Positions 1-39,600 of a DNA stretch of 39,600 nt are shown here, one piece after another; within the stretch, counting starts at the first letter, position 1, and every line of letters starts with the position of its first letter. The stretch lies in the IMG/VR virus record IMGVR_UViG_3300042261_000402, positions 1 to 39,600 of that record, one strand, 5' to 3'. A program made the translations under genes and the position numbers. Source of the stretch: a virus. The notes beneath the pieces are model-generated. The model saw nothing but the letters and a program-made list of their open reading frames with translations. It was not told the DNA's origin and did not search any database.

Positions 1-407
1 AAACATTCTCCATTCTTGTTTGGGTTCTTCAAAAAATTCTTTACATCTCTAATCAATTCTTCTACTTGCTCGTGCTCATATCCTTCTTTAGCCATTAAAT
101 CCCAATCAATCGCACTAACTTCATCTAAGATAGTGTTTATACAAGCGTTAATCCAAAATGTTTGAGAGAATTGTCTTAATTCGTTTGTGTCTACCCTTCT
201 TGGTTGTCCTCTAATCGGTTGCCAGAACCATTCTGTTAAAACTGCTTTTCTTGCATCTCCACTTGCCCACGGCATTCCTGCCTGAGTCCAATAATTTCCA
301 CTAACCAATCCTGTGAACGGATTTGTTTCTTTAATCACGTTTTCTTTAGAAATAACTTTCCTGACTTCACTTCTTAATCTGCTTAAATCTTTTTGAACTT
401 TGTCCAT
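1..407 (-). CDS. Portal protein, N-terminal part (cut by window edge)
   Basis: Only the first 135 residues are in the window; the frame is open to base 1. The dodecameric portal forms the DNA channel at the capsid vertex and docks the terminase. I see a basic N-terminus, a segment FWINACINTILDEV near residues 79-92 that matches the conserved alpha-helical start of HK97-type portals, and near residues 122-134 a KNFLKNPNKNGEC stretch like the PN motif of those portals. It follows the terminase genes in the direction of transcription, as expected. A TATA element lies about 25 bases upstream with no Shine-Dalgarno, so the transcript is probably leaderless. The identification is by pattern only and the rest of the protein is missing. 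Confidence 0.75.
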   Translation of the reverse strand, partial: MDKVQKDLSRLRSEVRKVISKENVIKETNPFTGLVSGNYWTQAGMPWASGDARKAVLTEWFWQPIRGQPRRVDTNELRQFSQTFWINACINTILDEVSAIDWDLMAKEGYEHEQVEELIRDVKNFLKNPNKNGEC

Positions 408-427
408 AGGTTAATTATATGCCTTTG

Positions 428-439
428 ATATTTAAATCT
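428..439 (-). promoter_or_regulatory. Archaeal TATA element for the portal gene
   Basis: On the minus strand this reads GATTTAAATATC. It is centred about 25 bases before the portal ATG at 407, so transcription should start at or just before the start codon (leaderless mRNA). Confidence 0.6.
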
Positions 440-470
440 TCACATTTCCCAAAAGTCCCCAGAACTAAGT

Positions 471-521
471 GGCTTTAAGAGAGGACTGGTATTTGCTTGG
501 CGAATTAGTCCCCTCTTAGCC
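471..521 (-). ncRNA. Long stable hairpin, possible structured RNA or packaging signal
   Basis: Bases 477-487 and 507-517 form an 11-bp stem. An outer 4-bp stem pairs 471-474 with 518-521 across a 2-nt bulge, and the loop is 19 nt. The single imperfect pair is a G-U wobble only when read as minus-strand RNA (A-C on the plus strand), so a minus-strand transcript is favoured. It sits between the tRNA and the portal promoter in a stretch with no ORF. I do not recognise an RNA family: there is no clear C/D box pair or ACA box. It could be an untranslated RNA element, a terminator-like structure or a DNA signal for the terminase. Confidence 0.4.
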
Positions 522-522
522 G

Positions 523-535
523 TGTAAGCATTACA
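523..535. promoter_or_regulatory. Short perfect inverted repeat beside the hairpin
   Basis: TGTAA and TTACA flank a 3-base spacer (GCA). It lies between a TATA-like element (553-563, minus strand TTTATAAATCA) and the 471-521 hairpin, about where transcription from that TATA would start, so it could be an operator. Weak evidence: the arms are only 5 bases. Confidence 0.25.
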
Positions 536-552
536 AAGTAACTAAGCATCAT

Positions 553-563
553 TGATTTATAAA
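553..563 (-). promoter_or_regulatory. TATA-like element upstream of the 471-521 hairpin
   Basis: The minus strand reads TTTATAAATCA, close to the TATA elements used elsewhere in the window. Start of transcription about 25 bases downstream (near 530) would place the hairpin at the head of a transcript. No coding start lies at that position, so it would drive a non-coding leader or small RNA. Confidence 0.35.
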
Positions 564-564
564 C

Positions 565-583
565 TTTACTATAAAGTAGTAAA
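565..583 (-). terminator. Hairpin directly after the tRNA
   Basis: TTTACT and AGTAAA form a 6-bp inverted repeat with a 7-base spacer immediately 3' of the tRNA on the minus strand. It may help tRNA 3' processing or termination. No long U-tract follows. Confidence 0.25.
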
Positions 584-684
584 TTGCGAGAGGTTGATTT
601 GAACAACCGACCTTCAGCTTATTCAAGTGAGAGATGTAACTCACTTTATGAGGCTGACGAGCTACCAGACTGCTCCATCTCGCA
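584..684 (-). tRNA. tRNA-CAU (Met type) with a 27-nt archaeal-type intron
   Basis: A full cloverleaf is readable. The acceptor stem is UGCGAGA/UCUCGCA (684-678 with 591-585) with discriminator A at 584. The D stem is GAGC/GCUC, the anticodon stem UCAGC/GCUGA with loop CUCAUAA, the variable loop AGGUC, and the T arm GGUUG-UUCAAAU-CAACC. The anticodon CAU is at 650-648. Bases 646-620 interrupt the loop after position 37. This is the canonical archaeal intron site, and the insert folds into a 7-bp hairpin (AAGUGAG/CUCACUU). The mature tRNA is 74 nt and CCA is not encoded. The weak U1-A72 pair and the A11-U24 pair resemble initiator tRNAs, but the three consecutive G-C anticodon-stem pairs of initiators are missing, so the charging identity (Met initiator, Met elongator or Ile with modified C34) is open. 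Confidence 0.9.
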
Positions 685-687
685 TTA

Positions 688-722
688 TCAAAAAATTAAA
701 AAAATGTTAATAAGAAAAAAAA
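688..722 (-). terminator. T-tract terminator after the 738-1043 gene
   Basis: On the minus strand three T-runs (8, 7 and 6 T) occur within 35 bases after the stop codon of the preceding gene and before the tRNA. T-tracts without a hairpin are the usual archaeal termination signal. Confidence 0.5.
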
Positions 723-737
723 TACCTATCACAGATG

Positions 738-1043
738 TTAATCTTTCTTAGGTTCTCTCTTAGCTTGTTCTGAGTGGATTTTAGCTGTAACTTGTGCCTT
801 TCCAAGTAATGCTCCAAATTTGCTTCTTTCCTCATCAGCGAAAACTAATTGCTCTTTAAGATATTTCATTCTTGCTTCGAGTTGCTTTGGCAAGTTTTCT
901 ATTTCAGTATTTATATCACTCACTGCTTTAGCCGATTGATTATATCTTTCAATCAATTGTTCAGCAGTCATCATATCAACAACATTAGCCAATATCTTAA
1001 AGTTTTCTCCGTCTTCTTGAATTGTTATGTCTCTCGTTATCAT
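738..1043 (-). CDS. Hypothetical coiled-coil protein, 101 aa
   Basis: Family not recognised. The central part (about residues 30-75) is rich in Glu, Lys, Ala and Leu with heptad-like spacing and is predicted by eye to be a coiled coil; the C-terminus is charged and basic. A strong ribosome binding site (AGGAGGTTAAAA) precedes the ATG, as for the virion genes. It overlaps the end of the upstream 82-aa gene by 47 bases in another frame. Its place between terminase and portal suggests a late or packaging-associated role, but that is inference. Confidence 0.6.
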   Translation of the reverse strand: MITRDITIQEDGENFKILANVVDMMTAEQLIERYNQSAKAVSDINTEIENLPKQLEARMKYLKEQLVFADEERSKFGALLGKAQVTAKIHSEQAKREPKKD

Positions 1044-1245
1044 TTTTAACCTCCTTTGATTTAGTTAAATCAGTTATGTCCATCAAACAACAAATATTAT
1101 CTATTGCAAATGCGTGTTTCTTATCTGCCGTAATGTAAAAAGAACCTGCTCCTTTCTGAGTCACTTCTCCTAGAAACTGGTCTAAAGTCATATCGACTTC
1201 AAAAATATATTCTTCTCTATTGCTTAAAATTATTTTGTATCTCAT
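997..1245 (-). CDS. Hypothetical protein, 82 aa
   Basis: Not recognised. The N-terminal 55 residues look like a small alpha/beta fold; the C-terminus is very basic (RHNNSRRRRKL). A TATA element at 1274-1283 lies about 30 bases before the start, implying a very short leader. Its 3' end overlaps the next gene and contains that gene's ribosome binding site, so the last 16 codons may be constrained by it. Confidence 0.55.
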   Translation of the reverse strand: MRYKIILSNREEYIFEVDMTLDQFLGEVTQKGAGSFYITADKKHAFAIDNICCLMDITDLTKSKEVKNDNERHNNSRRRRKL

Positions 1246-1273
1246 CTTTTATATAGATATTATAATTATAGAG

Positions 1274-1283
1274 TATTTAAATC
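1274..1283 (-). promoter_or_regulatory. Archaeal TATA element for the 997-1245 gene
   Basis: Minus strand GATTTAAATA, about 30 bases before the ATG at 1245. It lies just past the stop codon of the terminase gene and gives the two small genes, and perhaps the tRNA, a promoter separate from the terminase operon. Confidence 0.5.
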
Positions 1284-1286
1284 TTT

Positions 1287-2738
1287 TCATATTCTTGTCA
1301 AAGTTGCTCCGATATATTTTTTTTCTTTTGGCTTCATTAAACTTGCCATCATAAATGGCGTCTTTCCTTCAAAACACATCAAGTTCAAAGAGTCTGCAAA
1401 ATCAGGACTTTTCTTTTCTGCTGTATCTCCTTCTTTTTCTCCAGCATCTCTAATCCTAATCTTCATCGCACTTGTCAACTCCCACTTCTGATGGTTCAAC
1501 TGAAATACTAATTGCCTATCGTTCAATATACCTATCTTTCCTTCCTCAAATAAACTTCTTAACTGCCAATATGCTTGTGCCTTAATGTTCAAAAATCTTT
1601 CTTTGTCCCTGTCGCTGTCAGCACTCATTCCGCCTTTAAATGCAATCACATCGCACTTAATTCTTCCTTCAAACCTCAATTCCTGCAATCTCGAATAAAC
1701 CCCATTTCCAATTCCGTTTGCATCTACTTGTATTCTATTCACATTCCATTTATCAATCAAAGCCAAAACTTTACCCACCGTAGGCATTAAATCTTGCTTC
1801 TCCCAATGTTCAATTGCCAAAATCCTAAACCTATGAAATTCCTTGTCATAAAAACCCACTGTAAATACTGTGCTGTCGTTTCCCTGTTCCGCAACATCAA
1901 GTCCTGCCCAGATTTGTCCTTTAAAATCAAATTGCTGTTTTGTCGCCCTCTCAATCCAATCCCAATCAATCAACTGGTCTTCTGCCGTCTCTGGAAAATT
2001 AGCATCATATAAAACTTGAAACTCCCTAGGCGTCAGTTGCCCTCTCTGTTCCTCCAAAAACTCCTTAGTTATTCTTCCTTCTTCAAGAGCTTCCTGCCAA
2101 CCAATATGTATCTTCTCATAATTTGGGTCTATCCAATGTTGCCAAAAATGATTGTCTCTATGCCAAGGATTTCCAATCTCAATATAAACCGAGTCTGGAT
2201 TATCTCCCAACATTCTTGTAATCCTCGCTCTATAAACTTCATAAGCAATATCGCAAGTTTCATCAACAATCGTCAAGTCTGCTCCAAATCCCATAAGTTG
2301 TTCGCCGTTTCCTTCCGCACTCAAAGTTCTCATTTCAATTCCGTTCTTCCAAGTCATTCTTCTCCTGCTCACTTCCTTCTTAATCTTGTCCTGTCCTTTT
2401 TTGTCCACATCAAGCAAACTATAAATCAATGGACATTTCGTAACAAAATAAGCAATGTGGTTCCTAATAATTGTTGTCTTCTCGTTTGTCGGAGCAATAA
2501 TAGCAATCTTTTTGTTTTCGTGACTCCATATCCATAGCAAAATTCCAATACTCACAGAATAAGACTTCCCATATCTAGTCGGACAAACAATACTCACTCT
2601 CTTGTGCTCCCCATAAACTATCTCTTTCACAATTCTACACTGGTTCTTACTCAACTTAATCCCAAAAAAATAATAAGCCAATCTAAAAACTTTCTTCTCT
2701 TGAAACAACTTCCTTAAAACTTGTTCTTCACTCTCCAT
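1287..2738 (-). CDS. terL: Terminase large subunit (TerL)
   Basis: This is the ATP-driven DNA packaging motor with nuclease, 483 aa from the ATG at 2738 (a TTG five codons upstream is less likely). The ATPase domain has Walker A at residues 52-59 (CPTRYGKS), Walker B at 155-160 (LTIVDE) and the coupling motif IGNP at 188-191. The RNase H-like nuclease domain shows acidic residues in GLDVA (Asp281), VDANG (Asp339) and PDFADS (Asp446, Asp449). Length and motif order are typical of the family. It overlaps the TerS gene by 11 bases, as the last gene of the 6293-1287 operon. The identification is strong. Confidence 0.95.
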   Translation of the reverse strand: MESEEQVLRKLFQEKKVFRLAYYFFGIKLSKNQCRIVKEIVYGEHKRVSIVCPTRYGKSYSVSIGILLWIWSHENKKIAIIAPTNEKTTIIRNHIAYFVTKCPLIYSLLDVDKKGQDKIKKEVSRRRMTWKNGIEMRTLSAEGNGEQLMGFGADLTIVDETCDIAYEVYRARITRMLGDNPDSVYIEIGNPWHRDNHFWQHWIDPNYEKIHIGWQEALEEGRITKEFLEEQRGQLTPREFQVLYDANFPETAEDQLIDWDWIERATKQQFDFKGQIWAGLDVAEQGNDSTVFTVGFYDKEFHRFRILAIEHWEKQDLMPTVGKVLALIDKWNVNRIQVDANGIGNGVYSRLQELRFEGRIKCDVIAFKGGMSADSDRDKERFLNIKAQAYWQLRSLFEEGKIGILNDRQLVFQLNHQKWELTSAMKIRIRDAGEKEGDTAEKKSPDFADSLNLMCFEGKTPFMMASLMKPKEKKYIGATLTRI

Positions 2739-3234
2739 CAGGCTCTCCCTCAATCGGTTTATTCAATAACTCCGCCCAAGAGATGTTCTGATTTATTTGA
2801 GGATTGAAACTCTCAGGCAAAACAATCTTCCCTTGTAATTCAATAGCCTTCAATGCTCCGTTTTCACTCACTTCTGCCTTGCCTTGCTTCAAATCCTGTG
2901 CAAATGTTCCAATAATTGTGTTTGTCAATTTCATTGCCCTATCCTTCCATTCCTCAACCTTTTTGCCTAATTTCTGAGAAGTCTTATCCTCTAAAATCCT
3001 TCTTTTCTCCTGCCATCCCCCTTTAGTGCACCATAAACTCACAGTCCACCTTGAAACTCCCAGCTTTCGTGCAATCACACTAAAAGGCGTATAATGTAAA
3101 AACATCTCTTCAGCTAGTTCAACAATCTTCCTGTTCTTCCCTTTATGCTTTAAATTTTGTGTCTCTGTCTTAATCTCCTCTGCCCTTTCCTGAATTGGCT
3201 TCTCCAATAAATCCATAGGGTTCATATAACTCAT
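2728..3234 (-). CDS. terS: Terminase small subunit (TerS)-like
   Basis: 168 aa. A helix-turn-helix covers residues 48-70 (TPFSVIARKLGVSRWTVSLW), followed by a GGWQEKR segment typical of small terminases, a long helical region suited to oligomerisation and an acidic tail. TerS recognises the packaging site and regulates the large subunit. It sits directly before TerL with overlapping frames and overlaps the upstream gene by ATGA, so translation is coupled. The call relies on the HTH and the position; sequence conservation in this family is low. Confidence 0.8.
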   Translation of the reverse strand: MSYMNPMDLLEKPIQERAEEIKTETQNLKHKGKNRKIVELAEEMFLHYTPFSVIARKLGVSRWTVSLWCTKGGWQEKRRILEDKTSQKLGKKVEEWKDRAMKLTNTIIGTFAQDLKQGKAEVSENGALKAIELQGKIVLPESFNPQINQNISWAELLNKPIEGEPDGE

Positions 3235-3941
3235 ATTCTCAAAATCACCTCATTTGGTCTGTTTGGGTTGCTCACAACAATCCCTTCCCATTTATCCATT
3301 AACATCTGAAAAGCTTGTTTTTCTTTCTCTGTCCCATAAACATAATCCAATCCACCTTTAGCCTGATACTTCGCATTACAACTCAAATAGTCAAATCTTG
3401 CAACCTTCTTATATTTCTTTATATTCTGAATTGCATAATCATAATCTTCTTTTGTCGGCATCTGTTCGTCAAATCTCAATTCGTTCACTATAATTCCCAT
3501 TATCCAGCCGATAATAAAACACTTTCCGTTCACCTTACGTGCCATATAAAATGCGTTATTTACTGGATAAACTCCCCATAGATACGCTTTTTGTGCCTTA
3601 ATCGTGTCAAAACATAACTTGAACTCAAAAAGTGCCTCCTTTGGCTTTAAAACAATAACTCTTTTCTTATCAAAAAGACTCAATCTCGTAATCTCTGAAA
3701 TGTCATCGTCCATCATTATAATTTCCTCTCCCTGCTTAAAATAGTTCAAGATTGCGTTTCTTGCTCCGCCTATTCCTTTAGGCAATCCTGTAATCACTAC
3801 ATTCTTTATATCTGCTCTATACTGCTCTCTGTCTGCTTGGTTATGAAAAAAAACATACACGTTTTCTTCTCCCACTATGCTACAAGCTAAATCATAACTC
3901 TTCAATTCAGGTCTATTATAAGTGGGTATTGCTATTTTCAT
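3231..3941 (-). CDS. GT-A glycosyltransferase, TET-associated (TAGT)-like
   Basis: 236 aa. The start MKIAIPTYNR is the nucleotide-binding first strand of a GT-A fold. GIGGARNAIL (residues 56-65) and the metal-binding acidic triad MMDDDIS (Asp78-80) follow in the order I know from the TET-associated glycosyltransferases of phage DNA hypermodification. The predicted role is transfer of a sugar to a hydroxylated or otherwise modified base in viral DNA. It is in one operon with a radical SAM enzyme, two ParB-like proteins and the terminase, with 4-base overlaps to both neighbours. No TET/JBP dioxygenase or hydroxymethylase is visible in the window, so the acceptor is unknown. A role in virion-protein or host-surface glycosylation cannot be excluded. 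Confidence 0.75.
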   Translation of the reverse strand: MKIAIPTYNRPELKSYDLACSIVGEENVYVFFHNQADREQYRADIKNVVITGLPKGIGGARNAILNYFKQGEEIIMMDDDISEITRLSLFDKKRVIVLKPKEALFEFKLCFDTIKAQKAYLWGVYPVNNAFYMARKVNGKCFIIGWIMGIIVNELRFDEQMPTKEDYDYAIQNIKKYKKVARFDYLSCNAKYQAKGGLDYVYGTEKEKQAFQMLMDKWEGIVVSNPNRPNEVILRI

Positions 3942-5209
3942 TGTTTCTTTAATCTGTAAATTATGTCTTTATTTTTGTCTAGTCCCTGTGGTTCCAGTAA
4001 TCCATTAAAATATTTAAAAGGACTCTTCTCACTCTTGGGATTATTCCAAGCGTTTCTTGCATACTCTAAACAACTTTCATTTTTGTGTTTTCTTGCGTTC
4101 TGTGTATCTCCGAAATTATGTGGACAAGCACTCGGCACTTCTTCCTGCCATTTAAAATCTTCCTTAAATAATTCATAATATTCACTCCAACTGATTGTTT
4201 CTTTTTTGTTGTCCCTCATAAAACACAACAATTCGCATAATTGGCTCTTACAATAATTATTAAATGGCGGTCTCTGCGGTATTCCGCAACAACTTCCGTG
4301 ACAACTCACTTCTTTAAAGTCTGGGTCAGAAACATAAAGCTTCAATTCATACTTCTTACATAATTCCTGCAATTTCTCCATATAAGGTCGTTTCAGAGTC
4401 CTGTTCAGTCTCAAGTAACCTTTTGCTCTACTGTGCTTCTTATAAAACTTCCAAATGTCATATCCCAATACTCGACTCAATTCCTTATACCTCTCTTTCA
4501 GCGTAAAACTGGCTCTAATATCTAAACAAAAAAATTCCGTGCTAACACTTATTGCTCCTGCTTCTTTTGCGTTTCTGATTGTCTCCTCTAAATCCAAATC
4601 TGAAAGCCCAATAAAAAAAGGTCTCAATCTCAAAGTTGTTGCAATTCCCATATCGCTCAATTTCTTCATTGCCTTAAATCTTTCCTGTGGACTATCTACT
4701 GCCCTTTCAACTATTTTTGCCTTCTCTGCATTACTCGTAATTATGGAAAATTTAAAATGCCAATTTTCAGGGTGCTCTCTAAAAATACTCATATATCTTT
4801 CATCATTCACAAACCAAGTCCCTTTAGTAGAAAAACTTACAGGCAACTGCAACTCATTCATTTTCTTCAATATAGGCAAAGCTGTTCCCCTATTTCTTTC
4901 AAAATTGCAAAAAGGGTCTCCTAATGCTCCCCATTGAATTGCTTTCTTTGGCTTAATAAATCTCTCATAAAAAATCTTATCTGTGCCTGTCCCTTTTCCA
5001 TCAAGTAACTTCAAAACCTTATCCACGTCTACTGATTTTATAATCCCTTTAGCATAATCATCTTTACTCATTGCGTCACTATATCTCTGAAAATACGCAA
5101 AACAATACAAACAAGCAAATCCGCAACCTTTGTGTTGGTCGAAAGCCAAAGGCATACTACAATCCCTATACTCTGTGCTTATTCTAGGACTATTTCCATA
5201 AAACTTCAT
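3938..5209 (-). CDS. Radical SAM enzyme, SPL-like core with extra Cys cluster
   Basis: 423 aa. The [4Fe-4S]-binding motif is CGFACLYC (Cys29, Cys33, Cys36). A GALGDPF segment at 94-100 and SFSTKG at 125-130 follow in the order seen in spore-photoproduct-lyase-like radical SAM proteins. The C-terminal part adds a cysteine-rich region (Cys303, 307, 308, 320, 325, 329, 362, 380) that could hold an auxiliary iron-sulfur cluster or zinc. The enzyme would cleave S-adenosylmethionine to start radical chemistry. Placed between two ParB-like proteins and a TAGT-like glycosyltransferase, it is a candidate for a DNA base modification step. The substrate is not deducible from sequence. Confidence 0.85.
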   Translation of the reverse strand: MKFYGNSPRISTEYRDCSMPLAFDQHKGCGFACLYCFAYFQRYSDAMSKDDYAKGIIKSVDVDKVLKLLDGKGTGTDKIFYERFIKPKKAIQWGALGDPFCNFERNRGTALPILKKMNELQLPVSFSTKGTWFVNDERYMSIFREHPENWHFKFSIITSNAEKAKIVERAVDSPQERFKAMKKLSDMGIATTLRLRPFFIGLSDLDLEETIRNAKEAGAISVSTEFFCLDIRASFTLKERYKELSRVLGYDIWKFYKKHSRAKGYLRLNRTLKRPYMEKLQELCKKYELKLYVSDPDFKEVSCHGSCCGIPQRPPFNNYCKSQLCELLCFMRDNKKETISWSEYYELFKEDFKWQEEVPSACPHNFGDTQNARKHKNESCLEYARNAWNNPKSEKSPFKYFNGLLEPQGLDKNKDIIYRLKKQ

Positions 5210-5772
5210 ATCAGTTCCAGTAGCTTCTCCGTGTCAAGCTCTACTGTCCCCTCTCTTTTAAAATAATCCTTAACCATATTCTTGTCTTCTTCTGTCGCAA
5301 ACTTCAACACCAAACAATATCTAATTCCTGTTTGTTCTCCACTTTCTCCCTCATACTCCAAATCATCTATTGCACTTTCTGTTTCGCTCAATAAATTATC
5401 CACCTGATTTTGGTCAAACCCTGTAAATTCAATCAATTCATCATCAATCTCTCCCAATAATTCTCCTAATTTCTTTTCATCCCAGTCTCCTGAAATTTTA
5501 TTCAATGCGATATTCAGAGCCTTCTCTTTAATCAATTCCATATCCACAACAACAACTTCTATTTCGTCATCAGGGTTCATAGTTTCCATTAAAATTGTAA
5601 ATCTTTGGTTTCCGCCCACTATGTTCCCTGTTCGTTTGTTCCAAATTATAGGTTCAACATATCCAAACTTTTTCAAGCTGTTTCTCAATTTCTCTTTATC
5701 TTCCTGATAAATCATTCTAGGATTGTAAACTGCCAGTTTCAGTTCTCTTATCTTCTTTTTTTCTATTTGCAT
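5206..5772 (-). CDS. ParB/Srx-fold protein (copy 2 of a tandem pair)
   Basis: 188 aa. The N-terminal ParB/sulfiredoxin-like nucleotide-binding domain (residues 8-105) has YNPRMI, FGYVEPIIWN and the loop IVGGNQR, followed by KALNIALNKISGDWDEKKL, the segment typical of ParB domains that accompany phage and plasmid DNA-modification enzymes. The C-terminal 60 residues are acidic, then a small alpha/beta segment. It is clearly paralogous to the adjacent 5763-6293 gene, which it overlaps by 10 bases. In this loop Asn replaces the His of the neighbour (GGNQR versus GGHQR), so the two may differ in activity. Classical chromosome partitioning is unlikely because there is no ParA and no HTH. Confidence 0.8.
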   Translation of the reverse strand: MQIEKKKIRELKLAVYNPRMIYQEDKEKLRNSLKKFGYVEPIIWNKRTGNIVGGNQRFTILMETMNPDDEIEVVVVDMELIKEKALNIALNKISGDWDEKKLGELLGEIDDELIEFTGFDQNQVDNLLSETESAIDDLEYEGESGEQTGIRYCLVLKFATEEDKNMVKDYFKREGTVELDTEKLLELI

Positions 5773-6293
5773 ATTAACTCCTTCAACTTGTTTCCGCTTC
5801 CTTTAAAAAAATTCTTGGCTCTCATAAATTCTTCATAATCATCAAAATAAAAAGCCACAGTATTCTGTATCTCTGTCTCTTTAATCTCAAATGAGTCCTG
5901 TAATAAATTCTTCAATTCTCCTTCTGTAAATCCTGTGTCCTCCAATAATTCAGGACTCTCGTTTCCTATTTCCTTCAAAAGATTTGTTAACGCATATTCA
6001 TCCCAGCTTCCAGTTATCTTATTAAAAGCAATATTCAATGCTTTCTCCTCGCTGTCGCTCAAATTAACTACTACAACATCAACTTCTTTGTCTCCAAGAT
6101 ACATCTTTCTTAAAATCTTATATCTCTGATGTCCTCCAACAATATTTCCTGTTCTCTCGTTCCAAACAATAGGCTCAATATAACCATACTCCAGAATGCT
6201 GTCTTCTAACTTTCTTAATTCTTCCTCAGAAATAACTCTTGGATTATACTCTGTTGGTTTCAGTTTATCTAAAGCTACTTTTCTAATTTCCAT
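5763..6293 (-). CDS. ParB/Srx-fold protein (copy 1 of a tandem pair)
   Basis: 176 aa, first gene of the modification/terminase operon. The ParB-like domain spans residues 5-110 with YNPRVI, YGYIEPIVWN and IVGGHQR, then KALNIAFNKITGSWDEYAL and a short helical segment EDTGFTEGELKNLL. It shares domain layout with the next gene. A TATA element lies about 25 bases before the ATG. ParB-fold proteins bind or hydrolyse nucleotides. In viruses, stand-alone versions occur beside DNA methylases and base-modification genes, which fits the glycosyltransferase and radical SAM neighbours. The biochemical role here is unknown. Confidence 0.8.
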   Translation of the reverse strand: MEIRKVALDKLKPTEYNPRVISEEELRKLEDSILEYGYIEPIVWNERTGNIVGGHQRYKILRKMYLGDKEVDVVVVNLSDSEEKALNIAFNKITGSWDEYALTNLLKEIGNESPELLEDTGFTEGELKNLLQDSFEIKETEIQNTVAFYFDDYEEFMRAKNFFKGSGNKLKELICK

Positions 6294-6313
6294 ACTTATC
6301 TAATACATATCCT

Positions 6314-6327
6314 CTTTTTAAATATTT
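6314..6327 (-). promoter_or_regulatory. Archaeal TATA element of the ParB-rSAM-GT-terminase operon
   Basis: The minus strand reads AAATATTTAAAAAG and is centred about 27 bases before the ATG at 6293. It overlaps the stop codon of the preceding 49-aa gene. All five downstream genes overlap, so this is probably the promoter for the whole operon to 1287. Confidence 0.55.
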
Positions 6328-6467
6328 GCGTTTCTCTCTCTGCACTTCCAACATATCCTTTTTTCTATTTTTGCGTTTATCTGAATGTGTTTTGTCTCAA
6401 GACTAAATGGCTCAAAAAACTTATAGGTCTTGAATGCTGGTTGTTTACAATAATCACAAATTCTCAT
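6318..6467 (-). CDS. Tiny zinc-binding protein, 49 aa
   Basis: Starts MRICDYCKQPAF and ends with CWKCRERNANI: two CxxC pairs about 32 residues apart, a small zinc ribbon. It overlaps the end of the nuclease gene by 14 bases, so translation is likely coupled. Function unknown; probably nucleic-acid or protein binding. Confidence 0.6.
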   Translation of the reverse strand: MRICDYCKQPAFKTYKFFEPFSLETKHIQINAKIEKRICWKCRERNANI

Positions 6468-6891
6468 AGATTATACTTCCTTTAAGTTGTCCTTTCTTGG
6501 CTAAAATTACTGGAATTTTTAAATTCTTCTTTATCCACGCTATTTTATCTTTTTCTGGTTTGTCCAATTTTCCTATTATCTTACTCTCAACTAATTGAAT
6601 ATGAAATGCTGGAGTATTTATTCCACCACCATATTCTTCCTTACTAAAAAAAGGTAATCTGCCCAAACATAAAAAATCTGGAAATCCGCTCCCTTCTCCA
6701 ACTATTCTCTTAAAAAAAGGATTAAATTGCCCTCTTGCTGTTTCTAAGATATTCTTCTCCAGATTTACTTGCTTATTAAATTTCACAACAATCCAGCCTT
6801 TTCTTTCTAAATCTTTCTCTACTTCTTTCTCAAACTCTTTTCCGAGTCTTCTTGTTTTCTTTCCTAGTTTTTTTCGTTTAGTGGTATCCAT
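6454..6891 (-). CDS. PD-(D/E)xK nuclease, Hjc/VRR-like
   Basis: 145 aa. The basic N-terminus is followed by GKEFEKEVEKDLERKGW (a helix with conserved Glu20/Glu24), then GFPDFLCLG (Asp72) and QLVESK (Glu102, Lys104). This is the PD...ExK catalytic signature. Size and order resemble archaeal Holliday-junction resolvases and phage VRR-NUC proteins. The probable role is cutting branched DNA during replication or before packaging. No separate promoter is seen; it lies in the 8306-6318 chain of overlapping genes. Whether it is a resolvase or another endonuclease cannot be decided here. Confidence 0.7.
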   Translation of the reverse strand: MDTTKRKKLGKKTRRLGKEFEKEVEKDLERKGWIVVKFNKQVNLEKNILETARGQFNPFFKRIVGEGSGFPDFLCLGRLPFFSKEEYGGGINTPAFHIQLVESKIIGKLDKPEKDKIAWIKKNLKIPVILAKKGQLKGSIIYENL

Positions 6892-7051
6892 TGTATGTTT
6901 TGCTTGGTCTTTTTTTTCTTGGTTTTCTCATTCCGTGAATTTTGTCGTGACAGGAGCGACATACTCTCCAATAGGGCGGAATGTGACTTCCTATTAGGCT
7001 GTGTTTAGTTAACTTACTAAACTTCTTGCACTCTCTGCATTTCCCCCACAT
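6878..7051 (-). CDS. HNH-like mini zinc protein, 57 aa
   Basis: MWGKCRECKKFSKLTKHS begins with CxxC, then H, then CRSCHDKIHG: the C-C...H...CxxCH..H spacing of a minimal HNH or treble-clef fold. The C-terminus is very basic (RKPRKKRPSK). It overlaps the nuclease gene by 14 bases and the next upstream gene by 35. It may be a DNA-binding partner of the nuclease. The catalytic Asn is not obvious, so activity is uncertain. Confidence 0.6.
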   Translation of the reverse strand: MWGKCRECKKFSKLTKHSLIGSHIPPYWRVCRSCHDKIHGMRKPRKKRPSKTYNGYH

Positions 7052-7175
7052 TTTCTACACCATATCTTTTTATTGAGCCATCTTTCTGCGAATTAACATA
7101 TCCACATCTCTTGCAAACTTTTCCTTCTCTTGTTTGAATATACTGAGTGCTGTTACAATGCGGACATTTTTTCAT
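7017..7175 (-). CDS. Zinc ribbon mini protein, 52 aa
   Basis: MKKCPHCNSTQYIQTREGKV followed by CKRCGYVNSQ: a classic CPxC...CxxCG ribbon like those of archaeal transcription factors. A good ribosome binding site (GGAGG, 6 bases before the ATG) supports this start. The C-terminal 20 residues overlap the next gene in another frame. It may be a small transcription or DNA-binding factor. Confidence 0.6.
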   Translation of the reverse strand: MKKCPHCNSTQYIQTREGKVCKRCGYVNSQKDGSIKRYGVENVGEMQRVQEV

Positions 7176-7252
7176 CTTTTCCTCCGAGTTGTTGTTTAAG
7201 TTCTTTTAAGTCTTTTCTTAACCAACCTGCAAAATCACAATAAGTGGGTTAG

Positions 7253-7399
7253 TCATTTTTCATCCTTAACGCATTTAATTTCAACCTTGACTGCTCCGCC
7301 CTCAATAATCTGCTTCGCTTTTTCTTTTATGGCTCTCTCTGCTAGAGAGTAATCATTCGGTGCATAATATTCAAACTCTGCTAATATTTTAAATTTCAT
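7253..7399 (-). CDS. Hypothetical protein, 48 aa
   Basis: MKFKILAEFEYYAPNDYSLA followed by a helical segment and a short strand (GGAVKVEIKCVKDEK), plausibly a small alpha/beta fold. It overlaps the preceding 101-aa gene by 11 bases. Not recognised. The 77 bases between this stop and the next start (7176-7252) hold no ORF with a start codon; see findings. Confidence 0.5.
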   Translation of the reverse strand: MKFKILAEFEYYAPNDYSLAERAIKEKAKQIIEGGAVKVEIKCVKDEK

Positions 7400-7694
7400 T
7401 GTTCGTTAATCTATTTATTTGATTGAATGTCCTTTCTCGGCTTTGTCTCTTCATCAATATCTCAGGATTAGTGGGTTTAAATCTTTTCTCTTTATTCTGA
7501 ATTTGAGCCCTACATCTCTTGACAGTTTCGAAAGCTGGAATTTTCTTAAAATCTTCAAATGGAATATAAATATTTGTAAATCTTCTCATAACCAAATAAG
7601 TAAGCCATTTATCGTCATTTCTACATCTTTCATCGGTCTCCAGTAAGTGTTCAACTATTTTTCTTACGCTCTTGATTTCTTGTTCTGTGTTCAT
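7389..7694 (-). CDS. Phage-type hypothetical protein, 101 aa
   Basis: The sequence EHLLETDERCRNDDKWLTYL, then IPFEDFKKIPAFETVKRCRA and a basic tail, is of a type I know from many bacterial phage early regions (conserved, function unknown). It is mostly helical and very basic at the C-terminus, which suggests nucleic-acid binding. It overlaps its upstream neighbour by ATGA. Confidence 0.6.
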   Translation of the reverse strand: MNTEQEIKSVRKIVEHLLETDERCRNDDKWLTYLVMRRFTNIYIPFEDFKKIPAFETVKRCRAQIQNKEKRFKPTNPEILMKRQSRERTFNQINRLTNNEI

Positions 7695-7834
7695 TTTTCT
7701 CCTCGCTTATAGAGGGACGGAGTCTTAGAAAACCCCTGCCTCAAATGGTTAAAAGAGGTATGGTTTGGGTGATGACAAACCACATCAAAACCTGCTAAAT
7801 CCTTGCGAGTTAGCTTACCCTCTATAAGTATCAT
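7691..7834 (-). CDS. Tiny protein, 47 aa
   Basis: MILIEGKLTRKDLAGFDVVC, then HHPNHTSFNHLRQGFSKTP. His-rich and basic. It overlaps both neighbours by ATGA, which is the main support that it is a real gene. Not recognised. Confidence 0.5.
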   Translation of the reverse strand: MILIEGKLTRKDLAGFDVVCHHPNHTSFNHLRQGFSKTPSLYKRGEK

Positions 7835-8061
7835 CTAAACTCCTTGTAATGATATTTCTTAGAACATCCTTTACAAATTACCTTTAAATTTCTAAGTGAA
7901 TGCAATATCTCAGGTGCTAAAAGTCTTCCGTCACCTCTCTGTCTTGCTAAATGATGCACCAAAAGTTCTTTCGCATCAAAATGTATCCTGCATTCTTCGC
8001 ATTGAAAATCTACAAATTCCTTCAATAACCTTTTTTGTTTTTCTGTCAAATATGCTCTCAT
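7831..8061 (-). CDS. HNH endonuclease-like protein, 76 aa
   Basis: The metal-binding pattern is Cys21-x2-Cys24, His36-His37, Asn58 and Cys63-x2-Cys66 with a following His71, i.e. a compact HNH/treble-clef nuclease domain with little else. It overlaps both neighbours. Small HNH proteins in viruses act as DNA nickases or packaging-associated nucleases; which applies here is unknown. Confidence 0.7.
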   Translation of the reverse strand: MRAYLTEKQKRLLKEFVDFQCEECRIHFDAKELLVHHLARQRGDGRLLAPEILHSLRNLKVICKGCSKKYHYKEFR

Positions 8062-8306
8062 TATTTAAATGCCTCCATTATGATAACTGCTTTTTTGTGT
8101 GTGCAGATGCTCGGCTCTGCTCTGAAACTTGCGTATTCTGTGTGGTTTATGCAATCACATAAAACCAAACTTCTGCCTTGCTTTACTACTTCTTGCACTA
8201 TATGTCCTTCGTGGTTATCAAAAGGTAAAATCTCCCACATTCTTTCGCTAATTCTCTTAATCTTTCCCTTTTTGATTATTTCTTTTGCTTCTTTTATTCC
8301 TTTCAT
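8061..8306 (-). CDS. SWIM-type zinc finger protein, 81 aa
   Basis: A basic helical N-terminus (KEAKEIIKKGKIKRIS) is followed by LVLCDCINHTEY...SICTHKKAVI: the CxC...CxH pattern (Cys50, Cys52, Cys68, His70) of a SWIM domain. SWIM domains bind DNA or proteins and are common in archaeal and viral proteins linked to recombination. The start and stop overlap or abut its neighbours. Confidence 0.65.
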   Translation of the reverse strand: MKGIKEAKEIIKKGKIKRISERMWEILPFDNHEGHIVQEVVKQGRSLVLCDCINHTEYASFRAEPSICTHKKAVIIMEAFK

Positions 8307-8342
8307 TTTTGCTCCTGCGTCTTTCCGCTGTCAGAAGATTTT

Positions 8343-8386
8343 TTGTTTCTTCAAACAATAAAAAATAAAAAAATAAAATTTAATTT
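8343..8386 (-). terminator. T-rich tract and small hairpin after the 8391 gene
   Basis: On the minus strand a run of T-tracts (TTTTATTTTTTTATTTTTTATTG) is followed by a perfect 6-bp hairpin with a GAAG loop (8343-8358). It lies between the stop at 8391 and the next start at 8306, the only sizeable gap in this gene chain, so it is a likely transcript end. Confidence 0.45.
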
Positions 8387-8390
8387 GGAA

Positions 8391-8582
8391 TTAACTAAAC
8401 ATTACTGCCATCCACAATATCCAAAATAGAACTGACTCTATTATAGACAATGTTCCAAGTGTCTTGTTTGGTTCGCCTCTGCCTAAAGCTACTATTCCCA
8501 ATACTAATCCTACTATTGGAAATGCCCAGCCCAAAGCTAAACCTGTTATTCCACACGAATTTGACTTTTGTTTTTTTGCCAT
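8391..8582 (-). CDS. Small membrane protein, 63 aa
   Basis: MAKKQKSNSCG, then two hydrophobic segments: GLALGWAFPIVGLVLGIVAL (about 12-31) and LSIIESVLFWILWMAVMF (about 44-62), with a charged loop GRGEPNK between them. I chose the ATG at 8582 because AGGAGG lies 5 bases before it; a start five codons upstream would put the ribosome binding site inside the gene. It resembles DUF4190-type two-helix proteins. Function unknown; a holin-like role is possible. Confidence 0.65.
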   Translation of the reverse strand: MAKKQKSNSCGITGLALGWAFPIVGLVLGIVALGRGEPNKTLGTLSIIESVLFWILWMAVMFS

Positions 8583-8593
8583 TTTGCCTCCTT

Positions 8594-9085
8594 TCAATTA
8601 TACGTTCCGTCTTCGTTTATTTCATCTTTAGGGTTCTCTAACTCCTTCACAAGTTCATTATACACTTCAAGGAACTCTTTTGCCTTCTCGTGTATTCTTT
8701 CCTTGCCTGACAAAACTTTAACTAAAGCTGTTGCTTCTTCTGAAGTCTTGCATAAAGGCGTCACAGCAATTATCTGAGTCTGCAAAATGTCTTTCGCATA
8801 ACTTATCAAAACACTTGCCGTCTTTGCATTAGACTTCTCGTCCCAGTCAATTCTCGGTCTTCTATATTCGTTTGCTGGTGTTGGAGTCGAACTAAGTTGT
8901 TTAATAAACTTGATTTCTTTTCCGTCTGCTGTCAATTCAACTTCTGCTTCTCCCTTAACTAACTTACTCAAATAAGGTTTAACCGCTTCACTTGCATTAA
9001 CCCAGCCTTCTTGACCATCCGTCTTAACCAGTAAAACCGCTTTGGTCTTCAATGAAATAGCTTTCACTGTAAATTTTTCTCTCAT
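8594..9085 (-). CDS. Possible OB-fold nucleic-acid-binding protein, 163 aa
   Basis: The N-terminal 60 residues form short alternating strands (FTVKAISLKTKAVLLVKTDG...KGEAEVELTADGKEIKFIKQL), consistent with a small beta barrel. A helical part follows (KTASVLISYAKDIL, KAKEFLEVYNELVKELENP). The two-part layout resembles phage single-strand-binding or recombination accessory proteins, but I cannot name the family. It is translationally coupled by ATGA to its downstream partner. Treat the function as a guess. Confidence 0.55.
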   Translation of the reverse strand: MREKFTVKAISLKTKAVLLVKTDGQEGWVNASEAVKPYLSKLVKGEAEVELTADGKEIKFIKQLSSTPTPANEYRRPRIDWDEKSNAKTASVLISYAKDILQTQIIAVTPLCKTSEEATALVKVLSGKERIHEKAKEFLEVYNELVKELENPKDEINEDGTYN

Positions 9086-9294
9086 TTTTCCTCCTGTGGA
9101 TTGGTTTCCACTTTATTTTGTCTTACGACCATTAAATTTCCTGACAAATCAAAATCAACTTCCACTTCGCTCTTAATCTCATTCAAATGATGAAATACTC
9201 CTTCATCAAAAAATACTGGCAAATAACCTCTCCTATTCTTCACAAAATAAGAAGTATTTTTTCCGCCGTTATAAGCTACTTTAATAATTTTCAT
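9082..9294 (-). CDS. Hypothetical protein, 70 aa
   Basis: A mostly beta-strand N-terminus (MKIIKVAYNGGKNTSYFVKN) and an acidic middle; no motif recognised. It overlaps the genes on both sides by ATGA, which supports its being real. Confidence 0.5.
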   Translation of the reverse strand: MKIIKVAYNGGKNTSYFVKNRRGYLPVFFDEGVFHHLNEIKSEVEVDFDLSGNLMVVRQNKVETNPQEEK

Positions 9295-9455
9295 TCTGTC
9301 ATATCTCCTCTCGCCATTACGAGTAAAAGTATTTCTCCCATTGACCTTAAATCTTCAAGCTTCCAAACCTTCATATCTTTCAATTCTTTAACTCTCTTGG
9401 CTTCTTCCTGAGTCAACCAGAGTCCTATCAGCTTTTTACCTTGTCTTGGGTTCAT
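9291..9455 (-). CDS. Hypothetical helical protein, 54 aa
   Basis: MNPRQGKKLIGLWLTQEEAK, then RVKELKDMKVWKLEDL and a short hydrophobic end. Helical and basic. ATGA overlaps at both ends fit the coupled gene chain. Not recognised. Confidence 0.5.
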   Translation of the reverse strand: MNPRQGKKLIGLWLTQEEAKRVKELKDMKVWKLEDLRSMGEILLLVMARGDMTE

Positions 9456-9667
9456 AGTGCTTTCCACTCCTTAAACGCTTCATTTAAAAAATCATTAAAT
9501 TCTTCTTCGTGAGCCTCACAAAACTCCATTCTTAATTCCCTAATATTATCTGACTTCCAAGAGTCAAAAATCGTTTCTTGACTCTCTCTTACGTGTTCTT
9601 CACGTCTCTCTGCATCTATCTCTCTGCTCATTTCAAGATTAAACTCTTCAATCTGCTTTTCGTTCAT
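9452..9667 (-). CDS. Acidic hypothetical protein, 71 aa
   Basis: About one third of residues are Glu or Asp (EFNLEMSREIDAERREEHVR, FCEAHEEEFNDFLNEAFKEW), probably all helical. The strong negative charge resembles DNA-mimic or inhibitor proteins of phage early regions, but composition alone cannot show this. Overlaps both neighbours by ATGA. Confidence 0.5.
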   Translation of the reverse strand: MNEKQIEEFNLEMSREIDAERREEHVRESQETIFDSWKSDNIRELRMEFCEAHEEEFNDFLNEAFKEWKAL

Positions 9668-10032
9668 TTCATCATTTCCTTCAATTTACTTACAACTTCA
9701 GGTTCAATAAAAACAAAGTCATTATTCCCAATATTCGTATTAAAAATCTTTCCAAAAACTTCTCTCTTGATATGCACTATTTCGCCTGTCCTATAAGCGT
9801 TCTCCATTTTCACGTGCCCATCTACTGGCTGAGTTTTCGCTGGGTCGCAAACAATCAAAGCCAAATAACCCTCATCTTTTTTCTTTTGGCAATCTTCGCA
9901 AAGTCCATAACCTGTTGTAGTCTTCGTTTCAAATTGTTTTTTCATTCTTCTGTCTAAAAGTATGGTATTTGTGTCGTGTTCTTTTCCACAAATCGGACAC
10001 ATCTTTTGCTCCATAGTCACGAAACTTTTCAT
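9664..10032 (-). CDS. Zinc-finger phage protein, 122 aa
   Basis: I place the start at the ATG at 10032 (ATGA overlap with the upstream 53-aa gene) rather than six codons earlier. Residues MCPICGKEHDTNTILLDRRM and GYGLCEDCQKKKDEGYLALI give two CxxC pairs; the rest is a beta-rich domain with DPAKTQPVDGHVKMENAYRT. This sequence type occurs in early regions of many bacterial phages without a proven function. It is probably a zinc-stabilised regulatory protein. Confidence 0.6.
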   Translation of the reverse strand: MKSFVTMEQKMCPICGKEHDTNTILLDRRMKKQFETKTTTGYGLCEDCQKKKDEGYLALIVCDPAKTQPVDGHVKMENAYRTGEIVHIKREVFGKIFNTNIGNNDFVFIEPEVVSKLKEMMK

Positions 10033-10190
10033 TTGAATTGCTCCATACATTTATCATAGTTTTGCATAATATAAAGACATTTCTCTCTTGTTAATCCTGA
10101 CAACTCTGCCACAGCTGTTATCAAAAACATATTCGTAACTCCAGATTTCTGCACTCTTAAATATGCCTCAAATTCTTCTTTAGTTATCAT
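10029..10190 (-). CDS. Phage-type small helical protein, 53 aa
   Basis: MITKEEFEAYLRVQKSGVTN, then MFLITAVAELSGLTREKCLY and IMQNYDKCMEQF. The pattern (E-F-x-x-Y, xSGxxNMF, GLTxE, IMxNY) is a conserved phage protein type of unknown function that I recognise from bacterial phages. It overlaps the upstream gene by 11 bases and the downstream gene by ATGA. Confidence 0.6.
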   Translation of the reverse strand: MITKEEFEAYLRVQKSGVTNMFLITAVAELSGLTREKCLYIMQNYDKCMEQFK

Positions 10191-10518
10191 ATTGGCTCTC
10201 CAGAGTTACGCCTTCGCATAACTCTATTTTCTTATTTGAATATTTTTCGAAAAGTCGCTTGGCTCTTGCTTCCGCATTCTTTCTATTTCCTGATTTTGCA
10301 AAAAAGGTTCTTTTAGTCCTTCCGTTCTTATAACTTGTCTCTATCCAACTCCAAAATCCCCATCTTCCCTTATAGCCTGTTTTAGCCAAAGTGTAGCAAA
10401 AAGATTTATTTTCAATAGAACCTGCAACATAATAAGTGCTTGTTCCTTTCACTTTTCTGCTATAGCCTAATTCCTCTGCAAAAATATTATTCAATTCCTG
10501 CATAAATTTATCGCTCAT
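10180..10518 (-). CDS. Hypothetical protein, 112 aa
   Basis: Alpha/beta composition with an aromatic middle (GYKGRWGFWSWIETSYKNGR) and a basic helix (KNAEARAKRLFEKYSNKK). Lysine- and aromatic-rich, so nucleic-acid binding is conceivable. No family recognised. Coupled by ATGA to the upstream gene. Confidence 0.5.
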   Translation of the reverse strand: MSDKFMQELNNIFAEELGYSRKVKGTSTYYVAGSIENKSFCYTLAKTGYKGRWGFWSWIETSYKNGRTKRTFFAKSGNRKNAEARAKRLFEKYSNKKIELCEGVTLESQYDN

Positions 10519-11021
10519 AATTGGTCTCCTGTTATCACGTTTTCTGCTCCAAAGGCATCCTTCAAAGCAGCGGATAAACTACTAATCATTTTACTTGAAC
10601 TATCAAAACTTTCCTTTGCACCATTTAAATCTCTATTTTCATAAAAATCTGCTTCGTCACAAATATCAACTTCCTGACAAAAACTTGCAACATATCTTAA
10701 AAACTCGCAAACTTTAATGTGAGTCTCAATTCCAGCATACTGTGTTTTCACAAATCCTGAACATACCCAATCCTCATCATCAAGTTTCATCTCTTTCATT
10801 GTTTCATTCGTATAATCAAATCCGTTTCTTTGTTTTACCGTTTTCCATTTATGCCAATGCAATTCTACCCATTCTGAGTCTTCGTGAGGGTTCACTAACA
10901 ACTTATTCCAGCTTCTCTCTTGAATAACAAACCCCAATTTTTTAGCAATTTCTTCTGCTTTTTTCATCAATAATTCAGGCATACTTTTCCTAACTAATCT
11001 ATAATGTATTGTAATTCCCAT
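10515..11021 (-). CDS. Hypothetical protein, 168 aa
   Basis: MGITIHYRLVRKSM opens with a strand, followed by a helix (KAEEIAKKLGFVIQ), a His/Trp-rich segment VELHWHKWKTVKQ, a helical stretch with several Cys (KVCEFLRYVASFCQEVDICD) and a C-terminal helix. It may be a small enzyme or metal-binding protein. The family is not recognised. It is one of the larger genes of the accessory chain. Confidence 0.5.
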   Translation of the reverse strand: MGITIHYRLVRKSMPELLMKKAEEIAKKLGFVIQERSWNKLLVNPHEDSEWVELHWHKWKTVKQRNGFDYTNETMKEMKLDDEDWVCSGFVKTQYAGIETHIKVCEFLRYVASFCQEVDICDEADFYENRDLNGAKESFDSSSKMISSLSAALKDAFGAENVITGDQL

Positions 11022-11194
11022 TATTTATAACACTCCTGTCTAAAATTCGTTTCATCAAAGCTTTTTGCTCTCTCCTTAAAAATCTTAGACAATTCAACAA
11101 TAAGTTCGTTCTTCCCTAAATGCTCGAAGTCTTCTCGCTTCAAAGTGCATTTACTTATGACTCTTGCAATCATCTCTGTCTCTTTCTTATACAT
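11021..11194 (-). CDS. Hypothetical protein, 57 aa
   Basis: The start at 11194 is chosen because it forms a TGATG overlap with the upstream stop; an upstream alternative would run 12 codons into that gene. MYKKETEMIARVISKCTLKR and a helical, charged remainder. Not recognised. Confidence 0.5.
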   Translation of the reverse strand: MYKKETEMIARVISKCTLKREDFEHLGKNELIVELSKIFKERAKSFDETNFRQECYK

Positions 11195-11604
11195 CAGTAT
11201 TCTGATTTGAGCAGTAGCACTTCGCCACATTGATAAAACTCAAAAGCGTCTCCAAATTTAATTCCTAAATCTTCAAACGGAAAATCAGTATAACCTATAT
11301 CCTGCGAATAAACCAATTTGCTTTCTGAATAAAGCCCATTTTCTTCGCAATCATAAAATCCTTGAACTGATGCAGTTGTCTCGCTCAATCGGACAAGTCT
11401 CCAAATTATAAAATCCTGATGGAACATTACTTTTTTCGTATGCTGAACACTTGCAACTATAGTAGTAAGCCAGTAACAATTAGCGTTTTCTCTCAAATAC
11501 TGCATTCCTTCTGTTAATTTCAAACTTGAGAGCCCTTCTTTGAAATATCTCTCTGTTCCTATAAAATTCTCTAATTCGCTTGATGATATTTTTTTGTTTG
11601 TCAT
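11194..11604 (-). CDS. DUF6876-like protein, 136 aa
   Basis: Pattern LENFIGTERYFKEG, LTEGMQYLRENANCYWLTTI, VMFHQDFIIWRLVRL, TDFPFEDLGIKFGD and a terminal LLLKSEY. These match the order of conserved features I remember for DUF6876 (ends LPSEY in many members). Function unknown. I use the ATG at 11604; a TTG at 11637 would extend it by 11 poorly conserved residues. It is the first gene of the 11604-8391 chain and lies below a promoter with a palindrome at its start site, so it is probably regulated. Confidence 0.65.
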   Translation of the reverse strand: MTNKKISSSELENFIGTERYFKEGLSSLKLTEGMQYLRENANCYWLTTIVASVQHTKKVMFHQDFIIWRLVRLSETTASVQGFYDCEENGLYSESKLVYSQDIGYTDFPFEDLGIKFGDAFEFYQCGEVLLLKSEY

Positions 11605-11638
11605 CTTTTGTTTGTAGGGTTTCTTGTGTTTTCCCAAT

Positions 11639-11654
11639 TCCTATATGTATAGGA
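11639..11654. promoter_or_regulatory. Candidate operator: perfect 7-bp palindrome at the promoter
   Basis: TCCTATA and TATAGGA flank a 2-base spacer. It lies 5-35 bases downstream of two TATA-like elements (11659-11668 and 11676-11686), exactly where transcription should start, so a bound dimer would block initiation. Ribbon-helix-helix proteins are encoded just upstream (11692-12183 and the tail of 12180-12518) and are obvious candidate repressors. Confidence 0.45.
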
Positions 11655-11675
11655 TAAATATCTTAAATAATGGTG

Positions 11676-11686
11676 GTATTTAAACC
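11676..11686 (-). promoter_or_regulatory. TATA element(s) for the 11604-8391 gene chain
   Basis: The minus strand shows GTTTAAATACC here and a second AT-rich box (TTATTTAAGATA, 11659-11670) closer to the gene. Either could be used; both precede the palindrome at 11639-11654. Confidence 0.45.
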
Positions 11687-11691
11687 TTTCG

Positions 11692-12183
11692 TTATTCTGT
11701 TTTTTCAATTTGTGCCTTTAAAGTGGTTGCTCTTTGTTTATCGTCGGTAAATTCACTATACGCTTTAAACAATAATTCCTTTATGTCTTTATTCAGTCTG
11801 AAAGCCCAAAATCTTGCTGTTTCTTCAACACTAAATCTGTCTTCTCCTTCGACTATTTTTCTTTTCAAAATTCTTACTGCTTTCAAAACTAAAGTTTCTT
11901 TTTCCTTTTGGTCTTCCTGATAAGCTTTCATCCTATGCAGGGTCTGTTGTTCCTTCTCTTCAAGTTCTTTAATCTGATTGGTCAATTTTGATTTCTCCTG
12001 CTTGATAATCTCCATTTCTTTCAATGGGTCTTTCGTTGCGTGATAATTTCTCACTAACCAACCAATAAATTCGCTCTGCGAACTGAATGAGTGTTGGTTC
12101 GTCAAAAATCTAATCAAATCTTTTTCCTCTTGGCTCAAATTAAAAGTGCTCAACTTTCCGTCTTTAATTCTTTCCCTACTCAT
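11692..12183 (-). CDS. Ribbon-helix-helix/coiled-coil DNA-binding protein, 163 aa
   Basis: The N-terminal 50 residues (KLSTFNLSQEEKDLIRFLTN, then SSQSEFIGWLVRNYHA) fit a beta strand followed by two helices as in ribbon-helix-helix repressors. A long Lys/Glu-rich coiled coil (residues 55-95) and a helical C-terminus follow. It is coupled by ATGA to the HNH gene upstream and precedes a promoter carrying a palindrome. It may be the regulator of the downstream gene chain. The RHH assignment is by pattern only. Confidence 0.55.
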   Translation of the reverse strand: MSRERIKDGKLSTFNLSQEEKDLIRFLTNQHSFSSQSEFIGWLVRNYHATKDPLKEMEIIKQEKSKLTNQIKELEEKEQQTLHRMKAYQEDQKEKETLVLKAVRILKRKIVEGEDRFSVEETARFWAFRLNKDIKELLFKAYSEFTDDKQRATTLKAQIEKTE

Positions 12184-12518
12184 TTTTTACCTCTTATTAA
12201 ATTTTCAATAAATTCGCTCATAGATTTTTTATGCTTATGTGATTTTTCTTTCAGAATTTCTAACGCCTCAAACGATAAATAAAAAGAAGCTATCTTTCCT
12301 TCTTTTATTTTTGGTTTTCCACCTCTACTATAATTCTTATGGCAATCTAAACATAAAGTCTTTCCATTTGAAACCTCAAGTCTTAATTCAGGATTTTCTT
12401 TCCAAGGTTTAATGTGGTGTGCTTCATTCCCTTTCTTTCCGCAGTCCTGACAAGTGAAATTATCTCTTACATTGACTCTTGCCTTCCACTCTCTATCCTC
12501 TTTTTCAGTCACTCTCAT
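12180..12518 (-). CDS. HNH nuclease fused to a ribbon-helix-helix domain
   Basis: 112 aa. The HNH part has Cys23-x2-Cys26, His34-His35 in EAHHIKPW, Asn51 and Cys56-x2-Cys59-His60, with all expected residues present. Residues 75-111 (KIASFYLSFEALEILKEKSH, MSEFIENLIRG) have the strand-helix-helix pattern of an RHH DNA-binding domain. The HNH would cut DNA and the RHH would dimerise and target it, or autoregulate. A TATA element about 25 bases before the ATG indicates leaderless expression. Confidence 0.75.
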   Translation of the reverse strand: MRVTEKEDREWKARVNVRDNFTCQDCGKKGNEAHHIKPWKENPELRLEVSNGKTLCLDCHKNYSRGGKPKIKEGKIASFYLSFEALEILKEKSHKHKKSMSEFIENLIRGKK

Positions 12519-12539
12519 AGTTATTTAACTTATAAATAA

Positions 12540-12551
12540 GTATTTAAATCT
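12540..12551 (-). promoter_or_regulatory. Archaeal TATA element for the HNH-RHH gene
   Basis: Minus strand AGATTTAAATAC, centred about 26 bases before the ATG at 12518, with no Shine-Dalgarno between them. Confidence 0.55.
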
Positions 12552-12600
12552 TTCCGAAAGGTTCAAAGAAATCTTAAGTTATTAAAGTCATTGGACTTGT

Positions 12601-12625
12601 TATTAAACTTATTAAACTATTAAAC
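12601..12625. repeat. Three tandem TATTAAAC units
   Basis: TATTAAAC occurs at 12601-12608, 12610-12617 and 12618-12625 in the AT-rich gap between the DUF2080-like gene and the HNH-RHH promoter. It could be an iteron-like protein-binding site or part of a terminator. Three short AT-rich copies are weak evidence. Confidence 0.3.
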
Positions 12626-12668
12626 ATATATAGTTTAGTATAGTTCCATACGAAATCAATGGGTCTAT

Positions 12669-12842
12669 CTAAGCTTTACCTTTAACCAAAATAATTACTT
12701 CCTTCCCTAAATGCTTCTTTGGCACGCAGACGTGTCCGCCTGTCCCATAACCCTTACATTCTCCTCTCAGGATTTCTTCTACGTTCATTGAAGCCATTCC
12801 CTTACTTATCTTCTGCAATATTCTTCTTTCTTGTTTCTCCAT
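12669..12842 (-). CDS. DUF2080-like small archaeal protein, 57 aa
   Basis: The C-terminal half GTGGHVCVPKKHLGKEVIIL matches the pattern of DUF2080, a family of small beta-stranded proteins known from archaeal genomes and transposons. I choose the ATG at 12842 because the TATA element at 12862-12872 is 24 bases upstream; the longer 73-aa frame would translate through that promoter. It is probably a DNA-binding (AbrB/SpoVT-like) regulator. It is a useful sign that the host is an archaeon. Confidence 0.65.
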   Translation of the reverse strand: MEKQERRILQKISKGMASMNVEEILRGECKGYGTGGHVCVPKKHLGKEVIILVKGKA

Positions 12843-12861
12843 AAATATACTATCTATATCT

Positions 12862-12872
12862 GATTTATAAAG
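12862..12872 (-). promoter_or_regulatory. TATA element for the DUF2080-like gene
   Basis: Minus strand CTTTATAAATC, 24 bases before the ATG at 12842. It decides between two possible starts of that gene. Confidence 0.5.
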
Positions 12873-12886
12873 TTTGCTATGAGAAC

Positions 12887-13192
12887 TCAATTTTGCTTTT
12901 TACCCTTCTTAATCTGTTTAACCTTATCCAAAAGAAATTCTTTTATACATTTCTCTGAGCAAAAATCAAGAGTGCCATCTTCTGCTTTAAAAATATTTTT
13001 TTCTAAAATATCTCCATTGTTTTCTGTATCAGGAATAGTTCTATGTAATAAATAAAGTTTTTCAGCCCTAAACCAATCCATTGGAGTTATCGCGCCTTTC
13101 CGTAATGAACCTGATTGCTTTTTGCAAGTATCACAAATCTTTATTGGTGCATCAACCAATACAATCTCTTTTATTTTTATCGTGCCTTTCAT
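12887..13192 (-). CDS. Zinc-binding protein, treble-clef like, 101 aa
   Basis: CDTCKKQSGSLRKG near residues 20-33 and DFCSEKCIKEFLLDKVKQI near 76-94: two Cys pairs around a beta/helix core, then a very basic tail. The second motif (CSxxCxxEFL) is typical of MYND/TRASH-like zinc fingers. Leaderless expression is predicted from a TATA element 23 bases upstream. Function unknown. Confidence 0.6.
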   Translation of the reverse strand: MKGTIKIKEIVLVDAPIKICDTCKKQSGSLRKGAITPMDWFRAEKLYLLHRTIPDTENNGDILEKNIFKAEDGTLDFCSEKCIKEFLLDKVKQIKKGKKQN

Positions 13193-13210
13193 AAAAGATA
13201 TATGTATATC

Positions 13211-13223
13211 ATATTTATAAATC
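13211..13223 (-). promoter_or_regulatory. TATA element for the 13192 gene
   Basis: Minus strand GATTTATAAATAT, centred about 24 bases before the ATG at 13192. Confidence 0.5.
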
Positions 13224-13226
13224 TTT

Positions 13227-13574
13227 CTATTTTTGATTGTGCATTTTCAAATAAGCGTCATACTTTTCGTGAATTATTGCTGGTATTCTGTCAGGTCTGA
13301 CAAGACTCAACTTTAATTGTCTTGGGTTTGTTCCTTTGTCCATCATCTCTTGAACTATCTCGTAAACAGTCTGCAAATATTCAGTCTGCCTTATTCTTGC
13401 CATAAGTCCAACAGCCGTAGTATACTCATTAAGATTTGAGCACTTTATACCCAAACAATAGAAATCTGCTTCTTGACAGGCATACTCAAATGCAAAACTT
13501 AAAAGACTATCTACTTGCTTGTCTCCTACCAATTTTCTGAGTCTGCTTTCAATTTCTTTTCTGTTTGGTCTCAT
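13227..13574 (-). CDS. Hypothetical helical protein, 115 aa
   Basis: All-helical composition with several Cys (FEYACQEADFYCLGIKCSNL) and repeated Leu/Arg. No recognised domain. Coupled by ATGA to the HNH-like gene upstream, so the two probably act together or share regulation. Confidence 0.5.
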   Translation of the reverse strand: MRPNRKEIESRLRKLVGDKQVDSLLSFAFEYACQEADFYCLGIKCSNLNEYTTAVGLMARIRQTEYLQTVYEIVQEMMDKGTNPRQLKLSLVRPDRIPAIIHEKYDAYLKMHNQK

Positions 13575-13780
13575 CTTCTCTCCTGTTCCTGAACATAAGT
13601 CTCTAAACCTCTATATCTTCCTCTCCAGAAATATTGATTTAAGTAACCAATAATCTCTGCAGGCGTTCTATTCATAAATAAAGCGTGATATTTCTCGTGC
13701 TGTCTGCCATCAATCATCACGATATTATCTCTATCTCGCCCTCCCCTCGATTTAGGAATAATATGATGTCTGCTTTGCAT
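13571..13780 (-). CDS. HNH-like protein, 69 aa
   Basis: SRHHIIPKSRGGRDRDNIVM with a later HEKYHALFMNRTP: the HH...N...H...H core of an HNH fold without the usual CxxC zinc knuckles, a type of very small HNH protein found in viruses. A TATA element 25 bases before the ATG predicts leaderless expression. Nuclease activity is plausible because the HH, Asn and distal His are all present. Confidence 0.65.
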   Translation of the reverse strand: MQSRHHIIPKSRGGRDRDNIVMIDGRQHEKYHALFMNRTPAEIIGYLNQYFWRGRYRGLETYVQEQERR

Positions 13781-13799
13781 AAATTACCTATGCTTATTT

Positions 13800-13810
13800 G
13801 ATATTTAAAT
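13800..13810 (-). promoter_or_regulatory. TATA element for the 13780 HNH gene
   Basis: Minus strand ATTTAAATATC, 25 bases before the ATG at 13780, placed just after the terminator of the preceding gene. Confidence 0.55.
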
Positions 13811-13824
13811 TTTAATAAAAAAGG

Positions 13825-13848
13825 AAAAAAACTGGACTTTCAACCAGT
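13825..13848 (-). terminator. Hairpin plus T-run terminator of the late region
   Basis: On the minus strand ACTGG (8-base loop) CCAGT is followed by seven T and then CCTTTTTT. It lies 10 bases after the stop of the 13858 gene and separates the structural/late region from the accessory region. Confidence 0.6.
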
Positions 13849-13857
13849 CAGTATTAT

Positions 13858-14325
13858 TTAATCAATTGACACTTCTGTATCAACATCACTATCGCTGTGG
13901 AAAACTACTGTTACAGAGTCTGTTCTATAACATTTTGTCTCAACATCCTTATCAGAAAATTTAATCTTCTGGTCAAAAGTTACAGTTGTTACTGTATCGT
14001 CTTTGTCAGATGTATCAACAGACATAGCTACGTTTGACTGTTTCAAGAAAGAAATTTGGTCAAAATCGTATTCTACATCATCACATACAAGTTCGTCATT
14101 ATCGTTATCTTTCAATAATACCTTGTATTCATTTGTAGCATTCGCAAGTGTTTCTGCGAATTTATCCACAACTACAGTGTTCGTAACATTCTTCTCTACA
14201 GCTACTTGTTTTTCAACTATTTTGTCTTGAAAGACAACTTTTTCAGTTGGAAAAGCTACAGCTCCAGCGAAAATTCCCACTATTAAAGCGAGAATAGCTA
14301 CTACTGACCATATTGCATTGTTCAT
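13858..14325 (-). CDS. Membrane-anchored extracytoplasmic protein, 155 aa
   Basis: Start at 14325 because GGAGGTATAAAA lies 6-12 bases before it. MNNAIWSVVAILALIVGIFA is an N-terminal membrane anchor or signal segment. The remainder is an acidic, Asp- and Thr-rich soluble domain with two Cys (LVCDDVEYDF, ETKCYRTDSV) that could form a disulfide outside the membrane. It is the last gene of the late region. It could be a spanin-like or superinfection-exclusion protein, or a cell-surface factor; none is proven. Confidence 0.6.
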   Translation of the reverse strand: MNNAIWSVVAILALIVGIFAGAVAFPTEKVVFQDKIVEKQVAVEKNVTNTVVVDKFAETLANATNEYKVLLKDNDNDELVCDDVEYDFDQISFLKQSNVAMSVDTSDKDDTVTTVTFDQKIKFSDKDVETKCYRTDSVTVVFHSDSDVDTEVSID

Positions 14326-14353
14326 TTTTATACCTCCATTAAGTTTAGTTTGA

Positions 14354-14551
14354 TTATTCCTTAACAAAATATTCAAGAGTGTCTAAAACTAGCTTTCCTA
14401 CCAAAGTAATCAGAGTCGTATAAACTGGACTATGCGTAGTCACCCAGCCTACAAGAATTGGAACTCCTACCTTGAATATTTCCTTAATTGTCTTGCCGTT
14501 TCCAGCAAACCAATCAGCTAAATTCCACCCTTTTAGTGTAAATCGTGCCAT
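14354..14551 (-). CDS. Small membrane protein, holin candidate, 65 aa
   Basis: MARFTLKGWNLADWFAGNGK, then a hydrophobic stretch VGVPILVGWVTTHSPVYTTL and ITLVGKLVLDTLEYF, with a short charged end. One or two membrane helices. Size, position behind the adhesin genes and the neighbouring coiled-coil membrane protein suggest a lysis or egress role. A TATA element at 14571-14580 predicts leaderless expression. Confidence 0.55.
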   Translation of the reverse strand: MARFTLKGWNLADWFAGNGKTIKEIFKVGVPILVGWVTTHSPVYTTLITLVGKLVLDTLEYFVKE

Positions 14552-14570
14552 AAATTAGTTAAGTTTTGAT

Positions 14571-14582
14571 GTTATTTAAAGA
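14571..14582 (-). promoter_or_regulatory. TATA element for the 14551 gene
   Basis: Minus strand TCTTTAAATAAC, about 25 bases before the ATG at 14551. Confidence 0.5.
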
Positions 14583-14588
14583 TTGTGG

Positions 14589-14873
14589 TTATTGACTTCT
14601 GCCAAAAAGTAAGTTCCTAAGTGCTCGATAGTCCTTAAAATTGATGTATGCCCTTGCAAATCGCTCTGCATAGCCCTCATTTACCCATCTCCTATAAGCT
14701 TCGTCCCAAGAAATGTCCTCTTTCAGTATAGAATACTTCCAAAACTCAACAAGTTTATGCTGTTCTACTACTCTATCATCTAAAGTTCTCAAAAGTGCCT
14801 CAAGTGGACAATACGCCTCATTCTCGCAATGACATTCAGTCCTTAAATCCTTTAATGCTTTTCTTGTTGCCAT
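14589..14873 (-). CDS. Hypothetical protein, 94 aa
   Basis: Start at 14873 gives a TAATG overlap with the upstream stop; the longer frame would run through that gene. MATRKALKDLRTECHCENEA has a CHC motif and a further Cys in YCPLEALLRTLDD. The rest is helical and basic with Trp and Tyr (EAYRRWVNEGYAERFARAYI). Possibly a soluble partner of the membrane proteins on either side. Not recognised. Confidence 0.5.
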   Translation of the reverse strand: MATRKALKDLRTECHCENEAYCPLEALLRTLDDRVVEQHKLVEFWKYSILKEDISWDEAYRRWVNEGYAERFARAYINFKDYRALRNLLFGRSQ

Positions 14874-15100
14874 TATCTTGTCAGTGCCCAAAGAATTAAC
14901 CCTGAACATAACGCACTCAGAAACATTCCAATCGCAGTTGCCCAATTAGGTAATCTTGAACTCTGATGATTAAATAATTCAGTCATCTTGTCATCCATTT
15001 CGTCTAATTGTTGTTTTATTTCTAATATACAAGCGTGTGTGCTCTCTACTTTCTCTCTTGTTACCTGCCCAAATGCACAGCCGTTAGTTAATCTTGCCAT
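14873..15100 (-). CDS. XhlA/holin-like membrane protein, 75 aa
   Basis: The N-terminal helical, charged part (REKVESTHACILEIKQQLDE) with coiled-coil character is followed by one C-terminal membrane helix (WATAIGMFLSALCSGLILWAL). This order is that of haemolysin XhlA-like holin accessories in phages. It is coupled by TAATG on both sides, between the adhesin and the next small gene. Supports a lysis or membrane-attachment role. Confidence 0.55.
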   Translation of the reverse strand: MARLTNGCAFGQVTREKVESTHACILEIKQQLDEMDDKMTELFNHQSSRLPNWATAIGMFLSALCSGLILWALTR

Positions 15101-16374
15101 TATACTATCGGTTCTTGCGTTGCAGAATAGCTCCCCCCTGAGCCATTGCTACCATCCACTCCATCGTGTCCAACCTCTCCGTCTTGAAATTTACTTCCAC
15201 CATTTCCACCATTTCCGTGTGCTCCGCCATTTTGGGTTCTTGTTCCTGAAGATGTGCAAGTATCTCTGTAATAAAAGAAAATATTACCTGCATTTCCTCC
15301 ACCTCCACCACCAGCTCCGCCTCCTCCAGCAGCCCAAGCACCACCAGAAGTATAAAAACTTGCATAACCTCTTCCATTTCCGCCATCTCCACCATTTTGT
15401 CCTGCTCCACCTGAAGTATCTGCTGTTCCTGTAAAACTTATATCATTTGCCTTTAAATAAAAATGAATACCAGAATTTCCTCTATTTCCACCGCAACCAC
15501 CACCTCCGCCTGCAACTACAACAATAATCATTGCAGAAGACCAACTTTCAGTATAAGCACCATTTGAACCATCTGCTCCAAATGTCTGACTACCATATCC
15601 TCCAGTCGCACTAACGCTATAATAAGTAATATCATCTAAATTATAAGCAGCTCCGCCACTGCCTCCAGCACTCTGAGACGAACTTCCCCCATTCTGTGCA
15701 CTATTGGCAGTTGTCGGACCATTTCCACTTCTTGATACACTTCCTCTCGAACCCCTGCTCGGACTCGGACCTCCGTCTCCTCCATTTCCTGCATAACCAT
15801 TATTTACGTCTGTTCCAGCATAACCACCACCACCGCCTCCACCGTAACCATTGCTTTGTGCTCCGCCATATCCAATTCCTGCGTGATTTCCGCCGTTTCC
15901 ACCTGCTCCACCATTTGCTGTTTGTGGTGCTGAAATATTTTGACTATCTCCTGTAAAATTACTATAACTTGTCAATAAACTATTCAAAACAACCGCACCA
16001 GAAATTGTTGCTGTTCCTTGACATAAAATATACATAACTGCCCCAGTCGTCATAGTTGTTGAAAGTGTGCAACCTGAACCGATTGTCATATTAGTAAACT
16101 GATAAAGCTGATTTAAATTCAAGTATAAAGTATTTCCTGATACTGTAAAATCAACTCCGTTTGTCAAATTTCCATAAGATTTTGTTGTCGTAGTAAAAAC
16201 TAATTCTCCAGAAGAACCATCGCCATAACCTGCTACTTTAACAAATACTGTTCTCCAAGTTCCATTATCGTTATAAAACATCTTTTTAACATCTCGCCAA
16301 GTCCCAGAGTTATTATAACCGATAGCCTTTATCTTCTGATAACTTCCGTTATACGCCCAAGTTCCAGCTGTCAT
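15100..16374 (-). CDS. Glycine-rich tail adhesin (poly-Gly helix type)
   Basis: 424 aa. The N-terminus has repeated GTWAYNGSYQK/GTWRDVKKMFYNDNGTW units (attachment). Residues 55-140 are beta-rich with Thr/Ser. From about 150 onward come many Gly-rich runs (GGAGGNGGNHAG, GGGGGGGYAG, GGGGAGGGGGGNAG) separated by short aromatic or polar segments. This layout resembles phage fibre-tip adhesins in which packed polyglycine-II helices carry receptor-binding loops. It is the last gene of the tail module. The local G+C rise follows from the Gly codons. Confidence 0.75.
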   Translation of the reverse strand: MTAGTWAYNGSYQKIKAIGYNNSGTWRDVKKMFYNDNGTWRTVFVKVAGYGDGSSGELVFTTTTKSYGNLTNGVDFTVSGNTLYLNLNQLYQFTNMTIGSGCTLSTTMTTGAVMYILCQGTATISGAVVLNSLLTSYSNFTGDSQNISAPQTANGGAGGNGGNHAGIGYGGAQSNGYGGGGGGGYAGTDVNNGYAGNGGDGGPSPSRGSRGSVSRSGNGPTTANSAQNGGSSSQSAGGSGGAAYNLDDITYYSVSATGGYGSQTFGADGSNGAYTESWSSAMIIVVVAGGGGGCGGNRGNSGIHFYLKANDISFTGTADTSGGAGQNGGDGGNGRGYASFYTSGGAWAAGGGGAGGGGGGNAGNIFFYYRDTCTSSGTRTQNGGAHGNGGNGGSKFQDGEVGHDGVDGSNGSGGSYSATQEPIV

Positions 16375-16919
16375 TAGTATTTAAGCCATAAATCACCAGA
16401 GGCTCCTCCACTTGGGTCAGATGTGCTTAAAGTAATTTTACCTAAAGGTTGTCCACTCTGAATTGTTATAGTTCCAGAACAGGTTGTCGATGCGTCACTT
16501 CTCATAAAACTTGAACTATGTAAACTATCAACCCTATCCGCATTTAAATTAGTGACTGCCGTAGTTGATGTTATTGTCAATGGAGCAGTTCCTGTCGCAA
16601 CATCGGAAATAAGTGACTTTGCTGTTAGATTTCCTGATGAGTCTCTTACTGCTACCGTAGATGCTGTTGATGCAGTAGCCGTATTATATCCGTCCAATAA
16701 ATCAGCATTTAAATTTGAAACTACTGTAGTAGATGCTACTGTAAATGGAGCTGTGCCTGTTGCTTGGTCTGAATAAAATTTTAGAGCCCTAACTTCATAA
16801 GAACCAACATCCCAATTTGCAGTCAATGCAAGAGTTCCATCGTTTCTCACAAACTTATTAACTTCACTCGCATACAAAACATCTCCGTTAATTTTTGGGA
16901 ATACTCCTTCTGCCGTCAT
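16374..16919 (-). CDS. Tail fibre protein with two internal repeats, 181 aa
   Basis: Two 25-residue units, ATGTAPFTVASTTVVSNLNA near residue 53 and ATGTAPLTITSTTAVTNLNA near 112, separated by a linker with AVRDSSGNLTAKSLISD. Ala/Thr/Ser-rich repeats ending in NLNAD are common in trimeric phage tail fibres. The end (SGGASGDLWLKY) resembles fibre C-termini. It overlaps the adhesin gene and probably forms its shaft. Confidence 0.75.
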   Translation of the reverse strand: MTAEGVFPKINGDVLYASEVNKFVRNDGTLALTANWDVGSYEVRALKFYSDQATGTAPFTVASTTVVSNLNADLLDGYNTATASTASTVAVRDSSGNLTAKSLISDVATGTAPLTITSTTAVTNLNADRVDSLHSSSFMRSDASTTCSGTITIQSGQPLGKITLSTSDPSGGASGDLWLKY

Positions 16920-17515
16920 ATTATCATATCTTTCTCCACGAAGATTAGCTGGACGCTTTCATCTTTTGTTATTCCTTCAAAGACTGCCCTGCTGAAACAT
17001 TTATTTGTTGTATCATCATTAAATAAACCAAATTCAGTGATTATATTTCCGTTTCCTTCTAATCCAAGTAATGTGCAAGAAATAGTCGCTTGTAAATTAT
17101 TCTCATCAAAAACTGGATAACTTGTATCAATAACTTTCTTAGAAGTTCCAACTATATAATTTTCTCCGCTTACCATAATATCCGAAGATAAAGTTAAATC
17201 CGTATTTGAATTAACCTGCGTCACATAAGCCCAAGTATTGTCCGTAGTATTCATAACAATATCTCCAACATCTACCGTAGAAGTAAAATTTTGTCCTGTC
17301 TCAACAAGATGATTAGCAGAAGTCGATGTCGTTGTCCCAGAGTCATTCTCACTCACTATTACAGGTGTCTCTAAATCTGTGTCTCCATTATCAGGCGTAG
17401 CATCTCCAATTCCTACTTTAAAATGTGCTGGTGCGGTATAGTCTGGAGTCTCCTTGAATACCCTATTTAATGCTATTTTCTTTCCTTCCAGAGTGATAAG
17501 ATTTCCGTAAGCCAT
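16916..17515 (-). CDS. Tail fibre-associated protein, 199 aa
   Basis: The N-terminus MAYGNLITLEGKKIALNRVF, then KVGIGDATPDNGDTDLETP, and a C-terminus ITEFGLFNDDTTNKCFSRAV follow a layout known from tail-fibre/baseplate-linked proteins of bacterial phages (beta-sandwich, GLFN motif). The middle (60-115) is an insert rich in Thr and Asn. It has its own TATA element (17535-17545), so the fibre genes may be transcribed independently of the tail operon. Confidence 0.65.
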   Translation of the reverse strand: MAYGNLITLEGKKIALNRVFKETPDYTAPAHFKVGIGDATPDNGDTDLETPVIVSENDSGTTTSTSANHLVETGQNFTSTVDVGDIVMNTTDNTWAYVTQVNSNTDLTLSSDIMVSGENYIVGTSKKVIDTSYPVFDENNLQATISCTLLGLEGNGNIITEFGLFNDDTTNKCFSRAVFEGITKDESVQLIFVEKDMII

Positions 17516-17534
17516 AATCTATCTAATCAATGCC

Positions 17535-17545
17535 GATATTTAAAG
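17535..17545 (-). promoter_or_regulatory. TATA element for the fibre genes
   Basis: Minus strand CTTTAAATATC, about 25 bases before the ATG at 17515; no Shine-Dalgarno in between. Confidence 0.55.
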
Positions 17546-17546
17546 T

Positions 17547-18308
17547 TTATGAATAACTCACAACAACTTTACTGATTTCCCCTCCTGTTCCTGCACTATC
17601 CCATATTCTCCATCTTAAATCATTTCCTGAATTTGTAAAAGTATACTCTACTCCATTTGTAACCTGCTCCCAATTGACTCCTCCGTCTGGACTTAAAAAA
17701 TATTCAAAATTAGTTCCTGAAACTATTGTAGCTGTTAGTGTTGCTTTTGTTATCGTTCCGTTATTCAAATTTATACTTTTACTATAAGCAGCTGGACCTA
17801 CTTGACCTTGTGTTTGTTGGCTTGGGTCGTAATAAATTTCATATAAAAAAGTCTGACTATCTTCTGCTGTCCAAGTTATACCACTATCATCGGAATAACC
17901 ACTAAGCGAAGTAACATCTGTATCCTTTAACCATTTTAATCCGTCTGTTCCTGTTGTGTCAACATCTAAACAAAGAGCATAAGTTTTATTCATAAGTAAA
18001 ATAGGAAAACTACCAGTTGTAAATTTTACCCATTCTCCTGCAGAGTCTGTTGTTACTCCGCTTACATCTACTCCAGTCTCTTCAAAAACTGATACTGGAT
18101 AAGGAGTTCCGTCATCATTACATTCTCTTATAGATATGGTTGCAGTAGTCAAAGTCCCAACTCTATAAACTTTAAGATAAATACCATCAGGTTGAGTTGG
18201 ATAAGTGTCTGGTGTTGTAAATGTTTGATACAAAAGATTATCATTATTAGCAAGACTATCGCTATCCTCTCCAGTATCATAACTTAACCATACTTCTGAT
18301 GTTCCCAT
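17547..18308 (-). CDS. Tail tip protein with beta-sandwich domains, 253 aa
   Basis: Start at 18308 because it gives a TAATG overlap with the hub gene. The N-terminal 160 residues (LLYQTFTTPDTYPTQPDGIY, TATISIRECNDDGTPY, MNKTYALCLDVDTTGTDGLK) form a carbohydrate-binding-like beta sandwich. A similar module is inserted in the upstream 717-aa protein. A second beta domain (SKSINLNNGTITKATLTATI) ends the chain. Likely exposed at the tail tip with a host-binding role. Confidence 0.6.
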   Translation of the reverse strand: MGTSEVWLSYDTGEDSDSLANNDNLLYQTFTTPDTYPTQPDGIYLKVYRVGTLTTATISIRECNDDGTPYPVSVFEETGVDVSGVTTDSAGEWVKFTTGSFPILLMNKTYALCLDVDTTGTDGLKWLKDTDVTSLSGYSDDSGITWTAEDSQTFLYEIYYDPSQQTQGQVGPAAYSKSINLNNGTITKATLTATIVSGTNFEYFLSPDGGVNWEQVTNGVEYTFTNSGNDLRWRIWDSAGTGGEISKVVVSYS

Positions 18309-20461
18309 TAGAATACTAAAGAGCCTCCACTCCACGTTGCAGTCGTTTGTGTTGCATCTTTAAAATCTGCATCAATAAATGTTTCCGTATAAATATTATT
18401 TGGGTGTAAAACTCTCAACTGAGTCTGATTATTATATCCGCCACCTAGTTTGCTCGTTCCTAATATTCCATAATTCTTTGAACTAACTATAAAAGAATCA
18501 GCCATAATTGTTTTTTTATCAACTTTCAAATATCTTTGCTTTAATTCTATCGGAGTGTTTACAGAATTATCAATATCTATCAATTCAATTACATAATCTG
18601 CATTTTGAGTATCTCTCTCTAAAAGTCTCTTAATATTTATATCAACATTTGTCTGCCACTCGGCTAATCTCCAAATTCTATCTCCAACATCTAATTCATC
18701 ATAATCTGCTGGGTATCTATATCTTTTCCTTGTAATGATTAAATTTTTATTCACTGCTGGTTGTGAAACATTATCAAGAACCTGAACTATTTGTCCTGCA
18801 TCTAAACCTAAATCTTGTGTAACATTAACCATCAGCGTCGTATAAATAAATGGCGTAGAATATTGGTCTAAATATTTCTGTCCTCTTACTCTTGCATCAT
18901 TGACTGTCTGAATATCGTTATAAGTTATAGTCTTCATAAATGGTGCTTGTGGTGGAGGACTATAAGTCGCAATACTTATTGGATTTGTTAAATGAACTGG
19001 TGTTGGTGCAAACAGCGTATATTCAATAACATAAGTATCTCCTGCTGAAAATTCGCTTCCAGTAAAAGGTTTCAATACCTTCTGCGTTTTATCAACAGAA
19101 TAGTCATAATACGAACTACTATCCTCTACCCCACCAATTGAAGGTGTAGAACTTCCATTCTTATAAACTGTAACTGCATTTGGCACATAATCTAATAAAA
19201 TCCCTGTCTTTGTCATAGGCACACTTGGTGTCGGATAATCTGTCGTATTGGCTATCGTTCCTGATTTTCTTGCTCCTACTTCTTGATTTGCTCCAATTAC
19301 TGTCAAATCGTTTACTAATTCAGTCGCATCATAAGTCCATTTTGGAACTTTAATTATATTTCCTCCTACTTCTAAGGAATTTGAATTTGCTGTAAAACCC
19401 TTTGGCTCAAAATAAACTAAATCCGTATCAGACCTATAATAAAACTGCCAACCAATAGCATCAGCTAATGCTTTACATCTTTCAAACACATCTGCGTGAT
19501 TACAAATAAATTTTTTCAATATATTTGTCGTTCCAATATTTTGAATAGAATAAGCTGGGTCTGGCGTAGTAGAAGGATTTAATGTTGCACTTAGTCCTGC
19601 TTTATCAGTAATCAAATCGTGAAAGATTGCACTGATATTTCCACCAAAAGCATCAATCTCGCTATCATAAACTAAATTAGCTTCTGCTCGTATTGCCATC
19701 CATAATTCATCTTGAGCTATTACCTTAACTTTCCCACCCTCTGGCTCATAAGACTGAATATATCCTGAAAAAACCTGCGTATAGTTAATTGTCGTCGGAG
19801 TTCCAATTATATTAAAATTCATCACTAAATCCGTCCAAGTCCCAGTAGTCCAAGCTGGTGTAGGAGTATAATACTGCCAGTCGCTATAAGGGTAAGTTTT
19901 AGTTCCGCCTGTCCAGATTATATTCGTTGTAGACGTAGGATTATCTATATAAACAACTAAAGAATATTCTGTCCCTGCTGTCAAACTCACAGGAGTCATC
20001 GTAAATTCCATTTCTCCATATAACGGAAATGGTGCACTACTACTTGCGATAGTCCCAGTAGATAAAACAGCATTTGGTTTATGGCTTCCATCAACAGACC
20101 TTAATTCTGCTATAATATTACAATCATCTCCAAAATAAATCCCTCTTATTTTTATTCTTTTCAAAGTTATATCTGTCGATGGAGCAAAATTTTGAGCAGC
20201 TTTTGAAAATGGGTCTGCAATAGCCAAAGGATACTCCCAAACACCAGTTACTGAAGAAGACGCTACACTAATTTCAGTATCATATCCTCTTTGTATGCTA
20301 ACTTCTTGTCCTTCTTTTAATGTTATCACATCATTTACAGACTTCAATAAGTTAATAGTCGCTTGGGATATTGTCTCTCCAAAAACTCTCTCATATTCAT
20401 AATTATAAACTTTACTTGTTACGTCTGTTCCGTCTATATCTACTATTGTCTGAATTGCCAT
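18308..20461 (-). CDS. Tail hub/baseplate-like protein, 717 aa
   Basis: The N-terminal 60 residues and residues about 215-420 (FSGYIQSYEPEGGKVKVIAQ, DELWMAIRAEANLVYDSEID, HADVFERCKALADAIGWQFY) follow the pattern of phage tail hub proteins (gp27/late-control-D type beta barrels). Residues 66-210 are an inserted carbohydrate-binding-like sandwich (ADPFSKAAQNFAPSTDITLK), and about 460-530 is a small beta insert. The C-terminal part closes the hub fold. Coupled by A/ATG overlaps with both neighbours. It is the largest tail gene, directly after Dit-like and tape measure genes, as expected for a hub. Confidence 0.7.
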   Translation of the reverse strand: MAIQTIVDIDGTDVTSKVYNYEYERVFGETISQATINLLKSVNDVITLKEGQEVSIQRGYDTEISVASSSVTGVWEYPLAIADPFSKAAQNFAPSTDITLKRIKIRGIYFGDDCNIIAELRSVDGSHKPNAVLSTGTIASSSAPFPLYGEMEFTMTPVSLTAGTEYSLVVYIDNPTSTTNIIWTGGTKTYPYSDWQYYTPTPAWTTGTWTDLVMNFNIIGTPTTINYTQVFSGYIQSYEPEGGKVKVIAQDELWMAIRAEANLVYDSEIDAFGGNISAIFHDLITDKAGLSATLNPSTTPDPAYSIQNIGTTNILKKFICNHADVFERCKALADAIGWQFYYRSDTDLVYFEPKGFTANSNSLEVGGNIIKVPKWTYDATELVNDLTVIGANQEVGARKSGTIANTTDYPTPSVPMTKTGILLDYVPNAVTVYKNGSSTPSIGGVEDSSSYYDYSVDKTQKVLKPFTGSEFSAGDTYVIEYTLFAPTPVHLTNPISIATYSPPPQAPFMKTITYNDIQTVNDARVRGQKYLDQYSTPFIYTTLMVNVTQDLGLDAGQIVQVLDNVSQPAVNKNLIITRKRYRYPADYDELDVGDRIWRLAEWQTNVDINIKRLLERDTQNADYVIELIDIDNSVNTPIELKQRYLKVDKKTIMADSFIVSSKNYGILGTSKLGGGYNNQTQLRVLHPNNIYTETFIDADFKDATQTTATWSGGSLVF

Positions 20462-20853
20462 TAGTCAACCCTCGCACATTCAGTCATACTTACATCCCAG
20501 TTTACTAAATTAACATCTCCCTCAGATTTCTTCCAACCTACTGTATCAACCAAAACATAATAAGTGTGACCTGTCGTGTCTGACATATATTTTCTAGTTG
20601 CTGAACCTCCGTCAATCAAACTATTCAATTCATCAAGAAATGTCTCAATATCTCCGTCGTTTGCAGTAAAAATTCCAGCAATTTTTATTGTTCTTGTAAC
20701 TCCCAATAAAGCAGGTAAAGCAAAACTCTCATCACTATCAGACATAGGAATATTCATATAAAAAGATTGTGAGTCTTTATTAAAGTCCTCAGAAGTGACT
20801 GTCCCCATTCCTTGAGTAAAAATAATTCCACTTCCGTTTGTTGTTATCGTCAT
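20461..20853 (-). CDS. Distal tail (Dit)-like protein, 130 aa
   Basis: Beta-rich, with TRTIKIAGIFTANDGDIETF, LDELNSLIDGGSATRKYMSD and a C-terminus VNLVNWDVSMTECARVD. The order and length suit the small tail proteins that cap the tube between tape measure and hub. A ribosome binding site (GAGGAGG) lies inside the end of the overlapping 42-aa gene. The exact family is not certain. Confidence 0.55.
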   Translation of the reverse strand: MTITTNGSGIIFTQGMGTVTSEDFNKDSQSFYMNIPMSDSDESFALPALLGVTRTIKIAGIFTANDGDIETFLDELNSLIDGGSATRKYMSDTTGHTYYVLVDTVGWKKSEGDVNLVNWDVSMTECARVD

Positions 20854-20978
20854 TTTTTAGCCTCCTCTAATATTTTATAATTTAACTGACTTATAATCTT
20901 TAACTCTCTCTTTATTTCTCCAAGTAAATCAATAATCTTTTCTTCATTAGTTTTCGCTTTTATTTGTATTTCTGTCAT
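20850..20978 (-). CDS. Tiny coiled-coil protein between tape measure and Dit, 42 aa
   Basis: MTEIQIKAKTNEEKIIDLLG, then EIKRELKIISQLNYKILEEA. It is bounded by a TAATG overlap with the tape measure stop and an ATGA overlap with the next gene, which strongly suggests a real gene. Helical and amphipathic. Possibly an assembly factor; not recognised. Confidence 0.55.
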   Translation of the reverse strand: MTEIQIKAKTNEEKIIDLLGEIKRELKIISQLNYKILEEAKK

Positions 20979-22450
20979 TAGTAACTTGCTCGTCTTCTCA
21001 TTTCGACTTGCATCTTCCTTTCAATTTCTCTGACTAATTTATTTATATCTTGCTCATCTTTTACTGTAGGACTATCAACATTTATGTTAATTGTAGTGTT
21101 GCCTTGTGCTTTTTGTCCTCTCTCAGTTGCAGATAAGACTCTCTCTCCTCTATGCAACATATAAATATCATTGTTTGGTATGACTCCGCCACTTGCTCTC
21201 CCTTGAACCTTTGAACTACTCCCTGTAAATAACCCTTTAAACCAATTCCAGACCGTAGAAGCTACGTTTATTGTTCCTCTGAATAAAGTTTTAATCCAGT
21301 CCCAAATAGTGCTTCCTACGTCTATTACTCCTCTAAAAAATCCTTTAATAAAATTCCAAACATCCGAAACTACGTTAATCGTGCCTTTGAAAAATCCTTT
21401 GATTAAATCCCATATCCAACTTCCAACATTCTTCAAGAAGTTAAAAGCACCAACTAAGAAATTCCATATCCATTGTCCGATAGTTCCTAAAACTTGGAAA
21501 CCCTGAACAATCATATTCCATACCCACTGACCTATTCCCCACAATACTTTAAATCCTGCAACTATTGCATCCCATAACCATTGACCAATATTCCACAAAA
21601 CCATAAATCCATCTACTATTTTATCCCATAACCATTTACCTACTCCACCTAAAAATTCAAATGCTCCTGAAATTAAATCCCATAACCATTGACCAGCACC
21701 TGCTACAAATTCCCAGCCCTTCTTTATCATTCCCCATATCCACGCTCCTGCGTTGTAAATCCATTCTCCTAACTTTTGGAAAGCTTCTCCAATTTGTGGT
21801 AAGATTTTTCCTACAAGCATTCCAATCCAAGCACCTGCAATAGTTCCAAGTAATGCTCCAATCGGACCTCCAAAAATAGCTCCAATAATTCCTCCTGCAA
21901 CTGCTCCAACACCTGCTCCAACTTTCTCTCCTGTTGTCTTAGGCATAGCAATTTTCGCTAATTGCTTTGCTAACCAACCAAGAGCAATTAAAACTGGCTT
22001 CAAAATTGGAATTAAAGGCAATAATAAAATAGTTAAAATAAGTTTAAAAAGTTTCATAATTCCAACAACGAGTGGAAAATCTGCAATCGCCAAAGCAATA
22101 GCAGCTACTCCTGCAACAATTCCTGTTGCAGCCAAAGCTCCTCCTACGCCCTTAGCAATCTCTCCTGCTCCTAATCCTCCAACAGCCTTTGCTCCTTCTT
22201 TTGCACTAATCCCTTGTGCCTGTAAATTCTTAGTAACCGCCTCAACTGGAATTTTTAACCCTTTAGCAATCTTATCAATTCTCAAAGTGTCTAAATTCTG
22301 CTGTATGTGTTGCGTAAAACTAGAAAAACCAATTTTGTTTAGAGTATTTTCTAATCCTTTCTTGATGTCTTCAAGAAAACCAGAAGTTCCTACTAACTTT
22401 GGTTTTACTTTCGCATCTACTTCTACGATTACTTTCAAATCTTCTGCCAT
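20978..22450 (-). CDS. Tape measure protein with 18-residue Trp repeats, 490 aa
   Basis: Sets tail length. A helical N-terminus (1-95) is followed by a hydrophobic, Gly/Ala/Leu-rich region (105-215). From residue 235 to about 411 there are ten units of 18 residues with consensus GxWxWDxIxxGFxVLxxI. The C-terminus contains ASGGVIPNNDIYMLHRGERV, the motif typical of tape measure C-terminal domains, then a helical tail. It is short for the family; a rough 0.15 nm per residue gives a tail under about 75 nm. The position after the chaperones fits. Confidence 0.85.
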   Translation of the reverse strand: MAEDLKVIVEVDAKVKPKLVGTSGFLEDIKKGLENTLNKIGFSSFTQHIQQNLDTLRIDKIAKGLKIPVEAVTKNLQAQGISAKEGAKAVGGLGAGEIAKGVGGALAATGIVAGVAAIALAIADFPLVVGIMKLFKLILTILLLPLIPILKPVLIALGWLAKQLAKIAMPKTTGEKVGAGVGAVAGGIIGAIFGGPIGALLGTIAGAWIGMLVGKILPQIGEAFQKLGEWIYNAGAWIWGMIKKGWEFVAGAGQWLWDLISGAFEFLGGVGKWLWDKIVDGFMVLWNIGQWLWDAIVAGFKVLWGIGQWVWNMIVQGFQVLGTIGQWIWNFLVGAFNFLKNVGSWIWDLIKGFFKGTINVVSDVWNFIKGFFRGVIDVGSTIWDWIKTLFRGTINVASTVWNWFKGLFTGSSSKVQGRASGGVIPNNDIYMLHRGERVLSATERGQKAQGNTTININVDSPTVKDEQDINKLVREIERKMQVEMRRRASY

Positions 22451-22452
22451 TG

Positions 22453-22650
22453 TTAATCTATATCCTCGCCTTGTTTCTTACGAATTTCGTTAATTGCGTA
22501 AGTCATTTCCCTAACTAAAGATACATCTATCTTGTCCACCTCATTGGGTGTCCAACCAAATTCTTTCGCACAGATTACATAAGTAAATAGCTTATCTATC
22601 TCTATGTCATCTACGATACATCCGTTGATTACGTCTCGTATCTTACGGAT
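22453..22650 (-). CDS. Tail assembly chaperone C-terminal extension (frameshift product, GT-like)
   Basis: An open frame of 65 codons with no usable start near its beginning. The first codon after the slippery run is ATC at 22650, then RKIRDVINGCIVDDIEIDKL and FTYVICAKEFGWTPNEVDKI. The F-G-W-T-P-x-E-V pattern is typical of the second domain of tail assembly chaperones. It starts at a run of ten A that ends the upstream frame. Reaching it needs a +1 or -2 shift, giving a fusion of about 164 aa from the ATG at 22948. It lies directly before the tape measure gene, the usual place for the frameshifted chaperone. Confidence 0.75.
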   Translation of the reverse strand: MRKIRDVINGCIVDDIEIDKLFTYVICAKEFGWTPNEVDKIDVSLVREMTYAINEIRKKQGEDID

Positions 22651-22948
22651 TTTTTTTTTCCTCAGACTGGTTTAGCTGTGAAAATGTTTCAAACAGCGTA
22701 TTCCCTAAATCAGAGTCCAAATTTTGTATCTCGTTAATTGAAATTGTAAAAGGTGCTTCAATGATAGACTTCAATATGCTTAATTCTTTAAGCTTTTTCT
22801 GACTAACATTAACAATAGGCTGACCATTCACGACTTTTATGTCAGTGCTTTCTTCAGTCAATTGATTAAGTTCGCCAAAACTAAGTCTTTTCATCACAAT
22901 ATTCCTTTTTTCTCCATTCCAATCAATCTCAATAGTTTTTGTCTTCAT
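22643..22948 (-). CDS. Tail assembly chaperone, short form (G-like)
   Basis: 101 aa from the ATG at 22948, which lies just after the stop of the tail tube gene. MKTKTIEIDWNGEKRNIVMK and LSFGELNQLTEESTDIK match the pattern of phage tail chaperone N-terminal domains. The end EEKKNP is encoded by the A-run at which ribosomes may slip into the 22453-22650 frame. Normal termination gives the short form and slippage the long form; their ratio would control tape-measure coating and tube assembly. Confidence 0.75.
   Translation of the reverse strand: MKTKTIEIDWNGEKRNIVMKRLSFGELNQLTEESTDIKVVNGQPIVNVSQKKLKELSILKSIIEAPFTISINEIQNLDSDLGNTLFETFSQLNQSEEKKNP
22650..22660 (-). promoter_or_regulatory. Slippery sequence for programmed frameshifting
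   Basis: The minus strand reads G followed by ten A. The zero frame is GAA AAA AAA AAT CCG TAA. Moving +1 (or -2) continues as ATC CGT AAG into the long chaperone frame; a -1 shift meets a stop after seven codons. A homopolymer of this length could also allow transcriptional slippage. Confidence 0.65.
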
Positions 22949-22949
22949 T

Positions 22950-23927
22950 TTAAGGATTACCTTCATCGGTCTGCACACTATTTGTTGCTACGATACTCGT
23001 TCCACTTAAAGCCCACCCACTAACATCTTCTTTCAGTATTTCATTAACATCCTTAGGTAGTGTATCTTCGTCAAATGAAACATCTGCCAAAGTAATTACT
23101 ATACTTCCTAAACCTGTTCCTGAACCACTATCAAATGTTAATACAATATTCGCTTGAGCAGCTGGTGTTCCTGCGACTGGTGCTCCTGATGCTCCTAAGA
23201 ACTTTGTCAATAATGCTGTAACATCATTAAATGCTACGGTCATCTTGATATTATATTCTCGGATTTTCTCAACATCAGTGTTCTTCAATCTGCTTCCAAT
23301 TCCCCATAGTCCTTCAAGTGAATGATTTATTGTCAATTCAAATGATGTAACTACTCCGATTGAACCACCTCCGCCTGACCATTCAACTAAGCCCTGTGCA
23401 AATGTGTATGGTGTGAATGTTTCAGCAACTTGACTTCCAATTCCGCTTGTAGCTAATGTTTCAGTCTTATAAGGACATTCTAATCTAACCTTTACAACTT
23501 CATCTGCTGATGCTGTAATTGTTGCAGAACCTACCTTACAACCTAACAATGCCATTACTGCGTCATTAGTTCCCATCTCTGTTCCAGTCAATATACTGAA
23601 ACTAGGCAAGATGTTTGTCTCTGTGTATGTGTGCGTATAACTATTTGGACCGCTTCCGCCGTCTGCTACTGCACCCATTATTGCTCTGAAGATACTTGGA
23701 TTAGATAAAACAAACTCAACTGAGGCAGAACCTTCATATTTCTTTGCTACTGTTGTTGTTGCGTTTCTCGCACCAATTCCATATAGCCTTTCCATATTGT
23801 TTCTTCTCGTATGAGTTACTTTTTGTCCTAGACCAAATACTCTTGTTCCACTTGCTACGCTTCCGTAAGTAGCTTCGTAACCATAGTTCATATAACTTGC
23901 ATAACCGCTTGTGTAGTTTTGTGCCAT
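22950..23927 (-). CDS. Major tail tube protein, 325 aa
   Basis: The pattern RVFGLGQKVTHTRRNNMERL near 28-47, then EGSASVEFVLSNPSIFRAIM, a middle with FELTINHSLEGLWGIGSRLK and a beta-rich C-terminus, is that of the phage tail tube superfamily of long-tailed viruses. The strong ribosome binding site (GGGAGGTAAAAAATATG) fits a highly expressed structural protein. It is located between the terminator and chaperone genes, as expected. Confidence 0.8.
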   Translation of the reverse strand: MAQNYTSGYASYMNYGYEATYGSVASGTRVFGLGQKVTHTRRNNMERLYGIGARNATTTVAKKYEGSASVEFVLSNPSIFRAIMGAVADGGSGPNSYTHTYTETNILPSFSILTGTEMGTNDAVMALLGCKVGSATITASADEVVKVRLECPYKTETLATSGIGSQVAETFTPYTFAQGLVEWSGGGGSIGVVTSFELTINHSLEGLWGIGSRLKNTDVEKIREYNIKMTVAFNDVTALLTKFLGASGAPVAGTPAAQANIVLTFDSGSGTGLGSIVITLADVSFDEDTLPKDVNEILKEDVSGWALSGTSIVATNSVQTDEGNP

Positions 23928-23956
23928 ATTTTTTACCTCCCTGTGAATTTAATTGA

Positions 23957-24628
23957 TTATGAAATCTCCGTCTTGAATTTAATTGCGAATGTCATACTCT
24001 GTTGAATGATTTTGTTATTTATAGACTTTATGATTGGACTTGAACTCATAGGCGTTATATAAGAGAAACTTCCAAATAATTTTGCGTTCTGTCTTATTTT
24101 ATCCCTTATTGAAGAAATCAAATCTGTCAAATTTTCTGTTCCACCATAACCACTATTTACATCATTGTCTTTATTTGCAGGAACCCAACAAATTATCTCT
24201 AAAGCAATATCTGATAAATGACTCATTCCACCCAAACCAAATGGTCTTGAGCTTACGTTTAGTAATTCTATTCCAACTCTCGGATAAGAATTTAAAGTCA
24301 TTTCATCTCGAGGCATATCAGGATAAATTTTTTCCGAAGTAGCCGTATCAAAAACTATTGTAGAAGTTGTTACGAGTGGCGTCACTAAAGTTATAACTCC
24401 TGTTGCCCAATTTATCGTATAATCTTTATTCAAAGTTAAACTAACAGCATCAACAGAGATACTTCTAATATTTTTAATATTCGTTTTACTTAATTGTATT
24501 GTTGAACCAGCAGTTGTATAAGTGTCTGTTGTCGTAGTTGCTCCCCTAATGGTAGTAGTCAAAATATTTGAACTTCTTAGTAAATTACAAATTTCTTCTC
24601 TAATATTTTGAATATCTACGGTGCTCAT
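23957..24628 (-). CDS. Tail terminator-like protein with beta insert, 223 aa
   Basis: The N-terminus MSTVDIQNIREEICNLLRSS and the C-terminal half (SYPRVGIELLNVSSRPFGLG, then IICWVPANKDND and LISSIRDKIRQNAKLFGSF) suit the alpha/beta fold of tail terminators/completion proteins. Residues 28-95 are an inserted beta module (LTLNKDYTINWATGVITLVT) of a kind also present in the hub protein. It would cap the tail tube and join it to the neck. Coupled by ATGA to the gp10-like gene. Confidence 0.6.
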   Translation of the reverse strand: MSTVDIQNIREEICNLLRSSNILTTTIRGATTTTDTYTTAGSTIQLSKTNIKNIRSISVDAVSLTLNKDYTINWATGVITLVTPLVTTSTIVFDTATSEKIYPDMPRDEMTLNSYPRVGIELLNVSSRPFGLGGMSHLSDIALEIICWVPANKDNDVNSGYGGTENLTDLISSIRDKIRQNAKLFGSFSYITPMSSSPIIKSINNKIIQQSMTFAIKFKTEIS

Positions 24629-25047
24629 TTCATTCCACCTTTAACTATTGATTTAATTTCATCTAAGGATTGTAAAAGTGCTGGTCTCAAAAAGGGTCTA
24701 TATGAGTCTCTTCCAAAACTTGTAATATGCAGAGGTTGTTCAGGTGTTCCTGCTTTAATTCCGTGTTTCTGAATATAATTAACCATTCCTTTAGGACTTG
24801 CTCCGTGTCTTTTTGCCCAACCTTTTAATTCTTCTTTCTCTCCAGTAGAAAGTGGCTCTGCTGGTTTTCCATACTCCATATCTTTCGCATATTCTGCACT
24901 CGCAAAAATAACCACCTTATTCCCTTCAATTCTAAATCCAATACTTCTTCTTAATTCTCCCATATCAACTGGACACATATCTATCGCTTTCTCGGAGACT
25001 AAACTACCTATCTTTCTTAAAATTAAATCAGTTTGTTTGTCGTTCAT
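24625..25047 (-). CDS. HK97 gp10-like neck/tail completion protein, 140 aa
   Basis: SEKAIDMCPVDMGELRRSIG near 18-37, IFASAEYAKDMEYGKPAEPL near 48-67 and a terminal RDSYRPFLRPALLQSL match the HK97 gp10 family signature (CPVDTGxLRxSI...EYAxxxEYG...PFLxPA). These proteins act at the head-tail joint. It overlaps neighbours by ATGA on both sides. Confidence 0.85.
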   Translation of the reverse strand: MNDKQTDLILRKIGSLVSEKAIDMCPVDMGELRRSIGFRIEGNKVVIFASAEYAKDMEYGKPAEPLSTGEKEELKGWAKRHGASPKGMVNYIQKHGIKAGTPEQPLHITSFGRDSYRPFLRPALLQSLDEIKSIVKGGMK

Positions 25048-25685
25048 ACTTTAAATAAAACTGCGAAATAACACATATCCACAGTTGTTACGTGCCTCCT
25101 TAACACGGTTTCAATTACATAATTTTCTCCATCAATAGAAACTTTATCATATCTTTGAGGAATTATCGTTGCTGTTGTAATTGCAGTCGCTGTGTGTGCT
25201 CCACCAAATTCTGTGAATGTTTCAGTTAAATCATTTGTGATTGTTGTATATAGTGGTGCTCCGCCTTTTGTTGCCCCAATACAATATTTTCTTCCAGAAG
25301 GTAAGGGTAATAAACAATTCATACTGTAAATAAAAGCTAATCCGTCTGTTCTTTTATAAGACATATATCCGTCTGAAATTCCATCATTAGCATAAAAGCC
25401 AGTCATATCTCCGTTGTTTCCACCTGTAACTTTTAATCCGTTATATGTCAAAGCTAATCCAGCAGCTGGACACATTAAATAAGCGTCTCCTACTTCTGTC
25501 AAACCCTGAACATCAAATAAATATCTATTCTCTTCAAGAAAAAAGACTATATCTGCTGTCGCATTATCATAAACTGATGTTTCATTCCCATTAAAATCTG
25601 TTGTTTTAGTAACCTGTTGATATGTTGCTGACCTTTTAAAATCTGAATAAATTACTAAAAAATCGTTTGCACTAACGCCGTTCAT
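25044..25685 (-). CDS. Head-tail stopper-like protein with inserted module, 213 aa
   Basis: The ends (GLTEVGDAYLM near 61-71 and IPQRYDKVSIDGENYVIETV near 171-190) match small head-closure proteins, in which these segments normally lie close together. Between them residues 75-165 form an insert with GDMTGFYANDGISDGYMSYK and LPLPSGRKYCIGATKGGAPL. The same type of insert is in the upstream adaptor. The expected role is closing the capsid channel after packaging. Coupled by overlap to the adaptor gene. Confidence 0.6.
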   Translation of the reverse strand: MNGVSANDFLVIYSDFKRSATYQQVTKTTDFNGNETSVYDNATADIVFFLEENRYLFDVQGLTEVGDAYLMCPAAGLALTYNGLKVTGGNNGDMTGFYANDGISDGYMSYKRTDGLAFIYSMNCLLPLPSGRKYCIGATKGGAPLYTTITNDLTETFTEFGGAHTATAITTATIIPQRYDKVSIDGENYVIETVLRRHVTTVDMCYFAVLFKV

Positions 25686-26665
25686 TATCTGTCTTGACCA
25701 GACGCAAAGAATGTAGTTCTTGTTTTTCTTCCTATCCTATCAAGAAGCTGGTTAGCCTCCGCTTGTAATGTTTCAATGTTCTGTTTAACCCTCGCATACA
25801 AATCTCCTTTATTGATTGTCTGTTGCGGTATAGAATAAGAATTTATGAAGTTGTAAGAACCTCCTGCGAATTTTACCCAAGCCCTAATTCCTGCTATTGC
25901 ACAAGCTAATTGTTGAACTTGAACTGGAGCAGTAGCATATCCATAAGTATAAGAAACTTTTATGTTTCTGGTTCCTACTGGAAAAACATCAGTCTTTAAC
26001 TTTATTCTCCCATACATTATCTGTTGATTAGTCAATGGGTCTTCCATCGTCTCACACCAGTAGTCTGTTGTTTCATAACCTGAACTTAATGTAGCATAAG
26101 TTTTATTTGTAGTTCCGTCTATATTCAAAGTTTTTAATTCTGTAATTGTCAAAACTGGGTAATTTGATAACTCAATAGCTGTTGTTTTATTATCAAAAAT
26201 ATCTTTCTTTCCTCCAGATAAATATTCTGTAACACTCAAACTTGTTTGCGTAGTAGATAAAGTTACCGTCGCTGTGCCTGTTGCTCCACCTGCTGGTGTA
26301 TAAGTTCCAACTGGAGTAGCACCTGTATTTTTATAAAAGTTTTTAGCAGTTCCGTCCTGAGTAATCAACCAACTTGTAGGTGCTATTTGAGTAATTTTAC
26401 AAGTAGAGTCAGTTATTTTTTGATAGTAAGAAATATATCCATTTGAAACACCTATATAATTTCCAGTCATATCAGGGTCTAAAGTTCCTGATACTGTGAA
26501 TACATCCTGATTAACTAAAAATTTTCTTCCTGTAATCAATTCTAATTCTGCTTCAGCTTCCTGAATAAGCTGATAATCATTTGCTGTTAAATCAATTTCG
26601 TTAGAAGTCAGACCTGTCTTAGTTTGAATTGCTGTTACTGAAGTATACTTTGGATTATATGTCAT
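25685..26665 (-). CDS. Head-tail adaptor/connector with inserted module, 326 aa
   Basis: The helical N-terminus (DLTANDYQLIQEAEAELELI, TGRKF) and the C-terminal half (AIELSNYPVLTITELKTLNI, IKVSYTYGYATAPVQVQQLA, then a long helical tail) fit gp6/gp15-type head-tail adaptors. Residues 55-155 are an inserted beta module (LDPDMTGNYIGVSNGYISYY, APTSWLITQDGTAKNFYKNT). It binds the portal and is the first neck gene, with its own TATA element about 60 bases upstream and a weak ribosome binding site. Confidence 0.7.
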   Translation of the reverse strand: MTYNPKYTSVTAIQTKTGLTSNEIDLTANDYQLIQEAEAELELITGRKFLVNQDVFTVSGTLDPDMTGNYIGVSNGYISYYQKITDSTCKITQIAPTSWLITQDGTAKNFYKNTGATPVGTYTPAGGATGTATVTLSTTQTSLSVTEYLSGGKKDIFDNKTTAIELSNYPVLTITELKTLNIDGTTNKTYATLSSGYETTDYWCETMEDPLTNQQIMYGRIKLKTDVFPVGTRNIKVSYTYGYATAPVQVQQLACAIAGIRAWVKFAGGSYNFINSYSIPQQTINKGDLYARVKQNIETLQAEANQLLDRIGRKTRTTFFASGQDR

Positions 26666-26721
26666 TTTTTACCTACTCAGGATTTTCTGCGTCCACTCGG
26701 ACAAATAAGCTAATACGCTTT

Positions 26722-26733
26722 GATATTTAAATC
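26722..26733 (-). promoter_or_regulatory. TATA element for the neck/tail operon
   Basis: Minus strand AGATTTAAATAT, about 60 bases before the adaptor ATG at 26665, so a leader of about 35 bases is expected. It may drive the long tail gene chain. Confidence 0.55.
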
Positions 26734-26736
26734 TTG

Positions 26737-26976
26737 CTAACCTGCAAAACTATGATTATAAAATCCATCGTCATTTATTATTCTTTCCTGTCTTGTGGGA
26801 TTTTGCTTAGTCCTTGTATCATTTACATTAAAATCTGCGTTAGATTGTCCTTGATTGACTAATACAGAGCCACCAGCATCGTTTGTTGCCTGTGGTTGAT
26901 TAGGATTAACCTCTATTATTTGCTTAACCTCTATCCTATTGCTTGGGTTTTCGCTTTCGTGATTTAGTGCTCCCAT
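26737..26976 (-). CDS. Hypothetical low-complexity protein, 79 aa
   Basis: Asn-, Gln- and Asp-rich, little hydrophobic core (EVNPNQPQATNDAGGSVLVN, FNVNDTRTKQNPTRQERIIN): probably extended or disordered. It lies between capsid-associated genes and the adaptor. A TATA-like TTTATAAA is 19 bases upstream. Possibly a head or neck linker protein; not recognised. Confidence 0.5.
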   Translation of the reverse strand: MGALNHESENPSNRIEVKQIIEVNPNQPQATNDAGGSVLVNQGQSNADFNVNDTRTKQNPTRQERIINDDGFYNHSFAG

Positions 26977-26995
26977 TTTTTATTTTTCCATTTAT

Positions 26996-27014
26996 AAAAA
27001 TTAAATTAAAAAAA
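26996..27014 (-). terminator. T-tract after the 27042 gene
   Basis: On the minus strand a run of seven T and further T-rich sequence lies 28-46 bases after the stop codon at 27042, before the next start at 26976. Confidence 0.4.
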
Positions 27015-27041
27015 GATTTTGGTTTGAACTTAAACATCTGT

Positions 27042-27281
27042 TTAATGTCCAAAAATTACTAGGTCAAAGGTGTCGCCTGATGCACTTGAACATACAAGTG
27101 TGACAACTCCACCAGATACAGTTGCGTATGCTCCTGCTCTGCTTCGGCTCTGGACTTGAACGCAGTCTATTGTTCCAAACTTACTCGTGTATGTATAACC
27201 ATCTGAGAATGTTCCTTTAACAATCTCCATACACATAAGCCCAGTAATCTCCTTCTTACCTGTTACGGTTACTTCTGTCAT
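27042..27281 (-). CDS. Small beta protein, capsid decoration candidate, 79 aa
   Basis: MTEVTVTGKKEITGLMCMEI, then FSDGYTYTSKFGTIDCVQVQ and a C-terminal strand-rich segment. It looks like a single beta domain, similar in size and composition to the 98-aa gene at 28012. A strong ribosome binding site (GGAGGTAAAACAATG) suggests high expression. Possible role: capsid decoration or head protein. Confidence 0.55.
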   Translation of the reverse strand: MTEVTVTGKKEITGLMCMEIVKGTFSDGYTYTSKFGTIDCVQVQSRSRAGAYATVSGGVVTLVCSSASGDTFDLVIFGH

Positions 27282-27310
27282 TGTTTTACCTCCATTTGAT
27301 TTAATTGAGT

Positions 27311-27466
27311 TTAATTGTAAATAATTATTACTCTACTTTGTGTGTTAGATATTGGCACTACGCTGATACTGAAAACTACAGAAGTAACATTCAAACTTGA
27401 TGCTATTGTAGCGTCAGCTGTGTCCTTATTGTCTATCACAAAACTCTTAACTTGAACTGCTGTCAT
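27311..27466 (-). CDS. Small beta protein, 51 aa
   Basis: MTAVQVKSFVIDNKDTADAT, then IASSLNVTSVVFSISVVPIS. Hydrophobic and polar alternation suggests a small beta sheet. A strong ribosome binding site (GGGAGGAAAAAATG) and an ATGA overlap with the upstream gene support it. It may belong with the decoration-like proteins nearby. Confidence 0.55.
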   Translation of the reverse strand: MTAVQVKSFVIDNKDTADATIASSLNVTSVVFSISVVPISNTQSRVIIIYN

Positions 27467-27579
27467 TTTTTCCTCCCATTTAATTTACCTTCATTATAAA
27501 GTTGAAACAACTTAATAAATATTCCTAAAAAACAAAAAATAAAAATCGTATCTTGAACTGATAAAAAGGTCTCTATCAT
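27463..27579 (-). CDS. Single-pass membrane peptide, 38 aa
   Basis: MIETFLSVQDTIFIFCFLGI followed by FIKLFQLYNEGKLNGRKK: one membrane helix and a basic tail. It overlaps both neighbours by ATGA, so it is likely translated. Function unknown. Confidence 0.5.
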   Translation of the reverse strand: MIETFLSVQDTIFIFCFLGIFIKLFQLYNEGKLNGRKK

Positions 27580-28010
27580 ACTATTTCACTCCCATCATCA
27601 TAACGCCCATCTTTAACCCAGCCAACAGGATACATACTCCCTTGAAAATGATTTCCTAACTTTCTCTCATTCATAATAAAGCCACTATCCTTTATCTTGG
27701 CTAAATCTTCATCCAATGGTTTGATTTGTGGAAACAATCTTCTAAGCCATTTAGAGTATTTCATAATCTTCTGCCACATACTAAAACCTGAACCCTCCAT
27801 ATTTTTTGGAGTTTCAGAAGGAACTCTAAATAAACCTTTCAAATCAGCTAAGACTTCTTCCTTACCGCATTCATTAAAACCTACGGTATAAAGTTTTACT
27901 TCTCTGACTCTTACTTTACAATTCCCTTCTTTATAGAATTTGCAGTTAAAGGTTTTCTCAAAGTTCTTAAAGAACTCAGGATAGCCCTCCGCTACAATGA
28001 TGACGTGCAT
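27576..28010 (-). CDS. Hypothetical protein, 144 aa
   Basis: MHVIIVAEGYPEFFKNFEKT opens with a strand and helix; four Cys lie in the first 55 residues (FNCKFYKEGNCKVRVREVKL, ECG). The C-terminal half contains MWQKIMKYSKWLRRLFPQIK and GWVKDGRYDDGSEIV. No family recognised. It is inserted among capsid-associated genes and has no own ribosome binding site of note. Confidence 0.5.
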   Translation of the reverse strand: MHVIIVAEGYPEFFKNFEKTFNCKFYKEGNCKVRVREVKLYTVGFNECGKEEVLADLKGLFRVPSETPKNMEGSGFSMWQKIMKYSKWLRRLFPQIKPLDEDLAKIKDSGFIMNERKLGNHFQGSMYPVGWVKDGRYDDGSEIV

Positions 28011-28011
28011 C

Positions 28012-28308
28012 TTAAATTCCTGTTACTCTAAAGACTCTTTTCTTGTCAGATACAGTTGAACCGCCGATTGTTATTGTCAAAACTCCAGATGTAACGCTTG
28101 TTGTAGGTGCTTCTGCAACTATAACAGAGTTCTCTGTTGTATGAACAAAACCTTCAACAGCCAATAAAGTTCCTATTCCATAATCAGCAAGTGTTATAAC
28201 GATTGTATCGCCAGTGTCTGCTGTGTTTGGAGTTGTAACTATGATTGACTTTACACCAAGATTTGGTGCAGCTTCTCTATATGTGCAAGTTGTTGTTATT
28301 GCTCCCAT
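28012..28308 (-). CDS. Small beta-sandwich protein, head decoration candidate, 98 aa
   Basis: Alternating strands with Thr/Val/Ile (GVKSIIVTTPNTADTGDTIV, TSVTSGVLTITIGGSTVSDK) and no helix; probably a single Ig-like or jelly-roll domain. Immediately follows the major capsid gene, has a strong ribosome binding site (GGAGG), and its size fits capsid decoration proteins. The match is by context and composition, not a named family. Confidence 0.55.
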   Translation of the reverse strand: MGAITTTCTYREAAPNLGVKSIIVTTPNTADTGDTIVITLADYGIGTLLAVEGFVHTTENSVIVAEAPTTSVTSGVLTITIGGSTVSDKKRVFRVTGI

Positions 28309-28445
28309 TGTTTAATCCTCCATTGTTATTTAATTTGAATATAATACAGGGAATTACCTTACTTTGTATTCTTCCGCTCTCGCCTACGCTGAGGGTCAAT
28401 GAGGTGTTTTGAATACCAGCCCTGTTTTGCTCTAACTACCAATCC
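28309..28445 (-). other. Gap after the major capsid gene
   Basis: 137 bases without a convincing ORF. On the minus strand it holds AATACA and TGTATT as an inverted repeat (16-base spacer) before the ribosome binding site of the 98-aa gene, and no T-run terminator. The major capsid transcript may therefore continue through it, with the structure acting as a processing or attenuation point. Confidence 0.3.
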
Positions 28446-29615
28446 TTACAATATATCATAGATTACGTGATTGAATTTCGGAGCCTTGCAAACAAGTGCT
28501 TCGTAAACTTTCAGCATAAACTTGATACTATCGTTTGTCTTAGCTAATTCTTCATAAGATACATCTTGTAACACTCTCATTTCGATAACATTTGTATCAA
28601 GAACGAAAAGTGATTTGCCATCTTGTGGCACTTTAGAGCCATTTCCAGCTGTAGTAGACAAGAACCTTGAAGCAATAATTGGTATTCCTTCAAAACTCAT
28701 TGTTGTTATGCCCCAAGCAATCGTAGTTGTTGAAACATATCTAAGTTGGTCTTGGATTAAAGCTTTGATTGCATCGTATGTTGCATAGTCTGTAACAATA
28801 AGATTAGGTTCTCCACCAGCTGTTCTTGCTGTTCTTATAGCAGTTCTGATTGCGGATATGCTTATAGCAGCTCCAGCCAAATCAGTTACATAACTTGAAC
28901 TTCCACCTAATCCGTTAGAATTAGCGTTAGAAATAAGTTGATATAAACCATTATAAGAGTAAGCAGAAGCATAAGATGTAGATGTGCTTGGGTCAGTCCA
29001 ATCAGCAGCTGTGTCTCCAAGTAATATCATAGCCTCTTCAAGTCTCTTTAAAGCAAGTGTTTTATTCTTAACTTCAAGGGATAAAGCGTCTACGTATCCT
29101 CCAGATGCAAGATACTGTTTAGATGCAGCGAACATAGGACCAGTAACTCTACCAACACTGTATAAGTATTTTATTCCAACACTTCTTCTTGTGTAAGTAT
29201 CATTCTGTTCTGTTAACGCAGCGTCTTCGCCAAGTGGTTGTGCTCCGCCGATAGATGTGATTACATTAAAATCAGCAGTCTTACCGTAGTTAGTGACTCT
29301 AGGAATTAACTCAACTAAAGGTGTAGCTTTTCTTGTTTCATCAATAATCTCTGGGTCTACATAAACAGGTATTAGAACTGGTAAAGTTCCAGCACTGTAT
29401 GTTGCCAAAGTTGTTGATAAAGCTTTTCTCAAACTAAATCCGTTAGATTGATTTCCACATTGCCCTTCATAGACAGCTTTCGCAAAGCCCATTTCTTCAG
29501 CAATATCTCCTCTGATGTCGTATCTTCCTACTCCAGCAGAAATAACCAACTTCTCTCCTTTCTCTTTTGTGATGTTTGTTACCAAACCTTTACTAAAATC
29601 AAAAGTTTTTTCCAT
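28446..29615 (-). CDS. Major capsid protein, HK97 fold
   Basis: 389 aa. The N-terminal 90 residues are charged and could include a region removed on maturation. Then LPVLIPVYVDPEIIDETRKA, TPLVELIPRVTNYGKTADFN, EEAMILLGDTAADWTDPSTS, EPNLIVTDYATYDAIKALIQ and the end FMLKVYEALVCKAPKFNHVI follow the E-loop, P-domain and A-domain order of HK97-type capsid proteins. A strong ribosome binding site (AGGAGGTTAAAAAAAATG) and a preceding AT-rich promoter-like region suit the most abundant virion protein. Confidence 0.85.
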   Translation of the reverse strand: MEKTFDFSKGLVTNITKEKGEKLVISAGVGRYDIRGDIAEEMGFAKAVYEGQCGNQSNGFSLRKALSTTLATYSAGTLPVLIPVYVDPEIIDETRKATPLVELIPRVTNYGKTADFNVITSIGGAQPLGEDAALTEQNDTYTRRSVGIKYLYSVGRVTGPMFAASKQYLASGGYVDALSLEVKNKTLALKRLEEAMILLGDTAADWTDPSTSTSYASAYSYNGLYQLISNANSNGLGGSSSYVTDLAGAAISISAIRTAIRTARTAGGEPNLIVTDYATYDAIKALIQDQLRYVSTTTIAWGITTMSFEGIPIIASRFLSTTAGNGSKVPQDGKSLFVLDTNVIEMRVLQDVSYEELAKTNDSIKFMLKVYEALVCKAPKFNHVIYDIL

Positions 29616-29646
29616 TTTTTTTAACCTCCTGTTTGTGTTTAATTTG

Positions 29647-29680
29647 AATATAAAAAATAAAAAAATAAATAATTTAAAGC
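29647..29680 (-). promoter_or_regulatory. T-tracts and TATA-like box between scaffold and capsid genes
   Basis: On the minus strand GCTTTAAATTATTTATTTTTTTATTTTTTATATTC combines a TTTAAAT box with long T-runs. It can act as terminator of the scaffold transcript and as promoter for the capsid gene, whose leader would be about 30 bases and carries the ribosome binding site. Confidence 0.4.
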
Positions 29681-29681
29681 T

Positions 29682-30299
29682 TTAGTTTGTATATCTAAAT
29701 GCCTTATCAGCTTTGACTTCTTGCGTTTCAGTTAAAGCTTTTCTTACTGGCATATTTTCTAACGCCTTGAAAGCTTTATCAAGATTTGCAATTCTATCAC
29801 TAAAAGATTTTTCAACAGCTTCTAACTTTTCAGTCATAGCTTTTTGGAAATCTCCAATCTGTTTAGACATTCCTACATACAAGGGGCTTTTTAATAAATC
29901 AGCTTTACCTGATTTGCCAGTGTAAGAAACTTCTGATGGACTTTGACCTCCAGCTAGACTACCTGCACTTGCATTTCTTTTTCCTGCAACTCTTGATTGC
30001 GGAACAAAAACATCTTGAGTGCTTGGAACTCCTTGATTTGGACTTACTGTGTTTCCAGCCTGTGCAGAAGCATTTGCATCTTCTTCAGGATTTACTCCAC
30101 CTAATTCTCCCTTTTCAGTCGCATCCTCGTCTTCTTCTTCATCTTCTTCTTTTTTAAGGTCTTCTTCCTCTTCATCATCAGCTTTCACAACAACCTTTTT
30201 AGCTTCAGCTTCTTCAGCTTCTTCTTCAGGTGTTTCTTCTCCAGCGAATGGTGCTTTTTCAGTTTCTTCTATGGACTCCTTTTTTGCTTTTATTGTCAT
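29682..30299 (-). CDS. Scaffold-like acidic protein, 205 aa
   Basis: Residues 1-70 are extremely Glu/Asp-rich with Lys blocks. A Gln/Ser/Gly/Pro-rich middle follows (QAGNTVSPNQGVPSTQDVFV) and then a helical C-terminus (GMSKQIGDFQKAMTEKLEAV, SFSDRIANLDKAFKALENMP) suited to coiled-coil assembly. The position between prohead protease and major capsid gene fits a scaffolding protein. It has a strong ribosome binding site (GGAGGTAAAAAAATG). Confidence 0.65.
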   Translation of the reverse strand: MTIKAKKESIEETEKAPFAGEETPEEEAEEAEAKKVVVKADDEEEEDLKKEEDEEEDEDATEKGELGGVNPEEDANASAQAGNTVSPNQGVPSTQDVFVPQSRVAGKRNASAGSLAGGQSPSEVSYTGKSGKADLLKSPLYVGMSKQIGDFQKAMTEKLEAVEKSFSDRIANLDKAFKALENMPVRKALTETQEVKADKAFRYTN

Positions 30300-30320
30300 T
30301 TTTTTACCTCCGTTTTAAAT

Positions 30321-30746
30321 TTAATTAAAAGTGCTATCACAACTATCACATTTGAATAATCCCTTACTCATCTCTTTTGCGTTCTTCTTACCGCAATTCT
30401 TGCAGTAGACTCTAGCTGTTTTTAATTTAATTTCTTTAACTTGAATTGTAAATCTATCAGAACATTTCATACATTGAAATATAGTGTCTCCGCCATAAGC
30501 TTTTTCTTCCATAACTTCTTTACATTCAAAAGACTTACAACTTGGACAGCCCATACTTTTTAATCTACTATCCTGTAAAACTTCTTGAACTTCATCAATA
30601 CTAGCCCAAGCATATTCTCCGTCTTCAAATCTAATCTTCAACATATTACTTAATCTTTCAATAACTACTCCTTCTTTTCCAGAATACAAAACTACGCTAT
30701 CTATTCTTCCACTTGCTTTTGCCTTTAATAAAAACATATCTGACAT
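30321..30746 (-). CDS. Double zinc-ribbon protein, 141 aa
   Basis: The N-terminal 60 residues form a small beta domain (GRIDSVVLYSGKEGVVIERL). Then two zinc ribbons: CPSCKSFECK...FQCMKCSDRF and YCKNCGKKNAKEMSKGLFKC...CDSCDSTF. I choose the ATG at 30746 (GGGAG ten bases upstream); starts at 30776 or 30785 are possible but overlap the promoter start site. It lies between protease and scaffold, unusual for a head operon. May bind the scaffold, the portal complex or nucleic acid. Confidence 0.6.
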   Translation of the reverse strand: MSDMFLLKAKASGRIDSVVLYSGKEGVVIERLSNMLKIRFEDGEYAWASIDEVQEVLQDSRLKSMGCPSCKSFECKEVMEEKAYGGDTIFQCMKCSDRFTIQVKEIKLKTARVYCKNCGKKNAKEMSKGLFKCDSCDSTFN

Positions 30747-31324
30747 TGTGTGTTTGCTCCCTTTTGTGTAAAACATAAAGGACAAATATGAGAAGTCCTT
30801 TTGATATTTAAACCTTTACTATGCAGTGACTTACTGATTGCGTTAGGAATTGAGATAAAACTATCAGAATTACTTGGTATTCCTACAACAGAAACTTCAT
30901 ATAATTTAACTCCATCAATAACTTTAACTCTCTTTCCAATTTCCTTGTCCATTTCCCATTTGAAATCTGTTACAGTCCCACCAACACTAAAACCCAAAGG
31001 TATGCCTAACTCTAATTTTTTGAGTAACTGCGGAATTTTTGGATTTAATTGAGGGTCATCTAAATTAACAGAAATATTCAACTCATTTCCGTTTAAAAAA
31101 GAACTCTTAGTAACGCCTAAAGTGTTCTCCCAGTTATGTTCGTGATTTCCGAATATTGGTATCGCCATAGAATTTATTTGCTCGTTCATCATCTGTAATG
31201 CCTTAAAACTCATCTTCTCTTCATCTTTGTCTAAAGAAATTGTAGATGCTACTCCTTGTATAGTTAGTCCTGACTCTTTACTCTTAGTAAGAGGTATATA
31301 AAAATTGAATTGTCTCTGTTCCAT
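30725..31324 (-). CDS. Prohead protease, S78 family, with C-terminal zinc motif
   Basis: 199 aa. TIQGVASTISLDKDEEKMSF at 21-40, a His in FGNHEHNWENTLGVT (His61/His63), the nucleophile serine in PLGFSVGGTV (Ser113) and VKLYEVSVVGIPSN (139-152, with Glu143) give the catalytic pattern of HK97-type prohead proteases. The C-terminus adds CPLCFTQKGANTQCQIC, a possible zinc knuckle not usual for the family. It would process the scaffold and capsid N-terminus. Leaderless start predicted from the TATA element at 31344-31357. Confidence 0.85.
   Translation of the reverse strand: MEQRQFNFYIPLTKSKESGLTIQGVASTISLDKDEEKMSFKALQMMNEQINSMAIPIFGNHEHNWENTLGVTKSSFLNGNELNISVNLDDPQLNPKIPQLLKKLELGIPLGFSVGGTVTDFKWEMDKEIGKRVKVIDGVKLYEVSVVGIPSNSDSFISIPNAISKSLHSKGLNIKRTSHICPLCFTQKGANTQCQICFY
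30803..30812 (-). promoter_or_regulatory. Internal TATA element inside the protease gene
   Basis: Minus strand GTTTAAATAT within the protease coding sequence. It is 55-65 bases before the ATG of the zinc-ribbon gene at 30746 and could give it, and the scaffold gene, separate transcription. Confidence 0.45.
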
Positions 31325-31343
31325 AAGAATATAATATTTTCCT

Positions 31344-31357
31344 GATATTTAAATATT
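31344..31357 (-). promoter_or_regulatory. TATA element for the prohead protease
   Basis: Minus strand GAATATTTAAATAT, about 25 bases before the ATG at 31324; it overlaps the stop codon of the 77-aa gene upstream. Confidence 0.55.
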
Positions 31358-31582
31358 CCTACAAGTTAATCTATAAAGAATTTGTTTTGTTTCTGTGTCT
31401 TCCTCTTTTTTCAGTTCCTTAAAAGTAGGCATAAGTCTAATAATCGATTTAATCGTATAATTTCTCAGAGCCTGAGGTTCATATCTCCGAATACAAAAGT
31501 ATGTCTGCGTGGCAGTCATCGGCTCGTTTACTTTCTTTAAACTCTCAATTACTGCCTTCTGTAATTTCAAGTGGCTCTGCAT
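31349..31582 (-). CDS. Hypothetical protein, possible winged-helix, 77 aa
   Basis: KLQKAVIESLKKVNEPMTAT, then QALRNYTIKSIIRLMPTFKE and KKEEDTETKQILYRLTCRNI. The helix-helix-turn-strand pattern suits a small winged helix. No family named. It lies just before the protease promoter, so a regulatory role is conceivable. Confidence 0.5.
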   Translation of the reverse strand: MQSHLKLQKAVIESLKKVNEPMTATQTYFCIRRYEPQALRNYTIKSIIRLMPTFKELKKEEDTETKQILYRLTCRNI

Positions 31583-31592
31583 CTGGTGAATA

Positions 31593-31745
31593 TTAGTTAA
31601 GTTTTGCTAATTCTGCGTTTACAATAGCTAATCTTTTGTTTATTGCATCTGATTGTATCATTGCTTGGTTTGAAACTACAACTAATTGTGCTTCTAAAAC
31701 CGCCTTCTGTTTTTGTAGTATTTCTTTTTGTGTTAAGTCTGCCAT
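31593..31745 (-). CDS. Short coiled-coil protein, 50 aa
   Basis: MADLTQKEILQKQKAVLEAQ and SDAINKRLAIVNAELAKLN: fully helical with heptad spacing. A strong ribosome binding site (GGGAGGTAAAAAATG) lies just before the ATG, overlapping the end of the 687-aa gene. Probably a real, well-expressed small protein; perhaps a fibre or head accessory. Confidence 0.6.
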   Translation of the reverse strand: MADLTQKEILQKQKAVLEAQLVVVSNQAMIQSDAINKRLAIVNAELAKLN

Positions 31746-31762
31746 TTTTTACCTCCCTTTAT

Positions 31763-33826
31763 TTAATTAGGAATTGGTCTAATTATAGTTGTTGCTCCTT
31801 TTAATGTTTTCTGAAAATTCCAATGCGGAGCACTTTCTTTAAAATCTGTATTTCCTAAATTTACTCCATTTCTTACCAGTATTGAACTTGTGTCGCATTC
31901 ACTATCTTTTACGCTTACATAAGTAACAATCGTCTCAGATGCAACATCAAAAGTAAATCTATCCCCTGCACTATCGCTCTGAATAACTAATAAATCTTCA
32001 TTCGTTCCAGATAAACTTAAAGTCCCACCTATTGTGTAAGTCTTTCCATTTTCAAAAGTCAGAGTCCCAGCTCCTGACCTTGTTAAATTATTAAAAGTAA
32101 CATCTCCTAAAAAGTCACAAGTCCCAGTAGTCAGATTTACTGTAGATGAATTTGCATTAAATGTCCCACCAGTATTATCAAAAGAAGACTGCAAATCCAT
32201 CGTGTTATTCATATTAAATGTTCCTGAATTTGTTAAATCTGCAACTTCTAATGTCCCATCACCTCCGCCTAAACTTGCCTTAGTAAAAGTTCCTGAATTA
32301 TCGATTGTGCCTATTTGTCCGCCTTTTATTGTCATAGTGTCTGTATTCGTGCAATCATCGCTCATAATTATTCTTCCAATATTCGTAGTTCCATTATTTG
32401 TCAAGAAATCTGTATTTGTTTGAGCCGTATTTGTATACTCTCCATTTATTGTCAAATTATCTGCATTAACTACTGCTGTCGCTGTCAAAGTTCCATCAAT
32501 AACATAATCAACTGCCGTCAAGGTAGCTGAGCAAGTCCAAGTTCCATCTATATTTAAATCTCCATTACTGACCGTAAAAGCAGAATTTTGAGTATATTCT
32601 CTATTTTCTGGAAGAATAACATTAACATCGTTTCTTGTTGTTATTGCTCCACTTGACACTGTAAAACTAACATCTCCATCATTATACCAAGAACTTGCTA
32701 CATCTGTTTGAGTAAATCCATCTCCGCATTTTGCGTCTGAATAACCAATAGACAATTCTCCTTTAACCATAGTTATCCCAGTAATATTTCCAGTTGTATC
32801 AAAATATCCTACTAAATTACTATCTTCACTTGATGTTGCAGTATCAACAAAAATTAAAAACATATCTCCTTCTCTATAAGCTACTGAAGTAAAACTAAAA
32901 GTATCACTCGAAGAATTACAAGAATAAACTACTTGCGAACCTCCTAATTGTGGAGTAACTATCAACTTCATTGCTTTACTATCTCCCAAAGAAGTAACCG
33001 AACCTGAGATTGTTTTTCCTGTCAGACTTGCTTTGAAAGTTGGATAACCTGTAGTATCATTAACTTTACTCCAATATGTGCTTCTTGAACCAAACCAAGG
33101 ATAAGTTCCAGTATCGTAAACATTATGAGTTACATCATATAAATCTGATGCTGTTGCTACATAAGTTCCGCCACCATATTGTGGAGAACCAGAATAATAA
33201 GAAGTAGACGGACTATTATTTGTTAATCCAAATCCTTTATTAGTATATGCTGTAACTGCTCCTGTCGCAAAACAATTTGATATTGTCCCACTATAAAAAT
33301 TACCGCACAATCCTCCAGCAGAACCTTGTTGGTCTGAACTATTATAACCTACTACTGTGCAAGTAGAATAACATCTTTTTATTGTTCCTGTTCCTTGATT
33401 ATAACCTACTAATCCTCCAGCATAATCGTGTTTCCCATTTGCAGTGAATGTCCCAGTAGAATAACAATCTTGTATAGTCCCATCATTATTTCCTACCAAC
33501 ATTCCTCCTCTTAAATATCTCGATGATGTGCTTCCAGCATCCGCTGTTCCTTGAACTGATAAATTTTTAATTACTGCTGAACCATCTGTTACCTGTATAA
33601 CTCCACAAGAATAAGAACCAGCAGCGTTCCCAACAGAAATATTAGAAAAATTATAAACCTTAAATCCTTTTCCATCAAGTGTTCCATTAAATTTATTAGT
33701 CCAAGTGCAAATTACTGGAATAGTTCCGCCACCATAATCAATATCGTTTGCTAAAACATAATTTCCATTTTTATCATTGTTGATTGCACTAAACTGAGTG
33801 CTATTCGTAATCGTGTAATCTGTCAT
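31763..33826 (-). CDS. Large repetitive beta-helix/GLUG-type protein, 687 aa
   Basis: Residues 1-230 contain repeated GLUG-like units (GVIQVTDGSAVIKNLSVQGT, GMLVGNNDGTIQDCYSTGTF, GLVGYNQGTGTIKRCYSTCT, GLCGNFYSGTISNCFATGAV), each about 38-50 residues, known from surface adhesins of bacteria and archaea. Residues 450-610 have short Thr/Asn-rich repeats like a beta helix (NNGTTNIGRIIMSDDCTNTD). The protein is probably an elongated virion spike or adhesin. It is located in the head operon, which is unexpected for a tail fibre. Confidence 0.65.
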   Translation of the reverse strand: MTDYTITNSTQFSAINNDKNGNYVLANDIDYGGGTIPVICTWTNKFNGTLDGKGFKVYNFSNISVGNAAGSYSCGVIQVTDGSAVIKNLSVQGTADAGSTSSRYLRGGMLVGNNDGTIQDCYSTGTFTANGKHDYAGGLVGYNQGTGTIKRCYSTCTVVGYNSSDQQGSAGGLCGNFYSGTISNCFATGAVTAYTNKGFGLTNNSPSTSYYSGSPQYGGGTYVATASDLYDVTHNVYDTGTYPWFGSRSTYWSKVNDTTGYPTFKASLTGKTISGSVTSLGDSKAMKLIVTPQLGGSQVVYSCNSSSDTFSFTSVAYREGDMFLIFVDTATSSEDSNLVGYFDTTGNITGITMVKGELSIGYSDAKCGDGFTQTDVASSWYNDGDVSFTVSSGAITTRNDVNVILPENREYTQNSAFTVSNGDLNIDGTWTCSATLTAVDYVIDGTLTATAVVNADNLTINGEYTNTAQTNTDFLTNNGTTNIGRIIMSDDCTNTDTMTIKGGQIGTIDNSGTFTKASLGGGDGTLEVADLTNSGTFNMNNTMDLQSSFDNTGGTFNANSSTVNLTTGTCDFLGDVTFNNLTRSGAGTLTFENGKTYTIGGTLSLSGTNEDLLVIQSDSAGDRFTFDVASETIVTYVSVKDSECDTSSILVRNGVNLGNTDFKESAPHWNFQKTLKGATTIIRPIPN

Positions 33827-33827
33827 C

Positions 33828-35423
33828 TTATACCGCCACAGCAGTTACTACACCGCTTACAACTTTAATTCTGTAAAGTGTGCTTGTGACCGTATCTTTC
33901 AAAATTATGCTATTATCTACTGAAGCAGAGAAATCAATATCTTTCACTGGCACTACATTTCCACCAGCACTCGCATCTATTCTTAAAGTTTCAGTCAGAC
34001 TCCCATTTATGTCTTGTTTAATCACTATATCAGCATCTTCTGCTCCGTCTGTTACATCAGTTAATTCTGTGCTTATGTGAGCTCTTTCACTTGAAACTCC
34101 ATCAGCGTTTTGAACATTCATCTGTAATTTAACACCAATTCCACCTGCTGGTGTAGAACTTGAGTTTCTTTCAATAATCAATCCTGCAAGTGAACTATTT
34201 GTTGAAGCTTTTGTATTAGAGAAAAATGCTGGACTTAAATCTACTGCCTCCGCATAGACAACATAAGTTCCATTCATTGTAGCAAAAACATCATTAGTTC
34301 CTGCGTTATAAAATGCCTCTGTTGATTTTAACAATTCTACCGTATTACTTCCGTCAGTCATAAGAACCATACTTCCACCACTATTGTAAAGATTGTAATA
34401 ATTTACATAAGCGTTTGCTCCATCTGTAAATTTACAAACGCCAGTAGGCGTATAATCAGTTCCGCTTCTCCAACTAACAAAACTATCTGTTGTTAAATAA
34501 CCTGCGTCATTGTTAAATCCAGAAATATTTACATTACTCTGAGTTCCACCCATACTATCCCAACTGCCTTGAGTGATATATCCTGAATCATTGTAGAAAG
34601 TAGATACATATAAGCCTGTTACATAACTGCTATCAACATAACCTGCATCATTATAAAAAGTAGAAACATACAAATTTGTTACATAACCTGCATCTACATA
34701 ACCAGAGTCATTATAGAAACCACTTATGTTGACATTTGATTGAGTTCCGCCCATACTATCCCAACTTCCTTGCGTGATAAAACCAGCATCGTTATTGAAA
34801 CCACTTACATTTACGTTTGATTGAGTTCCACCCATACTATCCCAAGAGCCCTGAGTGATATATCCTGCGTCATTGTTAAATCCGCTAACACTTATATCTG
34901 ATTGTGTTCCTCCAATTTCATTCCAAGCTACTCCTGTTATAAATCCTGAGTCATTATTAAAACTTGAAAGACCATAACTTGATGGACTTACAAATTCTAA
35001 TCCAGTTTCATCTGACTTAACAAAAACCATCTGCGAAGCGTAACCTGTATAACTTGCTGGGCAATCAGTTAAACTTGTAAATGCACTAGCTCCACCAGTA
35101 GAAGATAAAGTATGACTTGAATGGTCATAAGATAAACCGCTCCCTATAGCAAACCATACTGCATTTCCGTCTGTATCGTCCCAACCAAGAATAGCATCAA
35201 TATCAGGGTCAGAAGGCAATCCTCCAGCAGGAGACCAACTTAAATTTCCACTTCCATCGTTTGTTAATGCACCAGCACTATCGGCAGGGTAATCTGTTAA
35301 ATCAGAAAATGCAACGCTTGTCAGATAAGTCGAACTATCTATCTGCAGACTTCCATCTGAGTTATAAGTTTTTACAAACCCATCTGTAGTTAGGTTTTTA
35401 ATTTTCGGTGTGTCAATTTCCAT
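33828..35423 (-). CDS. Trimeric fibre-like protein with tandem repeats, 531 aa
   Basis: Residues about 155-325 contain repeats of the form SGFNNDAGYITQGSWDSMGG, TQSNVNVSGFNNDAGFITQG and shorter VSTFYNDAGYVDSSYVTGLY units. Such NDAG(Y/F)(I/L)T repeats are typical of fibre shafts. The N-terminus (KNLTTDGFVKTYNSDGSLQI) and C-terminus (SIILKDTVTSTLYRIKVVSG) are beta-rich. Probably an elongated fibre on the capsid or tail. It is next in a run of five fibre-like genes. Confidence 0.7.
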   Translation of the reverse strand: MEIDTPKIKNLTTDGFVKTYNSDGSLQIDSSTYLTSVAFSDLTDYPADSAGALTNDGSGNLSWSPAGGLPSDPDIDAILGWDDTDGNAVWFAIGSGLSYDHSSHTLSSTGGASAFTSLTDCPASYTGYASQMVFVKSDETGLEFVSPSSYGLSSFNNDSGFITGVAWNEIGGTQSDISVSGFNNDAGYITQGSWDSMGGTQSNVNVSGFNNDAGFITQGSWDSMGGTQSNVNISGFYNDSGYVDAGYVTNLYVSTFYNDAGYVDSSYVTGLYVSTFYNDSGYITQGSWDSMGGTQSNVNISGFNNDAGYLTTDSFVSWRSGTDYTPTGVCKFTDGANAYVNYYNLYNSGGSMVLMTDGSNTVELLKSTEAFYNAGTNDVFATMNGTYVVYAEAVDLSPAFFSNTKASTNSSLAGLIIERNSSSTPAGGIGVKLQMNVQNADGVSSERAHISTELTDVTDGAEDADIVIKQDINGSLTETLRIDASAGGNVVPVKDIDFSASVDNSIILKDTVTSTLYRIKVVSGVVTAVAV

Positions 35424-35424
35424 T

Positions 35425-37032
35425 TTATTCGTAAATTACTGTAACCTCTGAATTAGCTCCAGAAGTAGTTAATCTTAAACCATCAAAAAAAGGCATACCT
35501 TTCAAATCTATTGATATTGGTGCATTTATAGCAGCTCCAGCGGTCATAGCCCATCTCACAGGGGTTGTTGTAGTCGTGCTATCAGATAAAGTAATAACAG
35601 CGTTATTTACCGCTCTCGATATAACTACACTATGAACATTACCAGCACCGAATTTTAAAGTAGCACCTGCCTGTCCTAAAGCTTGATAATAACTCGAAGG
35701 TTGTGTCAATAAACTGCCTAATCTTCTTATACTTGCTACTCTACATTTTAAAGTGTGGTCAGTTTGAATATTGTTTGAATTAACATTATCAAAATAAATA
35801 TAAGGACTCATAGTTGATGACCATTTATCAGAAGAAGCACTAACCTTATGCAAAACTATTCCACCTATTACGAACCATACTGATGAATTAGTCCAGTATA
35901 TTTCATAAGTCGCTATATCCGTTGTAGGAGTATAAGTCGCACCCAACTCTCCATTAAAAATTGTTACTTTATTAACCGCACCATTTGCTAATTGAGTATT
36001 TACTGAAAATTCTGTCCCATCTAATTGAAACCAAGCACCATCTGTTATTGTAGGCATACTTGAACCCCAACCTACTCCCCACCTTCTTTTATTATTTGTA
36101 GCTCCTGCACTCAAAGCAACAACCGCCCTATAACACATAGAACTTCCTGAAACATATCTTGACCTTCTTACTGAATGAAGAATAGCAGTTCCGTTTGGCG
36201 ATGTTGTATTTGTGCTTAAAATTACTTCTCCAGCTGATTGAACTATTGTTCCATTATTTGATACTACTGGTGTCCAAAAATTACTATCTACTGCTCCTGA
36301 GTTACCATTTAAATCAAAATTAGTTCCAGCTAATCTTGTTGGTTCTGCAACTCTCATTTCTCCAATTGGCGTATTCTCTACCTCGAAACCATATTCATCG
36401 GATATATGCTCAATTTTAACTTTAAGATGTCCGTGCTCGTCTAAAGCTCTCGGCATTGCTTCAACAATAGGACACAATGCAGTTTGTAATCTAAAATAAC
36501 TTGTTGTCGCACTTCCTGTATTTATTACTCTAACTCTAACATAAGAATTTACTGCTTGGACTGTTACTCCAAAATTATTCTGAGAAGCCAGATACTCATA
36601 TTCGTCAGAAATATCCCAAGCATAATGTTGATAAGTCTTTCCACTCAATGAACCACCAGTAAAAGCTGTATCTACAGTTAGAGAAGTATCAGATGCTATT
36701 TCTGTTACCGTCTTTGTCTGTGGTGTTCCTCCACTATCAAAAACTATTGTATCTCCAATATGCAGTTCTCTTGTAAATTCTGTTCCAGAGCCTGTAAGTG
36801 TTGTTGAATTATTTGCTGATACTGTCCCTTTACCATTATGCAAACTTGTATCTGGTGCTTGTTCTACATATACTAAACAATTTTGGTCTGTTTTTAAAGA
36901 TACCTGAATACCTGCCACTCCCAAACTAGATGTTGCACTTCCAACAAAAGGAACTCCGACAACGATATTAGAACTATAACTATTATTTGTATCTGCTACT
37001 ACATTTTGGTTGAAATTAGTTATATACGACAT
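35425..37032 (-). CDS. Fibre/spike protein with lectin-like domain, 535 aa
   Basis: N-terminal virion-binding region (1-200: ...IQVSLKTDQNCLVYVEQAPD). Residues about 240-435 (SNFWTPVVSNNGTIVQSAGE, TYEIYWTNSSVWFVIGGIVL, SPYIYFDNVNSNN) resemble a concanavalin-A-like carbohydrate-binding sandwich. The C-terminal beta domain ends in TSGANSEVTVIYE. It is leaderless by its TATA element (37052-37064), the first of a fibre sub-operon. Likely contacts host surface sugars. Confidence 0.6.
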   Translation of the reverse strand: MSYITNFNQNVVADTNNSYSSNIVVGVPFVGSATSSLGVAGIQVSLKTDQNCLVYVEQAPDTSLHNGKGTVSANNSTTLTGSGTEFTRELHIGDTIVFDSGGTPQTKTVTEIASDTSLTVDTAFTGGSLSGKTYQHYAWDISDEYEYLASQNNFGVTVQAVNSYVRVRVINTGSATTSYFRLQTALCPIVEAMPRALDEHGHLKVKIEHISDEYGFEVENTPIGEMRVAEPTRLAGTNFDLNGNSGAVDSNFWTPVVSNNGTIVQSAGEVILSTNTTSPNGTAILHSVRRSRYVSGSSMCYRAVVALSAGATNNKRRWGVGWGSSMPTITDGAWFQLDGTEFSVNTQLANGAVNKVTIFNGELGATYTPTTDIATYEIYWTNSSVWFVIGGIVLHKVSASSDKWSSTMSPYIYFDNVNSNNIQTDHTLKCRVASIRRLGSLLTQPSSYYQALGQAGATLKFGAGNVHSVVISRAVNNAVITLSDSTTTTTPVRWAMTAGAAINAPISIDLKGMPFFDGLRLTTSGANSEVTVIYE

Positions 37033-37051
37033 ATTACTTATTATATTCTCC

Positions 37052-37064
37052 GATATTTAAATTT
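37052..37064 (-). promoter_or_regulatory. TATA element for the 37032 fibre genes
   Basis: Minus strand AAATTTAAATATC, about 25 bases before the ATG at 37032. Confidence 0.55.
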
Positions 37065-37071
37065 TTGTATC

Positions 37072-38223
37072 TCATATTGCCCACCAGTTTGCTCCATCTG
37101 AAAACAGTGTATAAGCATTAGTGCTTGGAATTGTAACATTTGTAACTCCTTCTATGGTTTCTGTTCCGTATCCAACGACACTAATAATTCCTGTTGAAGT
37201 ATTTTTAATCACTACTATTTTTCCTGCCCTTCCTACTGCTGTTAAAAGAGTAATTGTTTTTCCACTTACCGTTTCTTTTATAATGTAATCTCCTGCCTCC
37301 ATAGTATAATCATCAGAAACGCTCTTAAACGAATTAAGTTGTGGTGCTCCTACTGTAGCAATAATATTATATTCTGCTGAAACGCTTAAAGTTACTGTAA
37401 AATCATCAACAGAATTATGAACTATCGAGATAGGAATTAAAATAGCACCAGTTGAGTCTTGGACTTGAACCACTGGATAAGTTCCAAAATTATGAACAAC
37501 ATTATGTGAAGTTCCTGTAAAATTCTCAATAACATAAGCATTTGGCACTGTAGAAGCAGTTGGTGCAGCGAAAATTCCATCTCCTCTTAAAAATGTATTG
37601 CTCAAGCCACTAAGTGTAGGTAAAAATCCGTGCCTACTTACCGTTGCATTATTTGTTGTATTATTCGATAAACTTATATCTGCTTCTACGACTGCTGAAT
37701 AACTTGGAACTCCTACTCCTCCGTGCAAAACCTGAGTCCCTGTTCCTATGCCTAATCTTTCTGCTTCTGTTGCTCCACGATAAATTATATCTCCTGCTGT
37801 CGTCAAAATTGATTGATGTATTGAAAGGGGGTCTGTCTCTGTTGTCAAATAACTATTTGTATCTAATCCTAATTGTCCACTTGTAACTTTCAATAATCCA
37901 CTTCCTGTCACAGTTCCTCCAGTAAAAGTCTGTGGTGTTGTTTGGTCTAAATGTAAATCCTGAGAATTATTACCTAACAAAACCCATAAACTCCCATCCC
38001 AAGCTATCTCGTCTCCACTTATAAAAGATTGTCCAGTATTCGTATAAGTTGCTCCTGCGTTATCTGTCACACTTGCACTTACTGTATAAAACCAACCAGT
38101 CTGAACATTCGCAATCAAAGGAAAATCTGTATTCACAGCAATATTCCCTTTAAATTGTAACGGACTTGTTAACTTAGTAAAATAATCAAGTTTTCCTGCA
38201 AAAGGATTAAATGTCCAACTCAT
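37072..38223 (-). CDS. Fibre-like protein, 383 aa
   Basis: The start MSWTFNPFAGKLDYFTK is common at the N-terminus of virion fibre proteins. QFKGNIAVNTDFPLIANVQT, then GWFYTVSASVTDNAGATYTN at 30-65 is another pattern of this class. The C-terminal third (ESVSGKTITLLTAVGRAGK-like beta turns) is a compact beta domain. Ser/Thr-rich. Together with its neighbours it forms the fibre block. Confidence 0.65.
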   Translation of the reverse strand: MSWTFNPFAGKLDYFTKLTSPLQFKGNIAVNTDFPLIANVQTGWFYTVSASVTDNAGATYTNTGQSFISGDEIAWDGSLWVLLGNNSQDLHLDQTTPQTFTGGTVTGSGLLKVTSGQLGLDTNSYLTTETDPLSIHQSILTTAGDIIYRGATEAERLGIGTGTQVLHGGVGVPSYSAVVEADISLSNNTTNNATVSRHGFLPTLSGLSNTFLRGDGIFAAPTASTVPNAYVIENFTGTSHNVVHNFGTYPVVQVQDSTGAILIPISIVHNSVDDFTVTLSVSAEYNIIATVGAPQLNSFKSVSDDYTMEAGDYIIKETVSGKTITLLTAVGRAGKIVVIKNTSTGIISVVGYGTETIEGVTNVTIPSTNAYTLFSDGANWWAI

Positions 38224-38477
38224 TATGATTTAGTCACAGAAGTAAGGTTAGAGCCACTATATCCGAGAGTTAAAGTGGATACTACCGTTCCTGATGCTCC
38301 CCCTTTCTTATACACCACGCCAGTTAAATTGTCACCAGTATAACTAAGTGCAATATAATCATAATCACTTGGAACTAAAGAATTAGCTATTGCATCGGTC
38401 ACTCTTACAGTAGGCAAACTATTTATGTCAGCAAACTTTCTCTGTTCTAAATCTTTAATGTCTGTTGGTATTGTCAT
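38223..38477 (-). CDS. Small fibre-associated protein, 84 aa
   Basis: MTIPTDIKDLEQRKFADINS is helical; the rest is beta-rich with NLTGVVYKKGGASGTVVSTL. The YTGDNLTGV and YSGSNLTSV segments repeat once. Probably an attachment or linker domain for the fibre. ATGA overlap with the upstream gene. Confidence 0.55.
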   Translation of the reverse strand: MTIPTDIKDLEQRKFADINSLPTVRVTDAIANSLVPSDYDYIALSYTGDNLTGVVYKKGGASGTVVSTLTLGYSGSNLTSVTKS

Positions 38478-38803
38478 TTAGCATTTAGCTTTTTTAACTC
38501 CGCTAATATTTGTTTTAATAAGTCAATCTGTAACAATTCAATAGGTTTCAATAAATTTGCTCTCGTATCTTGAAAATCTGCTTCGTTCTTCGTTGAGTCT
38601 ACTGGTAAAGTTGGAACTTTAATAGAACTCAAAACTTCTTTCTGTTCAACTTCATTATAAGGAATTGCTGGTCTCATATCTGTCTGTCTAATTTCAGGAG
38701 CTTGATAATTTGTATCAATTTTCAATCTACCACTTGCAGTAGAATGTAGCTTCTGCATATCCAATTTCTTTTGTAATGCTTTAAATTTGTTTGGAGTTAT
38801 CAT
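38474..38803 (-). CDS. Hypothetical protein, 109 aa
   Basis: An extended, Pro-containing middle (PEIRQTDMRPAIPYNEVEQK) flanked by helical ends (NKFKALQKKLDMQKLHSTAS and LLQIDLLKQILAELKKLNAK). It could be a virion linker binding head and fibre. Leaderless start predicted from the TATA element at 38823-38835. Not recognised. Confidence 0.5.
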   Translation of the reverse strand: MITPNKFKALQKKLDMQKLHSTASGRLKIDTNYQAPEIRQTDMRPAIPYNEVEQKEVLSSIKVPTLPVDSTKNEADFQDTRANLLKPIELLQIDLLKQILAELKKLNAK

Positions 38804-38822
38804 ATTTTATTTATGTATCTTT

Positions 38823-38835
38823 GTTATTTAAATTT
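38823..38835 (-). promoter_or_regulatory. TATA element for the fibre block
   Basis: Minus strand AAATTTAAATAAC, about 25 bases before the ATG at 38803, directly after the stop of the MuF-like gene. Confidence 0.55.
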
Positions 38836-39600
38836 ATCCATACCACTCTATTACCCTACAACGACAATTTACGTGGACATCTGCTGGATTTGGAAACTCA
38901 TCAACGCTGAAAATCTTTCCATCAAGTTTCTCACACTTCTCGCATTTTCTATTATCCTTACTTGTTTTCCATTTAACTTTCTTAACTTCATCTTCTACTA
39001 ATTGATTTCTGTAACCTTCATTACTCACTCGACTAACTTCAGTTCTTGCAATAGTCAAAGCTCTTTCTTTATCTTTCACAATTTTAGCAATCTTCTTCGC
39101 AATATTAGAAATCGCTTCATCTTTCTCTACTCCATTATTTATAATCCCAATAATCTTGCTTACTTGTTCTTCCGTCAAGTCCTTCAACATTTCCCTTAAT
39201 AAATTCATATATTCTTCACTCAGAGCATAGTTCCCAGAATGTTTATCATATTCTTTCTTAGCCAAATTTGTCCATTCACTTACTTTCATTATATCAATTT
39301 TTTCGTTTTTTTTTAATTCCTTAGACATAGAATAATTAGGTATTCCAACTGGGTCTGTCTGATTATTTTGTGTCATCATAGCATTCATTCCAGCAAGTGC
39401 TTGATTATCTTTAACTTCCTGTTCATTAAAAGAACTTCCACAAGTCAAACAATGATAAGCATTCTCTCTTCCAACATCATCAGCACTTGTTGATTGATGC
39501 AAAGTCTTAAATCCACAAGCTGGACACTTAGACATATCAGGTTGCCCTTGAACATCTTGCACGTTTCCAGTAATTTCTACTTTCTCGTTTTGTGGTTGCA
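38834..39600 (-). CDS. MuF-like minor head protein, C-terminal part (cut by window edge)
   Basis: The frame is open to base 39600, so about 255 residues of a longer protein are seen; the apparent GTG start at 39562 is probably internal. A zinc ribbon, KCPACGFKTLHQ...HCLTCGSSF, comes first. The MuF (SPP1 gp7) domain follows: LLREMLKDLTEEQVSKIIGI, then the conserved RALTIARTEVSRVSNEGYRN and the CEKCEKLDGKIFSVDE...HVNCRC terminus. This domain is packaged with or binds the portal during head assembly. Its usual place is directly after the portal. Confidence 0.85.
   Translation of the reverse strand, partial: QPQNEKVEITGNVQDVQGQPDMSKCPACGFKTLHQSTSADDVGRENAYHCLTCGSSFNEQEVKDNQALAGMNAMMTQNNQTDPVGIPNYSMSKELKKNEKIDIMKVSEWTNLAKKEYDKHSGNYALSEEYMNLLREMLKDLTEEQVSKIIGIINNGVEKDEAISNIAKKIAKIVKDKERALTIARTEVSRVSNEGYRNQLVEDEVKKVKWKTSKDNRKCEKCEKLDGKIFSVDEFPNPADVHVNCRCRVIEWYG

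Follow-up and report, generated by a model that had tools for sequence, protein, structure and literature searches.

The locus described here lies in a single viral record from IMG/VR, which is possibly incomplete. The whole stretch of DNA analysed, 39.6 kb long, is called the window. On its minus strand, from position 6293 to position 1287, six genes are arranged head to tail and overlap one another. They encode two ParB proteins, a radical SAM enzyme, a TAGT-family glycosyltransferase, and the terminase subunits TerS and TerL.

6315..6327, minus strand: TATA element, archaeal type, AAATATTTAAAAA (sequence and position test)
5763..6293, minus strand: ParB1, stand-alone ParB/Srx-fold protein, 176 aa (Pfam ParB_N 5e-8; phrog_620/498)
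5206..5772, minus strand: ParB2, paralogue of ParB1, 188 aa (phrog_620 3e-39; Pfam ParB_N 8e-4)
3938..5209, minus strand: radical SAM enzyme of 423 aa with the fold of spore photoproduct lyase (SPL), first of its viral family (Radical_SAM E 6e-10; AlphaFold)
5102..5125, minus strand: codons for the radical SAM cluster motif CxxxCxYC (C29, C33, C36) (36-sequence alignment)
3231..3941, minus strand: TAGT-family GT-A glycosyltransferase, 236 aa (Pfam PF20691 E 1.4e-17; phrog_842 4e-18)
3702..3710, minus strand: DDD motif of the TAGT, residues 78-80 (alignments with phage and viral TAGTs)
2728..3234, minus strand: TerS, terminase small subunit, 168 aa (position before TerL; homologue in the closest virus, L055)
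1287..2753, minus strand: TerL, terminase large subunit, 488 aa (PF03237/PF17289; phrog_2 7e-29)

A first-pass annotation of the window had reported that five of the six genes overlap their upstream neighbour, and its coordinates and overlaps are exact: 10 bases for ParB2, 4 each for the radical SAM enzyme, the TAGT and TerS, and 26 for TerL. The TATA element that it saw ahead of the first gene is also borne out. The TTTAAA starts 29 bases ahead of the ATG of ParB1. Across 48 genes, 12 boxes of the TTTAWA type are found between -33 and -25, against 1.6 expected from shuffles (maximum 7), and eight of the 12 lie exactly at -29 from the start codon. Such clustering indicates the leaderless promoter pattern of archaea, and the host of the virus is therefore likely to be archaeal.

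The protein assignments agree with Pfam and PHROGs, including the two ParB proteins and the glycosyltransferase with its DDD motif; TerS is recognised by its position and its homologue in L055. ParB1 passes the Pfam cut-off for the ParB N-terminal domain. ParB2 falls under it, yet matches phrog_620 with an E value of 3e-39. TerS has weak profile hits and matches the L055 gene that precedes TerL (E 2e-13), and the TerL proteins of the two viruses are 57% identical. In L055, a fusion of ParB with an N6/N4 DNA methyltransferase precedes TerS and TerL. The slot ahead of the terminase therefore holds varied DNA-modification cassettes that share ParB.

The glycosyltransferase scores 64.8 bits against the TAGT family (PF20691), well over the curated cut-off of 27.5. 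Its PHROG match, phrog_842, is a beta-glucosyl-HMC-alpha-glucosyltransferase. The AlphaFold model (pLDDT 93.9) has a GT-A fold, and its matches among PDB structures are mostly protein, polysaccharide, and teichoic-acid glycosyltransferases. Because the fold is generic and these matches mix acceptors, structural similarity does not separate one acceptor from another.

The radical SAM enzyme carries a CxxxCxxC cluster motif within a radical SAM barrel, as in the radical SAM superfamily (PF04055). In an alignment of 36 sequences, the last cluster cysteine, the RxR of an LRLRP motif, and a Cys-Cys pair at positions 307-308 are invariant, and the remaining two cluster cysteines are nearly so. Sequence searches of the PDB gave no useful match. 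The AlphaFold model built from the 36 sequences (pLDDT 91.4) has SPL as its best structural match in the PDB, with a Z score of 20.2 over 258 residues (Foldseek, VIA-align); the next structural family reaches 15.8. SPL acts on thymine in DNA and is thymine-specific. The first-pass annotation had named SPL-like enzymes for comparison, and the best match is a relative that acts on thymine in DNA. Judging from the modelled fold, the substrate of the window enzyme is likely to be a DNA base.

The relationship to SPL is distant. A profile-profile comparison is remote (probability 83%, E 8.6e-6) and aligns the two cores and the cluster motif, and the SPL profile (PF20903) gives no Pfam match to the window enzyme at E 1. 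Another profile comparison, A8 against A3, was discounted as circular, with the window protein in both. The hydrogen-donor cysteine of SPL, which we take to be C140 of the Geobacillus enzyme, has no equivalent here: the position is Ala95 in the window enzyme and glycine in most of its relatives. For this reason the chemistry of SPL itself does not appear to be conserved. The donor cysteine is also absent in several of the SPLs compared. The window enzyme further differs from SPL in an extra C-terminal part that holds the invariant Cys-Cys pair, and in belonging to a viral operon instead of spore repair.

Relatives were found in other viral records, which are fragments. Scans of IMG/VR with the window radical SAM protein or the window TAGT as single queries returned no match, and alignment queries were required. 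At one TAGT locus (L071), a full-length radical SAM homologue, 37% identical to the window enzyme, has three TAGT-type genes and TerL as neighbours. An alignment of these two radical SAM enzymes retrieved 43 loci from IMG/VR, and the 36-sequence alignment retrieved 374 relatives. At the sensitivity used, GenBank phages contain no member of the family, the sole match being a short radical SAM protein of another type. A genome scan with a radical SAM alignment that included short phage members, a weak test of cellular genomes, found no match.

The first-pass annotation had named conserved co-occurrence of TAGT, radical SAM and ParB genes as support for its reading, and in other viruses these genes do occur together on a large scale. 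The first scan gave 35 non-redundant loci. Within 5 kb of the radical SAM gene, ParB was found at 22 of them, TAGT at 18, and a SPASM radical SAM at 12, and at least one of the three was present at 34. Outside these 5 kb, 134 kb of the same contigs contained none of the partner genes. Some profile seeds came from first-scan loci; with the models then fixed, 47 further loci, outside model tuning, were scored. These contained ParB at 40, TAGT at 23, a kinase at eight, TerL at 23, and TET at none.

In the pooled set of 82 non-redundant loci, ParB is found within 5 kb at 62, TAGT at 41, a P-loop nucleotide kinase at 14, and a SPASM radical SAM at 14. At least one of these four partners is present at 77 loci, and at 61 of the loci the radical SAM gene touches one of them. 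TET occurs at a single locus. Where TerL is present, its start lies downstream at a median distance of 564 bases. The order ParB-radical SAM-TAGT is shared by the window and two further loci (L207, L208), and different orders are found elsewhere. At one locus (L186), an N6/N4 methyltransferase gene separates ParB from the radical SAM gene. Close to the radical SAM gene, a second locus (L158) has a B12-type radical SAM and a third (L171) yet another radical SAM.

TAGT is missing from half of the 82 loci, and other glycosyltransferase genes sometimes adjoin the radical SAM gene there (for example, at L151). TAGT and kinase are never found together (0 of 82 loci; Fisher p 3e-5, relatedness ignored), as if the two were alternative second steps. 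In this respect the radical SAM loci differ from TET loci, where TAGT and kinase do coexist.

The first-pass annotation had also suggested a variant peculiar to archaeal viruses. This part does not hold: archaeal promoters are few among the other radical SAM loci, and the module is not specific to archaea but spread over many divergent viruses.

In viruses without the radical SAM enzyme, the slot between ParB and TAGT usually holds TET/JBP or nothing. A TBLASTN search with the TAGT found mycobacteriophage genomes that open with ParB, a 'queuine tRNA-ribosyltransferase', TAGT, a PIG-L-type deacetylase, an 'adenylate kinase', and terminase. The second of these genes is homologous to the 'oxidoreductase' of Arthrobacter phage Lilmac1015 and to Tet_JBP proteins. 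Its label is probably wrong, and by homology the order would be ParB-TET-TAGT. The 'adenylate kinase' is the Pfam family Ploopntkinase3. TET/JBP is found between ParB and TAGT in many IMG/VR contigs as well as in the mycobacteriophages. A first scan of 43 TAGT loci in IMG/VR showed mostly ParB-TET-TAGT. A second scan yielded 326 TAGT relatives, of which the best 80 were mostly ParB-TAGT-TerL without TET; loci of this kind, with neither TET nor radical SAM nearby, are typical of the second-scan relatives examined. Some TAGTs therefore need no such partner.

In a tree built from 104 TAGTs, partners are not scattered at random: the label switches 10 times, and shuffling gives 40.8 switches. The clade that contains the window TAGT (support 100/96) has TET as partner in 26 cases, radical SAM in nine, and none in three. 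Within the tree, the window TAGT groups with other TAGTs partnered by radical SAM, and most partnerless TAGTs form a separate clade. In the two partner-bearing clades, TET accompanies two of the 15 radical-SAM-paired TAGTs and 27 of the 30 others (Fisher p 7e-7). A sign test on independent tree contrasts, with only two to four pairs, was not significant. The tree is thus suggestive, not proof, of an exchange between TET and radical SAM, involving few independent changes. Nor is the exchange absolute, since two sister contigs (L153/L156), the radical-SAM-bearing records searched in which TET was found, carry both enzymes. The TET and radical SAM cassettes share their later partners, TAGT and the PF18751 kinase.

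The 39.6-kb record, possibly incomplete, contains no detectable TET/JBP, thymidylate synthase/hydroxymethylase, or C5-cytosine methylase, in line with the first-pass annotation, which had noticed no oxygenase or hydroxymethylase. Thymidylate synthase/hydroxymethylase is found in none of the radical-SAM-bearing records searched, and a C5-methylase over the cut-off in one.

The operon is probably a viral cassette for DNA hypermodification, with an SPL-fold radical SAM enzyme taking over from TET and making the acceptor group for the TAGT. The ParB proteins would recruit the enzymes to DNA. There, the radical SAM enzyme would abstract a hydrogen from a base, with the C5-methyl group of thymine as the likeliest site. 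The SPL fold and the near absence of C5-cytosine methylases both favour thymine as the target. This would yield the functional group for which related cassettes rely on TET/JBP and oxygen, probably a nucleophile resembling hydroxymethyl, and the TAGT would then transfer a sugar onto it. DNA modified in this way, before or at packaging, may shield the genome from host nucleases. The whole would resemble a base J-like TET-TAGT pathway whose first step needs no oxygen. A precedent for such a step is BciD of bacteriochlorophyll synthesis, a radical SAM enzyme that hydroxylates an aromatic methyl group anaerobically. A fuller version, in which viruses widely make glycosylated thymine independently of oxygen through an SPL-fold radical SAM enzyme that activates the C5-methyl group in place of TET/JBP, with TAGT or elsewhere a P-loop kinase then adding to the new group, is offered more tentatively.

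The chief alternative places the radical SAM enzyme downstream of the TAGT or alongside it in the pathway: it would remodel the sugar or the already modified base, and the TAGT would use an unmodified base or an acceptor made by the host. Sugar-modifying enzymes are among the known radical SAM enzymes, and the majority of ParB-TAGT-Ter loci encode no enzyme for making an acceptor. TET and radical SAM coexist in the two sister contigs, and second SPASM radical SAM genes adjoin TAGT. Against a role after glycosylation, TAGT is absent from half of the loci with the radical SAM gene, some of which have a kinase instead; the TAGTs paired with radical SAM cluster with those paired with TET, away from the main partnerless clade; and the fold is closest to an enzyme acting on thymine in DNA. 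Tailoring after the TAGT is judged rather unlikely, though the partnerless TAGTs and the loci with both TET and radical SAM speak for it.

A role in SPL-like DNA repair or host takeover, with the gene merely travelling beside modification genes, would agree with the fold and with a distant similarity to the PA0069 and Rv2578c radical SAM proteins, which are present in cellular genomes. As read from the alignment, SPL-type repair is unlikely given the missing donor cysteine. The repeated tight overlap with ParB, TAGT, and kinase genes, and the control set of short PA0069-type phage radical SAMs, in which TAGT is absent from all 11 loci, make a mere passenger improbable.

The glycosyltransferase could instead decorate a virion protein (capsid or terminase) or a lipid, as its mixed PDB matches and the adjacency to terminase might suggest. 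Its scores are those of a TAGT, a family tied to DNA oxidation by TET/JBP, and of phrog_842; it is flanked by DNA-modification genes, and in the nearest virus a DNA methyltransferase occupies the slot. This reading is slightly less probable still. Least of all do we expect a handle other than a hydroxyl (for example, a C-C bonded or methyl-derived one), or a modified base other than thymine, made ahead of the TAGT: the methyltransferase and extra radical SAM genes of L186, L158 and L171 would fit it, against which stand the thymine specificity of SPL and the rarity of C5-cytosine methylases in radical-SAM-bearing records.

Several known systems have parts in common with the favoured reading. 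In kinetoplastids, base J is made by JBP and a glucosyltransferase, so that thymine oxidation is followed by TAGT-related glycosylation; JBP needs oxygen, and no such oxygenase was found here. The TET/JBP-TAGT operons of mycobacteriophages Indlovu and Acadian and of phage Lilmac1015 have in common with the window the order of ParB, first-step enzyme and TAGT. As in those of the mycobacteriophages, ParB and TAGT lie near terminase in the window. A P-loop nucleotide kinase is a further partner there, as in some radical SAM loci. The window differs in having the SPL-fold radical SAM enzyme instead of TET/JBP, two ParB genes, and no deacetylase. ParB-DNA methyltransferase fusions (phrog_498; L055) share the ParB domain and the position ahead of TerS and TerL, but carry out simple methylation where the window has a radical SAM enzyme and a glycosyltransferase.

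The first-pass annotation had raised the possibility that modification is coupled to packaging. Because adjacency to terminase is common to ParB-methyltransferase and ParB-TET-TAGT cassettes, it is no evidence of a packaging mechanism; the link is one of conserved gene order. The locus points to a general modification slot ahead of viral terminase genes.

Cassettes of TAGT, ParB, and TET are of known kinds. To our knowledge, the established routes to oxidised DNA bases that are later glycosylated use either oxygen-dependent TET/JBP or nucleotide pools that are already hydroxymethylated. The findings suggest a second viral way to sugar-coated DNA bases besides TET. If the favoured reading is true, anaerobic viruses gain a route to glycosylated DNA, base J-like DNA is made without oxygen by archaeal and other viruses, and a new DNA-modifying radical SAM chemistry is involved. 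The family is large and conserved, has not been found in sequenced phage isolates, and offers candidates for expression. A literature search, which did not include the central work on TET/JBP prediction (Iyer 2013), found no paper on the combination of radical SAM, TAGT, and ParB and no description of a conserved SPL-fold radical SAM family at the position of TET.

The nearest named sequence families of the window radical SAM enzyme are PA0069 and Rv2578c (NCBIfam), and it scores far under their curated cut-offs (60 of 360 bits). Short phage proteins of the PA0069 type are about 25% identical to it and were set apart as a different family; their 11 control loci have ParB at three. In Bacteroides phages, a short PA0069-like radical SAM gene lies near SSB and ASCH genes.

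Several operon starts between positions 12517 and 39600 of the window carry leaderless archaeal TATA boxes, located 29 bases upstream of the start codons. Examples are found at 38803, 37032, 31324, 17515 and 13192. These boxes help in assigning the host.

A very common module has the order ParB-TAGT(-TAGT)-TerS-TerL. In the IMG/VR and bacterial genome contigs that carry it (L064-L147), neither a TET gene nor a radical SAM gene lies nearby. Phascolarctobacterium, Treponema, Victivallaceae and Bacteroides contigs that look like prophages also have this form.

In Mycobacterium phage Indlovu, gene 2 (L002:809-1687) is a homologue of TET/JBP oxygenases. Its annotation as a queuine tRNA-ribosyltransferase is probably wrong.

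Other loci encode additional enzymes. Three SPASM-domain radical SAM proteins, distinct from the window-type enzyme, directly adjoin TAGT, and three further genes lie close to a radical SAM gene, which in L158 and L171 is of the window type:

L071:5980-6891, SPASM-domain radical SAM protein
L131:6121-6999, SPASM-domain radical SAM protein
L153:9957-11000, SPASM-domain radical SAM protein
L186:6943-7971, N6/N4 DNA methyltransferase, flanked by the ParB and radical SAM genes
L158:9680-10960, additional radical SAM protein with a B12-binding domain
L171:5404-6705, additional radical SAM protein

The order in L131 is ParB, SPASM radical SAM, TAGT, and the window-type enzyme is absent. In L186, TAGT and terminase follow ParB, the methyltransferase and the radical SAM gene.

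A separate cassette joins ParB to a small protein, whose LELFSGHG motif is methyltransferase-like and shows clearly in L051, and to a short radical SAM resembling PA0069. TAGT is absent from all three examples:

L006:4801-6741, cassette
L051:5761-7756, cassette, directly followed by terminase
L053:6956-8817, cassette

Finally, in Bacteroides, Parabacteroides and Alistipes phages (L057-L059), a single-strand-binding protein gene is followed by a conserved short radical SAM gene, with an ASCH-domain gene close to the latter.
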